Source: Rhodoplanes sp. Z2-YC6860 (GTDB lineage: Bacteria; Pseudomonadota; Alphaproteobacteria; Rhizobiales; Xanthobacteraceae). From it: 64,000 bases of DNA. Under the pieces are notes generated by a model. It was not told where the DNA came from. It saw only the letters and a program-made list of their open reading frames with translations, and did not search any database. Made by a program: the position numbers and the translations under genes. This document shows positions 1 to 64,000 of the stretch, piece after piece; the first letter of the stretch is position 1; each line of letters begins with the position of its first letter. The stretch spans positions 4,176,029-4,240,028 of the forward strand of contig NZ_CP007440.1 in NCBI RefSeq assembly GCF_001579845.1, written 5' to 3'.

Positions 1-799
1 CGCGATAGAAGTCGTAGCGGATCTCGTCAAAATTCCAGAAGCCGCGATTGATGGGAAGATTGCGGCCCCAGTAGTTCGGGTCGCGCTTGAATGTGATGCT
101 GCGTCCCGGTTCGACCGCGCTGATCACGTAAGGGCCGCTGCCCACGATCGGATCGAATGTGGTGTCCTCGAAGGTGTCGGGATTGATGGCATGCTTGGCC
201 AGCACCGGCATCAGCCCGAGAATGAGCGGCAGCTCGCGGTCGTCGGCGCCCGTCAGATCGAAACGCACCACGCGATCCGATAGCGCCTCGGCCTTGGCGA
301 CCTTGGCATAGTAGGTGCGGTAGTTTGGCCGGCCTTTGTCGCGCAGCAGCTCCCAGGAAAAGATCACGTCCTCGGCGGTGACAGGCTTGCCGTCGGAAAA
401 TTTTGCGGCGGGATCGAGCTCGAATTTCACGTAAGTGCGATCGGCATCGGTCTCGACCGTCTTGGCGAGCAAGCCATACAGCGTGAACGGCTCGTCGTAA
501 CCGCGGGCGAGAAGGCTCTCGACCACATAGCCGCGCACCTGCGGCAACGTGATGCCTTTCACGATGAACGGGTTGAGGCTGTCGAAGGTGCCCAGGATCC
601 CCTGGTTGAGCCGCCCGCCCTTGGGGGCGTCGGGATTGGCATAGCGGAGCTGGTCGAAGCCTGCGGGCATGGCCGGCTCGCCGTGCATTGCGATGGCGTG
701 TTCCGGGACACCCGGACGGGCCTGCGCCACCGAAGCCATCGGCAGCAGCATGGCGACAACACCAAACATCCTCGGCAACAAGGCCGGACGCCGGCGCAC
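1..799 (-). CDS. YejA-like peptide ABC transporter substrate-binding protein (partial, 3' end outside window)
   Basis: Periplasmic solute-binding protein of family 5 (SBP_bac_5), closest in style to YejA, which binds oligopeptides or microcin C for an ABC importer. The mature N-terminus reads PEHAIAMHGEPAMPAGFD, followed by NPDAPKGG and a TFDSLNPFIVKG segment, all typical of the YejA group. A signal peptide ending in ASVAQA precedes it. The start is uncertain: GTG at 799 gives an Arg-rich n-region, ATG at 769 would shorten it, and an in-frame stop lies near 885. The C-terminal half runs off the left edge, so the rest of the transporter operon cannot be seen. The family is secure; peptide specificity is inferred. 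Confidence 0.85.
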   Translation of the reverse strand, partial: MRRRPALLPRMFGVVAMLLPMASVAQARPGVPEHAIAMHGEPAMPAGFDQLRYANPDAPKGGRLNQGILGTFDSLNPFIVKGITLPQVRGYVVESLLARGYDEPFTLYGLLAKTVETDADRTYVKFELDPAAKFSDGKPVTAEDVIFSWELLRDKGRPNYRTYYAKVAKAEALSDRVVRFDLTGADDRELPLILGLMPVLAKHAINPDTFEDTTFDPIVGSGPYVISAVEPGRSITFKRDPNYWGRNLPINRGFWNFDEIRYDFYR

Positions 800-1123
800 T
801 GCAGCATGCGGATGGGCAACGATCACAACGGCCCCGGTTGCGTCCAGGCAGACGCCCAAGCGAATCGCTTTCGTCCTCCCCCTTTAGCACGGTCGCGAGC
901 GGGCGGTCCGAGGCGTGTTGTCCAGATTAATCAACGCGCCACTCTGCGATCTTAGCGCAGGTATGAAGGCTTTATCGGGCCGCGGAATTCGGCTAATCAG
1001 GCGTCCGCCAGTGGCCGCTAGGCGTCACGCTCCCGCCTTTTTTGAGGCGTCGAGACAGGCGTTGGGCGCCCGCACGGGCCGGCGCCGGGGATTTCCCGGC
1101 GGAGTGGTAAGAGGGACCATCGA
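800..1123. other. Intergenic region between divergent SBP and ialB-like genes
   Basis: About 320 bases between two divergently transcribed genes, which should contain both promoters. Only short unconvincing reading frames occur here. On the minus strand a GGAGG at about 873-877 lies upstream of the peptide-binding protein gene. On the plus strand an AGAGGG at about 1110-1115 serves the ATG at 1124. I see no hairpin, riboswitch or operator that I would name. Confidence 0.5.
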
Positions 1124-1933
1124 ATGACCTACCCGATCGCGTCCGCGGCACCGCGGACCGCAAAAAGAATGTTTGTCGCGCTTGCTTCGGCGGCGGCCCT
1201 AACGATCGCAGCGGCGACGGCCGCGCTGGCGCAGGCCCAGCCGCCGGCGCAGCAGCGCCCGCCGGCACGGCCCGCCCAGCCGGCGCAGCGGCCCGCCCAG
1301 CCGGCTCAGCCCGCCCAACGGCCGGCTCAAGCCGCCCCGGCTGCGCCCCAGCAACAGCAGCAGGCCGGTGGCGAGGCGCCGCAGCTGATCTTTTCGCCGT
1401 GGGTCAAGCTTTGCAACAAGGACGCCGATCCCAAGGCCAAGCGCGTTTGCGTCACTGTTAAGGATGGCCGCGTCGAGTCTGGCCTGCTGGTCGTCAGCGT
1501 TGCTGTCATCGAGATGGACGGCGAGCCGAAGAAGCTTCTGCGCATGAGTCTGCCTTACGGCGTCAACCTGCAATACGGCACGCGCCTGATCGTCGACCAG
1601 AGCGAGCCGCATACCGCTCCGTTCGTGACCTGCTTGCCGCCGGTCGTGCCGCCGGGCGGTTGCATCGCCGACTACGACGCGACGGCTGATCTGATCAACC
1701 AGATGAAGAAGGGCCAGCTGCTGACCGTGCAGGCCATTCATATGAATGCCCAGGCCATGAGCCCGCAGCTCGATCTCAAGGATTTCGCCAAAGCCTTCGA
1801 CGGCCCGGCGACCGATCCAAAGGTGTTCGAGGAGCAGCAGAAAAAGCTCCAGGAGGAGTTGCAGAAGCGGGCCGAGAAGGCGCGCGAGCGGCTCGAAAGC
1901 CAACAGCCAGCACAGCAGGCGCCGTCGCGCTGA
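1124..1933 (+). CDS. Invasion-associated locus B (IalB) family protein
   Basis: Secreted protein of 269 residues with a signal peptide (hydrophobic run about residues 15-36, cleavage near ALAQA). A low-complexity Pro/Ala/Gln tract follows (about 38-78). The IalB-type domain has FSPWVKLC, two further cysteines, a VSVAVIEMDGEPKKLLRMSLP strand segment and a C-terminal Glu/Lys/Arg-rich helix ending in QAPSR. IalB proteins are named from Bartonella erythrocyte invasion, but in free-living Rhizobiales their role is unknown. It is monocistronic, with AGAGGG ahead of the ATG and a strong hairpin terminator 20 bases after the stop. The Pro/Ala tract is encoded by GC-rich imperfect DNA repeats (about 1250-1345) that may vary in length. 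Confidence 0.8.
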   Translation: MTYPIASAAPRTAKRMFVALASAAALTIAAATAALAQAQPPAQQRPPARPAQPAQRPAQPAQPAQRPAQAAPAAPQQQQQAGGEAPQLIFSPWVKLCNKDADPKAKRVCVTVKDGRVESGLLVVSVAVIEMDGEPKKLLRMSLPYGVNLQYGTRLIVDQSEPHTAPFVTCLPPVVPPGGCIADYDATADLINQMKKGQLLTVQAIHMNAQAMSPQLDLKDFAKAFDGPATDPKVFEEQQKKLQEELQKRAEKARERLESQQPAQQAPSR

Positions 1934-1953
1934 GCTGGTTTAAACCGAAAAGC

Positions 1954-1982
1954 AAAAAGGCCCGCAGCGATGCGGGCCTTTT
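1954..1982 (+). terminator. Rho-independent terminator after the ialB-like gene
   Basis: The stem AAGGCCCGCA / TGCGGGCCTT closes a GCGA tetraloop and is followed by TTTCATTTT. A matching A-run precedes it, so it could also terminate minus-strand transcripts from hspQ, making it bidirectional. Confidence 0.9.
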
Positions 1983-2009
1983 CATTTTGGGGATGCTTTT
2001 GCGGAGGCG

Positions 2010-2378
2010 TCAGTTCAGCACGGTGTTGCGCGGATGGTAGCCGCCGTCCTCGTCACGCTCGAACGCCTCGGCGATCTGCGGATGGCGTACCGGCTTGCCG
2101 GAGCTGTCCGGCAAAAGGTTCTGCTCCGACACATAGGCGATGTATTCGCTTTCGGCGTTCTCGGCGTAGAGGTGATAGTACGGCTGGTCCTTGCTCGGCC
2201 GTACGTTCTCGGGGATCGACAGCCACCATTCCTCGGTGTTGTTGAACACCGGGTCGATATCGAAGATCACGCCGCGGAACGGAAAAACGCGGTGTTTGAC
2301 GACTTCGCCGAGCTTGTACTTGGCGAGCCGCGTGCGGGAAGGGCTGTCGTAAAGCTTTTTGATGGTGTTCTGTGTCAT
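2010..2378 (-). CDS. hspQ: Heat shock protein HspQ (YccV-like)
   Basis: 122 residues, the usual length for HspQ/YccV hemimethylated-DNA-binding-fold proteins. Core motifs are visible: KYKLGEVVKHRVFPFRGVIFDIDP near the N-terminus, then NTEEWW, a QPYYHLYAENAESEYIAYVSEQNLLPD block and a C-terminal GYHPRN. In Escherichia coli HspQ is a Lon specificity factor and modulates DnaA stability; in alphaproteobacteria the role is inferred. It lies downstream of the CoA-lyase gene on the same strand with a 52-base gap. It converges on the ialB-like gene across the terminator at 1954-1982. Identification is confident. Confidence 0.93.
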   Translation of the reverse strand: MTQNTIKKLYDSPSRTRLAKYKLGEVVKHRVFPFRGVIFDIDPVFNNTEEWWLSIPENVRPSKDQPYYHLYAENAESEYIAYVSEQNLLPDSSGKPVRHPQIAEAFERDEDGGYHPRNTVLN

Positions 2379-2430
2379 GTCCGTTGCTCTTCACCGCTAA
2401 TCTATTGCTGAATCAACCCCTGCAAAAGCC

Positions 2431-3471
2431 TCAAAGTCCATAACGCACCGCTAGATCGGGGTCCTTGGCCGCGACCAGCTTGGCCAGATCGAACACCACC
2501 CTGGCTTGCTTCCAGGTCGCATCGTCCTGCATCTTGCCGTCAATCATCACGGCGCCGGTCCCGTCAGGCATGGCGTCGATGATCTTTTTGGCCATCGCGA
2601 CCTCGGCGGGATCGGGCGAGAACACGCGCTTGGCAATGGCGATCTGTGTCGGGTGCAGTGACCACGCGCCGGCACAGCCCATCAGGAAGGCGTTGCGGAA
2701 TTGTGACTCGCAGCCTTCGGGATCGGAAAAATCGCCGAATGGTCCATAAAACGGCTTGATGCCGGCCGCGGCGCATGCGTCGACCATCTTGGCAGTGGTG
2801 TAGTGCCAGAGGTCTTGCTGGAATTTCTGACGCGCCTCGCCGGTCTTGCCGTCGGCCAGCACGAAGTAGTCGGGATGCCCGCCGCCGACGCGCGTGGTCT
2901 TCATGCTGCGCGATGCCGCGAGATCGGCGGGTCCAAGGCTCATGCCGTGCATGCGCGGCGAGGCCGAGGCGATCTGCTCGACGTTGTTGACGCCCTGCGC
3001 AGTCTCCAGAATGGCGTGGATAAGAATAGGCTTCTTCACCGCGTGCTTGGCTTCGAGCTGGGCGAGAAACTGATCGAGATAGTGGATGTCCCACGCACCC
3101 TCGACCTTGGGCAGCATCATCACGTCGAGCTTGTTGCCGATGGTGGCGACGATCTCGGTGATGTCGTCGAGCGCCCACGGCGAGTTCAGCGCGTTGATCC
3201 GCGTCCACAGGCCGGTGGCGCCGAAGTCGGTGGTTTTGGCCATGGCGATGAAGCCTTTGCGCGCCGCCTCCTTCGCGTCGGCCGGGATGGCGTCCTCCAG
3301 ATTGCCGAGCACCACATCGACCTGCCGGACGAGCTCGGGCACCTTGGCGGTGACCTTCTCGATGTGCGGCGGCACGAAATGGATCATGCGCTCGAGCCGA
3401 ATTGGCAACTCGCGCAGTGGGGCGGGCGCCCCGATGGCTAATGGCTGAAAGAATGGACGCGGCAGCTTCAT
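2431..3471 (-). CDS. HpcH/HpaI aldolase family CoA-ester lyase (malyl-CoA / beta-methylmalyl-CoA lyase-like)
   Basis: 346 residues of the CitE/Mcl superfamily, which cleave or form malyl-CoA, citramalyl-CoA or beta-methylmalyl-CoA with Mg2+. Motifs are [19 protein letters not shown] (acidic metal site), a [12 protein letters not shown] Arg region, a MMLPKVEG barrel strand, [29 protein letters not shown], and [11 protein letters not shown] with SLHPTQI near the C-terminus. The last two blocks match the Mcl1/MclA lyase group better than citrate lyase. I chose the ATG at 3471 (MKLPRPFF) because sequence upstream of it is not family-like. No other glyoxylate or ethylmalonyl-CoA pathway gene is adjacent, so the substrate is inferred. 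Confidence 0.82.
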
Positions 3472-3618
3472 GGATGCGATACCAACGGCATCAGCGCGCG
3501 GTTTGCAACCGCCGAAAGTCGTATGACTCCAGGCCGGACTTGTCGCGGCCCTGACGATCAGGCAGGCAAGGGGCGTGCCATTTAAGAGGCGAATGAGCCA
3601 CACCGCGGCGACGGAACC

Positions 3619-4578
3619 GTGATCGACGTCCTCAATCTCGCGCTGCCGTATTTCGGCTTGATCTTCCTGGGCTTCGCCAGCGGCCGGGTCACGCGCATTC
3701 CGGTCACGGGCCTTGCCTGGATGGACTTCTTCATCCTGTGGATGACGCTGCCGGCGCTGTTCTACCGCATCCTGGCCAAGACTCCGTTCGAGCAGCTCAA
3801 CAACGTGCCGTTCATCGCGACCGCGACGCTCGGCACTTTCACGGTGCTGATGCTGTCGCTCGGGATCGCCTATTTGATCCGCCGCGATCTGGCGGAAGCC
3901 GCGATCGGCCAGCTTGCGGGCGCCTATGGCAACATTGGCTACATGGGGCCGGGACTGGCGCTTGCGACGGTCGGCGCGCAGGCGGCGGCACCGGTGGCGC
4001 TGATCTTCTGCTTCGAAACGCTGCTGTTCTTCTCGATCGTGCCATTTCTGATGGCGCTGGCGCGCCCGCTGGGCAAAGGCTTTGGCGCGACCGCGCTCGA
4101 CGTGGTGCGAAGGATCGCGCTGCATCCGCTGATGGTGGCCAGCGCACTCGGCGCGCTATCCGCGGCGCTGCGTTTCGAGCCACCGGCCGCGATCGACAAA
4201 CTTCTGCTGTTTCTCTCGAATGCCTCGGCGCCATGCGCGCTGTTTACGCTTGGCGTCACGGTGGCGCTCCGCCGGCTCAACGGCGTGCCGTGGGATGTAC
4301 CGGTGCTGGTGCTGATCAAGCTCGTGCTGCATCCGGTCGTGGCGATGGTCCTGCTCACCACTTTCGGGCCGTTCGATCCGAACTGGGTGAAGACCGCGGT
4401 GCTGATGGCGGCGCTGCCGCCGGCGCTCAGCGTCTTCGTGCTGGCGCGGCAATATCAGGCCTGGCTCGAGCCGGCCTCGGCCTTGGTGCTGATTGGCACG
4501 CTCATATCGGTTGCTACACTGACCACGGTAATGTGGCTCGTTCAAAACGGCATGCTGGATCGGTTCTTGTTGCGCTGA
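3619..4578 (+). CDS. AEC family transporter (auxin efflux carrier / malonate transporter MdcF-like)
   Basis: 319 residues with about ten hydrophobic segments in the two-halves arrangement of AEC carriers. [10 protein letters not shown] (about 103-112) is the characteristic half-helix motif, and a second motif region reads [15 protein letters not shown]. These inner-membrane secondary carriers export organic acids such as malonate or malate; the substrate here is unknown. The start is a GTG at 3619. The gene diverges from the CoA-lyase gene across 147 bases and is followed 18 bases later by the AMACR/CaiB gene, probably as one operon. The neighbourhood fits transport of a CoA-linked carboxylic acid, which is inference. 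Confidence 0.85.
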
Positions 4579-4595
4579 AGTGCCTGGGGGCAGAC

Positions 4596-5702
4596 ATGCA
4601 GCCATTGTCCGGACTTCTGGTGCTCGATTTCACGACGCTGCTGCCGGGGCCGCTCGCGACGCTGATGCTCGCCGAGGCCGGGGCCGAGGTGATCAAGATC
4701 GAGCGGCCTGGCGGCGAGGAGATGCGGCACTACGAGCCGCGCTTCGACGGCGAGAGTGCCATGTTTGCGCAGCTCAATCGCGGCAAGACGAGTCTGGTGC
4801 TTGACCTCAAGAGCGCGGCCGATTGCGCCAAGCTGAAACCGTTGCTGGCCCGCGCCGACATTCTCGTCGAGCAGTTCCGACCGGGCGTCATGACACGGCT
4901 GGGCTTCGGCTACGACGCGGTCCGCGCCGTCAATCCGAAGCTGATCTATTGCTCGATCACCGGATACGGCCAGTCCGGTCCGCGCGCCGCAGAAGCCGGT
5001 CACGACCTCAACTACATCGGTCACACCGGCTTGCTCGCGCTCAATCCTGGGCCGCCCGACCGGCCGGTGGTGCCGCCCGCGCTGGTCGCCGACATCGCCG
5101 GCGGTACGCTGCCAGCCGTCATGAACATCCTGCTGGCGCTGCGCCAGCGCGACCACACCGGCGAGGGCTGTCATCTCGATATTGCGATGACGGATGGGAT
5201 GTTCACATTCGCGAGTCACGCGCTCGCTGCGGGTCACGCAACCGGCCAGTTTCCCGGTATGGGCGGCGCGCGGCTTTCCGGTGGTTCGCCGCGCTATCAG
5301 ATCTATCCGACGCGTGACGGCAAGTTCGTCTGCTGTGCGGCGCTGGAGCAGAAATTCTGGGAGGCGTTTACGGAGGCGATCGGTCTCGACGCCAAATTCG
5401 TCGACGACGGCAGAGATGCCGCGGCAACGAAGGCGGCGGTCACGTCGCTGATCGCCAGCCGGACTGCAGACGAATGGCGGCCCGTGCTCGCTGCTGCCGA
5501 CTGCTGCGTCACAATCATGGCGACTTTGGAGGAAGCGCTGCGCGATCCGCATTTCGCGGGGCGCGGGCTTTTCGCGCACAAGGTCGCGGGGCCGTCGGGC
5601 AAGACCATGCCGGCCTTGCCGGTGCCGATCGCCCCTGGATTCCGTGGCGCTCGAGGCGTGGCGAAGGCCGTGCCGAAGCTCGGCGCCGGCGAGCTTAATT
5701 AA
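4596..5702 (+). CDS. CaiB/BaiF family protein, alpha-methylacyl-CoA racemase-like
   Basis: 368 residues of the family III CoA-transferase fold. It begins PLSGLLVLDFTTLLPGPLATLMLAEAGAEV and contains NRGKTSLVLDLK and ITGYGQSGP. The block AGHDLNY (His136), LVADIAGG (Asp166) and ALEQKFW (Glu251) matches the His/Asp/Glu catalytic positions of alpha-methylacyl-CoA racemase (AMACR/MCR). The Asp of the MTDG motif at about 200 is where CoA-transferases form their thioester, so a transferase is not excluded. ATG at 4596 was chosen from homology at the first residue. Its stop overlaps the stop of the convergent UbiH-like gene by four bases. Confidence 0.85.
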   Translation: MQPLSGLLVLDFTTLLPGPLATLMLAEAGAEVIKIERPGGEEMRHYEPRFDGESAMFAQLNRGKTSLVLDLKSAADCAKLKPLLARADILVEQFRPGVMTRLGFGYDAVRAVNPKLIYCSITGYGQSGPRAAEAGHDLNYIGHTGLLALNPGPPDRPVVPPALVADIAGGTLPAVMNILLALRQRDHTGEGCHLDIAMTDGMFTFASHALAAGHATGQFPGMGGARLSGGSPRYQIYPTRDGKFVCCAALEQKFWEAFTEAIGLDAKFVDDGRDAAATKAAVTSLIASRTADEWRPVLAAADCCVTIMATLEEALRDPHFAGRGLFAHKVAGPSGKTMPALPVPIAPGFRGARGVAKAVPKLGAGELN

Positions 5703-6904
5703 AGCGCCTCGCCGCGCATGAGGCGCGGTTGGGAGATTCTCGGCGAGACGCCCTCGCGCATCGCGGCGCGACGCAAGGGTCCGATGCGGTCGAGGAGATA
5801 GAGCCCCAGGCCGCGGGCGCTCTGTGTCGGCATGAAATCGGACAGCAGCGTGCGGTTGAGAAGATCGACCGCAAGCGTGCGACTTTGCACATCGGCACGG
5901 CGCAGCGCGTCGTAATGATCGAGCACGTTGTCGGAACCAATATCGCCTCCGTCGCGGCGGGCCGTGACCGCGAGTTCGCCGATCATCGCTGCATCGCGCA
6001 GCCCGAGATTGAGGCCTTGGGCGCCGATCGGTGGCACGAGGTGGGCGGCTTCGCCGACCAGCGCAATGCGCTGGCGTCCGAAAGACTGCACGGTCTCGAT
6101 GGCGAGTGGAAACACTCCTCGGCCGGGTTCGGTCGTGATCTTGCCGAGGATCGAATGCGAGCGCTGTTCGAGTTCGGCGTTCAGCTCCGTCTCGTTGAGC
6201 GCCTGGAGATGCTCGGCTTCGCGCGGGCTGACCACGCAGACGAGGCTCGACCGGTTGCCGGGCAGCGGCACAAGCGTGAAGGGGCCTTGCTCGGTGTGGA
6301 ATTCGGTCGAGGTGTCTCGATGCGGCCGGCTGTGAGCGAGATTGAATGTCAGCGCGGTCTGCGGATAGGTGCGGCCGCGGCTGTCGATCCCGGCCGCGGC
6401 GCGGCACAGCGAACGCCGGCCGTCGGCCCCGATCACAAGACGCGCCGTGACGGTGTCGCCGTCCTTCGTCGAGACGACGACGTCGCTGTCCCGGCTTTCG
6501 ACCGCGACGGCTTCGCTTTCGACGCGGATCAGCGATCCGACCGCCGTTGCACGGCTATCGAGCGCGGCGACCAGATGGCGATTCTCGATGTTCTGGCCGA
6601 ACGCATCGAGTCCGATTTCGTCGGCCGTGAACCGCACCTCGGGCGCGCGGATCAGGCGGGAGGTGGCATCAACGATCCGCAAGGTTCGCAGCGGCGCAGC
6701 CTGGCCGGCGCAAGCCTCCCAGACGCCAAGCGTCTCAAGCGCGGCGACCGAGCCCGCAAGCAGCGCGCTGGTGCGGTGATCGGCAGGCTGCCTCAGGGCA
6801 ATCAGGGCGGTCTCGATCCCCGCGCTGGCCAGCGCGACGGCCGCGGTCAGGCCCGCAGGACCTCCGCCAACGACCACCACTTCGACGCTTAACGATTTTG
6901 CCAT
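5699..6904 (-). CDS. UbiH/UbiF/COQ6 family FAD-dependent hydroxylase
   Basis: 401 residues of the class A flavoprotein monooxygenase family that hydroxylates the ubiquinone ring. Visible motifs are the N-terminal VVVVGGGPAGLTAA FAD fold, IGADGRRS in the middle (DG motif), and VGEAAHLVPPIGAQGLNLG near the C-terminus, the second FAD site typical of the UbiH group. The ATG at 6904 places the FAD motif 10 residues in; an upstream ATG at 6961 would add a tail that does not resemble the family. A role in ubiquinone synthesis is likely but not proven, since members with this motif set also act in other pathways. It is convergent with the AMACR-like gene. Confidence 0.85.
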   Translation of the reverse strand: MAKSLSVEVVVVGGGPAGLTAAVALASAGIETALIALRQPADHRTSALLAGSVAALETLGVWEACAGQAAPLRTLRIVDATSRLIRAPEVRFTADEIGLDAFGQNIENRHLVAALDSRATAVGSLIRVESEAVAVESRDSDVVVSTKDGDTVTARLVIGADGRRSLCRAAAGIDSRGRTYPQTALTFNLAHSRPHRDTSTEFHTEQGPFTLVPLPGNRSSLVCVVSPREAEHLQALNETELNAELEQRSHSILGKITTEPGRGVFPLAIETVQSFGRQRIALVGEAAHLVPPIGAQGLNLGLRDAAMIGELAVTARRDGGDIGSDNVLDHYDALRRADVQSRTLAVDLLNRTLLSDFMPTQSARGLGLYLLDRIGPLRRAAMREGVSPRISQPRLMRGEAL

Positions 6905-7007
6905 GGTTGTTTCCTTGGCCGTTCCTACCGCGTCTTTTGGCCCAAAACGAGGGGGCAGCACAGCCGGGAAACCATGATCGGCAGAGCCAATTCCGCAAGC
7001 CTGCTCA

Positions 7008-7838
7008 ATGGGCTATCTCTTGGCGGTGACCGATGCGACGCAGCAGGACGCGCTGACCCATCTGACGGCCGCCGAAACGCGGCTGTCGGAGGTGCTGGCG
7101 CGCCCGAAGCGGATCGCGCTCGGCTGCATCGTGGCGCTCGCCGCGGCGGGTTGGCTGGCTTTGGCTTTGATGGCGACCGGCGGTTCGTGGAACTGGGACG
7201 CGCTGTGCCGGCCCGTGGCGCGTGCGGGGTCCTTGGGACAGTTTGTTGTCGCATGGCCGATGTGGGCCGCGATGACGCTCGCGATGATGCTGCCGACGGC
7301 TGGCCCGATGATCCTGACCTATGCCGAGATCGCCGACACCGCGGCGCGCAAACGCGAGCCCGTGGTGTCGCCGCTGGTGCTAACGGCGGGCTATGTCGTC
7401 GTGTGGTTTGGTTTTGCCGTCGTTGCCGCGGCCTTGCAGTGGACACTGGTGCGTGCCGGCTCGATTGATGGAAACGGCACCGGCGGGCTTGTCAGTGGTG
7501 TGTTGTTCGTTGCCGCGGGCTTCTACCAATTCTCTGCGCTCAAAAAATCCTGCCTGACGCAATGTCAGCGGCCGTTTCCGTTTTTCTTTTCCAACTGGAC
7601 CGAGCAGACCTTTGGCGTGTTCCGGCTTGGCTTGCGCCAGGGACTCTATTGCCTCGGCTGCTGCTGGGCGATGATGCTCCTGATGTTCGCAGTCGGTGCC
7701 ATGAATGTGGTCTGGATGGCCGTGCTGGGCGTGCTGATGACGATCGAGAAGCTTTCGACCACGGCGCGCTTCAGCCGCATCGCGGGTGCGGCTTTCGTTG
7801 CAATCGGCGTGGCCATGGTGATGTGGTCTCTCGTGTAG
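7008..7838 (+). CDS. DUF2182 family integral membrane protein
   Basis: 276 residues with about six hydrophobic segments. Signature blocks are AWPMWAAMTLAMMLPTAGPMIL (about 82-103), SALKKSCLTQCQRPFPFF, and GLRQGLYCLGCCWAMMLLMF, which together define DUF2182. The Cys and Met pairs in the membrane suggest metal binding, and such proteins are often described as predicted metal-binding membrane proteins, but no function is established. It is followed nine bases later by a DUF1326 gene; this pair recurs in proteobacteria, implying joint function. The start is ATG 7008. Confidence 0.85.
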   Translation: MGYLLAVTDATQQDALTHLTAAETRLSEVLARPKRIALGCIVALAAAGWLALALMATGGSWNWDALCRPVARAGSLGQFVVAWPMWAAMTLAMMLPTAGPMILTYAEIADTAARKREPVVSPLVLTAGYVVVWFGFAVVAAALQWTLVRAGSIDGNGTGGLVSGVLFVAAGFYQFSALKKSCLTQCQRPFPFFFSNWTEQTFGVFRLGLRQGLYCLGCCWAMMLLMFAVGAMNVVWMAVLGVLMTIEKLSTTARFSRIAGAAFVAIGVAMVMWSLV

Positions 7839-7847
7839 GGTGGCGTG

Positions 7848-8486
7848 ATGGATTTGAACGAACAATTGCGCGTGTCGGACCCCTGGGCGATCAAGGGGGA
7901 GCTCACGCTGTCCTGCAACTGCGAGGTCTTCTGCCCCTGCGTGCTGTCGCTCGGCCAGTCGGCGCCGACCGAGGGTTACTGCCTGACCTGGGCCGCGGTA
8001 CGGATCGACGAGGGCCATTTCGGCGAGACTTCGCTCTCGGGCGTGAAGTTCGGCTTCATGGCGGAGATCCCCGGGAAGCTCGGCCGCGGCAACTGGACCG
8101 TCGCGCTGTTCGTCGACGACAAGGCGTCGGCGCAGGCCGCCAAGGCGCTGACTTGGATCATGACCGGCCGGGCCGGCGGCTCAACTGGCTTGTTGAAAAT
8201 CCTGGCCGGTTCCTTCCTTGGCGTGCGTCAGGTGCCGATCGTTTACGACACCCAGGGCGACACCCGCATTATCAAGATCGAGAAGATCGTCGACGGCGCG
8301 ATCACGCCGGTGCGCGGCAAGGACAAGGGGCCGGTCGTCATCAGCAACAGCCAGTACTGGATTGCACCCGATATCCTGGTCTCCCGCGCCGACAAGTCGC
8401 GGTTTCGGCTGTTCGGCCGCAACTGGAATTTCGAAGGCCGGTCGGCGGAAATCTGCCAGCTCGATTGGGGCAATCAACAGCGGTGA
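7848..8486 (+). CDS. DUF1326 domain-containing protein
   Basis: 212 residues beginning DLNEQLRVSDPWAIKGELTLSCNCEVFCPC. The CNC...CPC cysteine cluster at about residues 22-31 is the DUF1326 hallmark and probably binds a metal. No signal peptide or membrane segment is seen, so it is presumed cytoplasmic or associated with the DUF2182 membrane partner encoded just upstream. The ATG at 7848 sits after a GGGTGG; an in-frame GTG at 7845 is possible. The stop TGA overlaps the GTG start of the phosphatidylcholine synthase gene, which suggests translational coupling. Function unknown. Confidence 0.82.
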   Translation: MDLNEQLRVSDPWAIKGELTLSCNCEVFCPCVLSLGQSAPTEGYCLTWAAVRIDEGHFGETSLSGVKFGFMAEIPGKLGRGNWTVALFVDDKASAQAAKALTWIMTGRAGGSTGLLKILAGSFLGVRQVPIVYDTQGDTRIIKIEKIVDGAITPVRGKDKGPVVISNSQYWIAPDILVSRADKSRFRLFGRNWNFEGRSAEICQLDWGNQQR

Positions 8487-9214
8487 CTGCCCCGCTTCCG
8501 CGACAAGGGCGGGGGCGCTACAACGGCGCTGTGGGCGCTCTGGCATTCTCCGTTCATGTCTTCACGGCTTGCGGCGCGGGCTTCGCGCTGCTCGCGATGG
8601 TGGCTGCCGTCGCGCATGACTGGGCGATGATGTTCGTCTGGCTCGGCGTGGCGCTGATCATCGACGGCGTCGATGGTTCGTTCGCGCGCGCCGTGGACAC
8701 GGCGGCGAATGCGCCGCGCTGGTCGGGTGACGTGCTCGATCTGGTGGTCGATTTCACCACCTACGTGTTCGTGCCGACCTATGCGATCGTCGCGGCCGAT
8801 CTGATGCCGTTGACCTGGGCGTTGGCCATGGGCTTCGTCATCACGGTCACGGCCGCGCTTTATTTTGCCGACGGCAACATGAAATCCGCCGACAATCACT
8901 TCGTGGGCTTCCCGGCGGTCTGGAATCTGATCGCGTTCTATCTGCTGCTGGTGCGGCCGTCGGCCTGGACTACCGTCGCGGTGATCATGATCTTCGCCGT
9001 GCTCACCTTCGTGCCCATGAAGTTCATCCATCCGGTCCGGGTGCGGCGGCTGCGCTGGCTCAACACCGTGGCGCTGCTCGTGTGGTCCGCGCTGGCGCTG
9101 CTGGCCCTGTCACAAGGGCTTGCGCCGCAACCCTGGGTCACAGCGGCATTATGCCTGATTGCCGTGTATTTCCTGCTCGCCGGGCTGGTGCCCGCCCGCG
9201 CCGTGGCTACATGA
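8483..9214 (+). CDS. pcs: Phosphatidylcholine synthase
   Basis: 243 residues, matching the roughly 240 of rhizobial Pcs, an inner-membrane enzyme that condenses CDP-diacylglycerol with choline. It has the CDP-alcohol phosphotransferase motif IIDGVDGSFAR (about 59-69), then SGDVLDLVVD with the conserved Asp residues 86 and 90. The 12-residue spacing between AR and G matches Pcs rather than the usual eight. FSVHVFTACGAG and GFPAVWNLIAFYLL also match Pcs, and about seven membrane segments are present. The GTG at 8483 overlaps the previous stop (GTGA). Pcs in Rhizobiales makes a phospholipid important for host association. Confidence 0.9.
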   Translation: MTAPLPRQGRGRYNGAVGALAFSVHVFTACGAGFALLAMVAAVAHDWAMMFVWLGVALIIDGVDGSFARAVDTAANAPRWSGDVLDLVVDFTTYVFVPTYAIVAADLMPLTWALAMGFVITVTAALYFADGNMKSADNHFVGFPAVWNLIAFYLLLVRPSAWTTVAVIMIFAVLTFVPMKFIHPVRVRRLRWLNTVALLVWSALALLALSQGLAPQPWVTAALCLIAVYFLLAGLVPARAVAT

Positions 9215-9221
9215 GGTCGCC

Positions 9222-9944
9222 ATGCTCGAACTCCTCACCGACTGGAACGCCTGGGTAGCCCTTGCGACCCTGACGGCGCTCGAAATCGTCCTCGGCATCG
9301 ACAACATCGTCTTTATCTCGATCCTGGTGTCGCGCTGCTCGCCGAAAGAGGCGTTACGCGCCCGGCAGATCGGCCTGTCGCTCGCCTTTATTTTCCGCGT
9401 CGCGATGCTGTTCACGCTGACTTGGCTGATGAAGCTGACCTATCCGCTGTTCAGCGTGTTCGGCACCGGCATTTCCTGGCGCGACATCATCCTGATCGGC
9501 GGCGGCTTGTTCCTGATCGCGAAATCCACGCACGAGATTCACAACGAGGTCGAGCACCGCGAATCCGACACGAAAGCGGGCGCCGTGGCGCAGTCCTTCG
9601 CAATGGTGGTTGCTCAGCTCGTCGTGGTCGACCTGGTGTTCTCGCTCGACTCCATCATCACCGCGATCGGCATGGTTGACCGCGTTGAGATCATGATTGC
9701 CGCGGTGGTGGTCGCCATGCTGGTGATGTACGTCGCCTCCGGCCCGGTCGCGGCCTTCATTGCGGAGCATCCGACCACGAAGATGCTGGCGCTCGCCTTC
9801 CTGGTGCTGATTGGCGTGGCGCTGGTCGCCGAAGGTTTCGACTTCCACATCCCGCGCGGCTACATTTACTTCGCCATGGCCTTTGCCGGTGCGGTCGAGG
9901 CCTTCAACGTGATGGCAAGCCGCAAACGGCGCAGCCCTCAATAA
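9222..9944 (+). CDS. TerC family membrane protein
   Basis: 240 residues with seven or so membrane segments. ALEIVLGIDNIVFISIL (about 18-34) and LVFSLDSIITAIGM (about 140) are the paired acidic motifs of TerC/Alx/YgdQ proteins. Family members are linked to tellurite resistance or to manganese export that supports secreted metalloenzymes; the substrate here is unknown. The ATG at 9222 lies seven bases after the pcs stop, so it is probably co-transcribed. The C-terminus is a basic tail (SRKRRSPQ). Confidence 0.87.
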   Translation: MLELLTDWNAWVALATLTALEIVLGIDNIVFISILVSRCSPKEALRARQIGLSLAFIFRVAMLFTLTWLMKLTYPLFSVFGTGISWRDIILIGGGLFLIAKSTHEIHNEVEHRESDTKAGAVAQSFAMVVAQLVVVDLVFSLDSIITAIGMVDRVEIMIAAVVVAMLVMYVASGPVAAFIAEHPTTKMLALAFLVLIGVALVAEGFDFHIPRGYIYFAMAFAGAVEAFNVMASRKRRSPQ

Positions 9945-9960
9945 ACTCGCGGGAGCGAAA

Positions 9961-10701
9961 ATGCCTGTCCTGCTGATCACCGGCGCTGGCCGAGGTATTG
10001 GAGCCGCGACCGCAAAGCTTGCCGCAGCGCGCGGCTATGACGTCGGCATCACTTACAAGACCGATGCCAAGTCCGCGAACGAAGTCATTGCTGCCGTGAA
10101 ACAGCAGGGCCGTAAGGCCGTTGCGATCAAGGCCGACATGGCCTCCGAGGCCGATGTCGAGCGGATGTTCAACGAGGCCGATACGCTCGGGCGGCTCACA
10201 CACTTCGTTTACAATGCGGGCATTCCCGGCACCGCTGGCCGTTTGGAATCCGCAGCCTCCACGATGATGCGCGAGGTCGTCGAGGTCAACGTGCTCGGTA
10301 CGCTGTGGTCCATGCAGCGCGCTATCCGCCGGATGTCGGTGATGCATGGCGGGCAGGGCGGCGCGGTGGTGCTTTTGTCGTCGGTTGCGGCCGATATCGG
10401 CGGGCCCAACGAATATGTCTGGTACGCGGCCTCCAAGGGCGCGATCGAGTCCATGACTTACGGGTTGAGCAAGGAGCTCGCCGGCGATCACATCCGCGTC
10501 AATTGCGTGTCGCCCGGCGCGAGCGAAACCCGCATCCATGCCGATGCCGGCACGCCTGAGAAGCTTGCCAAGGTGGGACCGATGATCCCGATGGGCCGCG
10601 TTGGCAAGCCCGAGGAGAGCGCGGAGGGCATCCTGTTTCTGCTCTCGGATGCGGCCTCCTACATCAGCGGAACGGTGCTTCGCGTCGCGGGCGGCCGGTA
10701 G
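9961..10701 (+). CDS. SDR family oxidoreductase
   Basis: 246-residue classical short-chain dehydrogenase with NAD(P) motif TGAGRGIG (7-14), NAG (about 84), active-site Ser in LLSSVAAD, and catalytic Tyr/Lys in WYAASKGA. The C-terminus ISGTVLRVAGGR is typical of FabG-like SDRs. The alternating K/T residues after the second strand (ITYKTDAKSANE) leave the cofactor preference open. Its substrate cannot be read from sequence. It has its own GGGAG site and lies 16 bases after the TerC gene. Confidence 0.87.
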   Translation: MPVLLITGAGRGIGAATAKLAAARGYDVGITYKTDAKSANEVIAAVKQQGRKAVAIKADMASEADVERMFNEADTLGRLTHFVYNAGIPGTAGRLESAASTMMREVVEVNVLGTLWSMQRAIRRMSVMHGGQGGAVVLLSSVAADIGGPNEYVWYAASKGAIESMTYGLSKELAGDHIRVNCVSPGASETRIHADAGTPEKLAKVGPMIPMGRVGKPEESAEGILFLLSDAASYISGTVLRVAGGR

Positions 10702-10803
10702 CTCTGGAAAGCCGTCAATCCCTTGCGCGGCCTTCCGGCCCCCCTATGATCGCGGCCCGATGAAACGCGCGCATGGCGTTGCGTGCTTACGAGGGAGTGA
10801 AAC

Positions 10804-11781
10804 ATGACCGCAGCAGTTCGAGTGCATAAGCACGGTGGCCCCGAAGTCCTGACCTATGAGCAGGTCGAGGTCGGAGCGCCGGGGCAAGGCCAGATCAAGC
10901 TCAAGCAGCATGCGGCGGGCGTGAACTACATCGATACCTATTTCCGTATGGGCATGTATCCGTCGCCGGTCGGACTGCCGTTCGTGTCCGGCAACGAAGG
11001 CGCGGGCGAGGTGATCGCGGTCGGCCCGGGCGTCACCGATCTCAAGGTCGGCGACCGCGTGGCTTACGTCACGGCACTTGGGGCCTATGCGGAAGAGCGG
11101 CTGATGCCGGCGGAGCGCGCGGTGAAGGTCCCGGACGGCATCACCTACGAGCAGGCCGCCGCGATGATGCTCAAGGGCATGACCGCGGAATACCTGCTGC
11201 GCCGGACCTACAAGGTGCAGAAGGGCGACAACATCCTGGTGCACGCCGCGGCTGGCGGCGTGGGTCTCATTCTCTGCCAGTGGGGCAAGGCGCTGGGCGC
11301 CAACGTCATCGGCACCGTGGGCTCCGAGGACAAGGGCAAGCTCGCGATGGCAAACGGCTGCGATCACATCATCTATTATCGCAAGGAAGACTTCGCCGCG
11401 CGGGTCAAGGAAATCACCAAGGGCGAGCTCTGCGCCGTGGTGTATGACGGCATCGGCAAGACCACGTTCCCGGCCTCGCTCGACTGCCTGCGTCCGCTCG
11501 GCATGTTCGCAAGCTTCGGCAGCGCGTCCGGCCAGATCGATGCCTTCAACATCAATATCCTGCAGACCAAAGGCTCGCTGTTTGCGACGCGGCCGACGCT
11601 CAACACCTATGCGGCCAAGCGTGCCGACCTGCTCGACATCGCCAAGAACCTGTTCGACGTGGTGGGCAGCGGCAAGGTGAAGATCCCGGTCAACCAGAAA
11701 TACAAGCTGAAGGATGCCGTGAAGGCGCACCAGGACCTCGAGGGCCGCAACACGACCGGCTCGACCATCCTGGTGCCGTAA
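10804..11781 (+). CDS. Quinone oxidoreductase (zeta-crystallin-like, MDR superfamily)
   Basis: 325 residues of the zinc-free medium-chain dehydrogenase family, which reduces quinones with NADPH. Characteristic blocks are GVNYIDTYFRMGMYP (about 40-54), PFVSGNEGAGEV, MLKGMTAEYLLRRTY and the nucleotide-binding VHAAAGGVGLILCQWGKALGA. The C-terminal repeat-like NQKYKLKDAVKAHQDLEGRNTTGSTIL is typical of QOR. No zinc-ligand cysteines are in the expected places. It is a single gene with a 102-base leader after the SDR gene and no obvious pathway partner. Confidence 0.92.
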   Translation: MTAAVRVHKHGGPEVLTYEQVEVGAPGQGQIKLKQHAAGVNYIDTYFRMGMYPSPVGLPFVSGNEGAGEVIAVGPGVTDLKVGDRVAYVTALGAYAEERLMPAERAVKVPDGITYEQAAAMMLKGMTAEYLLRRTYKVQKGDNILVHAAAGGVGLILCQWGKALGANVIGTVGSEDKGKLAMANGCDHIIYYRKEDFAARVKEITKGELCAVVYDGIGKTTFPASLDCLRPLGMFASFGSASGQIDAFNINILQTKGSLFATRPTLNTYAAKRADLLDIAKNLFDVVGSGKVKIPVNQKYKLKDAVKAHQDLEGRNTTGSTILVP

Positions 11782-11879
11782 GCCATCGGGACGGCATTTT
11801 GCGTTAGGGTATGCCCGGGTCGCACTTGACCCGGGCATAGTTTTTGCGTGCAAACAGAAGAAAGGGCCAAACCGGCCTG

Positions 11880-13085
11880 GTGTCGGAACGGAGCTTGAGT
11901 TTGGACGTCTTTGCCGGCGAGTGGCTGAACCTGCTGATCCGATGGTCCCATATGGTGGTGGCTATCGGTTGGATCGGCACCTCGTTCTACTTCATGGCGC
12001 TCGACTACACGCTTGAGAAGAAGGGCGCACTTAATCCTGGCGTGATGGGCATCGCCTGGCAGGTTCACGGCGGCGGCTTCTATCACGTCGAGAAATACAC
12101 GGTGGCGCCGCCAGCGCTGCCGGAGACGCTGCACTGGTTCAAGTGGGAGGCCTATCTCACCTGGGTGACGGGTTTCGGCCTTCTTGTCGTCCAATATTAC
12201 TTCCACGCCGACGCCTTCCTGATCGACCCCGGCGTGATGCCGCTGCAACCCTGGCAGGCGATTGCGATCTCGGTCGGTTCACTCGCCGCCGGCTGGTTCA
12301 TCTACGACGGTCTCTGCCGCTCGAAGATCGGCGAGAGCACCGTCTGGCTGGCGATCCTTGTGTTCGCGCTTATTCTCGTGTCGTCGGTGCTGTTCACCAA
12401 GGTGTTCTCCGGCCGTGGCGCCTTCATTCACGTCGGCGCGCTGGTCGGCACCATCATGGCGGTGAACGTGTTCGGTGTGATCATCCCGGGCCAGCGCAAG
12501 ATGATCGCGCAAATGATCGCGGGCGAGAAACCCGATCCCCGTTACGGCATCGTTGGCAAGCAGCGCTCGACCCACAACAATTACCTGACTTTGCCGGTGC
12601 TGCTGATGATGGTGTCGCAGCACTATCCATTCCTGTTCAGCCATCCGCAGTCGTGGCTGATCGTGGCGCTGATCATCATCATCGGCGCGCTGGTGCGGCA
12701 TTTCCTCAACCGCGTCGATGCCGGCGACGAATGGAACGGTTACGGCTGGACCTTGCCATGTGCTGCCATCGCGCTGATGGCCGCAATCTACGCAACCGCG
12801 CCTCAGGCGCGCACCGTGAGTGCTGGGCCGGCCGTCAGTGACACACAGGCCCAGGCCATCGTCGCCAGGCACTGCCTGATGTGCCACTCGCGCCATCCGT
12901 CGCATCCGGCGTTCCGGGAGCCGCCGAAGAACGTCACGCTTGAGTCCACGGCAGACATGCGACGTTTCGGTCAACAAATCTATATCCAGACGGTGCAGAA
13001 TCGGGCCATGCCGCTCGGCAACCAGACCGGCATGACCGACGAGGAACGCGACGCGCTGGGCCGTTGGGTCAGCGCCGGGAAGTGA
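11880..13085 (+). CDS. puuD: Urate hydroxylase PuuD (membrane protein with C-terminal cytochrome c)
   Basis: About 401 residues. The N-terminal two-thirds are a polytopic domain beginning LLIRWSHMVVAIGWIGTSFYFMALD and containing WQVHGGGFYHVEKY, both PuuD signatures. The C-terminal third is periplasmic with a haem-binding CLMCH (about 332-336) and a distal Met in MPLGNQTGMT. PuuD oxidises urate to 5-hydroxyisourate and passes electrons to the respiratory chain rather than to oxygen. Starts TTG 11844, GTG 11880 and TTG 11901 are all possible; a CGGAG site favours 11901, but I report 11880. The next genes include an allantoate amidohydrolase, consistent with purine breakdown. Confidence 0.88.
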   Translation: MSERSLSLDVFAGEWLNLLIRWSHMVVAIGWIGTSFYFMALDYTLEKKGALNPGVMGIAWQVHGGGFYHVEKYTVAPPALPETLHWFKWEAYLTWVTGFGLLVVQYYFHADAFLIDPGVMPLQPWQAIAISVGSLAAGWFIYDGLCRSKIGESTVWLAILVFALILVSSVLFTKVFSGRGAFIHVGALVGTIMAVNVFGVIIPGQRKMIAQMIAGEKPDPRYGIVGKQRSTHNNYLTLPVLLMMVSQHYPFLFSHPQSWLIVALIIIIGALVRHFLNRVDAGDEWNGYGWTLPCAAIALMAAIYATAPQARTVSAGPAVSDTQAQAIVARHCLMCHSRHPSHPAFREPPKNVTLESTADMRRFGQQIYIQTVQNRAMPLGNQTGMTDEERDALGRWVSAGK

Positions 13086-13110
13086 TCGAGATCGTCTCGA
13101 TAGGGACAGC

Positions 13111-13842
13111 ATGAGCCTGCCGCCGGACTCGCAATCGCATGATCCGCCTTGGGGCCCGGCCGCGACGGTCGCCTGGACGCTGACGGCACTGCTGGTCGGC
13201 GTTCTGGTCGCAACCGGATTCTATGCGATCTGGGCCGGCGATGAGGTGCGGCCGGGGAGCACCATGTCCGACGGCGTGCTGATCGCCTTTGGCACCTTCA
13301 TATCGACACCAGTGCAACTCGGGATCGTGATCTTCGCCGCCCAGCTTCGTCGCTGGCCGCCGGCCGATTATCTCGGCCTTGTTTCGCCGCGGCGCGTGGA
13401 GATGATGATCGCCCTGGGCTTCATCATCGCGCTCAACCTGGTCTTTGACGGCATCCTCTACGCCGCAGGGCGTGAAGTGGTGCCGACATTCCAGGTCGAA
13501 GCCTGGCGCACTGCCGTGGACGCCGGCTGGCTCCCCTGGCTGCTGCTGGCCATCATTGTCGTGGCTCCGGTCGGCGAGGAGGTGGTCTTCCGGGGCTTTC
13601 TTTATCGCGGTCTGGCCAAGCCCGGCTGGGAGGTCCATGCGATCGGCGCCATTGCGCTCGCCTGGGCTTTGCTGCACATCCAATATGATTGGCTGGGCAT
13701 GGCGCAGATTTTCCTGGCAGGATTGGTGCTCGGCTGGTTTCGCTGGGCCAGCGGCTCGACTCTTCTGACCATCGCCATGCACATCCTGATCAACCTTCAA
13801 TCCATGATCGAGACCTGGATCAAGATGGAGTATTTCTCTTGA
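13111..13842 (+). CDS. CPBP family intramembrane metalloprotease
   Basis: 243 residues with about six membrane segments and the CPBP/Abi motifs: GEEVVFRGFLYR (Glu156, Glu157, Arg161), LHIQYDW (His189) and IAMHILIN (His224, Asn228). These match the Rce1-type glutamate-dependent membrane endopeptidases. Targets are unknown; members process prenylated proteins in eukaryotes and act in bacteriocin immunity or regulated proteolysis in bacteria. It sits between two purine-catabolism genes. Its stop overlaps the TTG start of the amidohydrolase, so it is part of the same transcript. Confidence 0.85.
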   Translation: MSLPPDSQSHDPPWGPAATVAWTLTALLVGVLVATGFYAIWAGDEVRPGSTMSDGVLIAFGTFISTPVQLGIVIFAAQLRRWPPADYLGLVSPRRVEMMIALGFIIALNLVFDGILYAAGREVVPTFQVEAWRTAVDAGWLPWLLLAIIVVAPVGEEVVFRGFLYRGLAKPGWEVHAIGAIALAWALLHIQYDWLGMAQIFLAGLVLGWFRWASGSTLLTIAMHILINLQSMIETWIKMEYFS

Positions 13843-15077
13843 GCGCTCTTGACCCCGAAGCGCTCGGCACGAGGGCCTATGCGATGATCGCCGAGCTCGC
13901 GGCGATCTCGGCCGAGCCGAAGCGGCTGGTCCGGCAGTTTCTGACGCCGGAACATCGCCGTGCTGCGGACCTGGTCGCGACGTGGATGCGGAAGGCGGGT
14001 CTCGCGGTGAGCGAGGACGCGCTTGGCACGTTGCGCGGCCGCTTCGGCACCTCGCGACGGCGGCTCCTGATTGGTTCGCATATCGACACCGTGATCGACG
14101 CCGGCAAGTACGACGGCCCGCTTGGCGTCATCGCCGGTATCCTCGCCGCGGAGCCCTTTGTCCGCGCCAAGGCGAAATTGCCGTTCGGCATCGACGTGCT
14201 GGCCTTCGGCGACGAAGAGGGCTCGCGTTTTCCTGCGACGATGACGTCGTCTTCGGCTTGCGCGGGTGTGTTCGAGAGCGAGGCGCTGACCAGCGCGGAC
14301 GCCAAGGGCGTGACGCTCGCCGCGGCGCTCCGCGCCTACGGCAAGCTGCCCCAAGACATTGCGGCGGCGGCTTACCGGCCGCAAGACGCCGCAGCCTATG
14401 TCGAGGTTCATATCGAGCAGGGACCGCTGCTCGAAGCCAAAGGAGAGCCGCTCGGCGTGGTCACCGGCATCGTCGGCCAGAGCAGGTTGCGCGTCACCGT
14501 GACCGGCGAGGCTGGCCACGCCGGTACGGTGCCGATGGCGCTGCGCCACGATGCCTTTGCCGGCGCTGCCGAGATGGCGCTGGTTGTGGAGCGGCTCGCG
14601 CGCGAGCATCCCGAAGATGGCATGGTTGGCACCGTTGGCCGGATCGAAGCCTCGCCTGGCGCGGTCAACATCGTGCCCGGCCGCGTGGTGTTCACGGTGG
14701 ATTTTCGTTCGCTGACCGATGAGCTGCGGCTCGCGGCGATTCAGCGCTTCACGGCCGAGGCGGAAGGCATCGCCGCGACGCGCGGCCTCAAAGCGAGCGT
14801 TGAGAATTTCCACGAAGTCGCGACCGCCCATTGCGCCCAGCCCTTGCAAGACGCGCTGGCGGCGAGCATCGCCGAGTATGGCCACAATCCGATAAGGCTG
14901 CCGTCGGGCGCCGGTCATGACGCACAAGTCATGTCGCGGCTTTGTCCCTCGGCGATGCTGTTCGTGCGCTGCCGCGGCGGCATCAGTCACAACCCGGCAG
15001 AGTTCGCCAGCGTATCGGACATGGGCGTCGCCATCGCCGCGCTGATCCGGTTCATCGAGAAATTCCAGCCAGGTTAG
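13839..15077 (+). CDS. Allantoate amidohydrolase (M20 family; Zn-dependent hydantoinase/carbamoylase group)
   Basis: 412 residues of the M20D/AllC group, which releases ammonia and CO2 from allantoate or hydrolyses N-carbamoyl amino acids. Metal-site residues are visible: GSHIDTV (His81), YDGPLGV (Asp92), GDEEGSRF (Glu126/127), YVEVHIEQGP, and near the end LPSGAGHDAQ. The TTG at 13839 overlaps the previous stop and lies after a good GATGGAG site. Together with PuuD upstream it fits the urate-allantoin-allantoate route, so allantoate is the most likely substrate, but beta-ureidopropionase-like activity cannot be excluded. The stop overlaps the convergent bioD stop. Confidence 0.85.
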   Translation: MSALDPEALGTRAYAMIAELAAISAEPKRLVRQFLTPEHRRAADLVATWMRKAGLAVSEDALGTLRGRFGTSRRRLLIGSHIDTVIDAGKYDGPLGVIAGILAAEPFVRAKAKLPFGIDVLAFGDEEGSRFPATMTSSSACAGVFESEALTSADAKGVTLAAALRAYGKLPQDIAAAAYRPQDAAAYVEVHIEQGPLLEAKGEPLGVVTGIVGQSRLRVTVTGEAGHAGTVPMALRHDAFAGAAEMALVVERLAREHPEDGMVGTVGRIEASPGAVNIVPGRVVFTVDFRSLTDELRLAAIQRFTAEAEGIAATRGLKASVENFHEVATAHCAQPLQDALAASIAEYGHNPIRLPSGAGHDAQVMSRLCPSAMLFVRCRGGISHNPAEFASVSDMGVAIAALIRFIEKFQPG

Positions 15078-15751
15078 GCGGCCAGTATTTCTGCAATCGT
15101 CTGGAATGTGCCGTCGCTCGGCGCCACCTGCCACCGCAGTCCGGCCATCGAAATCGTCCCCTCGAACTTTTGCAGCGTGGCGACGGTGCTCTGACATGTC
15201 ACTGGCGAGCCCGGCGTATCGTTGATCACGATGGCTTTGACGGCGAGCCCGCGGCGCGTCAGCACGTCGAGGCAAGTCAGTGTGTGGCTCAAGGTGCCGA
15301 CATAGGTGCCGGCGACAAGCACCAGCGGGATATCCAACGCAGCCATCCAGTCGAGGACGGTGTGCTTTTCAGTAAGCGGCACCATGATGCCGCCGATGCC
15401 CTCGATCACCAGGATGTCTTTTGCTGCGGCGATGGCGTCGCGCGAGTGCTTCACCACAGCTCCGAAATCGATCCGGCGGTTTTCGCGCTCGGCCGCCATG
15501 TCGGGCGACAGCGGCGCCGAAAAACGCCAGGGCGAGACTCGGTCGATCTCGACCGCCGTGATCGGCTTGCCAAGCGCGCCAAGCAACGCGCACGTGTCGC
15601 TTTTCTCCACGGTAGCGGGGTCAAATCCGCTGGCGACCGGCTTCAGCGCATCGACCTGACGACCGGCCGCGCGCCAGTGACGGATCAAGCCGGCCGTCAG
15701 ATAAGTTTTGCCGACGTCGGTGCCGGTCGCGGTGATGAAGAACGCGGTCAT
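15074..15751 (-). CDS. bioD: Dethiobiotin synthase
   Basis: 225 residues with the P-loop TGTDVGKTYL (9-18), LKPVASGFDP, the SPWRFSAPLSPDMAAE block and VIEGIGGIMVPL, all standard for BioD, which closes the ureido ring of dethiobiotin using CO2 and ATP. The ATG overlaps the bioF stop (ATGA), so the two are translated as a pair. Its stop overlaps the stop of the convergent allantoate amidohydrolase by four bases. bioB is not in the window. Confidence 0.93.
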   Translation of the reverse strand: MTAFFITATGTDVGKTYLTAGLIRHWRAAGRQVDALKPVASGFDPATVEKSDTCALLGALGKPITAVEIDRVSPWRFSAPLSPDMAAERENRRIDFGAVVKHSRDAIAAAKDILVIEGIGGIMVPLTEKHTVLDWMAALDIPLVLVAGTYVGTLSHTLTCLDVLTRRGLAVKAIVINDTPGSPVTCQSTVATLQKFEGTISMAGLRWQVAPSDGTFQTIAEILAA

Positions 15752-16878
15752 CGGTTGCCGATAATGCGGCTGCGGACGAGCTCGGCAACGCGCGCGATGG
15801 CGTCGTCCGGATGCACAGCACTGAAAGAAAACCGGAGGCGCGCAGTGCCATCCGGCACGGTCGGCGGCCGGATCGCCACGGTGAGGAAGCCTTCGGCTTC
15901 CAGGAGCCGCGAGGCTTCCAGTGCGGCATGCGCATCGCCGATCACCACCGGCACGATCGTGCTTTGCGCCTGCGGCAAGCCTGCGGCTCGGGTGAAGGCG
16001 CGGGCCTTCTGCAACGGCAACTCAAGCCGTTGCGGTTCGCGCTCGATCAGGTCCAGTGCCGCAATCGCTCCAGCGATCACCGGAGGCGGCAGGCCGGTCG
16101 TGTAGATCAGCGTGCGGGCGCGGTTGCGCAGGAGGTCGATCACGGGCTTGGATGCGCAGACATAACCGCCATAGGTGCCGAGTGCTTTCGATAATGTGCC
16201 GATCTTGATCGGAACGCCGACCCGCGCCGCGGCGCCCATGTCGAGATCGTGCGCATCGTCGGCCAGGAGCCAGGCATCGAATTCCCGGGCCAGCGCCGCG
16301 AGCTCTTTCAGAGGCGCGCGGTCGCCGTCCATGGAGAACACGCCCTCGGTGACGATCAGCACGCAGCCGTAGCGCGCGCGATGTTCGCCGAGCAGCTGCC
16401 GGACGTGCGCGACATCGTTGTGCCGGAACGGCAAGGTCTCGGCTCGCGACAGCCGCGCCCCGGTCCACAGGCTCGAATGGGCGAGTTCGTCGATCAGGAT
16501 CAGGTCGCCGTCGCCGGCCAGTACCGGCGTGATCCCGGCATTGGCGAGATAGCCAGAGCCGAACACACAGGCCGCCTCGTCGCCCTTCATCCTCGCAAGC
16601 CGCTGCTCCAGTTCGGCGTAGAGCGGATGGTCTCCGGTGACGAGCCGCGAAGCGCCGGCGCCCACGCCGTAGCGCTCAATCGCTCGTATCGCAGCGATCT
16701 TCAGGTCTGGATGCTGCGTGAACCCGAGATAGTCGTTGCAGGAGAACGACAGCAGCCGCCGGCCTTTGCGCTCGACCCAGAGCCCGTCGGTGCGGCCGGT
16801 CGGGACGAGGCTGCGCCGCAAATGCGCCTGCTCCAGGCTGTCGAGCTTGCGGCGTGCGAATTCATCGAGAGAGGACAT
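15748..16878 (-). CDS. bioF: 8-amino-7-oxononanoate synthase
   Basis: 376 residues of the alpha-oxoamine synthase family, a PLP enzyme that condenses pimeloyl thioester with alanine. Visible are SCNDYLGF near the N-terminus, GSGYLANAG, IVTEGVFSMDGD, LLADDAHDLD (Asp contacting PLP), and IGTLSKALGTYGGYV with the PLP Lys. It is the first gene of the minus-strand bioF-bioD pair. The ATG at 16878 has no Shine-Dalgarno and lies only 24 bases from the bioA ATG; see the promoter entry. Confidence 0.93.
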   Translation of the reverse strand: MSSLDEFARRKLDSLEQAHLRRSLVPTGRTDGLWVERKGRRLLSFSCNDYLGFTQHPDLKIAAIRAIERYGVGAGASRLVTGDHPLYAELEQRLARMKGDEAACVFGSGYLANAGITPVLAGDGDLILIDELAHSSLWTGARLSRAETLPFRHNDVAHVRQLLGEHRARYGCVLIVTEGVFSMDGDRAPLKELAALAREFDAWLLADDAHDLDMGAAARVGVPIKIGTLSKALGTYGGYVCASKPVIDLLRNRARTLIYTTGLPPPVIAGAIAALDLIEREPQRLELPLQKARAFTRAAGLPQAQSTIVPVVIGDAHAALEASRLLEAEGFLTVAIRPPTVPDGTARLRFSFSAVHPDDAIARVAELVRSRIIGNR

Positions 16879-16901
16879 GTTTGCCGTATACTAGCCGCAC
16901 G
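16879..16901. promoter_or_regulatory. Compact divergent bioF/bioA promoter region
   Basis: Only 23 bases separate the two start codons. They contain TATACT (16887-16892) on the plus strand and TAGTAT (complement of 16888-16893) on the minus strand, each a good -10 element. Placed this way, transcription would start at or within a few bases of each ATG. Neither gene has a Shine-Dalgarno sequence. The -35 elements would lie inside the opposite gene; TTTCCA near 16911-16916 on the minus strand is a weak candidate. This is inference from sequence only. Confidence 0.45.
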
Positions 16902-18164
16902 ATGGATTGGAAACACTGGTACGAGCCCGGCCTCGATCACGTCTGGCTGCCCTATGCGCAGATGAAGACGGCGCGGCCGCCGCTGGCGGCGGCTGCAACC
17001 GAAGGCTGCCGCATCAAGCTCGCCGACGGCCGCGAGCTGATCGACGGGATCGCGTCGTGGTGGACCGCCTGCCACGGCTACAACCATCCCCACATCCGTA
17101 CGGCTGTGGAACGGCAGCTTGCTGCCATGCCGCACGTGATGTTCTCGGGCCTGGTGCACGAGCAGGCCCTGACTCTGGCGCGGCGGCTGGCGAAGCTTCT
17201 TCCGGGCGATCTCGATCGGGTGTTCTTTTCGGAATCCGGCTCGGTCGCGATCGAGATCGCCATGAAGATGGCGCTGCAGGCCGCGATCAATCGCGGCGAG
17301 CGTCAGCGCACCAGGTTCGTCGCCTTCAAGGGTGGCTATCACGGCGACACCACCGGCGCGATGTCGGTGACCGACCCCGATGGCATGCATGCGCTGTTTC
17401 GCGGGCTTTTGCCGGCGCAGTCGATCGTCGAATTGCCGATCACGGCCGAGGGCATGGCTCGGTTCCTGGCATTCTTGCAGGAAGAAGGCGACAGCATCGC
17501 GGGCTTGATTGTCGAGCCGCTGGTGCAGGGCGCGGGCGGCATGTTGTTTCACGCCGCCGCTACGCTCAAGCACATCCGGGCCGCGGCCGATGCCTGTGGC
17601 GCGCTCTTGATCTTCGATGAAATCTTCACGGGTCTGGGACGCACCGGGACGCTGTTCGCCTCCGAACAGGCCGGCGTTGTGCCCGACATCATCACGCTGT
17701 CGAAGGCGCTCACGGGCGGCACCTTGCCGCTCGCCGTGACGGTCGCCAGCAAGCGCGTGTTCGACAGCTTCTGGTCCGACGATTCCGACAAGGCGCTGAT
17801 GCACGGGCCGACCTATATGGGCAATCCGTTGGCCTGCGCCGCAGCCAACGCGTCGCTCGACCTGTTCGAGCGCGAGCCGCGGCTCGATCAGGTGGCCGCG
17901 ATTGGCCGGCAGATGGCGGAACAACTCGCGCCATGCCGTGGCCTGCCTGGTGTCCGCGACGTGCGGGTCAAGGGCGCCATCGGCGTGGTTGAGATGGATC
18001 GCATCGGCGACCTCGGGGCGCTCCGCGCCCGCTTCATCGACGAGGGCGTGTTCGTCCGGCCGTTCGGGGCTACCATCTATTTGACGCCTTCCTTCACAAT
18101 TGGTGCGGACGAGCTTTCGCGGCTGACCGCAGCAATCGTGAAAATTGTCGGGCAGGGGGTGTGA
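16902..18164 (+). CDS. bioA: Adenosylmethionine-8-amino-7-oxononanoate aminotransferase
   Basis: 420 residues of class III PLP aminotransferases. It begins [20 protein letters not shown], the BioA-type N-terminus. It carries [58 protein letters not shown] with the catalytic Asp, and TLSKALTGG with the PLP Lys. [15 protein letters not shown] is also BioA-specific. It uses SAM as amino donor to make diaminopelargonate. It is divergent from bioF-bioD and followed one base after its stop by a Bug-family receptor gene, which may ride on the same transcript. Confidence 0.93.
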
Positions 18165-18165
18165 C

Positions 18166-19149
18166 ATGACCGGCCGATCGGCGCTTTCAGGATGGAGCCG
18201 TATGGCGCTTTTGGCTGCGTTGGTCCTCGGCTCGATGCTCGGGCCGGCCGGCGCGGAGGATTTCCCGTCGCGGCCGGTGACCTTGATCGTGCCCTATGCG
18301 GCCGGCGGCACCACTGACATCGGCCTCCGGGCACTGGCCTCCGCGACCGAAAAGCACCTCGGCCAGTCGATCCTGATCGAGAACCGCACCGGCGTCGGCG
18401 GCGTGCTCGGCCCGATGCAGATGGCCTCGGGCGCCAAGCCGGACGGCTACACCATCTCCCAGATTCCGATCACGGTGTTTCGCTATCCGTTCACCGCGAA
18501 GACCACCTTCGATCCGCTCACCGACCTGACCTATATCATGAGCGTGTCGGGCTATACCTTTGGTGTTGTTGTCAGAACCGAAGCGTCCTGGGCAACGTTT
18601 CCGGCTCTCATGGCGGACGCCAAGGCCCATCCCGGCAAACTCAGTTATGGCACGCCCGGCGTCGGCACCACGCTGCATCTGACCATGGAGCAGATCGCCA
18701 AGCAGCGCGGCATCCAATGGACCCATGTGCCGTTCCGCGGCACGGCGGATTCCACCAACTCCCTGCTCGGCGGCCACATCGACCTGGTGGCGGACGCGAG
18801 CGGCTGGGCGCCGCTCGTCAACGGCGGGAAGCTGCGGCTTCTGGTGATCTGGAGCGAGCAGCGCAGCAAGAGCTGGCCGAACGTGCCGACGCTGAAGGAG
18901 GCCGGCATCGCCATGGTGTCGAATTCGCCGTTCGGGCTCGGCGGGCCGAAGGGCATGGACCCCAAGGTGGTGAAGATCCTCCACGACGCCTTCAAGAAGG
19001 GCATGGAGGAGCCGTCCTACCTGGAAACGCTGGCGAAGCTCGACCAGGAGCCGTTCTATCTCAACACCGCTGACTACCAGGCGTTCGTCGAGCGGACTTT
19101 TGCCGAGCAGAAGCAACTGATGGGGGAGTTGGGCTTTAAACCGGAGTAG
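18166..19149 (+). CDS. Bug-family (TctC-like) tripartite tricarboxylate transporter receptor
   Basis: 327-residue periplasmic binding protein. A signal peptide ends in PAGAE (about residue 30). The Bug signature FPSRPVTLIVPYAAGGTTDI follows, then IENRTGVGG, KPDGYTI, KLSYGTPGVGT, VPFRGTADS and the C-terminal VERTFAEQKQLMGELGFKPE. These proteins capture a carboxylate or related ligand for TctAB membrane partners. It is an orphan with no tctA or tctB beside it. The ATG at 18166 lies one base after the bioA stop; an upstream in-frame GTG at 18145 is less likely. Ligand unknown. Confidence 0.88.
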   Translation: MTGRSALSGWSRMALLAALVLGSMLGPAGAEDFPSRPVTLIVPYAAGGTTDIGLRALASATEKHLGQSILIENRTGVGGVLGPMQMASGAKPDGYTISQIPITVFRYPFTAKTTFDPLTDLTYIMSVSGYTFGVVVRTEASWATFPALMADAKAHPGKLSYGTPGVGTTLHLTMEQIAKQRGIQWTHVPFRGTADSTNSLLGGHIDLVADASGWAPLVNGGKLRLLVIWSEQRSKSWPNVPTLKEAGIAMVSNSPFGLGGPKGMDPKVVKILHDAFKKGMEEPSYLETLAKLDQEPFYLNTADYQAFVERTFAEQKQLMGELGFKPE

Positions 19150-19183
19150 GGCGGCGCAGTTCAATTTCACGGAGGCGCGAACC

Positions 19184-19333
19184 ATGATCCGCAAGCTCAA
19201 GTCCGGCGAATATCGCTTGTATTCCCGCAAGGCCGATCCGCGCACCGGCCGGCGCAGGAATCTCGGCACGTTCGGCTCGCGCAAGGCCGCCGAGAAGCAC
19301 GAGCGCGAGGTGCAGTATTTCAAGCGACATTGA
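19184..19333 (+). CDS. Small basic protein of 49 residues
   Basis: This short frame has a strong GGAGG site at 19171-19175 before the ATG. The product is rich in Arg and Lys and contains SGEYRLYSRKADP and a TGRRRNLGTF segment, ending in VQYFKRH. It looks like a small rhizobial protein with the pattern of the AP2/integrase-like DNA-binding strand region (sequence like GEYRLYSR...NLGTF), but I cannot assign a function. The frame is clean from start to stop, and its codon use matches that of the flanking genes. It is probably a genuine small gene too short for most gene finders. Confidence 0.7.
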   Translation: MIRKLKSGEYRLYSRKADPRTGRRRNLGTFGSRKAAEKHEREVQYFKRH

Positions 19334-19461
19334 CGCCGCGGCGCCCCACTTTCGAATTCAGTTTTCAAACAGCCAACGCTCCGCTGGTCCGGGGATTTGT
19401 TTTCGGACGCCCGGATGCGCCCGTCTCCCTGTTTTCCTTCTCTCTCCCGAACGGGAGAGGA

Positions 19462-19625
19462 ATGGAGCGCCGGGAGGCGCCACGGAGCTTGCGAGGCTCC
19501 GTCAGGCCAGCCTTGCGATCGGCCGGCCTGCGCGCCGAGCTTCCGGGACCCAATGCTGTGAGGGCAGTGGGGGTCCCGGGGCGCGCGGGCCCGTGCGAAG
19601 AGCCCGACGCCTCCCGGCGCTCCAT
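19462..19625. repeat. Large nested palindromic intergenic element
   Basis: The outer arms ATGGAGCGCCGGGAGGCG (19462-19479) and its exact reverse complement (19608-19625) bracket about 128 bases. Inside are further hairpins: GGAGC...GCTCC near 19484-19500, and a CCGGGACCC / GGGTCCCGG pair near 19544-19581. The whole can fold as a cloverleaf. Its form resembles mobile non-coding palindromes scattered in Bradyrhizobium-like genomes, but copy number cannot be judged here. Confidence 0.75.
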
Positions 19626-19798
19626 CCGCGGTCCGCGTTGTCGGCGGCCGCACCTTGCTCCGTTATCCGGCGTCGCGATCGATGACGCTTTCGACGAACC
19701 AAGGCGGGTCGATCTTGCACTAGGAGTAAGTACAAATCAAGAACAAAATTGCGAAACGGAAACGGATGCCCCGGGCCTCATCGCTCGTAAATTCTTGA

Positions 19799-19838
19799 TG
19801 TCCGTTTTGTGCCCGATAGCGACCAAGAGGCGGACGTC
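19799..19838. repeat. Diverged 40-bp intergenic repeat, copy 1
   Basis: Aligns without gaps to 22420-22459 with about 28 of 40 bases identical, and nearly all differences are transitions. Shared core pattern: TGTCYG, CCC, GACC, GAGGC, GAC. It is bounded by inverted TGTCCG and CGGACG, and a second ATGTCCG / CGGACAT pair follows at 19844-19873. Confidence 0.55.
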
Positions 19839-19893
19839 GCTTCATGTCCGAAAAGTTCACCACAAGCGGACATTCCGTTACAGACCGTACTGC

Positions 19894-20283
19894 TTATTGA
19901 ATCACTGCCTGACATTCGATTTCCACTAAAAAATCGGGATTGGGGAGGCCGAGCACGATAGCAGTCGTACGCGCCGGATAGAGCCCATTTCGAAAATACC
20001 GGGCATATACTTCGTTCATTACCGCGAAATCTTGCCGACGGGTGAGGAGTACGTTGACCTTTGTCACGCAGTCCCAGGCGGCCCCGGCCATTGCCAGAAT
20101 GCGACTGATGTTTTCCATGGCCTGTGTCATCTGGGCGGCAAAGTCCCCGGCGGCAACGCAACCATTGGAGTCGAAACCAGGAATGCCCGAAACAAAAATC
20201 TGTCGCCCAGCCTGAACTGCCAGCGACAGCGGCACGTCTCCTTGGAAGCAGCCCTCAGGTCGTAGGAACTTCAGATCGGGCAC
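19894..20283 (-). CDS. RidA family protein (reactive enamine/imine deaminase-like)
   Basis: 129 residues, the normal RidA length. The family pattern is clear: LAVQAGRQIFVSGIPGFD, AAQMTQAMENISRILAMAGA, VTKVNVLLTRRQDFAVMNEVYARYF, and YPARTTAIVLGLPNPDFLVEIECQAVI, with the Arg of the PARTT motif that binds the substrate carboxylate. RidA hydrolyses reactive enamines made by PLP enzymes; branches of this family also act in catabolic pathways. It lies 15 bases downstream of a Bug receptor on the same strand, so the pair probably belongs to one catabolic operon. Confidence 0.88.
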   Translation of the reverse strand: MPDLKFLRPEGCFQGDVPLSLAVQAGRQIFVSGIPGFDSNGCVAAGDFAAQMTQAMENISRILAMAGAAWDCVTKVNVLLTRRQDFAVMNEVYARYFRNGLYPARTTAIVLGLPNPDFLVEIECQAVIQ

Positions 20284-20298
20284 GGCTGTCCGCGGCCC

Positions 20299-21288
20299 CT
20301 ATTCAGTCTTGAGGTTGGCTGCCTTCATCAGCGGCCACCATCTTTGTATCTCGGCCCTCTGAAACGCGGCTAGTGCCTCGGGGGACCGCTCGGTCTCGGC
20401 GGGAAGCAGCATAAGCAGGTCGTTCTCCAGGCGACTTCTCACGTCATCGTGGTCGAGCGCATCGGTCAGCGCAGAATTCAGCTTGGCAATTCGGTTATCC
20501 GCAATTCCCTTTGGACCCCAAAATGCGAACCAGCCGGAGACAGTGAAGTCCGGGAGACCGGCCTCGGCAGTGGTCGGGATTTCGGGTGCGACGGCAAGGC
20601 GGGCGCTGGCAGCGACCGCATAGACTTTCAGATGGCCTGCCCGGGCGGAAGGAAGCACATCAGCTGGAAAGCCGACATAGAGGTCCACGTGCCCAGCCAA
20701 AAGATCCTGTACGGCGGGCGCAGATCCTCGGTACGGCACGAACTTCAGTTTTGCGCCTGTCTGACGTTCCAACAGCAATCCAGCGAGATGCATCACGCTT
20801 CCGGACCCATTAGTCGCCTGCAAGGCGTCGCCTTTTGCGCGCATCCAGGCAACGAGTTCGCGAAGATCGTTCGGCGGCAAGTCATTCCGGCTTGCGATCA
20901 CGAGGGGACCACGCGCAAGCAACCCAATCGCCGAAAAATCACTCTCGACATTGTGCGTGAGGGAGTAAACCGCCGCGTTGGCCACGTGAGTTGACCAAGT
21001 CCCCAATCCAAAAGTGTATCCGTCGGATGGGGCGCGGGCGATCCGTCCTGTACCGAGATTGCCGGCAGCGCCAGTCACATTCTCGAAGACAATGGGCTGA
21101 CCCAGCGTCACACGCATCCTTTCCGCCACAATGCGTGGCAAAATATCGGCCGATCCACCGGCGGCATACGGCACGACAAGCGACAGCGGCCGGGACGGAA
21201 AATCGTCAGTCGCGGCCGAAATTGGGCCGAGCGCGGGGATCACGGCGATGGCTGCCATGCCTTCTACAACGCGCCGTCGTGTCAGCAT
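20299..21288 (-). CDS. Bug-family (TctC-like) receptor
   Basis: 329 residues. The N-terminal LTRRRVVEGMAAIAVIPALGP resembles a Tat or Sec signal peptide. FPSRPLSLVVPYAAGGSADI, FENVTGAAGN, PSDGYTF, VPYRGSAPAVQDLLAGHVD and GWFAFWGPKGI are Bug signatures. It is a periplasmic receptor for an unknown carboxylate-like ligand, again without tctAB beside it. The gene precedes ridA on the minus strand and is divergent from a LysR gene across 123 bases, the classic arrangement of a regulator controlling a small catabolic operon. Confidence 0.88.
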   Translation of the reverse strand: MLTRRRVVEGMAAIAVIPALGPISAATDDFPSRPLSLVVPYAAGGSADILPRIVAERMRVTLGQPIVFENVTGAAGNLGTGRIARAPSDGYTFGLGTWSTHVANAAVYSLTHNVESDFSAIGLLARGPLVIASRNDLPPNDLRELVAWMRAKGDALQATNGSGSVMHLAGLLLERQTGAKLKFVPYRGSAPAVQDLLAGHVDLYVGFPADVLPSARAGHLKVYAVAASARLAVAPEIPTTAEAGLPDFTVSGWFAFWGPKGIADNRIAKLNSALTDALDHDDVRSRLENDLLMLLPAETERSPEALAAFQRAEIQRWWPLMKAANLKTE

Positions 21289-21411
21289 TGGTGGCCTCCC
21301 ACGAGAATATCGGCTTCAGCCCGCTATAGCCGCGTCCGGATAGAGGCACTATCAGTTATTTGTAGTCATAGCAGGTAGCTGCATATTTCAATAACGTAAT
21401 AGGAGTCTGGA
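21289..21411. promoter_or_regulatory. Divergent Bug receptor/LysR control region
   Basis: A 123-base intergenic region, lower in GC than the surrounding genes. GTTATT (21355-21360) and AATAAC (21390-21395) form an inverted pair with 29 bases between, spanning a probable LysR-binding and promoter zone. AGGAG at 21401-21405 serves the LysR ATG at 21412. The site is suggested by position and symmetry only. Confidence 0.4.
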
Positions 21412-22374
21412 ATGACCATGGCGACGGCTCGTCGACACATCAAGCTTCAGCATCTTGAGATACTGTGCGCCGTTGCGCAGCGAGGAAGCATGGGCAAAGC
21501 CGCTAAGCAGCTTGCCGTCTCTCAACCAGTGATATCGAAGGCCATAACAGAGCTGGAGCATCGCCTTGCAGTCCAGCTCTTCGATCGAAGTCCGCAAGGG
21601 GTTGAACCGACGAATTACTGTCGAGCTCTTCTGAAAAGAACTGTCGCGCTGCTCGATGACGTGGACGCAGCCGTGCAGGAAATCAGATTCCTTGGCGACC
21701 CCAATTCCGGAGAATTACGGATTGGCAGCACAGAGCCGTTGCTCGCCGGCATTGTCGCAGCGGCGGTGGAGTCGCTATGGCGCGACTATCCTCGTGTCGC
21801 CCTCCACACGATCCAAGCCGATACCGCGACTCTGCTCAATCGTGATCTGCCAGAGCGCCGGGTCGAACTGGCGGTGATACCGATAATTGGTACGAAACTG
21901 CGGGATGATCTGGAAGCGACCAAACTTTACGATGACTTCTGGCACGTGGTTGCCGGCGCCGACAATCCGCTCGTTCGACGTCGAAAGCTGACCTTGGCCG
22001 ACATTGCTGATGAGCCTTGGTGCGCGACGCCGCTCGACACGACGATCGGGTCTTTGTTGATCCAAGCCTTCCGAGTCGAAGGACTGCCGCCACCGCGCCT
22101 CCGGTTCTCGAGTGTTATGTCGCCGATGCTGGTGACGCGACTCCTGCAACAGAACAGAATGCTGGCCGTTATCGCGGATTCCCTGCTCAGCCACTTCTAT
22201 GCGGGGCGAATGCCGGTGAAAAAATTGCCGGTCGCGCTGCGAGCGCCGCCATTCGGCGTAGCGTTGGTTAGATTGAAGAACAGGGGCCTCACTCCAGTAG
22301 GGGAAATTTTTATGCAGTGTGCCAGGGAAGTGGCAAAGCCATTGGCTGATCGAACAATCCGAAAGCACGGCTGA
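21412..22374 (+). CDS. LysR family transcriptional regulator
   Basis: 320 residues with an N-terminal winged HTH: KLQHLEILCAVAQRGSMGKAAKQLAVSQPVISKAITELEHRL (about residues 10-52), then a type 2 periplasmic-fold sensor domain (about 95-310). It likely regulates the divergent Bug receptor-ridA operon in response to the imported ligand or a metabolite. The sensor contains GSTEPLLAGIVAAAV and VGEIFMQCAREV. A second in-frame ATG occurs two codons in. Effector unknown. Confidence 0.9.
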   Translation: MTMATARRHIKLQHLEILCAVAQRGSMGKAAKQLAVSQPVISKAITELEHRLAVQLFDRSPQGVEPTNYCRALLKRTVALLDDVDAAVQEIRFLGDPNSGELRIGSTEPLLAGIVAAAVESLWRDYPRVALHTIQADTATLLNRDLPERRVELAVIPIIGTKLRDDLEATKLYDDFWHVVAGADNPLVRRRKLTLADIADEPWCATPLDTTIGSLLIQAFRVEGLPPPRLRFSSVMSPMLVTRLLQQNRMLAVIADSLLSHFYAGRMPVKKLPVALRAPPFGVALVRLKNRGLTPVGEIFMQCAREVAKPLADRTIRKHG

Positions 22375-22419
22375 TGTCCGACATGGGTTATCCGCGTCGA
22401 TTTTGGCCGGTCCAGGCTA

Positions 22420-22459
22420 CGTCTGCTTTACACCCAATGGTGACCGTGAGGCAGACATC
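22420..22459. repeat. Diverged 40-bp intergenic repeat, copy 2
   Basis: Second copy of the element at 19799-19838, within the 186-base gap between the LysR and ABC-receptor genes. Flanking sequence at 22376-22415 also resembles 23592-23640 downstream of the ABC-receptor gene (shared GTCCGA, TGGGT, CGTCG and TTTTG blocks in the same order). The ABC receptor gene is therefore bracketed by related non-coding sequence. Confidence 0.5.
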
Positions 22460-22560
22460 CCGAATAGTCAGCTTCGTGCCAAATTGCAGACATCGGCGGT
22501 TGTCCTAAACATGTGTCATATTTCTCCGTGAGCGTTCATGAGTGAAACGAGAATCCAGAA

Positions 22561-23547
22561 ATGATGGACCGTCGTAGGCTTCTCGGATCGATCGGAGCTG
22601 TAGTTGTACCCTGGTCTGCGAGAGCTCGTGCTCAGACCGCACGTAAGATAGCGCGTATCGGAATTGTAAGTATCGGTGGTCCCAGCGCCGAAATGACTGG
22701 TCCGCTGCCTAGCAATCGCAATGTGCGTGCATTCCTGCGCGGAATGGCCGAACTGGGTTACGTTTTCGGCCGCGATTTTGTGACTGAACCGCGCGGCACC
22801 GAAGCGGCCACATCGATTGCCGAACTTGCTAATCTTCATGTCGATATGATCGTTGCTACTGGCGGCGGTGCAACGCTTTCCCTGCTTAAGCAGGCAACGA
22901 ACACAATTCCGATCATTATGACGGCCTCTCCCGATCCCGTGAAACAAGGCTTCGTGCAAAATCTGGCTCGGCCGGGAGGCAATTTTACCGGGATGAGTTT
23001 GCAGAGCCTTGAACTCACGGGCAAGCGTCTGCAAATCCTGAAAGAAATTGTGCCCGGAGCCGTTACGGTGGCGGTGTTTTGGGAACCAAACAATCCCGAA
23101 CTGTGGTCTATCGCTCAGGCATCCGCTCAAGTTCAGGGATGGAAACCCTTATCCGTCGAAATTCGCGATCCGTCTGACATTGCAATGGCGTTCAAGACCG
23201 CAGCTGAAGGGGGCGTTGGCGCGCTCCTGATACCGTCCTCTGGACTTTTATTTAGCCGCGCGAAGCAGATTACCGAACTGGCCGCACGCCACCGTCTTCC
23301 CGTAGTTTACGAGTTGAGGCAGTTCGTCGACGTCGGCGGGCTCGTCTCATATGGCGCCAACATCGAGGAAATTTGGCGACGTGCCGCAAGCTATGCTGAC
23401 AAGCTAATGAACGGTGCCAGTCCCGCCGAACTGCCTATTGAGCAGCCGACAAAATTCGAGCTGGTAGTCAATTCACGCACAGCGAAAGCGCTTGGATTGA
23501 CGATCCCGCCCGCCGTTCTCATCCGCGCCGACGATGTCATCGAATAA
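22561..23547 (+). CDS. ABC transporter substrate-binding protein (PF04392 type)
   Basis: 328 residues with a twin-arginine-like start (DRRRLLGSIGAVV) and a secretion-type leader. The domain is the ABC_sub_bind/TrpX-like fold: RIGIVSIGG, FLRGMAELGYVFGRDF, DMIVATGGGATLSLLKQAT, IPIIMTASPDPVKQGFVQNLARPGGNFTGMS and SYGANIEEIWRRAASYADKLMNGASP are all typical. Such receptors are numerous in Bradyrhizobium-like genomes, and the ligands are mostly unknown. No permease or ATPase gene is adjacent. Base composition is somewhat less GC-rich than in neighbouring housekeeping genes. Confidence 0.87.
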   Translation: MMDRRRLLGSIGAVVVPWSARARAQTARKIARIGIVSIGGPSAEMTGPLPSNRNVRAFLRGMAELGYVFGRDFVTEPRGTEAATSIAELANLHVDMIVATGGGATLSLLKQATNTIPIIMTASPDPVKQGFVQNLARPGGNFTGMSLQSLELTGKRLQILKEIVPGAVTVAVFWEPNNPELWSIAQASAQVQGWKPLSVEIRDPSDIAMAFKTAAEGGVGALLIPSSGLLFSRAKQITELAARHRLPVVYELRQFVDVGGLVSYGANIEEIWRRAASYADKLMNGASPAELPIEQPTKFELVVNSRTAKALGLTIPPAVLIRADDVIE

Positions 23548-23739
23548 GACATGCTAGGCATGACTTATCCGCCGATAGGCTTGTCTTTGTCCGATTTGGG
23601 TCAATCACGTCGTTTTGCCTTGATAAGGCGATGTCCGGCGTACCTCCGATTAATGCCACGGGAGCGGATATCGATTTCGAAGCAAAATGTGCCCGACTCG
23701 GAAGTCGCGACGACGCGACCTCAACCGACTGTCTCCCAG

Positions 23740-23845
23740 CCTCATGGGTGAGGGCGAGCCCGCGCGTAGCGCAAGCAAGCATCGCGAACCGTGCGGCCGC
23801 GCCGTCCTTCGAGACGCATTGCTCCGCGATGCCTTCTGGACGAGG
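23740..23845. repeat. Palindromic intergenic repeat, family member A (degenerate)
   Basis: Begins CCTCATGGGTGAGGGCGAG and contains CCTTCGAGACGCATTGCT then a partly decayed end GGACGAGG. The central CCTTCGAGACGCATTGCT is identical in the copy at 35866-35960, which shows the same order of elements. It lies in the 326-base gap between the ABC-receptor gene and rimO, which holds no gene that I can support. Confidence 0.75.
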
Positions 23846-23873
23846 GCGGAGAGAGAACGGTGCCAGATGACAG

Positions 23874-25238
23874 CTAGAATCCGACCACAGTGCCGTGCAG
23901 GTCGTACTCGTCGGCGCGGTCGATCTTCACCGTCGCGATTTCGCCGACGCGGAGCGGTCTGCGGCTCGCCACATAGACCGCGCCGTCGATCTCCGGCGCG
24001 TCGCCCTTGGAGCGGCCCTTGGCGACCGAGGGGCCGACCTCGTCGATGATCACCTGCTGGCGGGTGCCGACCTTGCGCTTCAGCCGCTTCGTTGAGATCG
24101 CCTGCTGGCGCTGCATGAAGCGATGCCAGCGCTCCTCGACCACATCCTTCGGCACGGGAGCGGCGAGATCGTTGGATACCGCGCCGGCGACCGGTTCGTA
24201 GCGGAAGCAGCCGACGCGATCGAGGGCGGCCTCGTCGAGCCAGTCGAGCAGCAGTTCGAAGTCCTGATCGGTCTCGCCCGGGAAGCCAACAATGAAGGTC
24301 GAGCGCAGGGTGATGTCGGGACAAATCTCCCGCCAGCGCGCGATCCGCGTCAGCGTCTTCTCCTGCGCGGCGGGCCGCTTCATGCGTTTGAGCACATCGG
24401 GCGCTGCGTGCTGGAATGGAATGTCGAGATAGGGCAGCACCACGCCCTCGGACATCAGCTCGATGACGTCATCGACATGCGGGTAGGGATAAACGTAATG
24501 CAGCCGCACCCAGGCGCCGAGCGTGCCGAGTTCGCGGGAGAGATCGAGGAACCTGGCCTTGACCTCGCGGTCCTTCCACTGGCTCGCCGCATATTTGATG
24601 TCGACGCCATAGGCCGAGGTGTCCTGCGAGATCACCAACAGCTCTTTGACGCCCGCCGTCACCAGCCGCTCGGCCTCGCGCAGCACGTCGGCGGCGGGCC
24701 GCGACACCAAGTCACCGCGGAGCTTGGGGATGATGCAGAAGGTGCAGCGGTTGTTGCAGCCCTCGGAAATCTTCAGATACGCATAGTGGCGCGGCGTGAG
24801 CTTGATGCCCTCGGGCGGCACCAGGTCGAGAAACGGATCGTGCTGCGGCGGGGCGGCCTTGTGGACTGCGGCGACCACGCTCTCATATTGCTGCGGACCG
24901 GTGATCGCGAGCAGGTTCGGAAACTTGGCCGTGATCTGCTCGGGCTCCGCGCCCATGCAGCCGGTGACGATCACCTTGCCGTTCTCGGCGAGCGCCTGGC
25001 CGATGGCGTCGAGCGACTCCGCCTTGGCGCTATCGAGGAAACCGCAGGTGTTGACGATGACGAGGTCGGCGCCCTTATGCTCGCGGCTGAGCTCATAACC
25101 TTCAGCGCGCAGCCGCGTGATGATGCGCTCGGAATCGACCAGCGCCTTCGGGCAACCGAGCGAGACGAAGCTCACCGCCGGCGCCGTCTGGGCCGTGGTT
25201 TTGGAGTTGGGTTTTCTGGTGGCGCGGGGTGTTTTCAC
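23874..25238 (-). CDS. rimO: Ribosomal protein S12 methylthiotransferase RimO
   Basis: 454 residues of the radical-SAM methylthiotransferases. The N-terminal MTTase domain has [14 protein letters not shown] (Cys29), NTCGFLDSA (Cys65) and VTGCMGAEP (Cys94) for the auxiliary cluster. The radical-SAM motif is CNNRCTFC (161, 165, 168). A C-terminal TRAM domain (about 385-454) ends in [11 protein letters not shown]. RimO methylthiolates Asp88 of S12. The first 20 residues are a basic low-complexity extension. The gene is monocistronic as far as can be seen. Confidence 0.95.
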
Positions 25239-25368
25239 CGGCGATCAGCTATAGGCGATTGACCGCCAAATCAAGGCGGAACGGCCGTAAAGGCTTGGCA
25301 GCGTGAAGATTTGCCGGCCAACACCCAGTTTCGTAAGCTTTGCCTGTCGCGCACCAGGAGGCTGGGTC

Positions 25369-26346
25369 ATGGAGCGAAGACGATTTCTGGCCTATGGCGC
25401 TGCCGCGGCCAGCGCCGTTCTTGCGTCGGGCCTGGCCCGCGCGGAATCGTTTGCCGGCAAGCAGATTCGCCTGATCGTGCCGTTCCCGGCCGGCGGGCCG
25501 ACCGACATCGTGGCGCGGCCGCTGGCGCAGATGCTCGGCGACGCGCTGAAGGCCACGGTCATCATCGACAATCGCGGCGGCGCCGGCGGTTCGCTCGGCG
25601 CCGATGCGGTGGCGAAGTCGGCGCCGGACGGCCACACGCTGCTCATGGCGACGGTCGGCACTCATGCGATCAACACCAGCCTGTACAAGAAATTGCCCTA
25701 TGACGCGGTGAAAGATTTCACGCCGATCGGGCTCGTCGCGACGGCGCCGGTTGCGATCGTCGTGCATCCATCGGTCCAGGCGCACAACGTCGCAGAACTT
25801 GTCGCGCTCGCTAAACGCAGCAGCGGCAAACTGAACTACGGCTCGGCCGGCGTGGGCACACCGGGCAATCTCACGGGCGAGATATTCAAGGCCGCGTCCG
25901 GCATCCAGCTCCAGCACGTGCCGTATCGCGGCAGCGCACCCGCATTGACTGACCTGATCGCGGGCCAGATCACGCTGATGTTCGACCCGCTGCAATCCGT
26001 GTTGGCGAATGTGCTGGGCGGCAAGATCCGGGCGCTGGCGATCAGCAGCAAGACGCGTTCACCGGTGCTGCCGAGCGTGCCGACCATCGCCGAGTCCGGT
26101 TATCCGGGTTTCGAGGCCACCGCGTGGTGGGCGGTGTTTGCTCCAGCCGGTCTTGCGGCCGACGCCACGGCCGCGTTGTCCGATGCGACCGCCAGGATCG
26201 TGCGCAGCGGCGATTTCCGCGCCAAGCTCGAGCCGTTGGGCGTCGCGCCCATGGCATTGAGCGGCGCGGCGTTTGCCGACTTCCAACGGGCGGAGCTTGC
26301 CAAGTGGGGCAAGGCGGTGCGCGACTCCGGCGCCAGCATGGACTAA
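25369..26346 (+). CDS. Bug-family (TctC-like) receptor upstream of aconitase X genes
   Basis: 325 residues. ERRRFLAYGAAAASAVLASGLARAES is a Tat-like signal peptide. Bug signatures are IRLIVPFPAGGPTDIVARP, IIDNRGGAGGS, APDGHTLLMATVGTHAIN, GSAGVGTPGNL, and VPYRGSAPALTDLIAGQI. I chose ATG 25369, eight bases after AGGAG. Fifteen bases after the stop the aconitase X large-subunit gene begins, so the ligand is probably the substrate, or a precursor of the substrate, of that dehydratase (for example a hydroxyproline-like or hydroxy-acid compound). That link is inference. Confidence 0.88.
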   Translation: MERRRFLAYGAAAASAVLASGLARAESFAGKQIRLIVPFPAGGPTDIVARPLAQMLGDALKATVIIDNRGGAGGSLGADAVAKSAPDGHTLLMATVGTHAINTSLYKKLPYDAVKDFTPIGLVATAPVAIVVHPSVQAHNVAELVALAKRSSGKLNYGSAGVGTPGNLTGEIFKAASGIQLQHVPYRGSAPALTDLIAGQITLMFDPLQSVLANVLGGKIRALAISSKTRSPVLPSVPTIAESGYPGFEATAWWAVFAPAGLAADATAALSDATARIVRSGDFRAKLEPLGVAPMALSGAAFADFQRAELAKWGKAVRDSGASMD

Positions 26347-26361
26347 GCGGGACGACAGGGA

Positions 26362-27594
26362 ATGAAGCTCAACGACGAAGAACAGGACATCCTCGCAGGC
26401 AAATTCGGCCCGCTGCCGCAGCAGGCGCTCGCGCACCAGAAATCGGTCGGCGAATTCTTCGGCGCCGACAATTTCGTGCCGGTGACGCAGGCGCACATCA
26501 TGGCCGACACCGAAAGCCTCGGCGAAGCCGGCGTCCGCTGGCTGGAGAAGCTCGCCACGATCGCCGAAGGACAGCGGCAGGTGCGGGTGCCGACCATCAC
26601 CGATCCGCGCGGCACCGACTTCGCCAAGGCCGCGACGCTCGGCCAGACGCAGGCCATGCTCGATCTCGAGCGCCGCGCGATCGACGCCTTCGTCAAGCTC
26701 GGCGTCACCATGACCGACACCTGCATCAACTATCAGACCGTGCAGGCGCCGATCGCCTATGAGCACGTCGCCTATGGCGACACCGGCGTGGTGATCTATT
26801 CCAACTCGGTCTGCGCCGCGCGCTCGAACTTCGAGGGCGGGCCGTCGGCGCTCGCCGCCGGCATCACCGGGCGCACGCCGCGCTATGGTTTCCATCTGCC
26901 GGAGCAGCGCCGGGCGACGCTCCGTGTCGTGGTCGACTTCACGCCGTCGACGCTCAACGAATGGGGCGCTCTGGGCGGCGTGATCGGCAGGCTTGCCGGC
27001 AATTACTGGGCGGTGCCGGTGATCGAAGGCGGCGAGGGCGTGCCGAAGTCCGATCAGCTCAAGCACTTCGGCGCCGCCATGGCGAGCTTCGGCTCGACCG
27101 CGCTGTTTCATTGGGTCGGGATCACGCCCGAGGCACGGCAATTGTCCGACGTGGCGTCGGCGGGCCTGCCGGGCCATCGCGTCACCAAGACCGATATCGA
27201 GGTGCTGCAGAAGTCGTATCTGGTCGACGACACCGTCGACGTCGTGGTGTTCTCCGCGCCGCAATTGAGCCTTTACGAACTGCGCGATCTGGCGGCGCTC
27301 TGCGATGGCCGGCGTTTCAAGGTGCCGCTGCTGGCGGTCACCAGCCCGCAAGTGAAGCCGGACTGCGACCGCATGGGCTACACGGCGCTCATCGAAGGCG
27401 CCGGCGGCTCGGTGCTGTCGGGCATGTGCTTCTACCAGTCCTATGCGCGCGAGATCGCCGACGCGAAAGGCTGGAACCGGCTCGCCACCAACAGCGCCAA
27501 GCTGGTCAACATTCTGGGCGGCTACGGCTACCGGCCGATGCTGGCTTCGATGGAATCCTGCGTGAACGCAGCCGTTAGCGGGAAATTGTCATGA
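26362..27594 (+). CDS. Aconitase X catalytic (large) subunit
   Basis: 410 residues of the AcnX (DUF521) family, iron-sulfur dehydratases related to aconitase. Known members act on cis-3-hydroxyproline, trans-3-hydroxyproline or mevalonate phosphate. Visible motifs are QAHIMADTESLGEAG, VPTITDPRG, TDTCINYQTVQAP, VIYSNSVCAARSNFEGGPSA and GAGGSVLSGMCFYQSYA. The cysteines at TCINYQ, NSVCAAR and SGMCFYQ are candidate cluster or substrate ligands. The stop overlaps the small-subunit ATG by four bases. The substrate cannot be assigned from sequence alone. Confidence 0.87.
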   Translation: MKLNDEEQDILAGKFGPLPQQALAHQKSVGEFFGADNFVPVTQAHIMADTESLGEAGVRWLEKLATIAEGQRQVRVPTITDPRGTDFAKAATLGQTQAMLDLERRAIDAFVKLGVTMTDTCINYQTVQAPIAYEHVAYGDTGVVIYSNSVCAARSNFEGGPSALAAGITGRTPRYGFHLPEQRRATLRVVVDFTPSTLNEWGALGGVIGRLAGNYWAVPVIEGGEGVPKSDQLKHFGAAMASFGSTALFHWVGITPEARQLSDVASAGLPGHRVTKTDIEVLQKSYLVDDTVDVVVFSAPQLSLYELRDLAALCDGRRFKVPLLAVTSPQVKPDCDRMGYTALIEGAGGSVLSGMCFYQSYAREIADAKGWNRLATNSAKLVNILGGYGYRPMLASMESCVNAAVSGKLS

Positions 27595-28001
27595 GCACGA
27601 AAATTTTCCGCGCCCGGCAGGCCATGGGGCGCACGGTGCGCGGACAGGCTTTGGTGGCCCATGACGGCTTTTCGGCGCGTTACGATCTCGACCGCATCAA
27701 AGGCGTGTTCTCGCGGCCGGCCCACAAGCTCGTGGGCCAGTCCTATGTCGGCAAGATCCTGGTGCTCGACACCGCGAAAGGCGGCGTCGCCACCGCCTGG
27801 ATGCTGCACGAGATGCAAGCGCGTGGAATCGTTCCGCTCGCTCTCGTTTTCAACTCGGTGAACCCGATCCTGGCCCAAGGCGCAGCGCTCGGCGACGTGC
27901 CGATGCTGGCGGGCTTCGATGAGGACATCACCACGGCCATTCCGCATGGCGCGCAGGTCGAGGTGAACCCGGAGGCCAGGTCGATTTCGATCCTAGCCTA
28001 G
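27591..28001 (+). CDS. Aconitase X swivel (small) subunit
   Basis: 136 residues of DUF126, the swivel domain that completes aconitase X as a separate subunit. Recognisable blocks are GQALVAHDGFSARYDLD, HKLVGQSYVGKILVLDTAKGG and PLALVFNSVNPILAQGAALGDVP. Many family members have a Ser/Gly-rich PSGRGS-type loop where this one has DTAKGG, so it belongs to a divergent branch. The ATG overlaps the large-subunit stop (ATGA). The two subunits should be made in equal amounts. Confidence 0.85.
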   Translation: MSTKIFRARQAMGRTVRGQALVAHDGFSARYDLDRIKGVFSRPAHKLVGQSYVGKILVLDTAKGGVATAWMLHEMQARGIVPLALVFNSVNPILAQGAALGDVPMLAGFDEDITTAIPHGAQVEVNPEARSISILA

Positions 28002-28022
28002 AGATCGATCTGCGCTGCTGTT

Positions 28023-28499
28023 CTAAAGCTCGCGGCCGAGCTTGGCGTCGAGCGAATAGGGGCCGCCGCCGCGCATCAGGATCGCCAGCCAGATCAACTC
28101 CCAGAACAGCGGATATTCCCAGCCGCCGCCCTGCCGATTCCAGTTGAAGCCGGCGAAGCCTCCGCCCCAGTGCGCGTGGAAGATGATCACCAGGAATTCG
28201 ACGAAGATCATCCCCGCGATCAGGCGGGTGAACAGGCCGAGAATGATGCAGACCGCGCCGATCGTCTCCAGGAAGAAGATCACGTAGGCCATTGCGAGCG
28301 CCGGCTCGATGCCGCGCCGCGCCATGCTGTTGGTCGCGAACGTCGCGACGCCGACGTTCAACACTTTGTTGATGCCGTGCACAAGCAACATGCCGCCCGC
28401 TGTGGCGCGGACGACGAACCATGAGAGATCGCGGGTCTTGTCGTAGTGCGGTCCAAGCGCCGCAATGAGCGGTCTTGGTTCTTGCATCGATGGTGCCAT
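28023..28499 (-). CDS. DoxX family membrane protein
   Basis: About 158 residues with four membrane helices. RDLSWFVVRATAGGMLLVHGINKV, FFLETIGAVCIILGLFTRLIAGMIFVEFLVIIFHAHWGGGFAGF and YPLFWELIWLAILMRGGGPYSLDA match the DoxX pattern. Bacterial DoxX proteins are linked to thiosulfate:quinone oxidoreductase or redox homeostasis, but most are of unknown function. I used ATG 28499 because the sequence upstream of it is not membrane-like; the ATG at 28487 is an alternative. It is divergent from the EF-G fragment gene and convergent with the aconitase X genes. Confidence 0.8.
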   Translation of the reverse strand: MAPSMQEPRPLIAALGPHYDKTRDLSWFVVRATAGGMLLVHGINKVLNVGVATFATNSMARRGIEPALAMAYVIFFLETIGAVCIILGLFTRLIAGMIFVEFLVIIFHAHWGGGFAGFNWNRQGGGWEYPLFWELIWLAILMRGGGPYSLDAKLGREL

Positions 28500-28642
28500 T
28501 TGGTGCCCCCGGTGGCGCAAAGATGAAGTCACACGGTTATGGTAGATAGGTTCCAGGAGCGCCGGAAGCGCCGCGCGGATTTCCATGTGCAAAGGTGGTT
28601 CGCTGTTGCGGTGCGAGACGAACAGCGCATTGAGATGCATCC

Positions 28643-29539
28643 ATGATCGGCCGCCATCCCGCACCAACGCTGGTGGAAATCGCAATCGAGCCGAAGTCCA
28701 AGGCGGACCAGCAGAAGCTCGGTGCGGTCCTAGCGAAGCTCGCCGCCGAGGACCCGTCGTTCCGCTTTTCGACCGATGCCGAGAGCGGCCAGACCATTAT
28801 CAAGGGCACTGACGAACTGCATCTCGATACCAAGATTGATATTCTCAAGCGTACCTACAAGGTGGAAGCCAATATCGGGACGCCGCAGGTCGCGTACCTT
28901 GAGCGGATCAGCCGCCCAGTGACTGTGGAATACACCCACAAGAGGCGGCTTGGCCCCAAGGGCGAGTTCGCGTCCGTGAAGATCGTCGCCGAGCCGCTGC
29001 CGCCGGGTAGCGGCTTCGAGTTCGTCAACGGGATCGTCGGCGGCGCGGTGCCCAAGGAGTACATCCCGGGTGTCGAGAAGGGCCTCGATTCGGTTCTGAG
29101 CTCAGGCGTCCTCGCCGGCTTCCCGGTGGTCGACCTGAAAGTGTCGCTGGTCGACGGCAAATATCATGATGTTGATTCATCCGAGCTGGCATTCGAGATA
29201 GCGGCGCGCATGGCACTCCGCGAGGCGCTGCAGATGGGCGGGGCGACGCTGTTCGAGCCGATCATGAAGGTCGAGGTCCTCGCGCCGCAGGACTGCGCGG
29301 CATGGGTCATCCGCGATCTCGGCTCGCGTCATGCACATATGCAGGAGCAAACTCAGCAAGATGACATGGTGGCGGTCAGCGCGCTTGCGCCGCTCGCAGC
29401 CATGCTCGGCTACCACAATACCGTGCCTGCTATAGGCCAGGGCCGCGTGACGTTTACCATGCAGTTCCATCACTATGCGCCGGTGTCTCTCCCGGATGAG
29501 CCACCGCCATTCCGGCCAGCGATAGGAATGCGTGCATAA
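28643..29539 (+). CDS. EF-G-like protein containing only domains III-V
   Basis: 298 residues that align with the C-terminal 300 residues of elongation factor G. Domain III begins at [12 protein letters not shown] and includes [13 protein letters not shown]. Domain IV contains [23 protein letters not shown] and [28 protein letters not shown]. Domain V includes [13 protein letters not shown] and ends with [13 protein letters not shown]. The GTPase domain and domain II are absent, so it cannot work as a translocase. The frame is intact, without stops, so it is either a recent truncation or a retained partial paralogue. No Shine-Dalgarno is evident before ATG 28643, and homology starts within ten residues of it. 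Confidence 0.8.
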
Positions 29540-29602
29540 TTCCTGCGCGGTTGAATTGCCCTCTGTCTATTCGATATGATGGGCCGCTGTCGGTGGAGCG
29601 GA

Positions 29603-30022
29603 ATGTTTCGTCTTTTGGGCAGGCGTGCTGTGCGGATGCGGGCCGTGATCGCTTTGATCGCGGCCTACGCGCTGTGCGTGCTCGCGCCGCACGTGGCCCT
29701 GGCGCTGTCCGACGGCGCCATGGCGGTGCATTGCCTCAATATTCCGGACGACGTGGTTGCCGTGCATGATCATGCCGCCATGGGGCACGACCACGGTGCG
29801 ATGCATTCGCATCAGGATCATGGTTCCGCGCCGACCCACCACGATCACAGCGGCAAATCGCTGCCCGGTGACTGCTGCGGCGTGTTCTGCATGGGCGCGC
29901 TAGCCAACGCAGTTGGCGTCGACGTCGGGCATGAGCGTATCGGCTCGCCCGAATTTGCCGCGCCGGTGATCAAGCTCTCCGGCGACGAGCCTGACCTTCC
30001 GTACCGACCTCCGAACGTCTGA
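29603..30022 (+). CDS. His-rich secreted metal-binding protein of the copper cluster
   Basis: About 139 residues: an Arg-rich n-region, a hydrophobic signal segment (AVIALIAAYALCVLAPHVALA), then a histidine-rich stretch (VHDHAAMGHDHGAMHSHQDH followed by HHDH) and a CCGVFCMGAL cysteine motif. This composition suggests binding of copper or another soft metal in the periplasm. I chose ATG 29603 (GGAG just upstream); ATG 29576 would add nine residues. It begins a run of copper-linked genes ending at 34,019. Confidence 0.7.
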   Translation: MFRLLGRRAVRMRAVIALIAAYALCVLAPHVALALSDGAMAVHCLNIPDDVVAVHDHAAMGHDHGAMHSHQDHGSAPTHHDHSGKSLPGDCCGVFCMGALANAVGVDVGHERIGSPEFAAPVIKLSGDEPDLPYRPPNV

Positions 30023-30094
30023 CGGCTGACGAAAAGCCTGCGTCGGGCGCGTTTGCGCCTGCGCTTGGTCGTGGCTGTCGACATGGAGGTTTTG

Positions 30095-30367
30095 ATGCGT
30101 GCGCATCGTGTTGTGCGCTCCGTCCGCCATTTCTGGCGGAGGCGGGGGGCGTTGTTGTGGCTTGCCGTGAGCGGGCCGATGCTGCTGGTGCAGGGCTGCG
30201 CCATATCGCCTGGGCCGCAAGCCGGCGCGGATCCGTCGGATGCCGCGGCGCGTGTTCCAACATCCTCATATCGCAGCGTGACTCGCGGCTACGAAAGCCG
30301 CCGTCCGGTCGAGCCCGCGCCGTGGCGCGAGCGCAACGACAGCGTTGCGCCGGAGCAGAAGCCATGA
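30095..30367 (+). CDS. Small lipoprotein of the copper cluster
   Basis: 90 residues with a basic n-region, a hydrophobic segment and a lipobox LLVQGC at about residues 26-31, so it is probably lipidated and anchored to a periplasmic face of the envelope. The rest is short, Pro/Ser/Arg-rich and shows no domain. GGAGG at 30085-30089 decides the ATG at 30095. The stop overlaps the TolC-family ATG (ATGA). Function unknown; position implies a role with the outer-membrane factor. Confidence 0.65.
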   Translation: MRAHRVVRSVRHFWRRRGALLWLAVSGPMLLVQGCAISPGPQAGADPSDAAARVPTSSYRSVTRGYESRRPVEPAPWRERNDSVAPEQKP

Positions 30368-31794
30368 GGCCGGTCATGCACAGGACGCTTTGTCTCGGAG
30401 CGCTGGCCGGCACCGCAATGCTGGCGGGCTGCGCATCATTTTCCGCCGACCGCGGCATGGACGCCGTCGCGCGCCACGCGGGTGAGCCGCTGCGCAAGGA
30501 GACCGTTGCGTTGCGCAGCGACACGGAGGCGGACGAAGCGCGCGACCGCGTCCAGACGCTGCTCAAGCGACCGCTGACCGCCGACACCGCCGTGCAGATC
30601 GCGCTCTTCAACAACCGTGACCTGCAGGCCGAATACAATCTGCTCGGCGAGGCTGAGGCCGCACGCATCCGCGCGAGCCTGCCGGCCAATCCGAGGTTTT
30701 CGCTGTCGCGGGTCGCGGGCGGCGGTGCGCTCGAAGCCGAGGCGCAGGTCGCGCTCAGCATCCTTTCGCTCGCCACATTGCCGGCGCGGGCCGACATCGC
30801 CACCGACCGTTTCCATCAGGCGCAGCTCCGCGCCGCCAACGCGACGCTGCGTGTCGCGGTCGAAACCCGTCGCGCCTATTACGAGGCGGTCGCGGCGCGC
30901 GATCTCGCGGGCTTCCTGACCCAGGCGCAAAGCTCGGCGGACGCCGCGTCCCAGCTGGCCGTCAAGCTTGGCGAAGCCGGCACCATGAACAAGCTCGATC
31001 AGGCGCGGAACCAGGTGTTCTACGCCGAGATGACGGCGCGGCTCGCGACGGCGCGGCAGCGCGAAACCAGCACGCGCGAGCGTCTCGTTCGCGCCATCGG
31101 CCTCTGGGGCTCAGACCTCGGGTTCCGGCTGCCGTCGTCGCTCCCGGCGCTGCCGGGCCGCGTGCGGACCGCCGTATCGGTGGAGCGGGAAGCGGTGTTG
31201 CGCCGGCTCGATCTGCAGATCGCGCGCATGGAGGTCGCGGCGCTGGCGAAGTCCTACGGTCTCACCAACGCAACACGCTTTCTCGACGTGGTCGAGGTCG
31301 CGGGCATCTCCAAGCGCGTGCAGGAGCCTGGCGGCGACAAGGCCACCGAACGCGGCGTGGGCCTCGATTTCGAGGTGCCGCTGTTCGACTTCGGCGAGAC
31401 CAGCGTCCGCGGGGCCGAGGAAGCCTACATGGGCGCGGTCAATCGTCTCGTCGCCAAAGCCGTCAATGTGCGCTCGCAGGCGCGCGAGGCCTATCACGCC
31501 TATCGCGGTAGCTACGACATCGCGCGGCACTACCAGCGTGAGGTGCTGCCGCTCCGCAAGGTCATCTCGGACGAGACACTGCTTCGCTACAACGCGATGC
31601 AGATCGATGTGTTCGCGCTGCTCGCGGAAGCGCGCGAACGCATCGCTTCGACCACGGCGGCGATCGAGGCGCAGCGCGACTACTGGCTCGCCGACACCAA
31701 CGTGCAGGCCGCCGTGCTCGGCGGCGACACGACCGGCACAAGCCCTGCGTCCGGCGCGATGGCCGCGGCTCCCGAAGCCGCAGGCCACAACTAG
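30364..31794 (+). CDS. TolC/CusC-family outer membrane factor
   Basis: 476 residues with a lipobox (LAGTAMLAGC, about 14-23) and two outer-membrane-efflux repeats. LTADTAVQIALFNNRDLQAEYNLLGEAEAARIRASLPANPRFSLSR is the usual start of the first repeat; DFEVPLFDFGETSVRGAEE begins the second. Such lipoproteins form trimeric channels for RND or other efflux systems; the neighbourhood points to copper. No CusA/CusB-like pump gene accompanies it within the window. The C-terminus is Ala/Gly-rich. Confidence 0.85.
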   Translation: MRPVMHRTLCLGALAGTAMLAGCASFSADRGMDAVARHAGEPLRKETVALRSDTEADEARDRVQTLLKRPLTADTAVQIALFNNRDLQAEYNLLGEAEAARIRASLPANPRFSLSRVAGGGALEAEAQVALSILSLATLPARADIATDRFHQAQLRAANATLRVAVETRRAYYEAVAARDLAGFLTQAQSSADAASQLAVKLGEAGTMNKLDQARNQVFYAEMTARLATARQRETSTRERLVRAIGLWGSDLGFRLPSSLPALPGRVRTAVSVEREAVLRRLDLQIARMEVAALAKSYGLTNATRFLDVVEVAGISKRVQEPGGDKATERGVGLDFEVPLFDFGETSVRGAEEAYMGAVNRLVAKAVNVRSQAREAYHAYRGSYDIARHYQREVLPLRKVISDETLLRYNAMQIDVFALLAEARERIASTTAAIEAQRDYWLADTNVQAAVLGGDTTGTSPASGAMAAAPEAAGHN

Positions 31795-31805
31795 AGGAGA
31801 CCCGC

Positions 31806-33203
31806 ATGACCATGTCCCGCCGCAATTTCTTTGGCGCCTCAGGGGCGTTGTTCGCAAGCGCATCCGCGATCAGCGGACGCGCCCAGGCCGCGAGCATTCC
31901 CGAGGCCGTGACCGTAACGTCGCCCGCCATGCAGCCGCCGCTCGTGCCTTCGAGCGGCCCGGCCTATCAGCCGGTCGTCACGCTGAACGGCTGGAGCCTG
32001 CCGTGGCGCATGAACGGCGACTGGAAGGAATTCCACCTGGTCGCCGAGCCTGTGGTGCGCGAATTCGCGCCCGGCATGAAGGCGCATCTGTGGGGCTACA
32101 ACGGCCAGTCGCCGGGCCCGACCATCGAGGCGGTCGACGGCGACAAGGTGCGCATCTTCGTCACCAACAGATTGCCCGAACACACCACGGTGCACTGGCA
32201 CGGCATGATTTTGCCGAACGGCATGGATGGCGTCGGCGGGCTGACGCAACCGCACATCAAGCCCGGCAAGACCTTCGTCTACGAATTCGTTCTCAAGCGC
32301 AGCGGCACCTTCATGTACCACCCGCACGCCGACGAAATGGTTCAGATGGCGATGGGCATGATGGGCGCCTTCGTGGTGCATCCGCGCGATCCGAACGAGC
32401 GGCGGGTCGACCGCGATTTCGTCTTCATCATGCAGAGCTACGACATCGACCCCGGTAGCTACACGCCGAAGGTCACCACCATGACCGACTTCAATCTGTG
32501 GGCCTGGAACAGCCGGGTGTTCCCCGGCATCGACCCGCTGGTGTGCCGATTGGGCGAACGCATCCGGGTGCGGATCGGCAATCTCACCATGACCAATCAC
32601 CCGATCCACAAGCACGGTGAGCCGTTCACGGTGACCTGCACCGACGGAGGCTGGGTGCCGGAGAGCGCGCGTATCCCCGAGGTCACGACCGACGTGCCGG
32701 TCGGAGCCATGCGCGTCTTCGAGTTCGCGGCGAGCGAGCCGGGCGACTGGGCGATCCATTGCCACAAGTCGCATCACACCATGAACGCGATGGGCCACGA
32801 TGTGAAGAACTTCATCGGCGTCGACAAGAAGGCGGTCGCCAAGACCATCCGCAAGCTCGTGCCGGACTACATGCCGATGGGTTCGGCCGGCATGGCCGAC
32901 ATGGGTGCGATGGAAATGCCGATGCCGGACAACACGCTGCCGATGATGACGGGTTTCGGCCAATACGGGCCGATGGAAATGGGCGGGATGTTCTCGGTCA
33001 TCAAGGTGCGCGAAGGGCTTGCGGCCGGCGACTACAGCGACCCCGGCCCATACAAGCATCCGCCCGGCACGGTGGCCTACGAGTTCACCGGCAATGCCGC
33101 ACCGCCGGTGCGGCGCTCGGAGCCGCAGCCTTCGCGCGCCCCGGCCGCCGAATTCAACGTCATCAAGCCGGGCACCCGCCCGAATTCAAAACATCAGCAC
33201 TGA
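31806..33203 (+). CDS. Multicopper oxidase (copper resistance, Tat-exported)
   Basis: 465 residues with a Tat signal (SRRNFFGASG). All four copper-ligand motifs are present: HWHG (130-133), HPH (172-174), HPIHKHG (265-271) and HCHKSHH (318-324). A Met-rich tail (MGSAGMADMGAMEMPMP and MTGFGQYGPMEMGG) follows, typical of copper-tolerance oxidases that oxidise Cu(I). Length and motif spacing suggest a laccase-type oxidase with a degenerate or missing middle domain. GGAG precedes the ATG, and the gene follows the TolC gene by 11 bases. Confidence 0.9.
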   Translation: MTMSRRNFFGASGALFASASAISGRAQAASIPEAVTVTSPAMQPPLVPSSGPAYQPVVTLNGWSLPWRMNGDWKEFHLVAEPVVREFAPGMKAHLWGYNGQSPGPTIEAVDGDKVRIFVTNRLPEHTTVHWHGMILPNGMDGVGGLTQPHIKPGKTFVYEFVLKRSGTFMYHPHADEMVQMAMGMMGAFVVHPRDPNERRVDRDFVFIMQSYDIDPGSYTPKVTTMTDFNLWAWNSRVFPGIDPLVCRLGERIRVRIGNLTMTNHPIHKHGEPFTVTCTDGGWVPESARIPEVTTDVPVGAMRVFEFAASEPGDWAIHCHKSHHTMNAMGHDVKNFIGVDKKAVAKTIRKLVPDYMPMGSAGMADMGAMEMPMPDNTLPMMTGFGQYGPMEMGGMFSVIKVREGLAAGDYSDPGPYKHPPGTVAYEFTGNAAPPVRRSEPQPSRAPAAEFNVIKPGTRPNSKHQH

Positions 33204-33213
33204 GGAGAGAAAC

Positions 33214-33693
33214 ATGTTGCTTCGTCGATTGTTCGTGCCGTGCGCGCTGGCAGCCTTCGCTGCGCTCGCGCCGTCGCGCCTCAACGCCCATGAAGCTCAC
33301 AGTCACACGGCATTCTCGGCCGGCCAGCCGGGCGATCCGAACAAGCCTGCGCGCGTCGTGAAAGTCTCGATGCTGGAAGACGGCAAGAAGATGCTGTTCG
33401 AGCCCGCCCTCGTCGAAGTCCGGCGTGGCGAACAGATCCGCTTTGTCATCACCAACAACGGCACCTGGGACCACGAATTCATGCTGGCGTCGAAGTCTGA
33501 CAACCGAAAGCACGCCGCGGTGATGAAGAAGTTCCCACACATGGAGCACGACGATCCGAACGCCAAGCGACTCGCGCCGTTCAACAGCGGCGAGATGGTC
33601 TGGCGTTTCACCAAGCGCGGCGAGTTCGAATACGCCTGCCTGATCCCGGGTCATCTCGAGGCCGGGATGCACGGCAAGGTCATCGTCAAGTGA
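33214..33693 (+). CDS. Plastocyanin/azurin-like cupredoxin
   Basis: 159 residues with a signal peptide cleaved near LNAHEA and a cupredoxin domain. Copper ligands are His87 (DHEF), Cys142 (YACLIPGH), His147 and Met152. The N-terminal mature segment is His-rich (HEAHSHT). It probably transfers electrons or carries copper in the periplasm, perhaps as a partner of the multicopper oxidase ten bases upstream. GAGGAGAG lies before the ATG. Confidence 0.88.
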   Translation: MLLRRLFVPCALAAFAALAPSRLNAHEAHSHTAFSAGQPGDPNKPARVVKVSMLEDGKKMLFEPALVEVRRGEQIRFVITNNGTWDHEFMLASKSDNRKHAAVMKKFPHMEHDDPNAKRLAPFNSGEMVWRFTKRGEFEYACLIPGHLEAGMHGKVIVK

Positions 33694-33716
33694 TCGGAAT
33701 GGAAGGAGCGCGAAAC

Positions 33717-34019
33717 ATGAAATACGTCGCACGCATCGCCGCAGTTCTGGCCTTGGTCGCCGCCGGGCCGCTGACAGCCACGGCGCAAAGTCAGGACATG
33801 ATCGCCGGTCAGGTCACCAAGGTCGACGAAAGCGCGCAGAAGGTCACCATCAAGCACGGGCCGATCAAGAAGCTCGGCATGGACGAGGGCATGACCATGG
33901 TGTTCCGCGCGCCCGATGCCGCGATGCTCAAGGGGCTGAAAGCGGGCGACAAGATCAGGTTCGAGCCGGAGCAGGTGAATGGGCAGTTCACTGTGACGAA
34001 GATCGAGAAAGCCAAATAG
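33717..34019 (+). CDS. CusF-like periplasmic copper-binding protein
   Basis: 100 residues with a signal peptide (cleavage near ATAQS) and a small beta-barrel like CusF. The Cu(I) site region reads VTIKHGPIKKLGMDEGMTMVF, giving His47, Met59 and Met61 as ligands. The tryptophan that caps Cu(I) in Escherichia coli CusF (NWPEMTM) is replaced here by a Met (Met55) with a one-residue insertion. I use ATG 33717 with GGAAGGAG upstream; ATG 33690 is possible. It ends the copper operon. Confidence 0.85.
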   Translation: MKYVARIAAVLALVAAGPLTATAQSQDMIAGQVTKVDESAQKVTIKHGPIKKLGMDEGMTMVFRAPDAAMLKGLKAGDKIRFEPEQVNGQFTVTKIEKAK

Positions 34020-34031
34020 CGGCGGGAGAGA

Positions 34032-34691
34032 TCAACCCGCCACTGTCAGCATGTCGTTCTTCCCGACCGTAACCTCGAGGCTTTCGCAGAACTCGCGTTT
34101 GCCGTTCAACTCGAGACGCATGCGGTGCTTCGGTTGCTTGGGCTCGCCGCCGAGCTTCACCACGTGGCGGGAGCCCGAGCCGTCGTAGCTCGTCACGCTC
34201 CGGGTGCTGAAATTCCCGGAGCAGGCGCCAACGACCTCGTGGCCATCCACGGTTTGCTCGTCTGTCGGCGCCCACAGGCTCGGGCCGATCGGATCGGGCA
34301 GGCCGACTGGCTTCGGGTCGAAAAACCAGAAGTGGCGTTCAGCGCCGCCCGGGCCGGTCTTGTCGTTGCTGACGAGCCGATACTGGTAATAGAGCTTCTT
34401 CTCCCCGCTGAGCGTCGCGATGGTCGCCTCGACCATGTCGTCGACGCGGAAATTCTCCGGCTTCTTCTCGCCGGGAAATCGGATTTGCACGGTGTGCGCG
34501 GCCGTGAAACGGAACGGCCTCGCCATCTGCGGTGCGGCACTCGTCGGCTTGGCGCGTCTTGTATCGGTCTTTGTCTTCGCGCTTTTGGGCCCGGCGCGTT
34601 TGACTTTAGTGCTTTTGACTTTTGCGCGTTTGACCTTGGCCTTCGCTTTGGTGCGCGCCGGTTTGGCTTTTCTGGCTTTTGCGGCGCTCAT
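34032..34691 (-). CDS. Hypothetical protein with Lys/Ala-rich N-terminal tail
   Basis: 219 residues. The first 50 are nearly all Lys, Ala, Arg and Thr (KARKAKPARTKAKAKVKRAK and on), like histone-H1-type tails. The rest is an ordinary globular sequence with RPFRFTAAHTVQIRFPGEKKPENFRVDDMVEATIATLSGEKKLYYQYRLVSNDKTG, then WFFDPKPVGLPDPIGP. I do not recognise a family. The basic tail could bind nucleic acid or be an unstructured linker. It converges on the CusF-like gene with 12 bases between stops. ATG 34691 is chosen because the basic tail begins there. Confidence 0.55.
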   Translation of the reverse strand: MSAAKARKAKPARTKAKAKVKRAKVKSTKVKRAGPKSAKTKTDTRRAKPTSAAPQMARPFRFTAAHTVQIRFPGEKKPENFRVDDMVEATIATLSGEKKLYYQYRLVSNDKTGPGGAERHFWFFDPKPVGLPDPIGPSLWAPTDEQTVDGHEVVGACSGNFSTRSVTSYDGSGSRHVVKLGGEPKQPKHRMRLELNGKREFCESLEVTVGKNDMLTVAG

Positions 34692-34856
34692 GGCAGAATC
34701 CTTTCGACGGTGACGAGCCACCACAGTTATCCGACCGCGGCTCGGAACTGAACCCACCGATGCGTCAATGACGCGCCGGCCGGGTCATTTCCAGGATTGC
34801 AAAAGCCGCCGTGTCATGCAGGGTTAGGCCGGATAAAAACAGCGCGGGAGGATGGA

Positions 34857-35828
34857 ATGCGGCGGATACTGGCAGCGATGATTATGGGGCTTGCGCTGAC
34901 GGGGCCCATGGCCACGCAGAGCTCCGCGCAGACCTATCCATCGAAGCCGATCCATATTCTGGTCCCCTATGCGCCGGGCGGCATCGCCGATATCGCGTCG
35001 CGCATCGTTGGCGCCAAGCTGACGGAGGCCTGGGGCCAGCAGGTGGTGGTCGAGAACCGGCCCGGCGGCAACGGCTTCATCGCCATGACGGCCGGCGCCA
35101 AGTCGGCTCCGGATGGCTACACCCTTGTGATGGCCACCGTCGGCGATGTTTCGGTCAATCCGTCGCTGTTCAAGGACATGCCCTACAAATGGGAGGACTT
35201 CGAGCCGATCGCCACGATCAGCGACGCGCCGATGGTGCTGGCGGCCAATGCCGGCACGTCATACAAGTCCGTGGCTGATGTGCTGGCCGCGGCCAAGGCG
35301 CAGCCCGGCCGCATTTCGTATGCGACCCCGGGCAACGGCAGCGTCAACCAGATCGCGATGGAGTGGCTCGCGCTCAACACCGGCACGCAGTACCAACACA
35401 TTCCTTACAAGGGCGGCGCGCCGGCAGCGGCCGCGCTCGCCGCGGGCGACATTCCGATCGGCGTGCTGGCGAGTTCATCGGTGGCGCCGCAAGTGAAGGC
35501 AGGACGTCTGCGGGTGATCGCGGTGACGGGTGCGCAGCCGTCGAAGTTTAATCCGGAATGGCCGACGTTGCAGTCGCAGGGCGTGAAGGACGTCGACCTG
35601 TCGAACTGGACGCTGCTGATCGCGCCGAAGGGCACGCCGAAGGAGATCGTCGATAAGCTCAACGCCGAGGTGGTGAAGCTCCTTGGTGCGCCCGACGTCA
35701 AGGAGCGCTTCGCGACGGGCGGTGTCGAGACCATTCCGTCGAGCCCGGCGGAGCTTGACGCCCGTGTGAAAAAGACCGCGACGCAGCTCAGCGACATTGT
35801 TGCGAAGGCGAAGATCAGGGCGGACTGA
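34857..35828 (+). CDS. TctC-like receptor of a tripartite tricarboxylate transporter
   Basis: 323 residues. The signal peptide (RRILAAMIMGLALTGPMATQSSAQ) is followed by Bug motifs YPSKPIHILVPYAPGGIADI, VENRPGGNGF, APDGYTLVMATVGDVSVN, ISYATPGNGSVNQ, and IPYKGGAPAAAAL. GGGAGG precedes ATG 34857. It is followed, after a palindromic repeat, by tctB- and tctA-like genes, so this is the only receptor in the window with a complete transporter. The ligand is unknown (tricarboxylate or aromatic acid are typical). Confidence 0.88.
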   Translation: MRRILAAMIMGLALTGPMATQSSAQTYPSKPIHILVPYAPGGIADIASRIVGAKLTEAWGQQVVVENRPGGNGFIAMTAGAKSAPDGYTLVMATVGDVSVNPSLFKDMPYKWEDFEPIATISDAPMVLAANAGTSYKSVADVLAAAKAQPGRISYATPGNGSVNQIAMEWLALNTGTQYQHIPYKGGAPAAAALAAGDIPIGVLASSSVAPQVKAGRLRVIAVTGAQPSKFNPEWPTLQSQGVKDVDLSNWTLLIAPKGTPKEIVDKLNAEVVKLLGAPDVKERFATGGVETIPSSPAELDARVKKTATQLSDIVAKAKIRAD

Positions 35829-35865
35829 TCGTGATTCCTCGCCGTATTGCGCCATTCTCTCCCGG

Positions 35866-35960
35866 CCTCATGCTGAGGAGCGACCGTAGGTCGCGTCTCG
35901 AAGCATGGGGCCGCCCCATCCTTCGAGACGCATTGCTACGCAATGCTCCTCAGGATGAGG
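35866..35960. repeat. Palindromic intergenic repeat, family member B (well preserved)
   Basis: The outer arms CCTCATGCTGAGGAGC and its reverse complement differ at one base. Inside are GCGACC GTA GGTCGC, GCGTCTCGAAG...CTTCGAGACGC and GCATTGC TAC GCAATGC, so the element can form a nested cruciform. The core CCTTCGAGACGCATTGCT is shared exactly with 23740-23845. It sits between the tctC-like and tctB-like genes and could act as a transcript processing or attenuation site. Confidence 0.85.
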
Positions 35961-35973
35961 CGGAGTAAGAATT

Positions 35974-36420
35974 ATGCGAATTCGTGCACCGAAGGATTTC
36001 TGGGCCGGCCTGTTCTTCATCGCCGTGGCCCTGGGCTTCATGCTGCTGTCCACCCAGTACAACATGGGCAACATGCACCGCATGGGACCGGCGCTGTTTC
36101 CCACTTTGGTGGGCGCGCTGTTGGCCGGTCTTGGTCTGATCATTGCTGTCCGGTCGTTTGCCATCGACGGCCCGCCGGTGCCGCGTCTGCAGGCTCGGCC
36201 GATCCTGATCAGCATCATTGCTATCTCGTTGTTCGGCGTGGTGCTGGCGCATTTCGGGCTGGTCGCGGCAGTCACAGCGCTGGTGGCGGTTGCGGCGTTT
36301 GCGTCGGCCGAGAGCAAGCCGCTGGAGATCGCGGGTCTTATCGTTCTGCTGATCGTGTTTTCGGTCGGCGTGTTCGCCTGGCTCCTCGGCCTGCCGATCC
36401 AGCTCTGGCCGGAGTTCTGA
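35974..36420 (+). CDS. TctB-like small membrane subunit
   Basis: 148 residues with four membrane segments. IRAPKDFWAGLFFIAVALGFM and MGPALFPTLVGALLAGLGLIIAVRSF are the TctB signature. It is the small integral subunit of the tripartite tricarboxylate transporter. The tctA-like gene follows after three bases, and the tctC-like gene lies 145 bases upstream beyond the palindromic repeat. Confidence 0.9.
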   Translation: MRIRAPKDFWAGLFFIAVALGFMLLSTQYNMGNMHRMGPALFPTLVGALLAGLGLIIAVRSFAIDGPPVPRLQARPILISIIAISLFGVVLAHFGLVAAVTALVAVAAFASAESKPLEIAGLIVLLIVFSVGVFAWLLGLPIQLWPEF

Positions 36421-36423
36421 GCG

Positions 36424-37923
36424 ATGGAAACGCTTGGCAATCTCGCCTTCGGCCTCGGCGTCGCGCTCAGTTGGCAGAACCTGATCTACTGCTTCATCGG
36501 CTGCTTCCTCGGCACGCTGGTCGGTGTGCTTCCCGGCATCGGTCCGGTCGCGACGGTCGCGATGCTGCTGCCGTTCACGTTCGGGCTTGGACCCGCGCCC
36601 GCGCTCATCATGCTGGCCGGCATTTATTACGGCGCGCAGTACGGCGGCTCGACCACGGCGATCCTGGTCAACATCCCGGGGGAGTCGTCCTCGGTCGTCA
36701 CCACGCTCGACGGCCATCAGATGGCGCGCAAGGGACGCGCCGGGCCGGCGCTCGGCATCTCGGCGATCGGCTCGTTCATCGCCGGTTGTATCTCGACGCT
36801 GGTGGTCGGCTATTTCGCGCCGCCGCTCGCCGACGTCGCGCTGAAGTTCGGCCCGGCCGAGTATTTCTCCCTGATGGTGTTCGGCTTGATCGCTGCCGTG
36901 GTGCTGGCACGCGGCTCGGTGATCAAGGCGATTGCCATGGTGTGTTTCGGCATCCTGTTGGGGCTGGTCGGCACGGATGTGAATTCCGGCTCGATCCGCT
37001 TCGCCTTCGGTGCGCCCGAATTGGCCGACGGCATCGGCTTCGTCGCGCTCGCCATGGCGTTCTTCGGCATCACCGACGTGGTGATGAATCTGGAGCATAC
37101 CGACAAGACCGATGTCTACAAGGAGCGGATCGGCAGCGTCCTGCCGTCGCTCGACGACATTAAGACGAGCTTCTGGTCGATCATGCGTGGCACGGGCCTC
37201 GGCTCGATCCTCGGCATACTGCCGGGCGGCGGCGCGCTGCTCGCCTCGTTTGCCGCCTACATGTTCGAGAAGAAGATCGCCAAGCCCCCGCGCCATTTCG
37301 GCGAGGGTGACATTCGCGGCGTGGCGGCGCCCGAATCCGCCAACAATGCCGGCGCGCAGACTTCGTTCATTCCTATGCTGACGCTCGGCATCCCGTCCAA
37401 CCCGACCATGGCGCTGATGATCGGCGCGCTGATGATCCAGGGCATCCAGCCCGGCCCGCAGGTGATGACCGAACGGCCGGAGCTGTTCTGGGGCCTCGTC
37501 GCCAGCATGTGGATCGGCAACCTGATGCTGCTGGTGCTGAACCTGCCGCTGATCGGGCTCTGGGTGAAGCTTCTCGCCGTGCCGTATCGGCTGCTGTTTC
37601 CGGCGATCTTCGTGTTCTGCTGCATCGGCGTCTACACGGTCGACAACAAGATATTCGACGTCTATGTGCTCGCGGCGCTCACAGCGGTCGGTTACATTCT
37701 GATCAAGCTCGACTGCGAACCGGCACCGCTCATTCTCGGTTTTATTCTCGGCCCGATGATGGAAGAGCAGATGCGGCGCGCCATGATGATCAATTTCGGC
37801 GATGTCTCGGTGTTCTTCACCCGGCCGCTGTCGGCGGCGTTCCTGATCGGGGCGGCGGTGCTGATGCTCATCATCGCGCTGCCGGCATTGCGGGCGAAGC
37901 GCGATGTCGCGATGCAGGAGTGA
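36424..37923 (+). CDS. TctA-like large membrane subunit
   Basis: 499 residues with about twelve membrane segments. Signature blocks are FLGTLVGVLPGIGPVATVAMLLPFTF, IYYGAQYGGSTTAILVNIPGESSSVVTTLDGHQMARKGRAGPAL and GILPGGGALLASFAAYMFEKK, then ESANNAGAQTSFIPMLTLGIPSNPTMALMIGALMIQGIQPGP. This is the transport subunit that moves the receptor-bound ligand across the inner membrane with a cation gradient. Full length and intact. Confidence 0.93.
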   Translation: METLGNLAFGLGVALSWQNLIYCFIGCFLGTLVGVLPGIGPVATVAMLLPFTFGLGPAPALIMLAGIYYGAQYGGSTTAILVNIPGESSSVVTTLDGHQMARKGRAGPALGISAIGSFIAGCISTLVVGYFAPPLADVALKFGPAEYFSLMVFGLIAAVVLARGSVIKAIAMVCFGILLGLVGTDVNSGSIRFAFGAPELADGIGFVALAMAFFGITDVVMNLEHTDKTDVYKERIGSVLPSLDDIKTSFWSIMRGTGLGSILGILPGGGALLASFAAYMFEKKIAKPPRHFGEGDIRGVAAPESANNAGAQTSFIPMLTLGIPSNPTMALMIGALMIQGIQPGPQVMTERPELFWGLVASMWIGNLMLLVLNLPLIGLWVKLLAVPYRLLFPAIFVFCCIGVYTVDNKIFDVYVLAALTAVGYILIKLDCEPAPLILGFILGPMMEEQMRRAMMINFGDVSVFFTRPLSAAFLIGAAVLMLIIALPALRAKRDVAMQE

Positions 37924-37943
37924 GTTTTCGCGGGAGTGACGCC

Positions 37944-38426
37944 ATGAAGCGGCTGTTGGCGGGGAGCGTGCTTGTTGGCTTGAGCTTGGTTGCGGCTGTG
38001 ATCACGGCGGCAGCGCAAGCGCCGCAACCGCCGCAGGCTTACCGGCCCGGCGTCGGCGATCTCATGACCGCGACCATCCAGCCACGGCACGCCAAGATCA
38101 TGCTTGCCGGCCGCGAGGCGAACTGGCCGCTCGCGAAGTATGAATTGCATCAGCTCCAGGAGGCGCTTGACCGGGTGGTGCAGTCCTGGCCGCGCTGGAA
38201 GGGCTTGCCGCTCGGTGGCATGGTTGAAGCGGTCGAGAAGGGGCCGATGGCCGACGTTGAGCAGGCAATCGACGCGAAGGATAGCGCCCAGTTCGTCAAG
38301 GCATTCGGCCAGCTCTCGGAAGGCTGCAACGCCTGCCATCAGGCGGCGAATGTCGGTTTCGTCGTCATCAAGGCGCCAGATGCCTCGAGCTTTCCCGATC
38401 AGGATTTCAAGCCGGTCAGGCCATAA
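37944..38426 (+). CDS. Periplasmic single-haem cytochrome c-like protein
   Basis: 160 residues: a signal peptide to about residue 25 (AAAQAPQ), then a mostly helical domain, and a single haem-binding CNACH near residue 131. MEAVEKGPM- and LQEALDRVVQSW-type helices suggest a cytochrome c-prime-like four-helix bundle or related fold, though the haem motif sits about 30 residues from the C-terminus. GGGAG precedes the ATG, and it follows tctA by 20 bases, probably in the same transcript. Role unknown; it could accept electrons from a dehydrogenase acting on the transported compound. Confidence 0.7.
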   Translation: MKRLLAGSVLVGLSLVAAVITAAAQAPQPPQAYRPGVGDLMTATIQPRHAKIMLAGREANWPLAKYELHQLQEALDRVVQSWPRWKGLPLGGMVEAVEKGPMADVEQAIDAKDSAQFVKAFGQLSEGCNACHQAANVGFVVIKAPDASSFPDQDFKPVRP

Positions 38427-38435
38427 CAGGTCGCG

Positions 38436-39563
38436 TCAGGCGTATTCCGGCAGCGGCTCGCTCCAGGCGTCGTAGCCATAGACCCAGTCCGGATTGGTCG
38501 GCTGGCGCATGAAGGTGTTTTGCTGCGAGGTGCCCTGAATGCGCGCGGTGCGTTCGCGCCGCGCTTTGGCAAAGCGCGCGAAAGCCGCCGGCAAGTCTTG
38601 CGGCTGCTCGGCGATGCAGCGGCTCAACACCACGGCGTCCTCCATCGCCGTCGCCGCACCTTGCGCCATGTATTGCGTCATGGGATGCGCTGCGTCGCCG
38701 AGAAGCACCATCGGGCCATTGCTCCAGGCGGGCAGGGGATCGCGGTCGACGATCGCCCATTTGTGCACGCTGGGGCAGGCTTGCACCACGCGCTGCACCT
38801 GTTCATGGAAGCCTGTGAATGCCGCGCGGAGCTTGCCGAGATCGCCGATGGCCGACCAGGATTCCACGGTGAACTCCGGCTCCGGCACGCTGGTGACGAA
38901 ATAGACCTCGTCGCGGTTCGCTGTGACGTAGTAGATCACGATGTGGCGGTCCGGCCCCCACCACTTGCAGCACTGATCGATTTCAAAGCCCTTGAGCAGT
39001 GCGGCGGGAAACGTGGTGCGGTAGGCGACCCGGCGGGTGTAGTTGGCCTTCTCCTGGCCAAGCCATAGCTCGCGGACGCGCGAGTGGATGCCGTCGGCTG
39101 CGACCACGGCGTCGGCCTTGACGCTGCTGCCGTCGGTAAAGCGCAGCGTAACGCCGCCGGAACGCCAATCCAGGTCGATCAGCTTCTTGTCGAGCGCGAT
39201 CTGTTCTTGGGGCACTCGCGACGCCAGCGCCTCATGGAGGTCGCCGCGATGCATCAGGAGGTACGGCGCGCCGTATTTGGCTTCGGCTTGCGCACCCAGC
39301 GGCAGTTCGTTGGTCAGCGCGCCGGTGTCCCAGTCGCGGTTGGTCCAGGACTGCGGCTGGAACGCCCGCGCGCGAATGCGCTGTTCGAGTCCGATGCCGC
39401 GCAGGACCTTCATGGCGTTGGGGCTCATCTGGATGCCGGCTCCCAGCCGGACGAAACCCTTGGCCTGTTCGTAGATCCGCGTCGTGATGCCGTGGCGAGC
39501 GAGCGCTGAGGCGAGCGTCAGCCCGCCCATGCCGGCGCCGATGATCGCAATGTGCGGTGCCAT
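38436..39563 (-). CDS. NicC-like FAD-dependent aromatic monooxygenase
   Basis: 375 residues of the class A flavoprotein hydroxylases, similar to 6-hydroxynicotinate 3-monooxygenase NicC. Motifs are IAIIGAGMGGLTLASAL, RLGAGIQMSPNAMKVL, VAADGIHSRVREL (DG motif), VLLGDAAHPMTQYMAQGAATAMEDAVVL, and a NicC-type KWWGPDRHIVIYYVTANRDEVYFVT and WVYGYDAW near the C-terminus. NicC converts 6-hydroxynicotinate to 2,5-dihydroxypyridine. No nicotinate dehydrogenase genes lie nearby, so the actual aromatic or pyridine substrate is open. The gene is convergent with the cytochrome c gene. Confidence 0.85.
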   Translation of the reverse strand: MAPHIAIIGAGMGGLTLASALARHGITTRIYEQAKGFVRLGAGIQMSPNAMKVLRGIGLEQRIRARAFQPQSWTNRDWDTGALTNELPLGAQAEAKYGAPYLLMHRGDLHEALASRVPQEQIALDKKLIDLDWRSGGVTLRFTDGSSVKADAVVAADGIHSRVRELWLGQEKANYTRRVAYRTTFPAALLKGFEIDQCCKWWGPDRHIVIYYVTANRDEVYFVTSVPEPEFTVESWSAIGDLGKLRAAFTGFHEQVQRVVQACPSVHKWAIVDRDPLPAWSNGPMVLLGDAAHPMTQYMAQGAATAMEDAVVLSRCIAEQPQDLPAAFARFAKARRERTARIQGTSQQNTFMRQPTNPDWVYGYDAWSEPLPEYA

Positions 39564-39690
39564 CCGGTCGGGTGCTCCCTTTTGATGTTATTCACGGTTC
39601 TTGCCGGCTTTCCGTTCCGGGTCATGTCAGTTAAGCGTTGTTTGCCGCTCGATGCTACATCGTCATGAGATTCACTCGCATCCCTGAATC

Positions 39691-41757
39691 ATGAAACGCG
39701 CAGCCCTTTTGTGTTTAGCCATGATGGCATCCATTGCCGCGTCGTTTGGGCAAGAAGGAACGCACGAGTGGACGCTGGCGCAAGCCCCGAAGCCGGGCCG
39801 CTACGCAACCGGCGCAGAGCGTTGCGGTGCTGCGCCTTACGACTATCCGAAGCTGCGGATCGGCACGCGCGCCGGATATTGCGCGGGCCTTGCCGCCAGC
39901 CGGGACGATGGATTGCAGTTTCCACGATCGATTGTCCAAATCCCCGGCCACGATCTTTTCGTCGTTGCAGACATGGGCGCCTGGGGGGCCTTCAAGGGAC
40001 GCTTGCTGTTGTTTGATCCGGCGCAACCTGCGGGACGCCGCATCAAGGTGCTGCTGGAGCGCGTCGACTATCCGTTCGGGCTTGTGATCGGGCTGGATCG
40101 GAAGGTCTACAGCTCGACAACCGAAACGATCTTCCGCTTCGATCCGCTGGCCGCGACGCCCAAAGACACCGTCGAGACTGTCGTTCAAGGCCTGCCATCG
40201 CGCAACATCACGCTGCCGGACGGCACGAAGGTCGCCGAAAGCGTCCACCTGATGAAGGCCTTCGTCTTCGACAAGACCGGCCGCCTTTACGTCAATGTCG
40301 GCGCGCCGACCGATGCTTGTGTCGCCAAGGGCCCGGCCAACAAGCCTTGCGCCGCAGGCGAGGGCGCTTCCCCACTCGCCGCGATCTGGGCTTTCACGCC
40401 GCCAACTGGCGGTATCTTTCCGGCGCTGAAGCCCGGCGATCCAAATCCGCCGCGCGAGATATTCGCGCGTGGGCTTCGCAATTCGATGGCGCTCGCTGTC
40501 CATCCGGAGTTCCCCGACGCTGGCTTCGCATTTCTGCAGGCCGAGAACGCGCGCGATCTCGAAGACCCGCTGAAGCCCAACGAGGAGATCAACGCGCTAC
40601 AGCGGGGCAGGCACTACGGCTGGCCCTATTGCTACGACCTTTCGACCGCGAGTCAGGAATTCAAGACGCTCCTGCAGGCGAGCGGCCCTTACAAAGATTT
40701 TTGCAACAATGGCGCGGCCTATCGCGCGCCATATTCTTTGTTGCCGCCGCATGGCGCGCCGCTCGGCATGCTGTACTACCAGGGCAGCCGGTTTCCTGAA
40801 TTGAACGGCAAGCTGATCGTTGGTCTCCACGGCTACCGGCCGGCCGGCAGCCGGGTGATTTTTTATGACGTCGATGCCAAAGGCTTTCCGGTCATCCATC
40901 CTGCGCCGGTACACTACAACTTGAGCTGTGCGGCCGAGCCGTCGCGGCCGTTCCAGACCGATCGCGAGAAGGCGGTGCCAGCCGCGGCCTTCACCGAGTT
41001 GATCGGCGAATGGCATCGCGTGAACGGCGTGCGGCCGCAAGGCGCGCCGGTCGGCATGACGGTTGCGTCGGATGGTGCGATCTGGCTGGTCGAGGACAAG
41101 AACGCGACCATCATCCGGATCGACAAGGACGCCGACGCGAAGGCCAAGCCTTTGCCGTGCAACGTGCGCAGCGATCTGCAGATCGACGAACTCGTTGGCT
41201 ATGTCACGAAAGACAAAGGCAACCGCGAGCGGCTGACGCAGCTACGCACCGATCTCGTCGAAAAGCACTGCTCTGGATGCCACTCCGACTTTGGCCTCAA
41301 GCCGCAGCAGAGTTCCGAACAACGCGATATTGTGGCGTTACGGTTTGTGTTGTCCCAGGATGGTTGGGTCTATCCCGGCGACCCGGAATCCGGTCGCTTG
41401 CGTGCCCGCCTGCGCGGCCTGGGCCGCGAGAAGGTCATGCCGCCCGATGGTCGGGAATTGCTCAAGGATGCAGCCTATCGGCGGCTGCTCGACACCGTCG
41501 ACAACCTGGTCGCCACCATGGTGCCCGGCCAGCGCATGCGCGTGCGGCTTGGCCGCGTCGAGCGAGGCTTCCGTGACCGCAGTGGCAAGCTTTGCGGGGC
41601 GATTCCTTCAGGTCATGTTGTTGTGGTGGTCGACAAAAACGCCCAAGAGAAACCTGGTTTCAGCCGCATCTACCGACCGGCGGATATCTTCCTGAACGGC
41701 GAATGCGCGGATGGCGATGGATATTACCTTGAGACGCGCAACCTGGATTCTTTGTAG
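39691..41757 (+). CDS. PQQ-dependent sugar dehydrogenase-like protein with C-terminal cytochrome c
   Basis: 688 residues. A signal peptide is followed by a GSDH-type beta-propeller domain (about 50-480) with VDYPFGLVIGLDRKVYSS, LYVNVGAPTD, FARGLRNSMALAVHPE, INALQRGRHYGWPYCYD and MTVASDGAIWLVEDKNATIIRI. These match the soluble PQQ glucose/sorbosone dehydrogenase family. A haem-binding CSGCH follows at 527-531. The fused cytochrome would carry electrons from the propeller site to the respiratory chain. The 3' end overlaps the SMP-30-like gene by 47 bases, which links aldose oxidation to lactone hydrolysis. Substrate unknown. Confidence 0.82.
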   Translation: MKRAALLCLAMMASIAASFGQEGTHEWTLAQAPKPGRYATGAERCGAAPYDYPKLRIGTRAGYCAGLAASRDDGLQFPRSIVQIPGHDLFVVADMGAWGAFKGRLLLFDPAQPAGRRIKVLLERVDYPFGLVIGLDRKVYSSTTETIFRFDPLAATPKDTVETVVQGLPSRNITLPDGTKVAESVHLMKAFVFDKTGRLYVNVGAPTDACVAKGPANKPCAAGEGASPLAAIWAFTPPTGGIFPALKPGDPNPPREIFARGLRNSMALAVHPEFPDAGFAFLQAENARDLEDPLKPNEEINALQRGRHYGWPYCYDLSTASQEFKTLLQASGPYKDFCNNGAAYRAPYSLLPPHGAPLGMLYYQGSRFPELNGKLIVGLHGYRPAGSRVIFYDVDAKGFPVIHPAPVHYNLSCAAEPSRPFQTDREKAVPAAAFTELIGEWHRVNGVRPQGAPVGMTVASDGAIWLVEDKNATIIRIDKDADAKAKPLPCNVRSDLQIDELVGYVTKDKGNRERLTQLRTDLVEKHCSGCHSDFGLKPQQSSEQRDIVALRFVLSQDGWVYPGDPESGRLRARLRGLGREKVMPPDGRELLKDAAYRRLLDTVDNLVATMVPGQRMRVRLGRVERGFRDRSGKLCGAIPSGHVVVVVDKNAQEKPGFSRIYRPADIFLNGECADGDGYYLETRNLDSL

Positions 41758-42679
41758 CTTCGGCGCATTGTTCGCGGGCGGCCTCGTTGCGGCCGAACCT
41801 GTACTGTTTCAGAGCCGGCAGATCGCGCGGAGCGGCGAATATACCTTTGGTATCGAAGGGCCAGCCGTCGACACGGCCGGCAATCTTTATGTCGTGAACT
41901 TCCAGAGGGCCGGCACCATCGGGCGCCTGAAGCCGAGCGCGAATGCATCCGAACTGTTTCTGACACTGCCTGAAGGCAGCATCGGCAACTCGATCCGCTT
42001 CGCTCGTGACGGTCGGATGTTCATCGCCGACTACAAGAAGCACAACATCTTCGTGGCCGCGCCCGGCAGCACTGCGCTGGCCACGTACTTTCATTCCAAT
42101 CAATTCAATCAGCCCAACGACATGACCATCGCCGCCGACGGCACGATCTACGCCAGCGATCCGAACTGGAAGCGGCGCGACGGGCGGGTGTGGAAGATTT
42201 CGCGCGCAGCCGACGGCACGGTGTCGGGCGAGATCATGACAAGTCCTCGTGCCATGACTACCACCAACGGCCTCGATCTCAGTCCGGACGGCCAGACACT
42301 TTATGTCGGAGAGTCCGAAACGCTGGAAATCTGGGCCTATCGCATCGAAGGCACGACCTTGGCCGCGCCGCGGCTGGTCAAGAAATTCGACGGCCAGGAC
42401 ATCGACGGCATCCGCAGCGATATCGACGGCCGGCTCTTTGTCACGCGCATGCTCAAGGGCACCGTGGTGATCCTTGATGCGAGCGGCAGGCAGGAGCGAG
42501 AGATTCCGTTGACTGCGGCCGAGCCCAGCAACCTGGCGTTCGGCGGCGCCGACGGCCGCACCGTCTATGTGACGCAGCGCAAGGGCGGGTATATCGAATC
42601 TTTTATGACGGATCGTCCGGGCCGCGAATTCTGCCTGCAAGGCGACCGCTGTCTGGGCTTGGCCCGACCACGCCGCTGA
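41711..42679 (+). CDS. SMP-30/gluconolactonase-like protein
   Basis: 322 residues with an N-terminal signal segment (TWILCSFGALFAGGLVAAEP) and a six-bladed propeller of the SMP-30/LRE type. Blades are visible as FGIEGPAVDTAGNLYVVNF, GNSIRFARDGRMFIADYKKHNI, FNQPNDMTIAADGTIYASDP, TNGLDLSPDGQTLYVGES and DIDGIRSDIDGRLFVTRM. It overlaps the upstream dehydrogenase by 47 bases, so it is translationally coupled. It probably hydrolyses the lactone that dehydrogenase produces in the periplasm. Start could be ATG 41717. Confidence 0.83.
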   Translation: MAMDITLRRATWILCSFGALFAGGLVAAEPVLFQSRQIARSGEYTFGIEGPAVDTAGNLYVVNFQRAGTIGRLKPSANASELFLTLPEGSIGNSIRFARDGRMFIADYKKHNIFVAAPGSTALATYFHSNQFNQPNDMTIAADGTIYASDPNWKRRDGRVWKISRAADGTVSGEIMTSPRAMTTTNGLDLSPDGQTLYVGESETLEIWAYRIEGTTLAAPRLVKKFDGQDIDGIRSDIDGRLFVTRMLKGTVVILDASGRQEREIPLTAAEPSNLAFGGADGRTVYVTQRKGGYIESFMTDRPGREFCLQGDRCLGLARPRR

Positions 42680-42812
42680 ACCGATGTTGTGGGGACCCGC
42701 GTCGCAAAACGGTCAACTCCGCGCCAAAAGTCGTTGACGACGGCATCGCATAGGCGGCACGCTAATTGCTTGGAAAATGCGCAAGCTTGTGGGCGGCTGA
42801 ACGCAGCGCGTG

Positions 42813-43604
42813 ATGACGGAATATCTTTCGATCGATCATCTCGGCAAGGAGTTCAGCGCGCATGGCCGCGCGGCCTGCAAGGACATCTCGTTCGCGCTTC
42901 ACCAGAAGGAGTTCCTGGCGCTGATCGGGCCGTCCGGCTGCGGCAAGTCGACGCTGCTGCACATCGCGGCGGGCCTGTCGCAGCCGACCTCGGGCACCGT
43001 GCGGCTGAAGGGCGAGGTCGTCACCGCGCCGCGTCCGGAGATGATGTACGTCTTCCAGCAGTACACCAAGTCGATCTTCCCCTGGAAAACCGTGCTGCAA
43101 AACGTGAGCCTCGGGCTGAAGTATCGTCCAGGCGTGTCGCGCGTCGAGGCCGAGAGCGTAGCGCGCGAGCAGCTCAAGGTCGTCGGTCTCGCACCGTTCG
43201 CCGACTACTATCCGTACCAGCTTTCCGGCGGCATGCAGCAGCGCGTCGCCATCGCGCGTGCGCTGGCGCGCCGGCCGGAAATCCTCCTGATGGACGAGCC
43301 GTTCAGCGCGCTCGACGCCATGATGCGTGTCGAACTCCAAGACCTTCTCTTGAAGCTCTGGCAGGACTACGGGCTGACGATCCTGTTCGTCACCCACGAT
43401 CTCGATGAAGCGCTCTACGTGGCGCAGCGGGTGGTGATGCTCAGCGGTTCGCCCGGCTCGGTCGCCGAGGTGGTCAATGTGCCGCTGTCTTATCCGCGCA
43501 ATCAAGTGGAAACCAGGCGCGACCCAACCTATCTCGAACTGCGCGCCCATCTCTACAATCTGATGGCCAGGCAGGTGACCACCGCGCGGGAGGCCGTGTC
43601 GTGA
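42813..43604 (+). CDS. ABC transporter ATP-binding protein (nitrate/sulfonate/taurine type)
   Basis: 263 residues of the SsuB/TauB group. Walker A is GPSGCGKST (about 40-48), Q-loop [13 protein letters not shown], signature [36 protein letters not shown] with Walker B, and H-loop VTHDLDEAL. It supplies energy to the permease whose GTG overlaps its stop. Together with the next two genes it forms a complete importer of the nitrate/sulfonate/pyrimidine-precursor class. An upstream GTG (42810) is an alternative start. Confidence 0.92.
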
Positions 43605-44386
43605 GCGGGCCGATTGTGCGCTGGCTCGAGACGTCCCGCGGCTCAGGCGTCATCCTGATCCTGCTGCTGCTCGGCTTCTGGCAGTTCTCCGCGCTTTACA
43701 TCATGCATACGCCGACCTGGCCGCCGGTGACGCGGATCTTCGAGGCCTGGTACGACAACATCGTTGATGGCACGCTGATCTATCATCTGCTCGCGACCTT
43801 GTGGCGGCAGATGCTGGGCTACTGGCTCGCGGTGGTGCTCGGGATCGCGCTCGGCATCGCGATGGGCTACTACCGGGTGTTCTTCAATCTCCTGGAGCCG
43901 CTCGTCGAGATTTTTCGGCCGGTACCGGGGCCTGCGTATCTGCCCGTGCTGGTGCTGTTCGTCGGCATCGGCAGCGAGATGAAGGTCACGCTGATTCTCG
44001 TTGCTTCGCTGTTTCCGATCCTGCTCAACACGTATAGCGGCGTGCGCGCCATCGACCCGGTCCAGCTCGACACCGCACGCACGCTGGGTCTCACCACCAT
44101 GCAGACCTTGCGCGAGGTGGTGCTGCCGGCCGCAGCCCCGAATATCCTGACCGGCATGCGCATCAGCCTCGCGATCTCGCTCATCCTGGCGATCCTCGCC
44201 GAGATGATCGTGTCCAACGACGGGCTTGGCTATTTCACGCTGCTCGCCGAGCGCACTTTCAAAGTGCCGGACATGTATGCCGGCATCTTTACGCTCGCGC
44301 TGTTCGGCTATGTGCTGAACCGGCTGTTTCTTTTCGTCGAGTCCAAGATGATCCGCTGGCATCAGGAGAGCAGCGGCCGAAGATAG
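43601..44386 (+). CDS. ABC transporter permease (SsuC-like)
   Basis: 261 residues with about six membrane segments and a permease EAA-type loop (DTARTLGLTTMQTLREVVLPAAAPNILTGMRISLAIS). LLATLWRQMLGYWLAVVLGIALGIAMGY is typical of the SsuC/TauC family. The GTG start overlaps the ATPase stop. It forms the membrane channel of the importer; two copies per complex are expected. Confidence 0.92.
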   Translation: MSGPIVRWLETSRGSGVILILLLLGFWQFSALYIMHTPTWPPVTRIFEAWYDNIVDGTLIYHLLATLWRQMLGYWLAVVLGIALGIAMGYYRVFFNLLEPLVEIFRPVPGPAYLPVLVLFVGIGSEMKVTLILVASLFPILLNTYSGVRAIDPVQLDTARTLGLTTMQTLREVVLPAAAPNILTGMRISLAISLILAILAEMIVSNDGLGYFTLLAERTFKVPDMYAGIFTLALFGYVLNRLFLFVESKMIRWHQESSGRR

Positions 44387-44403
44387 TCGAACAGGAGAGA
44401 GCC

Positions 44404-45372
44404 ATGCCCTGCGTATCGGTTTCCCGCGTGTTTGCCATGTGCCTGGCGCTTGCCGCGCCGCTTACCCTGCTGGCGCAGCCGTCGGCCGCTCAACAAAAGC
44501 CGCCGCCAGCGACCATCCGCGTCATCGATATTCCGATCGCCAACTTTACGCCGCTCCTGATCGCCAAGGAGAAGGGCTATTTCGCCGACGAGAACCTCAA
44601 CGTGACATGGACTCCTGTCGCGCAGGGCGCGGTCGCGATCGAGGCAGTGTTCGGTGGCAGCGCTGAGATCGGAGCCAGTTCCATCTTCGAGCCCATCGTC
44701 GCCCGCGGCAACGGTCTCGATCTGATGTTCGTCACCGGGCAAAATCGCATCCGGGCCGAGCCGCCGGACAACTCTGGTGTTCTCGTGCGCAACGATGACT
44801 CGATCAAGACTCCGCAGGATCTCGCCGGCAAGCGGATATCCGCCGGCCTGATCAACAGCGTGAACTACGTCCATATGCTCGAGTGGCTCGACAAGAAGGG
44901 CGTCGACCGCCGCAAGATCGAATTCCTCGAGGTGCCGTTCCCACAGATGGCCGATGCGCTGGCCCAGAAGCGGGTCGACGCGGTGTGGAATGTCGAGCCG
45001 TTCGTGACCTTCATGACCAAATCGGGCGCCGCCAAGATATTGGCTTATCCGTATCAAGAGACCGTGCCCAACATGGATGTCTCCAATTATTTCGCCAAGG
45101 AAAGCTGGATCAAGGCCAATCCCGACGTGGTCAAGCGTTTCAAACGCGCCATCGACCGTGCCACGGCCGAGATCAATGCCGTGTCGAAAGAGGAGCGCGA
45201 CGGGTGGGTGGCGAAGTTCACCGGCATGAAGCCCGAGGTGGTGAAGGACGTATCGCTGCCGCGATTCGAGTCCGACTTCAATGTGCCAAGCCTGAAGGCC
45301 AATCTCGACATCGCCGTGAAGCAGAAAATGATCAAGCCGTTCGACATCAATGTCATGATCTACAAGCCGTGA
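44404..45372 (+). CDS. ABC transporter substrate-binding protein (NMT1/SsuA-like)
   Basis: 322 residues with a signal peptide (SVSRVFAMCLALAAPLTLLAQPSAAQ) and NMT1/THI5-like domain: IPIANFTPLLIAKEKGYFADENLNVTW, VFGGSAEIGASSIFEPIVARGNGLDLMF, VRNDDSIKTPQDLAGKRISAG, and NSVNYVHMLEWLDKKGVD. Receptors of this type bind nitrate, sulfonates, taurine or pyrimidine-like compounds. The 17-base gap after the permease and four-base gap before the hydrolase indicate one operon. Confidence 0.9.
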   Translation: MPCVSVSRVFAMCLALAAPLTLLAQPSAAQQKPPPATIRVIDIPIANFTPLLIAKEKGYFADENLNVTWTPVAQGAVAIEAVFGGSAEIGASSIFEPIVARGNGLDLMFVTGQNRIRAEPPDNSGVLVRNDDSIKTPQDLAGKRISAGLINSVNYVHMLEWLDKKGVDRRKIEFLEVPFPQMADALAQKRVDAVWNVEPFVTFMTKSGAAKILAYPYQETVPNMDVSNYFAKESWIKANPDVVKRFKRAIDRATAEINAVSKEERDGWVAKFTGMKPEVVKDVSLPRFESDFNVPSLKANLDIAVKQKMIKPFDINVMIYKP

Positions 45373-45375
45373 GGC

Positions 45376-46047
45376 ATGACCATGCTGAAGACGCTCACCG
45401 ACAAGGTTCGGCCGCAGCACTGCGCTTTGCTGATTGTCGATATGCAGAACGACTTCTGCGCCGAAGGCGGCGCCATGCACCGCGAGGGCCGCGACGTCAC
45501 GCTCGTGCAAAAGATGGTGCCGCGGCTTGCGCAATTCATCACCGCGGCGCGCGCCGCCAAGGTACCGCTTGTCTGGATCAAGAACGTCTACAACACCGGG
45601 CCGAACTGGTACCTGTCGGAAAGCTGGCTGGAACAAGCCGAGCGGCGCCGGAATGGCGCCTATCTCACCATTCCGGTCTGCGAGCCCAACGCCTGGAACG
45701 GCGATTTCTACGAGGTGAGGCCCGAGCCGGATGAGGTGATCGTCACCAAGCACCGCTACGGCGCCTTCGAGAGCACCGACCTCGATCTGGTGCTGCGCTC
45801 CAGGGGCATCTGCACCGTGATCATGACCGGTGTCGCCACCAATGTCTGCGTCGAGACCACGGCGCGGCAGGCCTTCCTGCGCGACTACTATGTGGTGTTC
45901 AGCAGCGACTGCACCGCGACATTCAATCAGGCCGCGCACGACATGACGCTTCAGAACATCGACGCGTTCTTTGGCCAGGTGGCGAGCGCGGCCGAAATCA
46001 CGGCGTGCTGGCAAGCCGCGCCAGTACGGCTTCGCGCTGTGACATGA
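45376..46047 (+). CDS. Isochorismatase-fold cysteine amidohydrolase (ureidoacrylate/biuret hydrolase-like)
   Basis: 223 residues of the cysteine hydrolases with a full triad: Asp22 (VDMQNDFC), Lys125 (VTKHRYGAF) and Cys158 (ATNVCVETTA). The block TGVATNVCVETTARQAFLRDYYVVF is typical of RutB and biuret hydrolases, which cleave C-N bonds in ureido compounds. Adjacent to an NMT1-type importer, it probably acts on the imported N-compound or on a breakdown product. It converges with the flavin monooxygenase gene across four bases. The exact substrate is inferred. Confidence 0.85.
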   Translation: MTMLKTLTDKVRPQHCALLIVDMQNDFCAEGGAMHREGRDVTLVQKMVPRLAQFITAARAAKVPLVWIKNVYNTGPNWYLSESWLEQAERRRNGAYLTIPVCEPNAWNGDFYEVRPEPDEVIVTKHRYGAFESTDLDLVLRSRGICTVIMTGVATNVCVETTARQAFLRDYYVVFSSDCTATFNQAAHDMTLQNIDAFFGQVASAAEITACWQAAPVRLRAVT

Positions 46048-46051
46048 GCGC

Positions 46052-47260
46052 TCAGAGCAAGAAATCCTTGTTCTCCAGGCCGAACAGCACGCCGCCCCAG
46101 TTGCTGCCGTAGTACTCGGTTTGGTTCGAGATGTGCTGTCGCGCGGCCATCAGGTCGTTGAGGATGCGGCCGAACGGTAGTTCATCGGAGAGTCCTGAGG
46201 AGCCCGCTGCCTTGTAGAGGCGCGCGCCGAGTTGCGTGCAACGCTCCATTACCGACGATGCTTCGAATTTATACTGCAGCCGGAGCTCCAGGGGCGGGGT
46301 CTCATTGCGATTGGCGTGGTCCATGAGCGAGCGGCAATTGCGATGCAGAGTCGCCCGCATCTCGCTGATCGCTGCCGCGGTCTCGGCACACAGAAGCTGC
46401 ACGAACGGATTTTCCGCCGAGCGCCCGCCAGCGCGGCTCACGCGGATCCGGCCGTGGCTCAATAAAGCGTTCAGCATCGCCTGCAGCGCCCCGATGCCCG
46501 CGGTCGAAACGCCGCGCACGAAGATCTGCCCGAACGGCAGGCGGTAGAGCGGCGCGGTGTTCACCGCTTGTCCGGCGCCCTTGAGGGCAAAATTGTCCTG
46601 CAGCCGCTGGATGCGGTGCGCCGGCACGAACACGTCGTCGAGAATGACGTCGATACTGCCGGTGCCCTGCAGACCTGCCACCTGCCAGTTGTCGACCGTC
46701 TTGTAGTCCTTCCGCGGCACCACGAAAAACTGATAGTCGGGCGCGGCGCCCGGACTGTTGACGAAGCCGCCGAGCAGCGCCCAGCCGGCGTAGACGCAGC
46801 CGCTGGCATAACGCCAATGCCCCGAGAGCCGCACGCCGCCATCGACCGCCGCGGCGTTGCCGGCCGGCATCGTCGACGAGCAGATCAGCACATCAGGGTC
46901 GCTGCCCCACACCTCCTGCGCCGCCCGATCGTCGATCAAGCCTATGAACCACGATACGGCGCCAAGCGTCCCGTAAACCCAGCCGGCCGACATGTCGCCT
47001 TCGCCGAGTGCCATCTGGATGTCGTAGAAGCTCGAAAGCTCCATCTCGTAGCCGCCCCAGCGTCGGGGTTGCAGCACGTGGAAGAAGCCGGCCTCCTGCA
47101 TCTCGGCCATGATCTCCGGCAGGACGTGGCGGTTCTTCTGCTGAGCAACGGAGCGCGCGGCGAGGGCGGGAATCATCGCTCGTGCCCGCGCGATCAGCTC
47201 CTCGGGCGCAGGCCTTATCGGGCGGATGGCGTGGGCGGGTTCCATGTCATTGGCGCTCAT
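46052..47260 (-). CDS. Acyl-CoA dehydrogenase-fold flavin monooxygenase (HsaA/HpaB-C2-like)
   Basis: 402 residues with the acyl-CoA-dehydrogenase fold used by two-component FMNH2 or FADH2 monooxygenases such as HsaA. Visible are LPEIMAEMQEAGFFHVLQPRRWGGYEM, GDMSAGWVYGTLGAVSWFIG, LSGHWRYASGCVYAGWALLGG and DNWQVAGLQGTGSIDVILDDVFVPAHR, and a C-terminal SDELPFGRILNDLMAARQHISNQTEYYG. These match HsaA-type hydroxylases rather than true acyl-CoA dehydrogenases. A separate flavin reductase is required but not in the window. It follows the PuuE-like gene with no intergenic base, so the two are one operon. Confidence 0.82.
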   Translation of the reverse strand: MSANDMEPAHAIRPIRPAPEELIARARAMIPALAARSVAQQKNRHVLPEIMAEMQEAGFFHVLQPRRWGGYEMELSSFYDIQMALGEGDMSAGWVYGTLGAVSWFIGLIDDRAAQEVWGSDPDVLICSSTMPAGNAAAVDGGVRLSGHWRYASGCVYAGWALLGGFVNSPGAAPDYQFFVVPRKDYKTVDNWQVAGLQGTGSIDVILDDVFVPAHRIQRLQDNFALKGAGQAVNTAPLYRLPFGQIFVRGVSTAGIGALQAMLNALLSHGRIRVSRAGGRSAENPFVQLLCAETAAAISEMRATLHRNCRSLMDHANRNETPPLELRLQYKFEASSVMERCTQLGARLYKAAGSSGLSDELPFGRILNDLMAARQHISNQTEYYGSNWGGVLFGLENKDFLL

Positions 47261-48214
47261 TCACTTGTCGGCTTTGCCGGCGGCGGGCGCCGGATGGTGC
47301 GTCATCCAGTGCCGAGCGATATCGACGCCGCGACAGATCCACACGCCGTCGTGCTCCAACACATAGTCGAGAAAGCGCGCGAGCCCCGCGGCGCGGCCGG
47401 GCCGGCCGATCAGCCGGTCATGCAGCGCAAGCGACATCATCCGCGGCTCGCTCGCGCCTTCGCGATAGAGCGTATCGAAGGTGTCTTTCATGTAGGTGGT
47501 GAAATCGTCGGACGTGGCAAAGGCGATGTTGCTGTCGAAGCGGTTGTCGTTGGTCTCATAGGAATATGGAATGACGAGGTGCTGCCGGCCCGCGACTTCG
47601 ACCCAGTAGGGCAGCTCGTCGTTGATCGCATCGCGGTCGTAGAGGAAACCGCCTTCCTCGACCAGCAATCGCCGCGTGTTGGGGCTCGGGCGCCCGGTCA
47701 TCCAGCCGACCGGCCTCGTACCTGCAATCTCGGTCAGAGTCTCGACCGCAAGCTTGATGTGCTTGCGCTCCACCGCGATTGGCACATGCTGATAGTCGAT
47801 CCAGCGATAATGATGGCTGACGATCTCGTGGCCGGCCTCGACCATGGCTGCCGCCACCTCGCGGTTCTTCTCGAGCGCGGTCGCGACGGCGAGCACGCCG
47901 ATGACGATCTTGCGCTCCTCGAAAATCTTCAGGAGCCGCCATACACCAAGCCGGCTGCCGTATTCGAACGAGGATTCGACCAGGGGACTGCGCATGCCCT
48001 TGACGGCCGGAAAGCCGATGTCGGTGAGCATGCCCTCCGACACCTTGTCGCCGTGCAACAGGTTCATCTCGCCGCCGCACTCGTAGTTCAGCGAGATCTG
48101 CAGCGCGAGGCGCGCGCCGCCCGGCCATTTCGGGTCCGGCAGATGCCGGCCGTAGCCGACGAGGTCCCGCGGATAAGTGACGGCTTTCTTCTTCGGCGCT
48201 TTCAAGGGCTGCAT
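47261..48214 (-). CDS. PuuE-like polysaccharide deacetylase family protein
   Basis: 317 residues. YPRDLVGYGRHLPDPKWPGGARLALQISLNYECGGEMNLLHGD, SFEYGSRLGVWRLLKIFEER, VEAGHEIVSHHYRWIDYQ, RPVGWMTGRPSPNTRRLLVEEGGFLYD and LALHDRLIGRPGRAA correspond in order to the cofactor-independent allantoinase PuuE. In the NodB-like fold the metal ligand Asp of PuuE-type proteins is often missing. It probably hydrolyses a C-N bond in a cyclic amide. The ring opened here may be one produced by the adjacent monooxygenase rather than allantoin; that is inference. Confidence 0.82.
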   Translation of the reverse strand: MQPLKAPKKKAVTYPRDLVGYGRHLPDPKWPGGARLALQISLNYECGGEMNLLHGDKVSEGMLTDIGFPAVKGMRSPLVESSFEYGSRLGVWRLLKIFEERKIVIGVLAVATALEKNREVAAAMVEAGHEIVSHHYRWIDYQHVPIAVERKHIKLAVETLTEIAGTRPVGWMTGRPSPNTRRLLVEEGGFLYDRDAINDELPYWVEVAGRQHLVIPYSYETNDNRFDSNIAFATSDDFTTYMKDTFDTLYREGASEPRMMSLALHDRLIGRPGRAAGLARFLDYVLEHDGVWICRGVDIARHWMTHHPAPAAGKADK

Positions 48215-48305
48215 CCTTTGAACGACACCCGGCGCCGAGGATTATCGCCGCATACGTCGAGGCGATGCAACGCCGCGACGTATGCCCGTCGCGCCGGGCC
48301 GGCCC

Positions 48306-49394
48306 TCAGAACGGCTCGTAATCGCGGAGCTTCGGCATCACCTGTTCGCCGAACAGCCTGATTGAGCGCATCAGGTCCGGCTCGGGCAGGTCGGCGAAGT
48401 TGAACTCGCCCATGAAGGTGTTGAAGAAGCCTTCCTCGGCTGCGGCGCGCAGCTTCCGCGTCACGGTCTCGGCCGAGCCCACGAACACCAGATCGTTGGC
48501 CATGATGTAGTCGGCGTCGAACAGGCTCGCTGTGAGCCTCGCGGCGGCGGCCTCGCCGCGCGATTCGAACAGCGCGATCTGGTTGGCGAGCCGGCTCTCG
48601 AAGCTTTCGCCGGGCGTCTTCACCGGCAGCAGGCCCTCATAGGCGCGGCTGGCCCGGAACAGCGCGGTGTCGAGCGCCTTCTTGTCCGTCTCGTCGACGT
48701 AGACCACCGTGCTGTAGGCGACGTTGGGTTTGTTCCGATGGCCGTGGCTTTTCCAGTCGGCGAGATATTTCTCATAGCGCGGCCGCGCCTGCTTCCGCGG
48801 CACCATGATGAAGAAACCGGTGTTGATGCCCTCCTTGGCGCAGAACTCCAGCGTCTGCGGATCGCGGCTCATCATCCAGAGCGGCGGATGGGGCCGCTGC
48901 ACCGGCGGCACGGCGATCAGCGCGCTGTCGGTGTTGTGGTTGTCGCCGTGGAACGCGAACGGCTGCTTGTCGCCGTAGGCCGCGCGCAGATAGGCGACGA
49001 ACTCCAGCGTCGGCGACTTGCGGAAGTTGTAGTCGATGCCGAACGGTTTGAAGAATCCCGCGCTGATGCCCGGCACCAGGCCGCATTCGAAGCGGCCCCC
49101 GAGCATCTGGTCGACGATGGCAATGTCCTCGGCGAGCCGCAGCGGATGATAGAGCGGCGCGATGAATCCCATCGAGCCGACGCGCAGCCGTTTCGTGCGC
49201 ATGCCACCGGCGACCGCGTAGAGCGCCGGCGACGACATCCAGCTCTCGTGAGGCTGGAAATGGTGCTCGACGCAGAAGCTGTAGTCGAAGCCAAGTTCAT
49301 CGCACAGAGCAAGCTCACGCCAGAGCTGCTCGTAGCGCTGATGTGGCGTCATGCCGGGCTTGCCCCAGACATGAGAGAAGTGCGCGAATTTCAT
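48306..49394 (-). CDS. LLM class flavin-dependent oxidoreductase (luciferase-like monooxygenase)
   Basis: 362 residues with the bacterial luciferase barrel. FGFDYSFCVEHHFQPHESW-type region (DELGFDYSFCVEHHFQPH), RLRVGSMGFIAPLYHPLRLAEDIAIVDQMLGGRFECGLVPG and HPPLWMMSRDPQTLEFCAKEG are typical. It would use reduced flavin. In the Rut pyrimidine pathway an enzyme of this fold opens the uracil ring, and the isochorismatase-fold partner is encoded close by. ATG 49394 is chosen from family start MKFAHFSH. It is the first gene of the minus-strand operon with the PuuE-like and HsaA-like genes. Confidence 0.85.
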   Translation of the reverse strand: MKFAHFSHVWGKPGMTPHQRYEQLWRELALCDELGFDYSFCVEHHFQPHESWMSSPALYAVAGGMRTKRLRVGSMGFIAPLYHPLRLAEDIAIVDQMLGGRFECGLVPGISAGFFKPFGIDYNFRKSPTLEFVAYLRAAYGDKQPFAFHGDNHNTDSALIAVPPVQRPHPPLWMMSRDPQTLEFCAKEGINTGFFIMVPRKQARPRYEKYLADWKSHGHRNKPNVAYSTVVYVDETDKKALDTALFRASRAYEGLLPVKTPGESFESRLANQIALFESRGEAAAARLTASLFDADYIMANDLVFVGSAETVTRKLRAAAEEGFFNTFMGEFNFADLPEPDLMRSIRLFGEQVMPKLRDYEPF

Positions 49395-49636
49395 TTTGGC
49401 TGGTTTGCCCCCGCGGCCAGGCAGAAAGCCCAAGTATATCAAGACGCAGCGAATACGTCTGGTCCCTCATGTGCGGCGCATGGCACCACTGCGGCGGCCA
49501 ATGCTGCAAAGCTGAGCAGCCGAATACAGTCCGGGAGCGTTTCCGATTTGCCGATCGCTGACTTGTGCGCGACGTGACGGCGGCGGGCTCTAGATCAGCG
49601 ATTGCGAATGAAATCGCTTCAGGCCTGGCGATGGCG

Positions 49637-50020
49637 TCAGTCGTGTTTTGTGTCGTGACGCGCCGCTTGGCGATAGCGATAGGCAATCCATACGGTCGCG
49701 AATGCCGATAGCGCGAACAGTGCGACGTTGGTCGACTGAAGCCTGTCGAGCATGCCGAACTCGTAGTAGGGTGGGATGAAGGCCCACCACACGACGACAA
49801 CCGCAATCAGGACGGTGAGAGTGCCGGCGATGGCTCCGCCCAACAGCGCGGCCGCCACAACTGCCGGGAAATAGGCTGCGAATGGCACGCTCGTCCCGAT
49901 CAAGGGGCTGAAGGCGAACTCCGCAGCCGTGGCAACGCCGCCGCAAACGAGCGCCAGCAGACAAGCCGGCGCCCAGTTGAGCGAACGAAACGACGTTATG
50001 CGATGCTGCCAAATCGGCAT
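49637..50020 (-). CDS. DUF4118-type membrane protein (KdpD-like transmembrane module)
   Basis: 127 residues with four membrane helices. APACLLALVCGGVATAAEFAFSPLIGTSVPFAAYFPAVVAAALLGG and TLTVLIAVVVVWWAFIPPYYEF resemble DUF4118, the membrane module of some histidine kinases. Here it stands alone, ending after the fourth helix with a basic RYRQAARHDTKHD tail, so it has no kinase domain. It could be a remnant of a sensor or an independent small membrane protein. Confidence 0.65.
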   Translation of the reverse strand: MPIWQHRITSFRSLNWAPACLLALVCGGVATAAEFAFSPLIGTSVPFAAYFPAVVAAALLGGAIAGTLTVLIAVVVVWWAFIPPYYEFGMLDRLQSTNVALFALSAFATVWIAYRYRQAARHDTKHD

Positions 50021-50253
50021 TCGATCAATCCGATTCTCGTTGAAATTTGCATGACGGACATGCCTTGCCTATCCGTCATAGAGGGAAATGAGCGTAAGGC
50101 TAATCCCGACGTCCCCTACAAGCCGCGACCGGTCGAGACTCGACCGCCAGCGCACACTTTCTGCTCCATTCCCAAGGCCGTTGGTCTGGCCGCAACCGGC
50201 CGTGGCGGTGCCGCACCTGATCCTGTATCCTGCAAAGATCAGCTTCGGAGGCC

Positions 50254-50514
50254 ATGATGTGGACCAAGCTCGGGCCGGGCGCTGTCGTTGCGATGGCGCT
50301 TGTCGTGTCATCGAACGCGTCGGCGCAGGATCGCTACGATCGCTATTGGACCCGCGGCCTGTCGCCCGCTCAATTCTGTGGCGGCGAATTGCCGGGATGG
50401 GGACGGGACGCGTGCGCGCAACCTGAACGCGCCCACGGCTACGGCTCATGCTGGAAACGACTGCCCTTCCGGCCGGGCGAAAAAGGGCCGCGGCTGCGCT
50501 GGATTTGCGGTTAA
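50254..50514 (+). CDS. Small secreted protein, unknown
   Basis: About 86 residues: signal peptide (GPGAVVAMALVVSSNASAQ) and a short mature chain with four cysteines, Trp, and Arg/Gly-rich ends (YWTRGLSPAQFCGGELPGWGRDAC and GYGSCWKRLPF). I do not recognise a family. AGGCC lies before the ATG pair; the start may be 50257. Spaced far from neighbours, so probably monocistronic. Confidence 0.5.
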   Translation: MMWTKLGPGAVVAMALVVSSNASAQDRYDRYWTRGLSPAQFCGGELPGWGRDACAQPERAHGYGSCWKRLPFRPGEKGPRLRWICG

Positions 50515-50663
50515 CGCGCGGAAGAGCGAGCGCCAGCGCGTCCCGTGTGGACGCACCTAGACCGAGTAACGGCTACAGTGCCCTCGGTGACGATCTCGCG
50601 GGACGCCCGGGCGATCTGTCGACCGCCCGGGCGCCAAGTAGCAAAAATGGCGCTTGCCGCCCG

Positions 50664-50894
50664 TCAGCTTTCACTGACGCATTTCTTGACGAAGCTCTTT
50701 TTCGCAGCGCCGGAGAGCGGCTTGCCTTCCTTGCTGACGGCTGCGGTTTGGCAGCATTTTTTGATCGCGCTCGTCTTGGCGGCACCGGCGAGCGGCTTTC
50801 CGTCCTTGCTGACCGCTTGTGTCGCGCAAGATTGCGCCAGAGCCGCACCTGTCGAGAAAGAGAACACGAGCAGTGCAAGAGCAAATCGTTTCAT
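50664..50894 (-). CDS. Small secreted PsiF-like repeat protein
   Basis: 76 residues with a signal peptide (ALALLVFSFSTGAALAQ). The mature part holds two similar repeats of the form C..AVSKDGKPLAGAAKTSAIKKC, matching the Cys, Lys-x-Leu-x-Gly and Cys spacing of PsiF-type repeats. Phosphate-starvation-inducible PsiF itself has no known activity. GGAGG lies six bases before ATG 50894; the earlier in-frame ATG at 50900 abuts it too closely. The repeat DNA is also similar, giving a small internal duplication (about 50673-50735 and 50742-50825). Confidence 0.6.
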   Translation of the reverse strand: MKRFALALLVFSFSTGAALAQSCATQAVSKDGKPLAGAAKTSAIKKCCQTAAVSKEGKPLSGAAKKSFVKKCVSES

Positions 50895-51049
50895 GGCCAT
50901 CCTCCGGGAAGATCGAACCGGCATTCTAATGCGGCTGAGCGAGAACGGTCCAGGGTGGCCAGGCGACCTTGTCGATCGCCCGGGCCCTAGCAGCGCGATC
51001 AAGCCCAGCCGGTTTCGCTCTCGACGCCGGCTCCGACCGTCTTGCCCTG

Positions 51050-51232
51050 CTACTTGAACTTGACCTCGTGCTGCTGGACTTTCATGCAACGCGGACATTC
51101 AAAAGTTCGAAGGTCCCAGTCTTCGTCCTCAGTCGGCTCGATGGACGAAAGCCACATCGTGGCGCCGCACTTTAGGCAGTTCGGATGTCCGATGATCTTC
51201 GTTGCCACCAGCGAGTTCTTGGAATCGCGCAT
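51050..51232 (-). CDS. Small zinc-ribbon-like protein
   Basis: 60 residues with CLKCGATMW and CPRCMKVQQ, two CxxC pairs separated by about 27 residues that would form a single zinc ribbon. The middle is acidic (SIEPTEDEDWDLRTF). No function is assigned, but similar short proteins occur in Bradyrhizobium-type genomes. It is transcribed away from the tRNA-Ser gene and is the last chromosomal gene before the integrated element. Confidence 0.6.
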   Translation of the reverse strand: MRDSKNSLVATKIIGHPNCLKCGATMWLSSIEPTEDEDWDLRTFECPRCMKVQQHEVKFK

Positions 51233-51430
51233 GCTGACCCTCCCCAGAGCCTTGCGTAGCGATTGCCTGTGACAGGTCGATGCTGCTCCGTTTGCCGGCC
51301 CCCGACAACTTGCCGTTTCATTAAATCATCGTCGTCTGGGCGGCAAAGCTGACGTCCAGGATACGCGCCATCGCATCGGCGCTGGCGTGGTGAGTTGCTA
51401 CCGGCGAAAAACCCAAGTAGATCAACCCCC

Positions 51431-51520
51431 GGATGGATGGCCGAGCGGTTTAAGGCACCGGTCTTGAAAACCGGCAGAGGGGCAACTCTCTCGTGGGTTC
51501 GAATCCCACTCCATCCGCCA
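51431..51520 (+). tRNA. tRNA-Ser (anticodon UGA)
   Basis: Acceptor GGATGGA pairs with TCCATCC (51510-51516). Discriminator G and encoded CCA end at 51520. The anticodon loop CTTGAAA lies in a CCGGT/ACCGG stem, giving TGA at 51465-51467. The T arm is GTGGG TTCGAAT CCCAC, and the long variable arm (GCAGAGGGGCAACTCTCTC region) is typical of serine tRNAs. The gene is intact and lies just left of a divergently placed integrase, making its 3' end the likely integration site. Confidence 0.96.
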
Positions 51521-51599
51521 GCAAAATATTGAAACAACAAACAACTTTCCTGCTTCGACATTCTTCGAGCGTGCGAACATAACCAGGACGCTCGGCATT

Positions 51600-51621
51600 T
51601 TGGACCCAACTTGGACCCAAC
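51600..51621. repeat. Tandem repeat beside integrase (possible arm-type or attachment sites)
   Basis: Two exact copies of TTGGACCCAAC lie end to end between the tRNA-Ser and the integrase terminator. Each half has TTGG/CCAA symmetry. Position about 80 bases from the tRNA 3' end and next to the integrase gene suggests recombinase arm-binding sites. Confidence 0.45.
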
Positions 51622-51642
51622 CCGCACGGGGACCAAAAACAA

Positions 51643-51670
51643 AGGCCGCCCGGTCGAAACGGGGCGGCCT
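51643..51670 (-). terminator. Rho-independent terminator downstream of integrase
   Basis: Nine-base stem AGGCCGCCC / GGGCGGCCT with a ten-base loop. On the minus strand it is followed by TTTGTTTTTGG, so it terminates the integrase transcript before the tRNA gene. Confidence 0.8.
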
Positions 51671-51691
51671 CTAACGTTCGACGGAAGGGGA

Positions 51692-52882
51692 TCAGAGCAG
51701 TGCGGCTTTTGACAGATCCGCTATCACCGCGGCTGCGTTGGTGTCTGCCTTTCGCGTTCGCTTTGCATAAGTCCGGAGCAGCACGGCCGGATCGTGGCCG
51801 CAGCGGGCTGCGACCACGTGTACCGGCACGCCCTTGTCCAGCAGGATGGTTTCATGACTTCCGCGCAGGTCATGGAAACGCAGCTTCGGGAAGCCGAGGC
51901 GGGCGGCGTTGCGGACAAACTCGTGCGTGATGACATGCGGCGCGCGCAAACGCGTCAAATCGATTGCCCCGTGGTCCGGAGCTCCGGGAAACATCAGCGC
52001 GCCTTCTGGCAAACGGACCAGAGAAAGGTCAACGTCGAGTCCGTCGGGCACGCCGGCCACGAGGCGTAAATGCTTCGCACGTTCAGCAACCAGGAGTGCC
52101 AGCAGGCCAGCGTCAATCTCTATTGTGCGGCGGCCGCGTGCCGTCTTCGGCTCCTTGACGCGGCGCCCGAACTTCTTCGTCTTCTCCAGCGCGCGCTCGA
52201 TCCGTAACGTTTTCTTCGCGGGATCCAAATCGGACCAACGTAGGGCAAGTATTTCGTTGCGGCGCGCGCCTGTGTAAGCCGCGATAGCGATGATTGGGTA
52301 AAGGGTCGAGTCCCGAAAGCCCTGAACGAGGTGTGCTAGCTGTTCTTCGTCGAGCACCTGCCCGTGGTTGCTTTCGCCAGGGGAGGGAAGTTTCTCGGCG
52401 CGATCAATTGGATTGGCGAAGATGATGCCCTTACGCGTCGCGGCACTCAGGCAAGCATTGAATACGGTGTGCACATGGTGGGCTGTGCGGGGAGCCATCG
52501 TGGGCTCGAGCTTTTCGTACAGCTTATCGACGTCCATCGAAGACAATTTCTGAATTTTCGTCGGACCCAGTGTCGGCACCACGTGGCAATTCAGAAGTTC
52601 GCTGTAGCGCTCGTGGGTTCGTGGACCGGCCTTCTTCTTTCGGCGGCCCGGCGCACCAATTGAAAGCCAATGCGCGATCCACTGGCCGACGGTCATCTGG
52701 TCCGGCTCAATATGTTCGCCGGTATCGCCGCTGCGAATTAGGCGACGGAGTTCAGTCTTGGCACCGGCTCGATTGCCGTGGAACGTTTTCGAGTAGCGCT
52801 TGCCGTTCAACCGATAGCGCAGGCGGAAGGTGTCCGGTCCGCGTTCATCAATGCCGCCGTCGCCGTGCTCTCGCCGCTTCAT
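51692..52882 (-). CDS. Tyrosine recombinase (phage integrase)
   Basis: 396 residues. An N-terminal arm-binding domain (SKTFHGNRAGAKTELRRLI) is followed by a core-binding SAM-like domain (about 63-150) and the catalytic domain. Active-site residues can be read: Arg207 (AYTGARRNE), His337-x-x-Arg340 (FHDLRG), His363 (RCGHDPAV) and nucleophile Tyr372 (LRTYAKR). It would integrate the element at the tRNA-Ser gene lying 170 bases from its 3' end. Its ATG overlaps the stop of the RHH protein gene (ATGA), so the two are expressed together. Confidence 0.93.
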   Translation of the reverse strand: MKRREHGDGGIDERGPDTFRLRYRLNGKRYSKTFHGNRAGAKTELRRLIRSGDTGEHIEPDQMTVGQWIAHWLSIGAPGRRKKKAGPRTHERYSELLNCHVVPTLGPTKIQKLSSMDVDKLYEKLEPTMAPRTAHHVHTVFNACLSAATRKGIIFANPIDRAEKLPSPGESNHGQVLDEEQLAHLVQGFRDSTLYPIIAIAAYTGARRNEILALRWSDLDPAKKTLRIERALEKTKKFGRRVKEPKTARGRRTIEIDAGLLALLVAERAKHLRLVAGVPDGLDVDLSLVRLPEGALMFPGAPDHGAIDLTRLRAPHVITHEFVRNAARLGFPKLRFHDLRGSHETILLDKGVPVHVVAARCGHDPAVLLRTYAKRTRKADTNAAAVIADLSKAALL

Positions 52883-53463
52883 TTGCGTTCCGCCTTCTGT
52901 TTGGTAACCGCGCGAATCCTTGCAACGAGGTCGCTTCCTAGATCGCGTCGCAACTTGGGTGCGCGGGCTATCGCTGTCGCGCTCGTTGGCTCGTCGGATG
53001 CGATCTCCGCCAGGATGCCGTTGGCAATCCCCGTGCCCATGGCTCCTATCAAGGCTTGCACATCGATACCTTTGGCGGTGCCTTTGAACGCTGCTGGCAG
53101 CTCGACCGCACCCGGCGGCCGCAAAGCCTCAAAGATGTGCTGAGCGGCGGCTACCGCTTGACTGAAGGCGAAGGGCTCATCCCACCATTTTGCAGCCCTG
53201 CCGGCATCGAAGGTCGACGCGAAACCAGCGGAATATCCCGCGGCATTCATAGCTGCAGCGACGGCAAGTAAGCCCGGCACGAACGTCTGATCCGTATCGT
53301 CGGGGCTCGTTAGTGAGTTCTCCAGTCGCGCAATTATCTCTGCGGTCAGTGTTCGTCCGCTTGCCGCGCGGGCCGCATCCAGCCGCGCCCGAAGCTCGGG
53401 AGCCACGCGAAGATTGATCGGCGTAGTAGTCCGGCCGTCTGGACCTTTGGCTTTCTTCCCCAT
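52879..53463 (-). CDS. Arc-type RHH DNA-binding protein upstream of integrase
   Basis: 194 residues. The N-terminal 50 (GRTTTPINLRVAPELRARLDAARAASGRTLTAEIIARLENSL) form a ribbon-helix-helix of the Arc/CopG class. The remaining 140 are an Ala-rich helical domain of unknown role. It overlaps the integrase by four bases. Together with the divergent HTH gene it probably controls integrase expression or excision. A palindrome in the divergent region (53483-53502) is a candidate operator. Confidence 0.7.
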   Translation of the reverse strand: MGKKAKGPDGRTTTPINLRVAPELRARLDAARAASGRTLTAEIIARLENSLTSPDDTDQTFVPGLLAVAAAMNAAGYSAGFASTFDAGRAAKWWDEPFAFSQAVAAAQHIFEALRPPGAVELPAAFKGTAKGIDVQALIGAMGTGIANGILAEIASDEPTSATAIARAPKLRRDLGSDLVARIRAVTKQKAERK

Positions 53464-53482
53464 TGGAACCTCGTCTCGTGTG

Positions 53483-53502
53483 AGTGTTCACGTGTACACA
53501 CT
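53483..53502. promoter_or_regulatory. Imperfect palindrome in the divergent regulator region
   Basis: Within the 143 bases between the RHH and HTH genes, AGTGT and ACACT form outer arms around CACGTG and GTGTACAC (53492-53499). This symmetry suggests binding of a dimeric regulator such as the RHH protein. No experimental support; identified by eye. Confidence 0.4.
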
Positions 53503-53606
53503 TACGATGTGAGTTGCAACCAAATCTGTGCCGTTTTAGGTCGATGTGTGCAAATTATTATTTTATTGGTGCACGTGGGTTCAAACTGTGCGGAGGCTAT
53601 CTGGCG

Positions 53607-53795
53607 ATGGAAACCGAGCATGACGGAACGTCCAGTGAGGTGGTCTTGCAGCCTCATGTCTTGACGGTCGAGGAATGGGCGGCGCGCATGCGCATCAGCC
53701 GCACCGCCGCCTACGCTGCTATTAGGAACGGCGATGTGAAGGTGATCCGGATCGGCCGAACGATCCGAATTCCGAACAAGCCCGCGGCGGCTTAG
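53607..53795 (+). CDS. Excisionase-type helix-turn-helix protein
   Basis: 62 residues containing LTVEEWAARMRISRTAAYAAIRNGDVKVIRIGRTIRIP, the MerR/Xis-like winged helix of the excisionase family (DNA-binding HTH_17). It lies divergent from the integrase operon. GGAGG precedes ATG 53607 at a spacing of ten. Role is likely as excisionase or transcriptional control of the element; the family is secure. Confidence 0.8.
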   Translation: METEHDGTSSEVVLQPHVLTVEEWAARMRISRTAAYAAIRNGDVKVIRIGRTIRIPNKPAAA

Positions 53796-53797
53796 CG

Positions 53798-53932
53798 ATG
53801 ATGATCCGCCCCGTCGTCGCTTCCCTGGTCGTCTATCGTGAGATCGATTGCTGCGTCGTTTGGTGGCGCGGGGATTTGCTGGGCATCTGTTTCACAGGAA
53901 ACACCCCCTTGCTGGCGAGGGCGCCAGCATGA
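53798..53932 (+). CDS. Small phage protein, 44 residues
   Basis: An open frame whose ATG pair begins two bases after the HTH gene stop and whose TGA overlaps the next ATG (ATGA). The sequence is hydrophobic in the middle with Cys-rich stretches (EIDCCVVWWRGDLLGICF). No signal peptide or known motif. The chain of overlaps suggests that it is translated, but there is no independent evidence. Confidence 0.45.
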   Translation: MMIRPVVASLVVYREIDCCVVWWRGDLLGICFTGNTPLLARAPA

Positions 53933-54114
53933 AGCGGGGGCAGCACCACACCGCCGAGACGATCGAGATTATGCGCGCGCGGAATATGGCGTTCTGGACG
54001 CCAGAGAAGCGCGCGGAACAGTCTGAGCGCACCCGCAAGCGTATGGCCCGCGCCGGCGTGAGCCAGCGCATCCGTAACGGCATGCGCCGGGCTGCACTCC
54101 GAGAATTTGCGTGA
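53929..54114 (+). CDS. Small basic phage protein
   Basis: 61 residues, strongly basic. HHTAETIEIMRARNMAFWTPEKRAEQSERTRKRMAR resembles the short NUMOD3-like nuclease-associated motifs, with helical Arg-rich repeats, and may bind DNA. The ATG overlaps the previous stop by four bases. Function unknown. Confidence 0.5.
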   Translation: MKRGQHHTAETIEIMRARNMAFWTPEKRAEQSERTRKRMARAGVSQRIRNGMRRAALREFA

Positions 54115-54177
54115 ACCGCGTTCCCACCAACCAAAAGAAAATGGCCGGGCGCCACGAAAGCGCACCGGCCAAGTTTG

Positions 54178-55266
54178 GTGAATGCAGTGCCGGAGATATC
54201 TGATCCGTCGAACGATTGCAACGCGGCGGACGTTTGCACGCCCATTTCCTACGCCGATCTCGGTCTCACCGAAGAAGAGGCCGCGCGCGCCGTCGCGACT
54301 GCTGCCGAATTGGCCGGCAAGAGTGATGCCGAAATCCATGAAATGGCGGCGGCGCAGGTGAACGCCATGGAGCGGCTGATGGAGTCGCTGGTCGATGAAC
54401 TTTATCAGGCTAGCCCCATAAAGCGCCGGAGGGCCACCAAGGTTGATGTCGAGGCTCGTCGCGCGGCCCTCTACTGCATCTTGAAAGAGATGAAGCCGAT
54501 GACGGTGCGGCAGGTCTACTACCAGGCGACCGTCCGTGGCGTCGTTGAGAAGACCGAGGCCGGTTACACCAAAGTGCAAACCGATCTGGTGCACATGCGC
54601 CGGACCGGCTGGGTGCCGTACCAGTGGCTCGCCGACAACACGAGGTGGCAACGCAAACCCAACACCTTCAACAACATTCAGGAAGCGCTCGAAGAGACGG
54701 CCCAATTCTATCGAAAGGCGTTGTGGTCGAACGTCGACGCCTATGTCGAGATCTGGCTCGAGAAGGACGCCCTGGCCGGCGTCGTCCTTCCGGTGACATC
54801 GAAGTATGACGTTCCTCTCATGGTGGCGCGCGGGTATGCGAGCTTGTCGTTCCTTCACAGCGCGGCCGAGGCAATCCGCGATCTGGATCGTCCCACCTAC
54901 ATCTACCACCTCGGCGACTTCGATCCGTCCGGAGTCAATGCCGGCGAAAAGATCGAACAGACGCTGAAGGAACTCGCGCCCGACTCGGAAATCCATTTCG
55001 AGCGGATCGCAGTGACCCCCGCTCAAATCGATATGTGGTGCCTCCCGACTCGCCCCACGAAGTCGTCAGATACGCGTTCAAAGAACTTCGGTGATGTGTC
55101 GGTCGAACTGGACGCGATTGCGCCGCAGGACTTGCGCGACATAGTCCAAGAGGTCATCGAACGACATCTGCCGCCACAGCAATTCGAGGTTCTGAAAGAA
55201 GCGGAGCGCAGCGAGCGTCTGCTGCTGTCAGCCTTCGTCAAACAGGCGGAGATGGGGAATGGCTGA
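54178..55266 (+). CDS. Topoisomerase VI A-subunit/Spo11-like protein of the prophage
   Basis: 362 residues. A DNA-cleavage-type region reads MTVRQVYYQATVRG, with Tyr115/Tyr116 in the position of the catalytic Tyr of the Spo11/TopoVIA T-x-R-x-x-Y-Y motif. A TOPRIM domain follows: EIWLEKDALAGVVL (Glu196) and YIYHLGDFDPSGVNAGEKIEQ with D248-x-D250 and Gly253. The order of 5Y-CAP-like domain then TOPRIM matches the type IIB topoisomerase A subunit and its mobile-element relatives (Mini-A type). No B-subunit (GHKL ATPase) gene is visible. Start codon is uncertain: GTG 54178, TTG 54175 or GTG 54187; numbering here starts from 54175. It precedes the initiator gene. Confidence 0.65.
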   Translation: MNAVPEISDPSNDCNAADVCTPISYADLGLTEEEAARAVATAAELAGKSDAEIHEMAAAQVNAMERLMESLVDELYQASPIKRRRATKVDVEARRAALYCILKEMKPMTVRQVYYQATVRGVVEKTEAGYTKVQTDLVHMRRTGWVPYQWLADNTRWQRKPNTFNNIQEALEETAQFYRKALWSNVDAYVEIWLEKDALAGVVLPVTSKYDVPLMVARGYASLSFLHSAAEAIRDLDRPTYIYHLGDFDPSGVNAGEKIEQTLKELAPDSEIHFERIAVTPAQIDMWCLPTRPTKSSDTRSKNFGDVSVELDAIAPQDLRDIVQEVIERHLPPQQFEVLKEAERSERLLLSAFVKQAEMGNG

Positions 55267-55295
55267 TTCTGCTAACAACGAGCGGGCCGACAGCG

Positions 55296-56078
55296 ATGGC
55301 AGATGATCATCGCTCCTCAGAAGAGCGGGCCTTCGACATCAGGAAAGCGCAGCTCCGGAGCTGCGCAGTGTTCGACGTGACGATGGTCCCGAGCCATCGT
55401 CTGATCGTCTTTACCGTGGCTGATCTCATCAACTTTCGTTTGGGCTACAGCTATCCGTCTCAAAAATATCTCAGCAACATTTTAGGCCTCAGCCTCCGCA
55501 CCGTGCGTGATGCCGGTAAGCCGTTGGCGCAATACTTCGACGTTGAAGTTGTCGGCCGGGCTCACCGCTACCATCCGCGATGGGCCGATATAGCGGCGAA
55601 ATATGCCGCTATTCAGTCTCGAACAGCGGCAAAACCTGCCGCTGTTCAGGAACCGACGGAGGCAAAATCCGCCCCTATCATCGCACTGACAGCGGCAAAA
55701 CCTGCCGCTGTCAGTCATGAAACAGAGGCAGATTTTTCCACGATAGCGGCAACTTCTTCCGCAAATAGCGGCAAAATCCGCCCCCTATCCTTCTATAATC
55801 CTACTAAAGATCCTGTGGTGTTGTTGAACGCCAAAGCTGGCGATCCGGATCAGCAGCGCTGGACTTTCGTCAAAAGCAGGCTGTCGAGCAACGTTTTCAA
55901 CCGGGTCGAGCTGATCCAGATTTGGGAAGACGAAGTGATGCTGCGGGCGCCATCGGCGCTGCTGCACTCGCGGATCGAGAACGAATTTCACAGTCAGCTT
56001 GCAATTGCCTGGGAGCGCCAACTCGGCTTCCCTGTGAAAATTGTCGTGCTCCCGCCGATGGCAGTGGCTGCCGAATGA
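55296..56078 (+). CDS. Replication initiator-like protein (wHTH plus DnaA-N-like domain)
   Basis: 260 residues. The N-terminal part (LIVFTVADLINFRLGYSYPSQKYLSNILGLSLRTVRDAGKPL, about 36-79) is a winged-helix domain as in phage initiators. Residues 98-163 are a low-complexity linker of 11-residue repeats (AAKPAAV, EAKSAPI, AAKPAAV) encoded by palindromic 33-bp units. The C-terminal domain (DQQRWTFVKSRLSSNVFNRVELIQIWEDEVMLRAPSALLHSRIENEFHSQL) resembles the DnaA N-terminal domain that recruits helicase. The arrangement parallels lambda O, which binds iterons inside its own gene. No helicase loader gene is obvious nearby. Confidence 0.65.
   Translation: MADDHRSSEERAFDIRKAQLRSCAVFDVTMVPSHRLIVFTVADLINFRLGYSYPSQKYLSNILGLSLRTVRDAGKPLAQYFDVEVVGRAHRYHPRWADIAAKYAAIQSRTAAKPAAVQEPTEAKSAPIIALTAAKPAAVSHETEADFSTIAATSSANSGKIRPLSFYNPTKDPVVLLNAKAGDPDQQRWTFVKSRLSSNVFNRVELIQIWEDEVMLRAPSALLHSRIENEFHSQLAIAWERQLGFPVKIVVLPPMAVAAE
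55590..55788 (+). other. Iteron array: probable intragenic replication origin
   Basis: Palindromic units with 7-base central spacers lie at exact 33-bp intervals, centred at 55601, 55634, 55667 and 55700, with weaker copies near 55733, 55753 and 55776. The best are CTGACAGCGGC-N7-GCCGCTGTCAG (55686-55714), GAACAGCGGC-N7-GCCGCTGTTC (55621-55647) and ATAGCGGC-N7-GCCGCTAT (55590-55612). The spacer is AAAACCT in the two best copies. A lower-GC stretch with CTATAATCC follows at 55790-55812. The 33-bp spacing is about three helical turns and three 11-residue codon blocks. Lambda has the same layout in gene O. Confidence 0.65.
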
Positions 56079-56503
56079 GCTCTCCTCCGACAGCGACACC
56101 GTCACAACTGCCCGACCAGATCACCGAAGCGGTAGTTCGCCTCGAGCCGTGGGCAACCGAGTTTGCTCGTGAGGTCTTGGTCAACGGCCTGCGGCGTCCA
56201 GCGCCACAGCGCCGCTTGCGTCGTCTCCGCCTGCGTGCACTCGCTGAGGGGTTGGCACGAGATTTGGCGCCGATCAGCGAGCGCGGATTGGCAGCTTTGC
56301 TGTCCGATGCAGGCCGGCATCTGCAGGCGGGTCACAGCAAATTGCCGGATCGCGGGGTCCTCGCGCGCCTCGACCATGCCGATCGGCTCGAACTCACTGA
56401 AAGCTTGCGCGCGATTCTAGCTCTGTCCGAGAGCAATTGGCCGAAGTTCGGCGGAATGCGCCGCATTCTCAAAGGGATAGCTGGCCACTTTTCCCCCGAT
56501 TGA
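56075..56503 (+). CDS. Unknown phage protein
   Basis: 142 residues, helical and Arg-rich (LRRPAPQRRLRRLRLRALAEGLARDL), ending in LSESNWPKFGGMRRILKGIAGHFSPD. The ATG overlaps the initiator stop (ATGA), so it is translated with it. The position right after an initiator is where phages often encode a helicase loader or primase partner, but no Walker motif is present. I do not recognise a family. Confidence 0.55.
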   Translation: MSSPPTATPSQLPDQITEAVVRLEPWATEFAREVLVNGLRRPAPQRRLRRLRLRALAEGLARDLAPISERGLAALLSDAGRHLQAGHSKLPDRGVLARLDHADRLELTESLRAILALSESNWPKFGGMRRILKGIAGHFSPD

Positions 56504-56553
56504 AAGTAACCAGCAAACCAAGCCATTGCAAAACACAACGGAGATTGAATTCC

Positions 56554-56712
56554 ATGAACGCAGCATCGACCAAGTCTGAGATCGCGTCAGCACAGCCACT
56601 GACGTTGCAGCAGGAGCTGAGCATGTGGCTCCAGCGCTCGCTGCCGCGGGAGTTGGCCGAGGCCGAGCGGAAGGTCACTGGCCTGCGGCAGGAGCACACC
56701 TCAAGAAGCTGA
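56554..56712 (+). CDS. Small phage protein, likely 5' part of a frameshifted gene
   Basis: 52 residues: QPLTLQQELSMWLQRSLPRELAEAERKVTGLRQE. The frame stops at 56712, but the sequence continues in the +1 frame as KKLSPELMTLCASFEQAMGLLYEADAF and so on with the same helical style. See the next entry and the finding on this frameshift. Confidence 0.5.
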   Translation: MNAASTKSEIASAQPLTLQQELSMWLQRSLPRELAEAERKVTGLRQEHTSRS

Positions 56713-56723
56713 GCCCGGAATTG

Positions 56724-56879
56724 ATGACGCTGTGTGCGAGCTTCGAACAGGCGATGGGCCTGTTGTACGAGGCTGATGCCTTCGCGGCGCGGAACGGCCT
56801 GGTGCCGATGAACTACAGCCAGATCATTCACGACCTGGAGCGGCTTCGGATCTTCGCAAAGCGGTTGGCTGAAGCCTGA
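56724..56879 (+). CDS. Small phage protein, likely 3' part of a frameshifted gene
   Basis: 51 residues from ATG 56724: CASFEQAMGLLYEADAFAARNGLVPMNYSQIIHDLERLRIFAKRLAEA. The reading frame is open upstream to 56625, overlapping the previous small gene in another frame. Composition is normal. There is no clear Shine-Dalgarno before ATG 56724. Either programmed frameshifting, a real frameshift mutation, or two overlapping small genes would explain the layout. Confidence 0.45.
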   Translation: MTLCASFEQAMGLLYEADAFAARNGLVPMNYSQIIHDLERLRIFAKRLAEA

Positions 56880-57339
56880 AGCCGGGAAACTTCGATGTGC
56901 AATGAGGGCGAAGTAGCGGTCCGTCCAACAACGGGAAGTCAGCCTCCTCGGTGTTCTTGCGAGGTCAAGGCCGGCGCAGGCCGTGCGTATCTCCTCCTTT
57001 CAAGGAACTCCTGTGTCGAAGGTGGACGCGGTCAGTCCCACGTCCACCTTCGTCCACGTGGTGCCCTTGATCCTTACGACCGTGGGGCCCGACGACCGCG
57101 TGGGGCATTCGTCCGCAACGAGATGGAATTGAATAGAGAAAGCCCAAGGGGAGGGGCGGTCGCGATCTCTAGGCGGTTGGGAGCGTGGACCGGCATGGGG
57201 CTCATTCAGAGATTTTTTTGCTGTACGACGGATTTCAGACGCGTCGCCCGGTCGTGCTTTTGCAAATACCTGAGTCTTTTCAACGTTGCGCAGCATTCGC
57301 GCGACCGCGATCTGACCAATATTTTGCTGGTGGCCTGAG
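56880..57339. other. Ambiguous 460-base stretch without a convincing gene
   Basis: Open frames of 71-147 residues occur on both strands (for example plus 56895-57338 and minus 57000-57296), but none shows a motif, and their compositions are unbalanced. It contains GTCCCACGTCCACC and CCACGTGGTG, which could form a hairpin around 57036-57067. I do not call a gene here. Confidence 0.5.
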
Positions 57340-57546
57340 ATGGAAACTCGGCTGCCTCAGTTCGATCTCTTCGGTCCGGCGAGCCGCCACTGCGCTCATT
57401 GTGGAGCGCCCTTCACGTTCGTGATCTGCGGCAAGGGCCGGCCAGCGACGTTGTGTTCTGCAGCTTGCCGCCTCGAGCGAGCCAAGCGGCAGCGCAAGCA
57501 ATGGGCGGATCAGCGTCGCTGCGCCCGCAATGAGGTCGCACCATGA
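57340..57546 (+). CDS. Small zinc-finger-like phage protein
   Basis: 68 residues with CAHCGAPFTFVIC and CSAACRLERAKRQRKQW: a Cys2/Cys2-type zinc-binding knuckle followed by a basic helix. Such proteins occur in phages as small DNA- or RNA-binding factors. Its stop overlaps the next ATG (ATGA). Function unknown. Confidence 0.6.
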   Translation: METRLPQFDLFGPASRHCAHCGAPFTFVICGKGRPATLCSAACRLERAKRQRKQWADQRRCARNEVAP

Positions 57547-57878
57547 TCTCGGATGCGATCAAGCGGATAGCTGTCAGCGCCGGCGCTGATCTGCCGGGCG
57601 ATTTACCTCCCAACGAGGTGGCTGCTTTCTTGCTGCGAGAAGACGGTGGATTGACGGTGACCCTTGCGAACGGAGACGTTTTGCACACCGTCTCCAGCGA
57701 CCTGGTGCACGCCAGCGTACAAGCAGAACACCGCGCAGCGTCGTCCGATCTCGTTTCGGCAGTGAGCAAGCTGGTCGAGCTGTCCGGTGGTCGGATCGCA
57801 GTTGGTGTCACCTATCACAGGCGGCGCGTCGCGACAGGCGAAGGGTACGGCTACATCTTTGTGGAGGCTGGGCGATGA
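57543..57878 (+). CDS. Unknown phage protein
   Basis: 111 residues, alpha/beta in composition, with NGDVLHTVSSDLVHASVQAEHRAASSDLVSAVSKLVEL and a C-terminal RRRVATGEGYGYIFVEAGR. No family recognised. Overlaps both neighbours by four bases (ATGA), so it is part of one translationally linked block. Confidence 0.55.
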   Translation: MISDAIKRIAVSAGADLPGDLPPNEVAAFLLREDGGLTVTLANGDVLHTVSSDLVHASVQAEHRAASSDLVSAVSKLVELSGGRIAVGVTYHRRRVATGEGYGYIFVEAGR

Positions 57879-58180
57879 GCGACGCCGGTGAAAAATCGAC
57901 TTTGGCTCGCACTGCAGAATTGCAGGCGCAACTCGCCGACATCTTCGTTTGCCACACGGCAGACGATGCAGATCTCCGCGCCTTCTTTGGGGAGCGTCTG
58001 CGGATGATCGAGGACCGGCTCGCCGCCCTTGATGGCGGAAACGATGGCGAGGCATCCATGCGTGCGGCGCTTTACGCGGTCAACGTGCAGCGAATTTCGG
58101 CTGGCGGACAGCAGCTTCGGTTCAAGGTGCAGGGGGCCGGGCTCGACTGGGACAAGAACCGGAAGGGCAGGGTTCGCTGA
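57875..58180 (+). CDS. Unknown phage protein
   Basis: 101 residues, acidic and helical at the N-terminus (LARTAELQAQLADIFVCHTADDADLRAFFGERLRMIEDRLAAL), then a strand-rich tail ending in GLDWDKNRKGRVR. No family recognised. Overlaps the upstream gene by four bases and the prohead-protease gene by one base (TGATG). Confidence 0.55.
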   Translation: MSDAGEKSTLARTAELQAQLADIFVCHTADDADLRAFFGERLRMIEDRLAALDGGNDGEASMRAALYAVNVQRISAGGQQLRFKVQGAGLDWDKNRKGRVR

Positions 58181-58929
58181 TGAGTGCGATCGAGCTCCGC
58201 GGTTACGCGATACCCTTCAACACAACGATCTTCATCAACGGCAACTATGAGCGGGTGCTGCCCGGAGCTTTCGACGCGATGCTGGGCGACGACATCGCCT
58301 TGGCCAGCCGCAACATCGATGTGCGCGTCTTCTCACACGACGAGAATGCGGAGCGCATCGGCGATACCAAATCATCCACGCTGAGCCTCTTCTCCGACTC
58401 GGTCGGGCTGGGCTTCTCGGTGACGGTGGACGCGAGCGCATCGCCGTGGGGGTACATCTCGGCAATGACGCGCCGGTCGTGTCCGTCCGATCAATGCTCC
58501 GTCAACCTTGTGATTGAAGCGAGCAGGAAGAGCACGCATCTCGGCGAACCGCTGATTTCCGTCACCAAGGCATCCGTCGAACATATCGCGATCGTCAGTT
58601 CTGCCGCGTACGGCAAGGCAACCGGTGTGTGGCCGGTGCACTGCATCGATCATCCCGCGGCACCTTCGAGGTTGCAAAAAATGGCATCACAGTGGGAAGC
58701 CGGAAGCCGGCGGTGGTCCGAGGTGCAGGCGCAACGTCGGCGCGAGCGCGCGAGCCATTCGGCGCATAGTGGGTCTGGTCATGTCCCGCCGGCGGTTGCC
58801 GCACGACTCGCTTCCCAGCAACAGCACTTTACGAAAATGCGCCGAATGATGATCGATGCCCGCGTTCCATTCATCATGAGCCATGTGGCATGGACGAAGG
58901 CCGGCGGTTTCAAGGGCTTGGGGCGATGA
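58180..58929 (+). CDS. HK97-type prohead protease-like protein
   Basis: 249 residues. IELRGYAIPFNTTIFINGNYERVLPGAFDAML (5-35), FSHDENAERIGDT (His53), GLGFSVTVDASASPWGYIS, a Ser-containing segment near 100-108, and VEHIAIVSSAAYG (Glu134) follow the U35 prohead protease order, so His/Ser catalysis is plausible. The C-terminal 80 residues are a basic extension (RRWSEVQAQRRRERASH) without family similarity. These proteases cleave scaffold or capsid proteins during head maturation. Unusually, no portal or capsid gene follows; the next genes are an unknown and the tape measure. Confidence 0.65.
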   Translation: MSAIELRGYAIPFNTTIFINGNYERVLPGAFDAMLGDDIALASRNIDVRVFSHDENAERIGDTKSSTLSLFSDSVGLGFSVTVDASASPWGYISAMTRRSCPSDQCSVNLVIEASRKSTHLGEPLISVTKASVEHIAIVSSAAYGKATGVWPVHCIDHPAAPSRLQKMASQWEAGSRRWSEVQAQRRRERASHSAHSGSGHVPPAVAARLASQQQHFTKMRRMMIDARVPFIMSHVAWTKAGGFKGLGR

Positions 58930-58984
58930 TGTCGGAAACATGCAAATCAGAACCGCGTGACGCCGGATGTAAGCGCACGCGCTC

Positions 58985-59025
58985 GCCGAGCGGCCGGGCT
59001 ATCCCCGTGGCCTTGGCCGCTCGGC
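58985..59025. other. Long hairpin between prohead protease and the next gene
   Basis: GCCGAGCGGCC (58985-58995) and GGCCGCTCGGC (59015-59025) are exact inverted repeats with a 19-base spacer. There is no T-run after it (ATTAAAGG follows), so it is not a clear terminator; it may be an RNA-processing or regulatory structure ahead of the tape measure operon. Confidence 0.5.
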
Positions 59026-59042
59026 ATTAAAGGTTCTGCGCC

Positions 59043-59354
59043 ATGGCGAGCAACAAGGGCAGGAAGCGCACGACGATAGGGGTGGAGTGCCCTTGCGCCC
59101 GCTGCGAGGAGCTTTCGCAGATGCTGTCGATGACGACAGTTATCGGCAAGCAGCTTGAGGGCCAGAACGAGCAGTTCCGGCGGGCGGCGGCGAGCGCGCT
59201 GGGCTTGCTGAAACTCGCCGCGTCGGGCGCCGGCACACAGGAAGACCGCGCCGCCTGCTTCCTGGCTATCAGCCAATGGCTCGTTGAGACGATTTCAAAC
59301 CCGCTCCCGCCAATCCCCTGGGCTGCCGCCGAGCCCGCACCGAAAGTGAACTGA
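59043..59354 (+). CDS. Unknown phage protein upstream of tape measure
   Basis: 103 residues: basic N-terminus, CPCARCEELSQM cysteine cluster (about 16-21), then helices QLEGQNEQFRRAAASALGLLKLA and CFLAISQWLVETI, and a Pro-rich tail. The position just before a tape measure gene is where tail assembly chaperones normally lie, but there is no recognised similarity. Confidence 0.5.
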   Translation: MASNKGRKRTTIGVECPCARCEELSQMLSMTTVIGKQLEGQNEQFRRAAASALGLLKLAASGAGTQEDRAACFLAISQWLVETISNPLPPIPWAAAEPAPKVN

Positions 59355-59366
59355 GGCCCGGCGCGC

Positions 59367-62366
59367 ATGACAGACACCGTCGACAAAATCATCATCCAGT
59401 CGTCGACCCAGGGCGTCACGCAGAGCGCCAACGAGGTCCACAAGCTCTCGGACGAGATGCAGGGCCTCACGGTCTCTGCTTCGAACGTCGAGAAGTCGAC
59501 GACCTCGGTCGAGGGGAAGTTCGCCTCGCTGGAGCGCCGCTTCAGCACCACCGCCGGCAACGCCGCGCAGTACGAGAAGATTCAGACCACGGTTAATCGC
59601 GCGGTCGCGCAGAACCCCGAATTGCAGGATCGCGCCAACGCGGTGATGCAAGCTGCCGCTGCCAAGTACGGCACCGCCGGCGCGGCGGCAAAGGCGCTTG
59701 GGGACGCTCACGTTGGACTGTCCGCCCAGGGCCAGGCTGCCCTTCATTCAATTCGGTCGGTGACCGAGCAAATCACGTTGGGAATTCCAATCACCCAAGC
59801 GCTCACCGGGCAGATGAGCCACTTGGCTTACGCTGCTTCAGGCCAGGGCGGCATCACAGGTGCATTCAGCGAAGCAGCAAGCATCTTTCCGCGCTTGGTG
59901 GCTGGGGCGGCCTCGATGGTCTCGCCGCTCACGGTCACGGTGGCCACCATGGTGGCGCTGACGACGGCGACGGCGGCGGCGGCATTGCAATACGACAAGC
60001 TGCAGACATCGTCGCAGCGCGCGTTGATCGGCGCCGGACAGCGCAGCGGTACCACGATCAGCGACCTCAATCAGTTCACCAGCCAGAATTCCGGCCTTTC
60101 CGGCTCTGGACTTTCGAGCAAGGAAGCCCGCGAACTGGGCGAGGATTTCACCAGGACCGGCGATATCGTCATCAGCCGGCTGCACGGCATGTCCGACGCA
60201 GTGGTCGGCTTTGCGAACCAGACCGGTTCGAGCATCGAAGAAGCTCGGAAGGCCATGGTGGCGTTTGCGGTTGATCCGCAGAAAGGCATGCAGGAGCTGG
60301 CCAAGACGTACGGCGAGTTCGATGCCGCCACGCGAAGGGCCGTGGATACACTTGTTATCGCCGGCGACAAGACGGGCGCATTCAACGTCATCACCGAGGC
60401 CTTGTCCGACAAGAGCAAGGCTGCGGCCCAGAACATGGGCGTGCTCGAGAAGGCGTATCGCTCGGTCGTCAATCTCCTCGCGACAGAGACTGTAAAGCCG
60501 AGCGGGCTAGAAGATCAGCTTGCGGCCGCTAAGGGGCGGTTGGCTGCCGCTCAGGACAATCCGTTTGGAGACGCAAAGGCGGCGGCCGAGGATGTCGAGA
60601 GACTTCAGGCCGCGATGGACAAGGTCAACGCGGCGCGGCCGGTTGCCGAGCTGAACAAGCTTTCGACTGAGGCGGACGCGGTCGATAAAGCGGTCATCTC
60701 GCAGATTGAGCAGATCGAGCAGCTCCGCGCGGAGCTTGCGAAACTTGATCGCGCCAAGGCGTCCGGCGCCAGCAGCAAATACGGCGCCGGCGTTGATGAT
60801 GCCGCTCGCACCGCGATCGAAAACCAGATTGCCGCACTCCAAGAGGCTCAGGGGCAATCGGAGCGCTACAACCAGCGCATTCAGCAAATCGGCGTGTCTT
60901 GGGGTGACGTGGGTCAGTCGACCGCAATGGCGCTCCAGGCGCAGCAGAACCAGTTGCCGGTTATCGAGGCGGTCGGCGGCGCGGCGAAGATGGCGGCGCA
61001 GTATGCAGCCGACTATGCGAACGCGATCGATCAAGGCAGAACGGCAACTGAGGCGACAGCGCTCGCGGCGAGCAATCTGCGAGCGGCACAGGCCCAGGCC
61101 AACTCCTCGGCGCAATCAACGCTCGCCTCGCTGCGAGATCAATATGCTGTTGCGAGCGCGTCAAACGTACAGGAACAAATCGCCGCGCAGGGCCAGGCGA
61201 CCTACAACGATTTAATACGGCAAGGAGTGGACGCGACCACGGCCCAGGCCGTCGCCGCTCAGCAGGTCGCAAACGCACAGGCATCAGTCTACCAGCAGAT
61301 GCAGAAGCAGGTCCGAGCATCGCAGGACGCGCTGGATCTGGCAAAGGCCTCCTCCGACTACGACCGGGCTCGCATCAACTCCGACATTGCCTATCGAAAG
61401 GCGATGGAAGGTGGAGCGACCGCTGCTCAAGCCGCGCAGATTTCAGTCAATACGATGATGACCGATCTTATCAATGCTCAGAAGGCCGCCGACGGCATGT
61501 CGGACGCGCTCGACCAGGCAGCCGCGTCAGGGAAAATCATCGGCGGCAACGAGGGGTCTTATGATCCCGGCTCTGCGTACAAGGCAGGATCGTTCGATGT
61601 CGCAGCCGGGCCGCGGCTTGGCAACGGCTACTCCAACGCGAGTTTTGCGGCCTTTCTTGCCGGTCAACGTGCGCCGAGCGCGCAGGACCTCATCACCAAC
61701 GCTCTGACAGGCGGCGTCAACGGCGCGATCGCGACGCTGACTGGCACCAACTTCCAAGGCGGCATCACGCGCGGCAGTACATTGCTCGGCGTGCCGTATG
61801 GCACACAGTTCCCCGGCCGCGGCGACATCGGTTCTCAGAGCGACATCGACAACGCAGTCGACAGCCTGTTTAACCTGAAGCTCCTGCAGGCCGGCAAAAG
61901 CAATTCAGCAAAGGCATCGATCTACCAGGACCAGATCAACTACCTACAGCAGCAGCCGCAGACCATCGAGGTTTTGACGAAGATCGCGCAGCTCACCAAC
62001 TCGCTGAACGATCTGAAGGACAGCACGGACGCGCTCACGGATGCCGAAAAGGCGTCGCTCAATCCGCTCTACAGCGGCAAGGGTGCGCTCGCAGTCGGCT
62101 ACTACAAGGCGGCGAACGGCTTCGAGGGTGTGGCGCAAGGACCGCCTGTCGGCGACAAAATCCCATTCCATGTGATGGTCAACGGCGGCGAGCATATCAA
62201 GATCACGCCGGCCGGGCAGAAGCCAGCAGCGCCGACGTCGAACGACAACAGCAAGACGGTCACCGTCAATCAGACTTTCAACTTCAGCGGTTCACAGTCG
62301 AAAAATCGGAGAAACCGCCGACAGATCGACCAGGGCTTCGGGCAGACGATGGCGTCGCTGTCGTGA
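59367..62366 (+). CDS. Phage tail length tape measure protein
   Basis: 999 residues. It is helical and rich in Ala, Gln and Ser, with heptad-like stretches (about 400-560 and 570-720) and short hydrophobic segments near residues 180-205. The C-terminal NPLYSGKGALAVGYYKAANGFEGVAQGPPVGDKIPFHVMVNGGEHIKITPAGQKP and VTVNQTFNFSG are typical of tape measure proteins in lambda-like tails (TIGR01541 type). It spans the tail tube and sets its length; at this length a tail of roughly 150 nm is expected from the usual relation, which is inference. No tail-tube or chaperone genes flank it. Confidence 0.8.
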   Translation: MTDTVDKIIIQSSTQGVTQSANEVHKLSDEMQGLTVSASNVEKSTTSVEGKFASLERRFSTTAGNAAQYEKIQTTVNRAVAQNPELQDRANAVMQAAAAKYGTAGAAAKALGDAHVGLSAQGQAALHSIRSVTEQITLGIPITQALTGQMSHLAYAASGQGGITGAFSEAASIFPRLVAGAASMVSPLTVTVATMVALTTATAAAALQYDKLQTSSQRALIGAGQRSGTTISDLNQFTSQNSGLSGSGLSSKEARELGEDFTRTGDIVISRLHGMSDAVVGFANQTGSSIEEARKAMVAFAVDPQKGMQELAKTYGEFDAATRRAVDTLVIAGDKTGAFNVITEALSDKSKAAAQNMGVLEKAYRSVVNLLATETVKPSGLEDQLAAAKGRLAAAQDNPFGDAKAAAEDVERLQAAMDKVNAARPVAELNKLSTEADAVDKAVISQIEQIEQLRAELAKLDRAKASGASSKYGAGVDDAARTAIENQIAALQEAQGQSERYNQRIQQIGVSWGDVGQSTAMALQAQQNQLPVIEAVGGAAKMAAQYAADYANAIDQGRTATEATALAASNLRAAQAQANSSAQSTLASLRDQYAVASASNVQEQIAAQGQATYNDLIRQGVDATTAQAVAAQQVANAQASVYQQMQKQVRASQDALDLAKASSDYDRARINSDIAYRKAMEGGATAAQAAQISVNTMMTDLINAQKAADGMSDALDQAAASGKIIGGNEGSYDPGSAYKAGSFDVAAGPRLGNGYSNASFAAFLAGQRAPSAQDLITNALTGGVNGAIATLTGTNFQGGITRGSTLLGVPYGTQFPGRGDIGSQSDIDNAVDSLFNLKLLQAGKSNSAKASIYQDQINYLQQQPQTIEVLTKIAQLTNSLNDLKDSTDALTDAEKASLNPLYSGKGALAVGYYKAANGFEGVAQGPPVGDKIPFHVMVNGGEHIKITPAGQKPAAPTSNDNSKTVTVNQTFNFSGSQSKNRRNRRQIDQGFGQTMASLS

Positions 62367-62443
62367 TGTGGGCTCAATTCTTCGCCGTGGCGGCGGCACT
62401 GTCGCTGGCGTTTGGAATTGGTGCACTTGCGTTGAAGCGCTGA
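62366..62443 (+). CDS. Tiny membrane-type phage peptide, 25 residues
   Basis: Begins at the ATG of the TGATG overlap with the tape measure stop: MWAQFFAVAAALSLAFGIGALALKR. A single hydrophobic stretch with a basic end could be a membrane peptide such as a small holin-like factor. The overlap with the upstream gene suggests coupling, but the ORF is very short. Confidence 0.4.
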   Translation: MWAQFFAVAAALSLAFGIGALALKR

Positions 62444-62484
62444 ATTTATGGAAACACAAAGCCCCAGCGGTGAGCCCGGGGCTT
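62429..62484. repeat. Gene-end-plus-hairpin duplication, copy 1
   Basis: Matches 62889-62933: GCGTTGAAGCGCTGAA, then ACACAAAGCCCC, GC, TGAGC and GGGGCTT in order, with a nine-base insertion relative to copy 2. The copy 2 hairpin is a strong terminator; this one is weaker and lacks a T-run. Confidence 0.6.
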
Positions 62485-62702
62485 CCCCCGCCGCAGCACG
62501 CTGAGGGAGGCGGGAGCGCGTGCTGCAACAGGGATTGGATTTGGAACGTCGCCGCATAAGCAAGGTTTCACGAACCTGAAGAATTAGCGTCGTGTAAAAC
62601 GACATCTGCGACTAGGCGTCGCTTGCGAAACAAAGCGTTGCCCGGCTCGTTTGCTCTACAGTGGTCGAAGGGGCGCGGAAACAAAAACAACGAGCGTTTC
62701 CC
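62444..62702. other. 259-base gap downstream of tape measure
   Basis: Contains the first copy of the duplicated hairpin module and otherwise no gene with support. A short 18-codon frame (62448-62504) exists but lacks a good signal. Inverted pairs such as CGACGC/GCGTCG near 62588-62618 are weak. Confidence 0.4.
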
Positions 62703-62903
62703 ATGAGTGAATGGACCAAAACAGCCGAATACTACGAGCGTTTGGCTCGCTTAGGGAATTCCGATCCGTACAGTCAGCGCGCGTTGCTCTGGTACGCGGA
62801 GACATGTCGCTCAAGAGATGACTTTGGTGACCGGCACTCACACGAGGAGTCTGAGGTAGACCGGATACATCGAGAGCGCCGCGAACGTGCGTTGAAGCGC
62901 TGA
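62703..62903 (+). CDS. Small acidic/basic mixed phage protein
   Basis: 66 residues: EWTKTAEYYERLARLGNSDPYSQRALLWYAETCRSRDDFGDRHSHEESEVDRIHRERRERALKR. Highly charged helical sequence, no known family. The DNA after its end is the strong terminator at 62909-62937. ATG 62703 has only a weak upstream site, so this is a moderate call. Confidence 0.5.
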   Translation: MSEWTKTAEYYERLARLGNSDPYSQRALLWYAETCRSRDDFGDRHSHEESEVDRIHRERRERALKR

Positions 62904-62908
62904 AACAC

Positions 62909-62937
62909 AAAGCCCCGCCGATGAGCGGGGCTTTTTC
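62909..62937. terminator. Bidirectional rho-independent terminator
   Basis: Stem AAGCCCCGC / GCGGGGCTT with a six-base loop, followed by TTTCATTT on the plus strand and TGTGTTT on the minus strand. It separates the plus-strand small gene from the minus-strand protease genes. Confidence 0.85.
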
Positions 62938-62959
62938 ATTTATTCGCTATGACGAGGGA

Positions 62960-63130
62960 TCAAACTGCAGCAGCCTCACGACGCTCATACCGCCTCAGCA
63001 ACCGGTCGGTCTCGGCGGCGGTCTCCTCGTCGCTTTTTGGGCTCAACGGCCGGAGCGCCGGCCGCTCCATTTGCTCTTTGAGAATTTCCGCCATTCGGCG
63101 TCGGATCTCGTCCGAGGTCAGCTGTACCAT
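62960..63130 (-). CDS. Small charged protein overlapping the Clp-fold protease 3' end
   Basis: 56 residues starting VQLTSDEIRRRMAEILKEQMERPAL, highly charged and helical, ending RLLRRYERREAAAV. AGGAG lies six bases before ATG 63130, the best Shine-Dalgarno in this area. It overlaps the last 146 bases of the larger protease gene in a different frame, so both may be real. The protease tail encoded there is low-complexity and may be dispensable. Confidence 0.6.
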   Translation of the reverse strand: MVQLTSDEIRRRMAEILKEQMERPALRPLSPKSDEETAAETDRLLRRYERREAAAV

Positions 63131-63998
63131 TTTCGGCTCCTGGCGCGTTGAGAGAATCCTTAGCACGCACAGATAACGCCTGAAAGACGAATTCGCTGCC
63201 CTGGAACCTAGAAATTCTGCCCAGGGCGGCCACAATCGCCTCTTCCTCCGCGTCAGCTACCCGTACGCGGAGAAAGAGCGTTTCCGCCTCTTGCTGGTCT
63301 ATGACAAAAGAGTGTGAAGAATACGTTTCCGACAGCAGGCGTAGCGTATCTGCCCGCAAATTCTGGGATTTCAGGGACAGCCGTCGCCCATAATCTGTGC
63401 CGATCCTCATTGATCGCGCCCGCGCACCAACGTCTTCGGGATCGATTCGGGCAAATACAGGGGCGTACAGCTGCGCCACAAAGTCGCCAGCCGCCTTCGT
63501 GGCTGAGGCAAAAGACAGCTGGCCATTGTTCGCCTGGATGTACTCTTTGACCATTTCGAAGAACTTTTCGACGGCTCTGGCCTCCAGAGTGTTCAGCGAA
63601 TCTTGGATTGTCAGGCCTGACGAGAGGGCATCAAACTTATCGACCTTGCTCAATTGGATATCGAGCGGCCCCAACTCGCCGTACGGGGTGAACGCTAGTT
63701 CATGTGCTCCGACCGCGATGAGGGTGCCGGCGCTTTTGCATTTCCCCGCGACAATCACGGTGAAGTGCTCGTATTTCTCCTGAAAATAGCGAGTGATCTT
63801 GTAGGCGGCGTCTGGATTCCCACCATTGGTGGTCAAGAAAAGACGAGCCTTCTTCCTGCCGGACCGATGGGAGGCAATTGCTTCGATGCAGGTCAAACAG
63901 CGAGGCTGCTCGATGCTGCCGTTATAGACATAGACATCAGCGTCAATTTTCGCGGCTGCAGCTTGTGCGGCGGTCAGCGCTGCTTGCGGAATGGGCAT
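62985..63998 (-). CDS. Clp/SppA-fold serine protease (SDH/PF01972-like)
   Basis: 337 residues. LFLTTNGGNPDAAYKITRYFQEKYEHFTVIVAGKCKSAGTLIAVGAHELAFTPYGELGPLDIQL is the Clp/crotonase fold: NGG, the nucleophile Ser89 in KCKSAGT, and GPLDIQ after it, as in SppA or the serine-dehydrogenase-proteinase family. No signal peptide, so it is cytoplasmic. The C-terminal 60 residues are Gly/Ala/Arg-rich low complexity. It is read on the opposite strand to phage structural genes, as for accessory (moron) cargo. ATG 63998 lies at the edge, so the true start may be beyond the window. Confidence 0.7.
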   Translation of the reverse strand: MPIPQAALTAAQAAAAKIDADVYVYNGSIEQPRCLTCIEAIASHRSGRKKARLFLTTNGGNPDAAYKITRYFQEKYEHFTVIVAGKCKSAGTLIAVGAHELAFTPYGELGPLDIQLSKVDKFDALSSGLTIQDSLNTLEARAVEKFFEMVKEYIQANNGQLSFASATKAAGDFVAQLYAPVFARIDPEDVGARARSMRIGTDYGRRLSLKSQNLRADTLRLLSETYSSHSFVIDQQEAETLFLRVRVADAEEEAIVAALGRISRFQGSEFVFQALSVRAKDSLNAPGAENGTADLGRDPTPNGGNSQRANGAAGAPAVEPKKRRGDRRRDRPVAEAV

Positions 63999-64000
63999 GT

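Follow-up and report, generated by a model that had tools for sequence, protein, structure and literature searches.

A Mini-A protein of the topoisomerase VI A subunit type in an integrated element of Rhodoplanes, and its possible part in the start of element replication

We analysed a stretch of 64,000 nucleotides (the window) from the chromosome of the alphaproteobacterium Rhodoplanes sp. Z2-YC6860, in which an integrated element carries a gene for a relative of the DNA-cleaving A subunit of topoisomerase VI (TopoVI-A) and of Spo11. By its sequence, the encoded protein is Mini-A, a further member of a known family and not a new kind. We propose, with a rough probability of 0.55, that Mini-A makes reversible breaks which help the element to start replication, the replication step being the part that we infer. 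The founding description of Mini-A is reportedly that of Takahashi et al. in 2020. The family is described in PMC8185306, PMC11302465 and PMC7614492 (each available in part). The data on gene context, the conservation of an Arg/Glu pair and the element of 17.4 kb are additions made here, and these may partly be known already.

The sequence-only reading had taken the protein for a TopoVI-A/Spo11-like protein of the Mini-A type, and database searches bear this out. In a PHROGs search, residues 107-356 matched phrog_6247 (‘DNA topoisomerase’) at E 4e-55. In tblastn searches the protein showed 32% identity (E 5e-27) to a protein of Pseudomonas phage NP1, a phage named as a Mini-A carrier in a figure legend of PMC7614492 (in part), and 30% identity (E 2e-23) to an archaeal plasmid protein annotated ‘Topo Mini-A’. 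Pfam recognised no domain in the window protein at E 1, neither TP6A_N nor any ATPase domain; TP6A_N was matched by one of the 23 members of the close-relative set A1 (E 0.72), and an NCBIfam search gave nothing usable. At a tblastn threshold of E ≤ 0.01, matches were present in 70 of 50,697 phage records, some of the 70 being one phage entered twice (GenBank and RefSeq), and in 54 of 72,556 plasmid records; identity stayed under 60% throughout. Eighteen genome loci with 46-73% identity included Bradyrhizobium, Mesorhizobium, Planctomycetes and Acidobacteria MAGs, and further close relatives were located on viral contigs. In the order of the host, at least 10 of 397 sampled genomes (host included) have a Mini-A match, whereas among 11 genomes of the host genus the single match is the host itself. 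Such proteins had been called rare in bacteria; they are indeed uncommon, yet widespread.

Streptomyces accounts for 39 of the 54 plasmid records with a match. Two linear plasmids of more than 230 kb from Streptomyces and Kitasatospora (L057, L058) carry a Mini-A that keeps its Tyr, and Mini-A is also found on plasmids of 8.8 kb and 15 kb (L037, L055), with no annotated replication initiator in the stretch shown. On a Planctomycetales contig (L018:10237-10358), the Mini-A gene contains a near-exact tandem duplication of 61 bp and is split into two frames.

Inspection of the window sequence and its open reading frames showed that the Mini-A frame is open over its whole length and contains the three motifs MTVRQVYYQ, EIWLEKDALAG and LGDFDPSGVNAG in the TopoVI-A order, as had been claimed. 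The start codon and residue numbers required correction. The numbers given earlier for the catalytic residues (Tyr115/116, Glu196, Asp248 and Asp250) fit a start at TTG 54175 and not the GTG 54178 reported with them; counted from GTG 54178, as done here, the residues are Tyr114/Tyr115, Glu195, Asp247 and Asp249. The GTG start is itself doubtful, because 13 of the 20 relatives with an assessable start have a longest possible frame that begins only at residues 64-77 of the window protein. Residues 1-73 have no counterpart upstream of the Mini-A gene in 11 relatives, except for a poor, stop-containing match in L020 (E 0.013), and AGGTGA lies five bases 5' of ATG 54367; therefore the protein probably starts at this ATG and has 299 residues (Table 1). 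A test for an N-terminal gene fusion led us to drop that idea.

Table 1. Features of the Mini-A gene and the integrated element (window coordinates; residue numbers counted from GTG 54178).
Feature	Position	Strand	Remarks
tRNA-Ser	51431-51520		followed by integrase
attL, 59 bp of tRNA-Ser 3' part	51463..51521	+	exact second copy 68768-68826 (window numbering, past window end)
Tyrosine integrase	51692..52882	-	PF00589 E 1.8e-12; phrog_1 E 1.9e-51
Ribbon-helix-helix (Arc/TraY-like) protein	52879..53463	-	Pfam and PHROGs
Small HTH_17 protein, excisionase/regulator-like	53607..53795	+	PF12728 E 1.3e-6; phrog_10045 E 1.4e-6
Small ORF, 61 aa	53929..54114	+	no PHROG match; longer reading from 53848 without Pfam match
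Mini-A longer frames	54178-55266 (GTG) or 54175-55266 (TTG)	+	open frame
Mini-A (TopoVI-A/Spo11-like) gene	54367..55266	+	probable reading from ATG 54367, 299 aa
R111 to Q116 codons (R-Q-V-Y-Y-Q)	54508..54525	+	Arg111 possible clasp residue; Tyr115 predicted catalytic
Glu195 codon, TOPRIM metal-binding Glu	54760..54762	+	44/44 aligned sequences
Asp247-Phe-Asp249 codons, TOPRIM D-x-D	54916..54924	+	Asp247 44/44, Asp249 43/44
Glu310 codon, invariant distal Glu	55105..55107	+	44/44; proposed Top6A Glu342 equivalent, by order
Initiator-like gene, N-terminal winged HTH, holds repeats	55296..56078	+	PF13730 E 7e-4 (under curated cut-off)
Six iteron-like palindromic repeats, type GCGGCAAAACCTGCCGC	55589..55784	.	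candidate origin inside initiator-like gene
142-aa gene	56075..56503	+	ATGA overlap with initiator-like stop; no Pfam/PHROG match at E 1
S78-type prohead protease	58180..58929	+	PF04586 E 1.5e-11
Tail tape measure protein	59367..62366	+	PF06791 E 2e-18; phrog_24 E 8.6e-19
SDH/ClpP-type protease gene, right part of element	62985-64000	-	phrog_21683 E 7.7e-59

Sequence searches stayed short of significance for TopoVI-A: neither the single protein nor the profile A1 of close relatives matched a TopoVI entry of the PDB, the best match of a wider profile (A2) was 1d3y at E 0.33 only, and hhalign against the true TopoVI-A of locus L047 returned a short match at E 0.014. Comparison of structures was therefore needed. 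The AlphaFold model of Mini-A (23 sequences; pLDDT 81.9, pTM 0.54) is predicted to have the winged helix and TOPRIM fold of TopoVI-A. Foldseek placed the model with TopoVI-A, as the sequence-only reading had anticipated: all five PDB chains found at E ≤ 1e-3 are TopoVI-A (best 1d3y, E 2.9e-5; TM-scores of about 0.3 and large rmsd), and no Spo11 chain was among the matches at this threshold. When 34 Mini-A rows (33 used) were compared with three TopoVI-A sequences by hhalign, the global mode produced a meaningless alignment and the local mode alone was informative, with low HH probability. It gave two co-linear matches, one placing Tyr115 on the second Tyr of the TopoVI-A motif REAYY (P 0.028, probability 2%), the other placing the segment from GDFDPSG to Asp298 on that from DCDPYG to Asp (P 3e-4, probability 38%).

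The predicted active site is strongly conserved. Among 44 distinct aligned sequences, the window's included, Glu195, Asp247 and Glu310 are kept in all and Asp249 in 43, while Tyr115 and Arg111 are kept in each of the 41 sequences that cover those columns (the rows L006, L016 and L052 fall short of the Tyr column). The alignment drew on 16 phage and plasmid stretches (L037-L040, L045, L046, L048-L055, L057, L058), L056 being opened and left out, and omitted the partial, split or very distant L017, L018, L026, L027, L033, L035 and L036, as well as L028. The column of the first Tyr (Tyr114) is variable, with Y, F, S, W, H or G, and the catalytic Tyr of mouse SPO11 is likewise the second of a pair (PMC11922746, in part). 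The Mini-A of the archaeal virus HCIV-1 (L046) has Asn for the second Asp of the D-x-D, the sole such row of the 44; yeast Spo11 tolerates loss of the equivalent of this Asp (PMC11922746, in part).

The invariant Tyr also bears on the possibility that Mini-A is a TOPRIM nuclease of the JetD/GajA type, directed in defence or host attack against the DNA of rivals or of the host. Some weak Pfam matches within A1 point in that direction (seven of its 23 members match DUF2399, best E 0.0018, five DUF7281 and one JetD_C), related TOPRIM dimers serve Wadjet/MksBEFG and Gabija (PMC13040014, in part), and in Bacteroides phage BKO1-3 an annotated Smc/AAA ATPase lies six genes upstream of Mini-A. However, JetD is described as having no catalytic Tyr (PMC10586767, in part), all five structural matches at the above threshold are TopoVI-A, and no SMC-type gene was recognised among the genes of the window element that were scanned. 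We regard such a role as quite improbable and set it aside because the catalytic Tyr is invariant.

In Top6A of M. mazei, a clasp formed by Glu342 and by an Arg placed four residues ahead of the Tyr restrains the Tyr (PMC13040014, in part). Arg111 has exactly this spacing to Tyr115, and Glu310, judged from its order, its invariance and the same paper, would be the equivalent of Glu342; the two residues may thus be the counterpart of the Top6A "clasp".

The absence of an adjoining B subunit, mentioned in the sequence-only reading, extends to the whole host genome, in which neither TP6A_N nor Topo-VIb_trans had a match, while both searches were positive in 4 of 14 control genomes. The host genome thus offered no recognisable partner for an A2B2 holoenzyme of the TopoVI type with its GHKL ATPase B subunit, which makes it unlikely that a TopoVI-like holoenzyme drives strand passage with ATP. 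A true TopoVI A gene overlapping a probable B gene was seen in one of 398 sampled genomes of the host phylum, belonging to the order of the host (L047:790-3134).

The mobile element in which Mini-A lies is about 17.4 kb long. It has an integrase gene and is bounded by an exact direct repeat of 59 bp from the 3' part of tRNA-Ser, the copies of which are 17.3 kb apart. The gene had been assigned to a prophage; the element is integrated and phage-like, but the virion genes recognised among those scanned are few (S78 protease and tape measure), and the scan of its genes, several small ORFs excepted, revealed no terminase, portal or capsid gene. The element may be a satellite or a prophage that has worn down. 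In its right part lies a short piece of an ATP-dependent DNA ligase (L041:16351-16734). The scarcity of virion genes and the ligase fragment would also suit a degenerate element with Mini-A as a decayed passenger that no longer acts, but the Mini-A frame is open and has all catalytic residues, its relatives on separate contigs have 40-70% identity, and the att repeats are exact over 59 bp, which makes this the least probable of the alternatives considered here.

Mini-A might instead be an accessory factor for excision or integration that alters DNA topology at the att sites. An HTH_17 gene lies upstream of Mini-A in the window and among the upstream genes of L004, L012 and L013, and in Listeria phage LWP01 the Mini-A gene is overlapped by one annotated as excisionase. 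However, HTH_17 was not found in 7 of the 10 upstream genes scanned, and members of the family occur in phage and plasmid stretches (parts of records only) without an annotated integrase; we think this role improbable.

The sequence-only reading had put Mini-A directly before an initiator and an origin. The gene that follows does encode an initiator-like protein with a winged HTH and contains six repeats, which form a candidate origin, but its assignment to an initiator family is weak (phrog_270 E 0.16; for Pfam see Table 1). The repeats are spaced by 33, 33, 33, 54 and 22 nt, and a stricter scan found four copies against at most two in eight shuffles. All five relatives with initiator-like genes that were examined (L009, L018, L021, L024, L028) have three or four copies inside the gene, and none of nine control stretches has three. 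Three or more copies occur in the 1.5 kb downstream of Mini-A in 8 of 38 loci (window, L009, L018, L020, L021, L024, L028, L071). No Mini-A gene and no upstream stretch of these 38 loci reached that number, two of the upstream stretches being too short for scoring. The shuffle set of one locus in 38, L009, reached three copies (in one of its eight shuffles), and the L009 repeats are therefore not significant by themselves.

Two broader claims were rejected. An iteron-type origin is not a general companion of Mini-A, as downstream repeats were present in 1 of the 13 loci found later (L071), and none are seen in L060, despite its clear initiator (phrog_270 E 6.5e-16). Nor is the initiator conserved together with Mini-A: no homologue of the initiator-like protein of the window was found in the loci searched at E 1e-4 or in phages (tblastn E 0.01), and in pairwise comparisons it matched the L028 initiator over 35 aa (34% identity) and those of L021 and L024 not at all.

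Replication genes of several unrelated kinds do lie near Mini-A in relatives. Of 39 close relatives other than the window, 23 have an initiator, primase or helicase gene within two same-strand genes of Mini-A, namely 16 of the 26 loci L002-L026 and L028 and 7 of the 13 found later (L060, L063, L067, L069, L070, L073, L076). The count takes in 13 of 26 later loci, the other 13 being left out (eight repeat earlier loci, four have less than 38% identity, one is cut), and it excludes L027, L029-L036 and every phage or plasmid record; some of the loci are near kin (L020/L021, L006/L017, L010/L012) and so not independent. The neighbours are initiator-like (L009, L018, L020, L021, L028), of the VapE/primase-helicase type (L003, L005, L010, L012, L013), or contain DUF927 (L006, L017), DUF3631 (L008), DUF3987 (L002), Prim-Pol (L016) or a polymerase/primase (L025), the partners in L010, L017 and L020 being assigned by similarity to a scanned neighbour. 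In the remaining 16 of the 39, the genes scanned include no strong replication gene at this distance: 12 have nothing counted (L004, L007, L011, L014, L015, L019, L022, L026, and of the later loci L071, L072, L074, L077), two have Sak4 only (L023, L062) and two a weak candidate (L066, and L024, whose family match is weak although it has repeats). The helicase-like gene of L019 runs in the opposite direction and was left out of the count. The count shows an association and not an enrichment, because mostly the larger neighbours were scanned, with no random-gene control or background rate for phage early regions. Among the more distant phage records opened, some have replication or repair genes close by, others neighbours of nucleotide metabolism or uncharacterised ones; two Streptomyces/Kitasatospora plasmids have no replication gene near Mini-A.

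Seven kinds of partner among 16 labelled rows require seven changes on the tree, against a minimum of six. The tree (24 rows) is poorly resolved, with 6 of 21 inner branches well supported, and frequent swapping of partners is unsupported.

A different division of labour is conceivable, in which Mini-A is a Spo11-like break maker whose double-strand breaks in the element DNA lead to recombination-dependent replication or concatemers. The Sak4-like annealing protein, two or three genes further on in L023 and L062, would fit such a role, as would phage NP1, where a Sak4-like protein follows Mini-A directly with a Cas4-type exonuclease and a ligase nearby, phage BKO1-3, where an exonuclease subunit of DNA polymerase lies directly upstream, and the partnerless cutting by mouse SPO11 (PMC11922746, in part). 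But no recombinase was recognised among the window-element genes scanned, and initiators, primases or helicases stand beside 23 of the 39 close relatives against Sak4 alone beside two; we consider this reading fairly unlikely.

The preferred reading, in which reversible breaks by Mini-A help the element to start replication, can be put as follows. Mini-A would be a stand-alone DNA-cleaving dimer of the TopoVI-A/Spo11 type, made up of a winged helix with the catalytic Tyr and a TOPRIM domain, and acting with no ATPase partner. Tyr115 of one subunit and Glu195, Asp247 and Asp249 of the other would make a reversible break with the protein on the 5' end, and the break would relax or open DNA at the origin of the element, thus aiding the start of replication, or resolution and segregation after excision. 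Nicking or relaxation of the origin, already suggested in the sequence-only reading, is something that we, too, infer. Because the TopoVI-B gate is missing, full ATP-driven strand passage is unlikely; the DNA would more probably swivel at a nick or be cut through both strands in a controlled way. In this context, mouse SPO11, which cuts without partners, also reseals nicks (PMC11922746, in part), and one Topo VIII relaxes DNA without ATP (PMC7614492, in part). Our literature search found no published activity or role of Mini-A, although other papers may give one, and in their available parts the reviews PMC7614492, PMC8185306 and PMC11302465 assign it none.

A more specific version, which we think unlikely, would make Mini-A an ATP-free origin factor that nicks or breaks the origin under the control of the element's own initiator or primase-helicase, with partners exchanged while Mini-A is kept, and with the Arg-Glu pair acting as the Top6A clasp that is freed by a replication protein instead of by TopoVI-B. 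A Mini-A clade beside short, recognisable replication modules would offer a small test system for the role of an orphan TopoVI-A, with a bearing on the origin of Spo11, a cleavage subunit that can act in the absence of its ATPase.

Compared with known systems, the window protein agrees with the Mini-A described from phages, archaeal viruses and plasmids (PMC8185306, PMC11302465 and PMC7614492, in part) in being like an A subunit without a B subunit, but its gene lies on a bacterial chromosome, within an integrated element; the closest relatives, at 45-73% identity, come from genome, MAG and viral contigs, and integrases related to that of the window are present in L005, L006 and L024. With Top6A, its top structural match, it shares the order of Tyr and DxD and the Arg four residues before the Tyr, whereas no B subunit is recognised for Mini-A, matching by sequence profiles alone is marginal, and those relatives that start near residues 64-77 lack the stretch that precedes the aligned core in TopoVI-A (in L047 about 74 residues). 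Spo11 has the same A-type cleavage module, which in mouse cuts without partners (PMC11922746, in part); the window protein differs in coming from a prokaryotic mobile element and in having no Spo11 match by Foldseek at E ≤ 1e-3. Wadjet nucleases (JetD/MksG) and DUF2399 proteins have a similar TopoVI-A-like TOPRIM, seen in the weak Pfam signals of A1, but a JetD nuclease lacks the Tyr (PMC10586767, in part) and is encoded with JetABC, and Mini-A shows neither mark, its Tyr being invariant and no SMC-type gene appearing among those scanned. Topo VIII carries its ATPase part within the same chain, whereas Pfam detects no ATPase domain in the window Mini-A. Topo VIII is likewise a type IIB relative on plasmids and integrated elements and is mostly homodimeric (PMC7614492, PMC8185306, both in part), and family-specific motifs of Mini-A, together with C-terminal differences from Topo VIII, are mentioned in PMC8185306 (in part).
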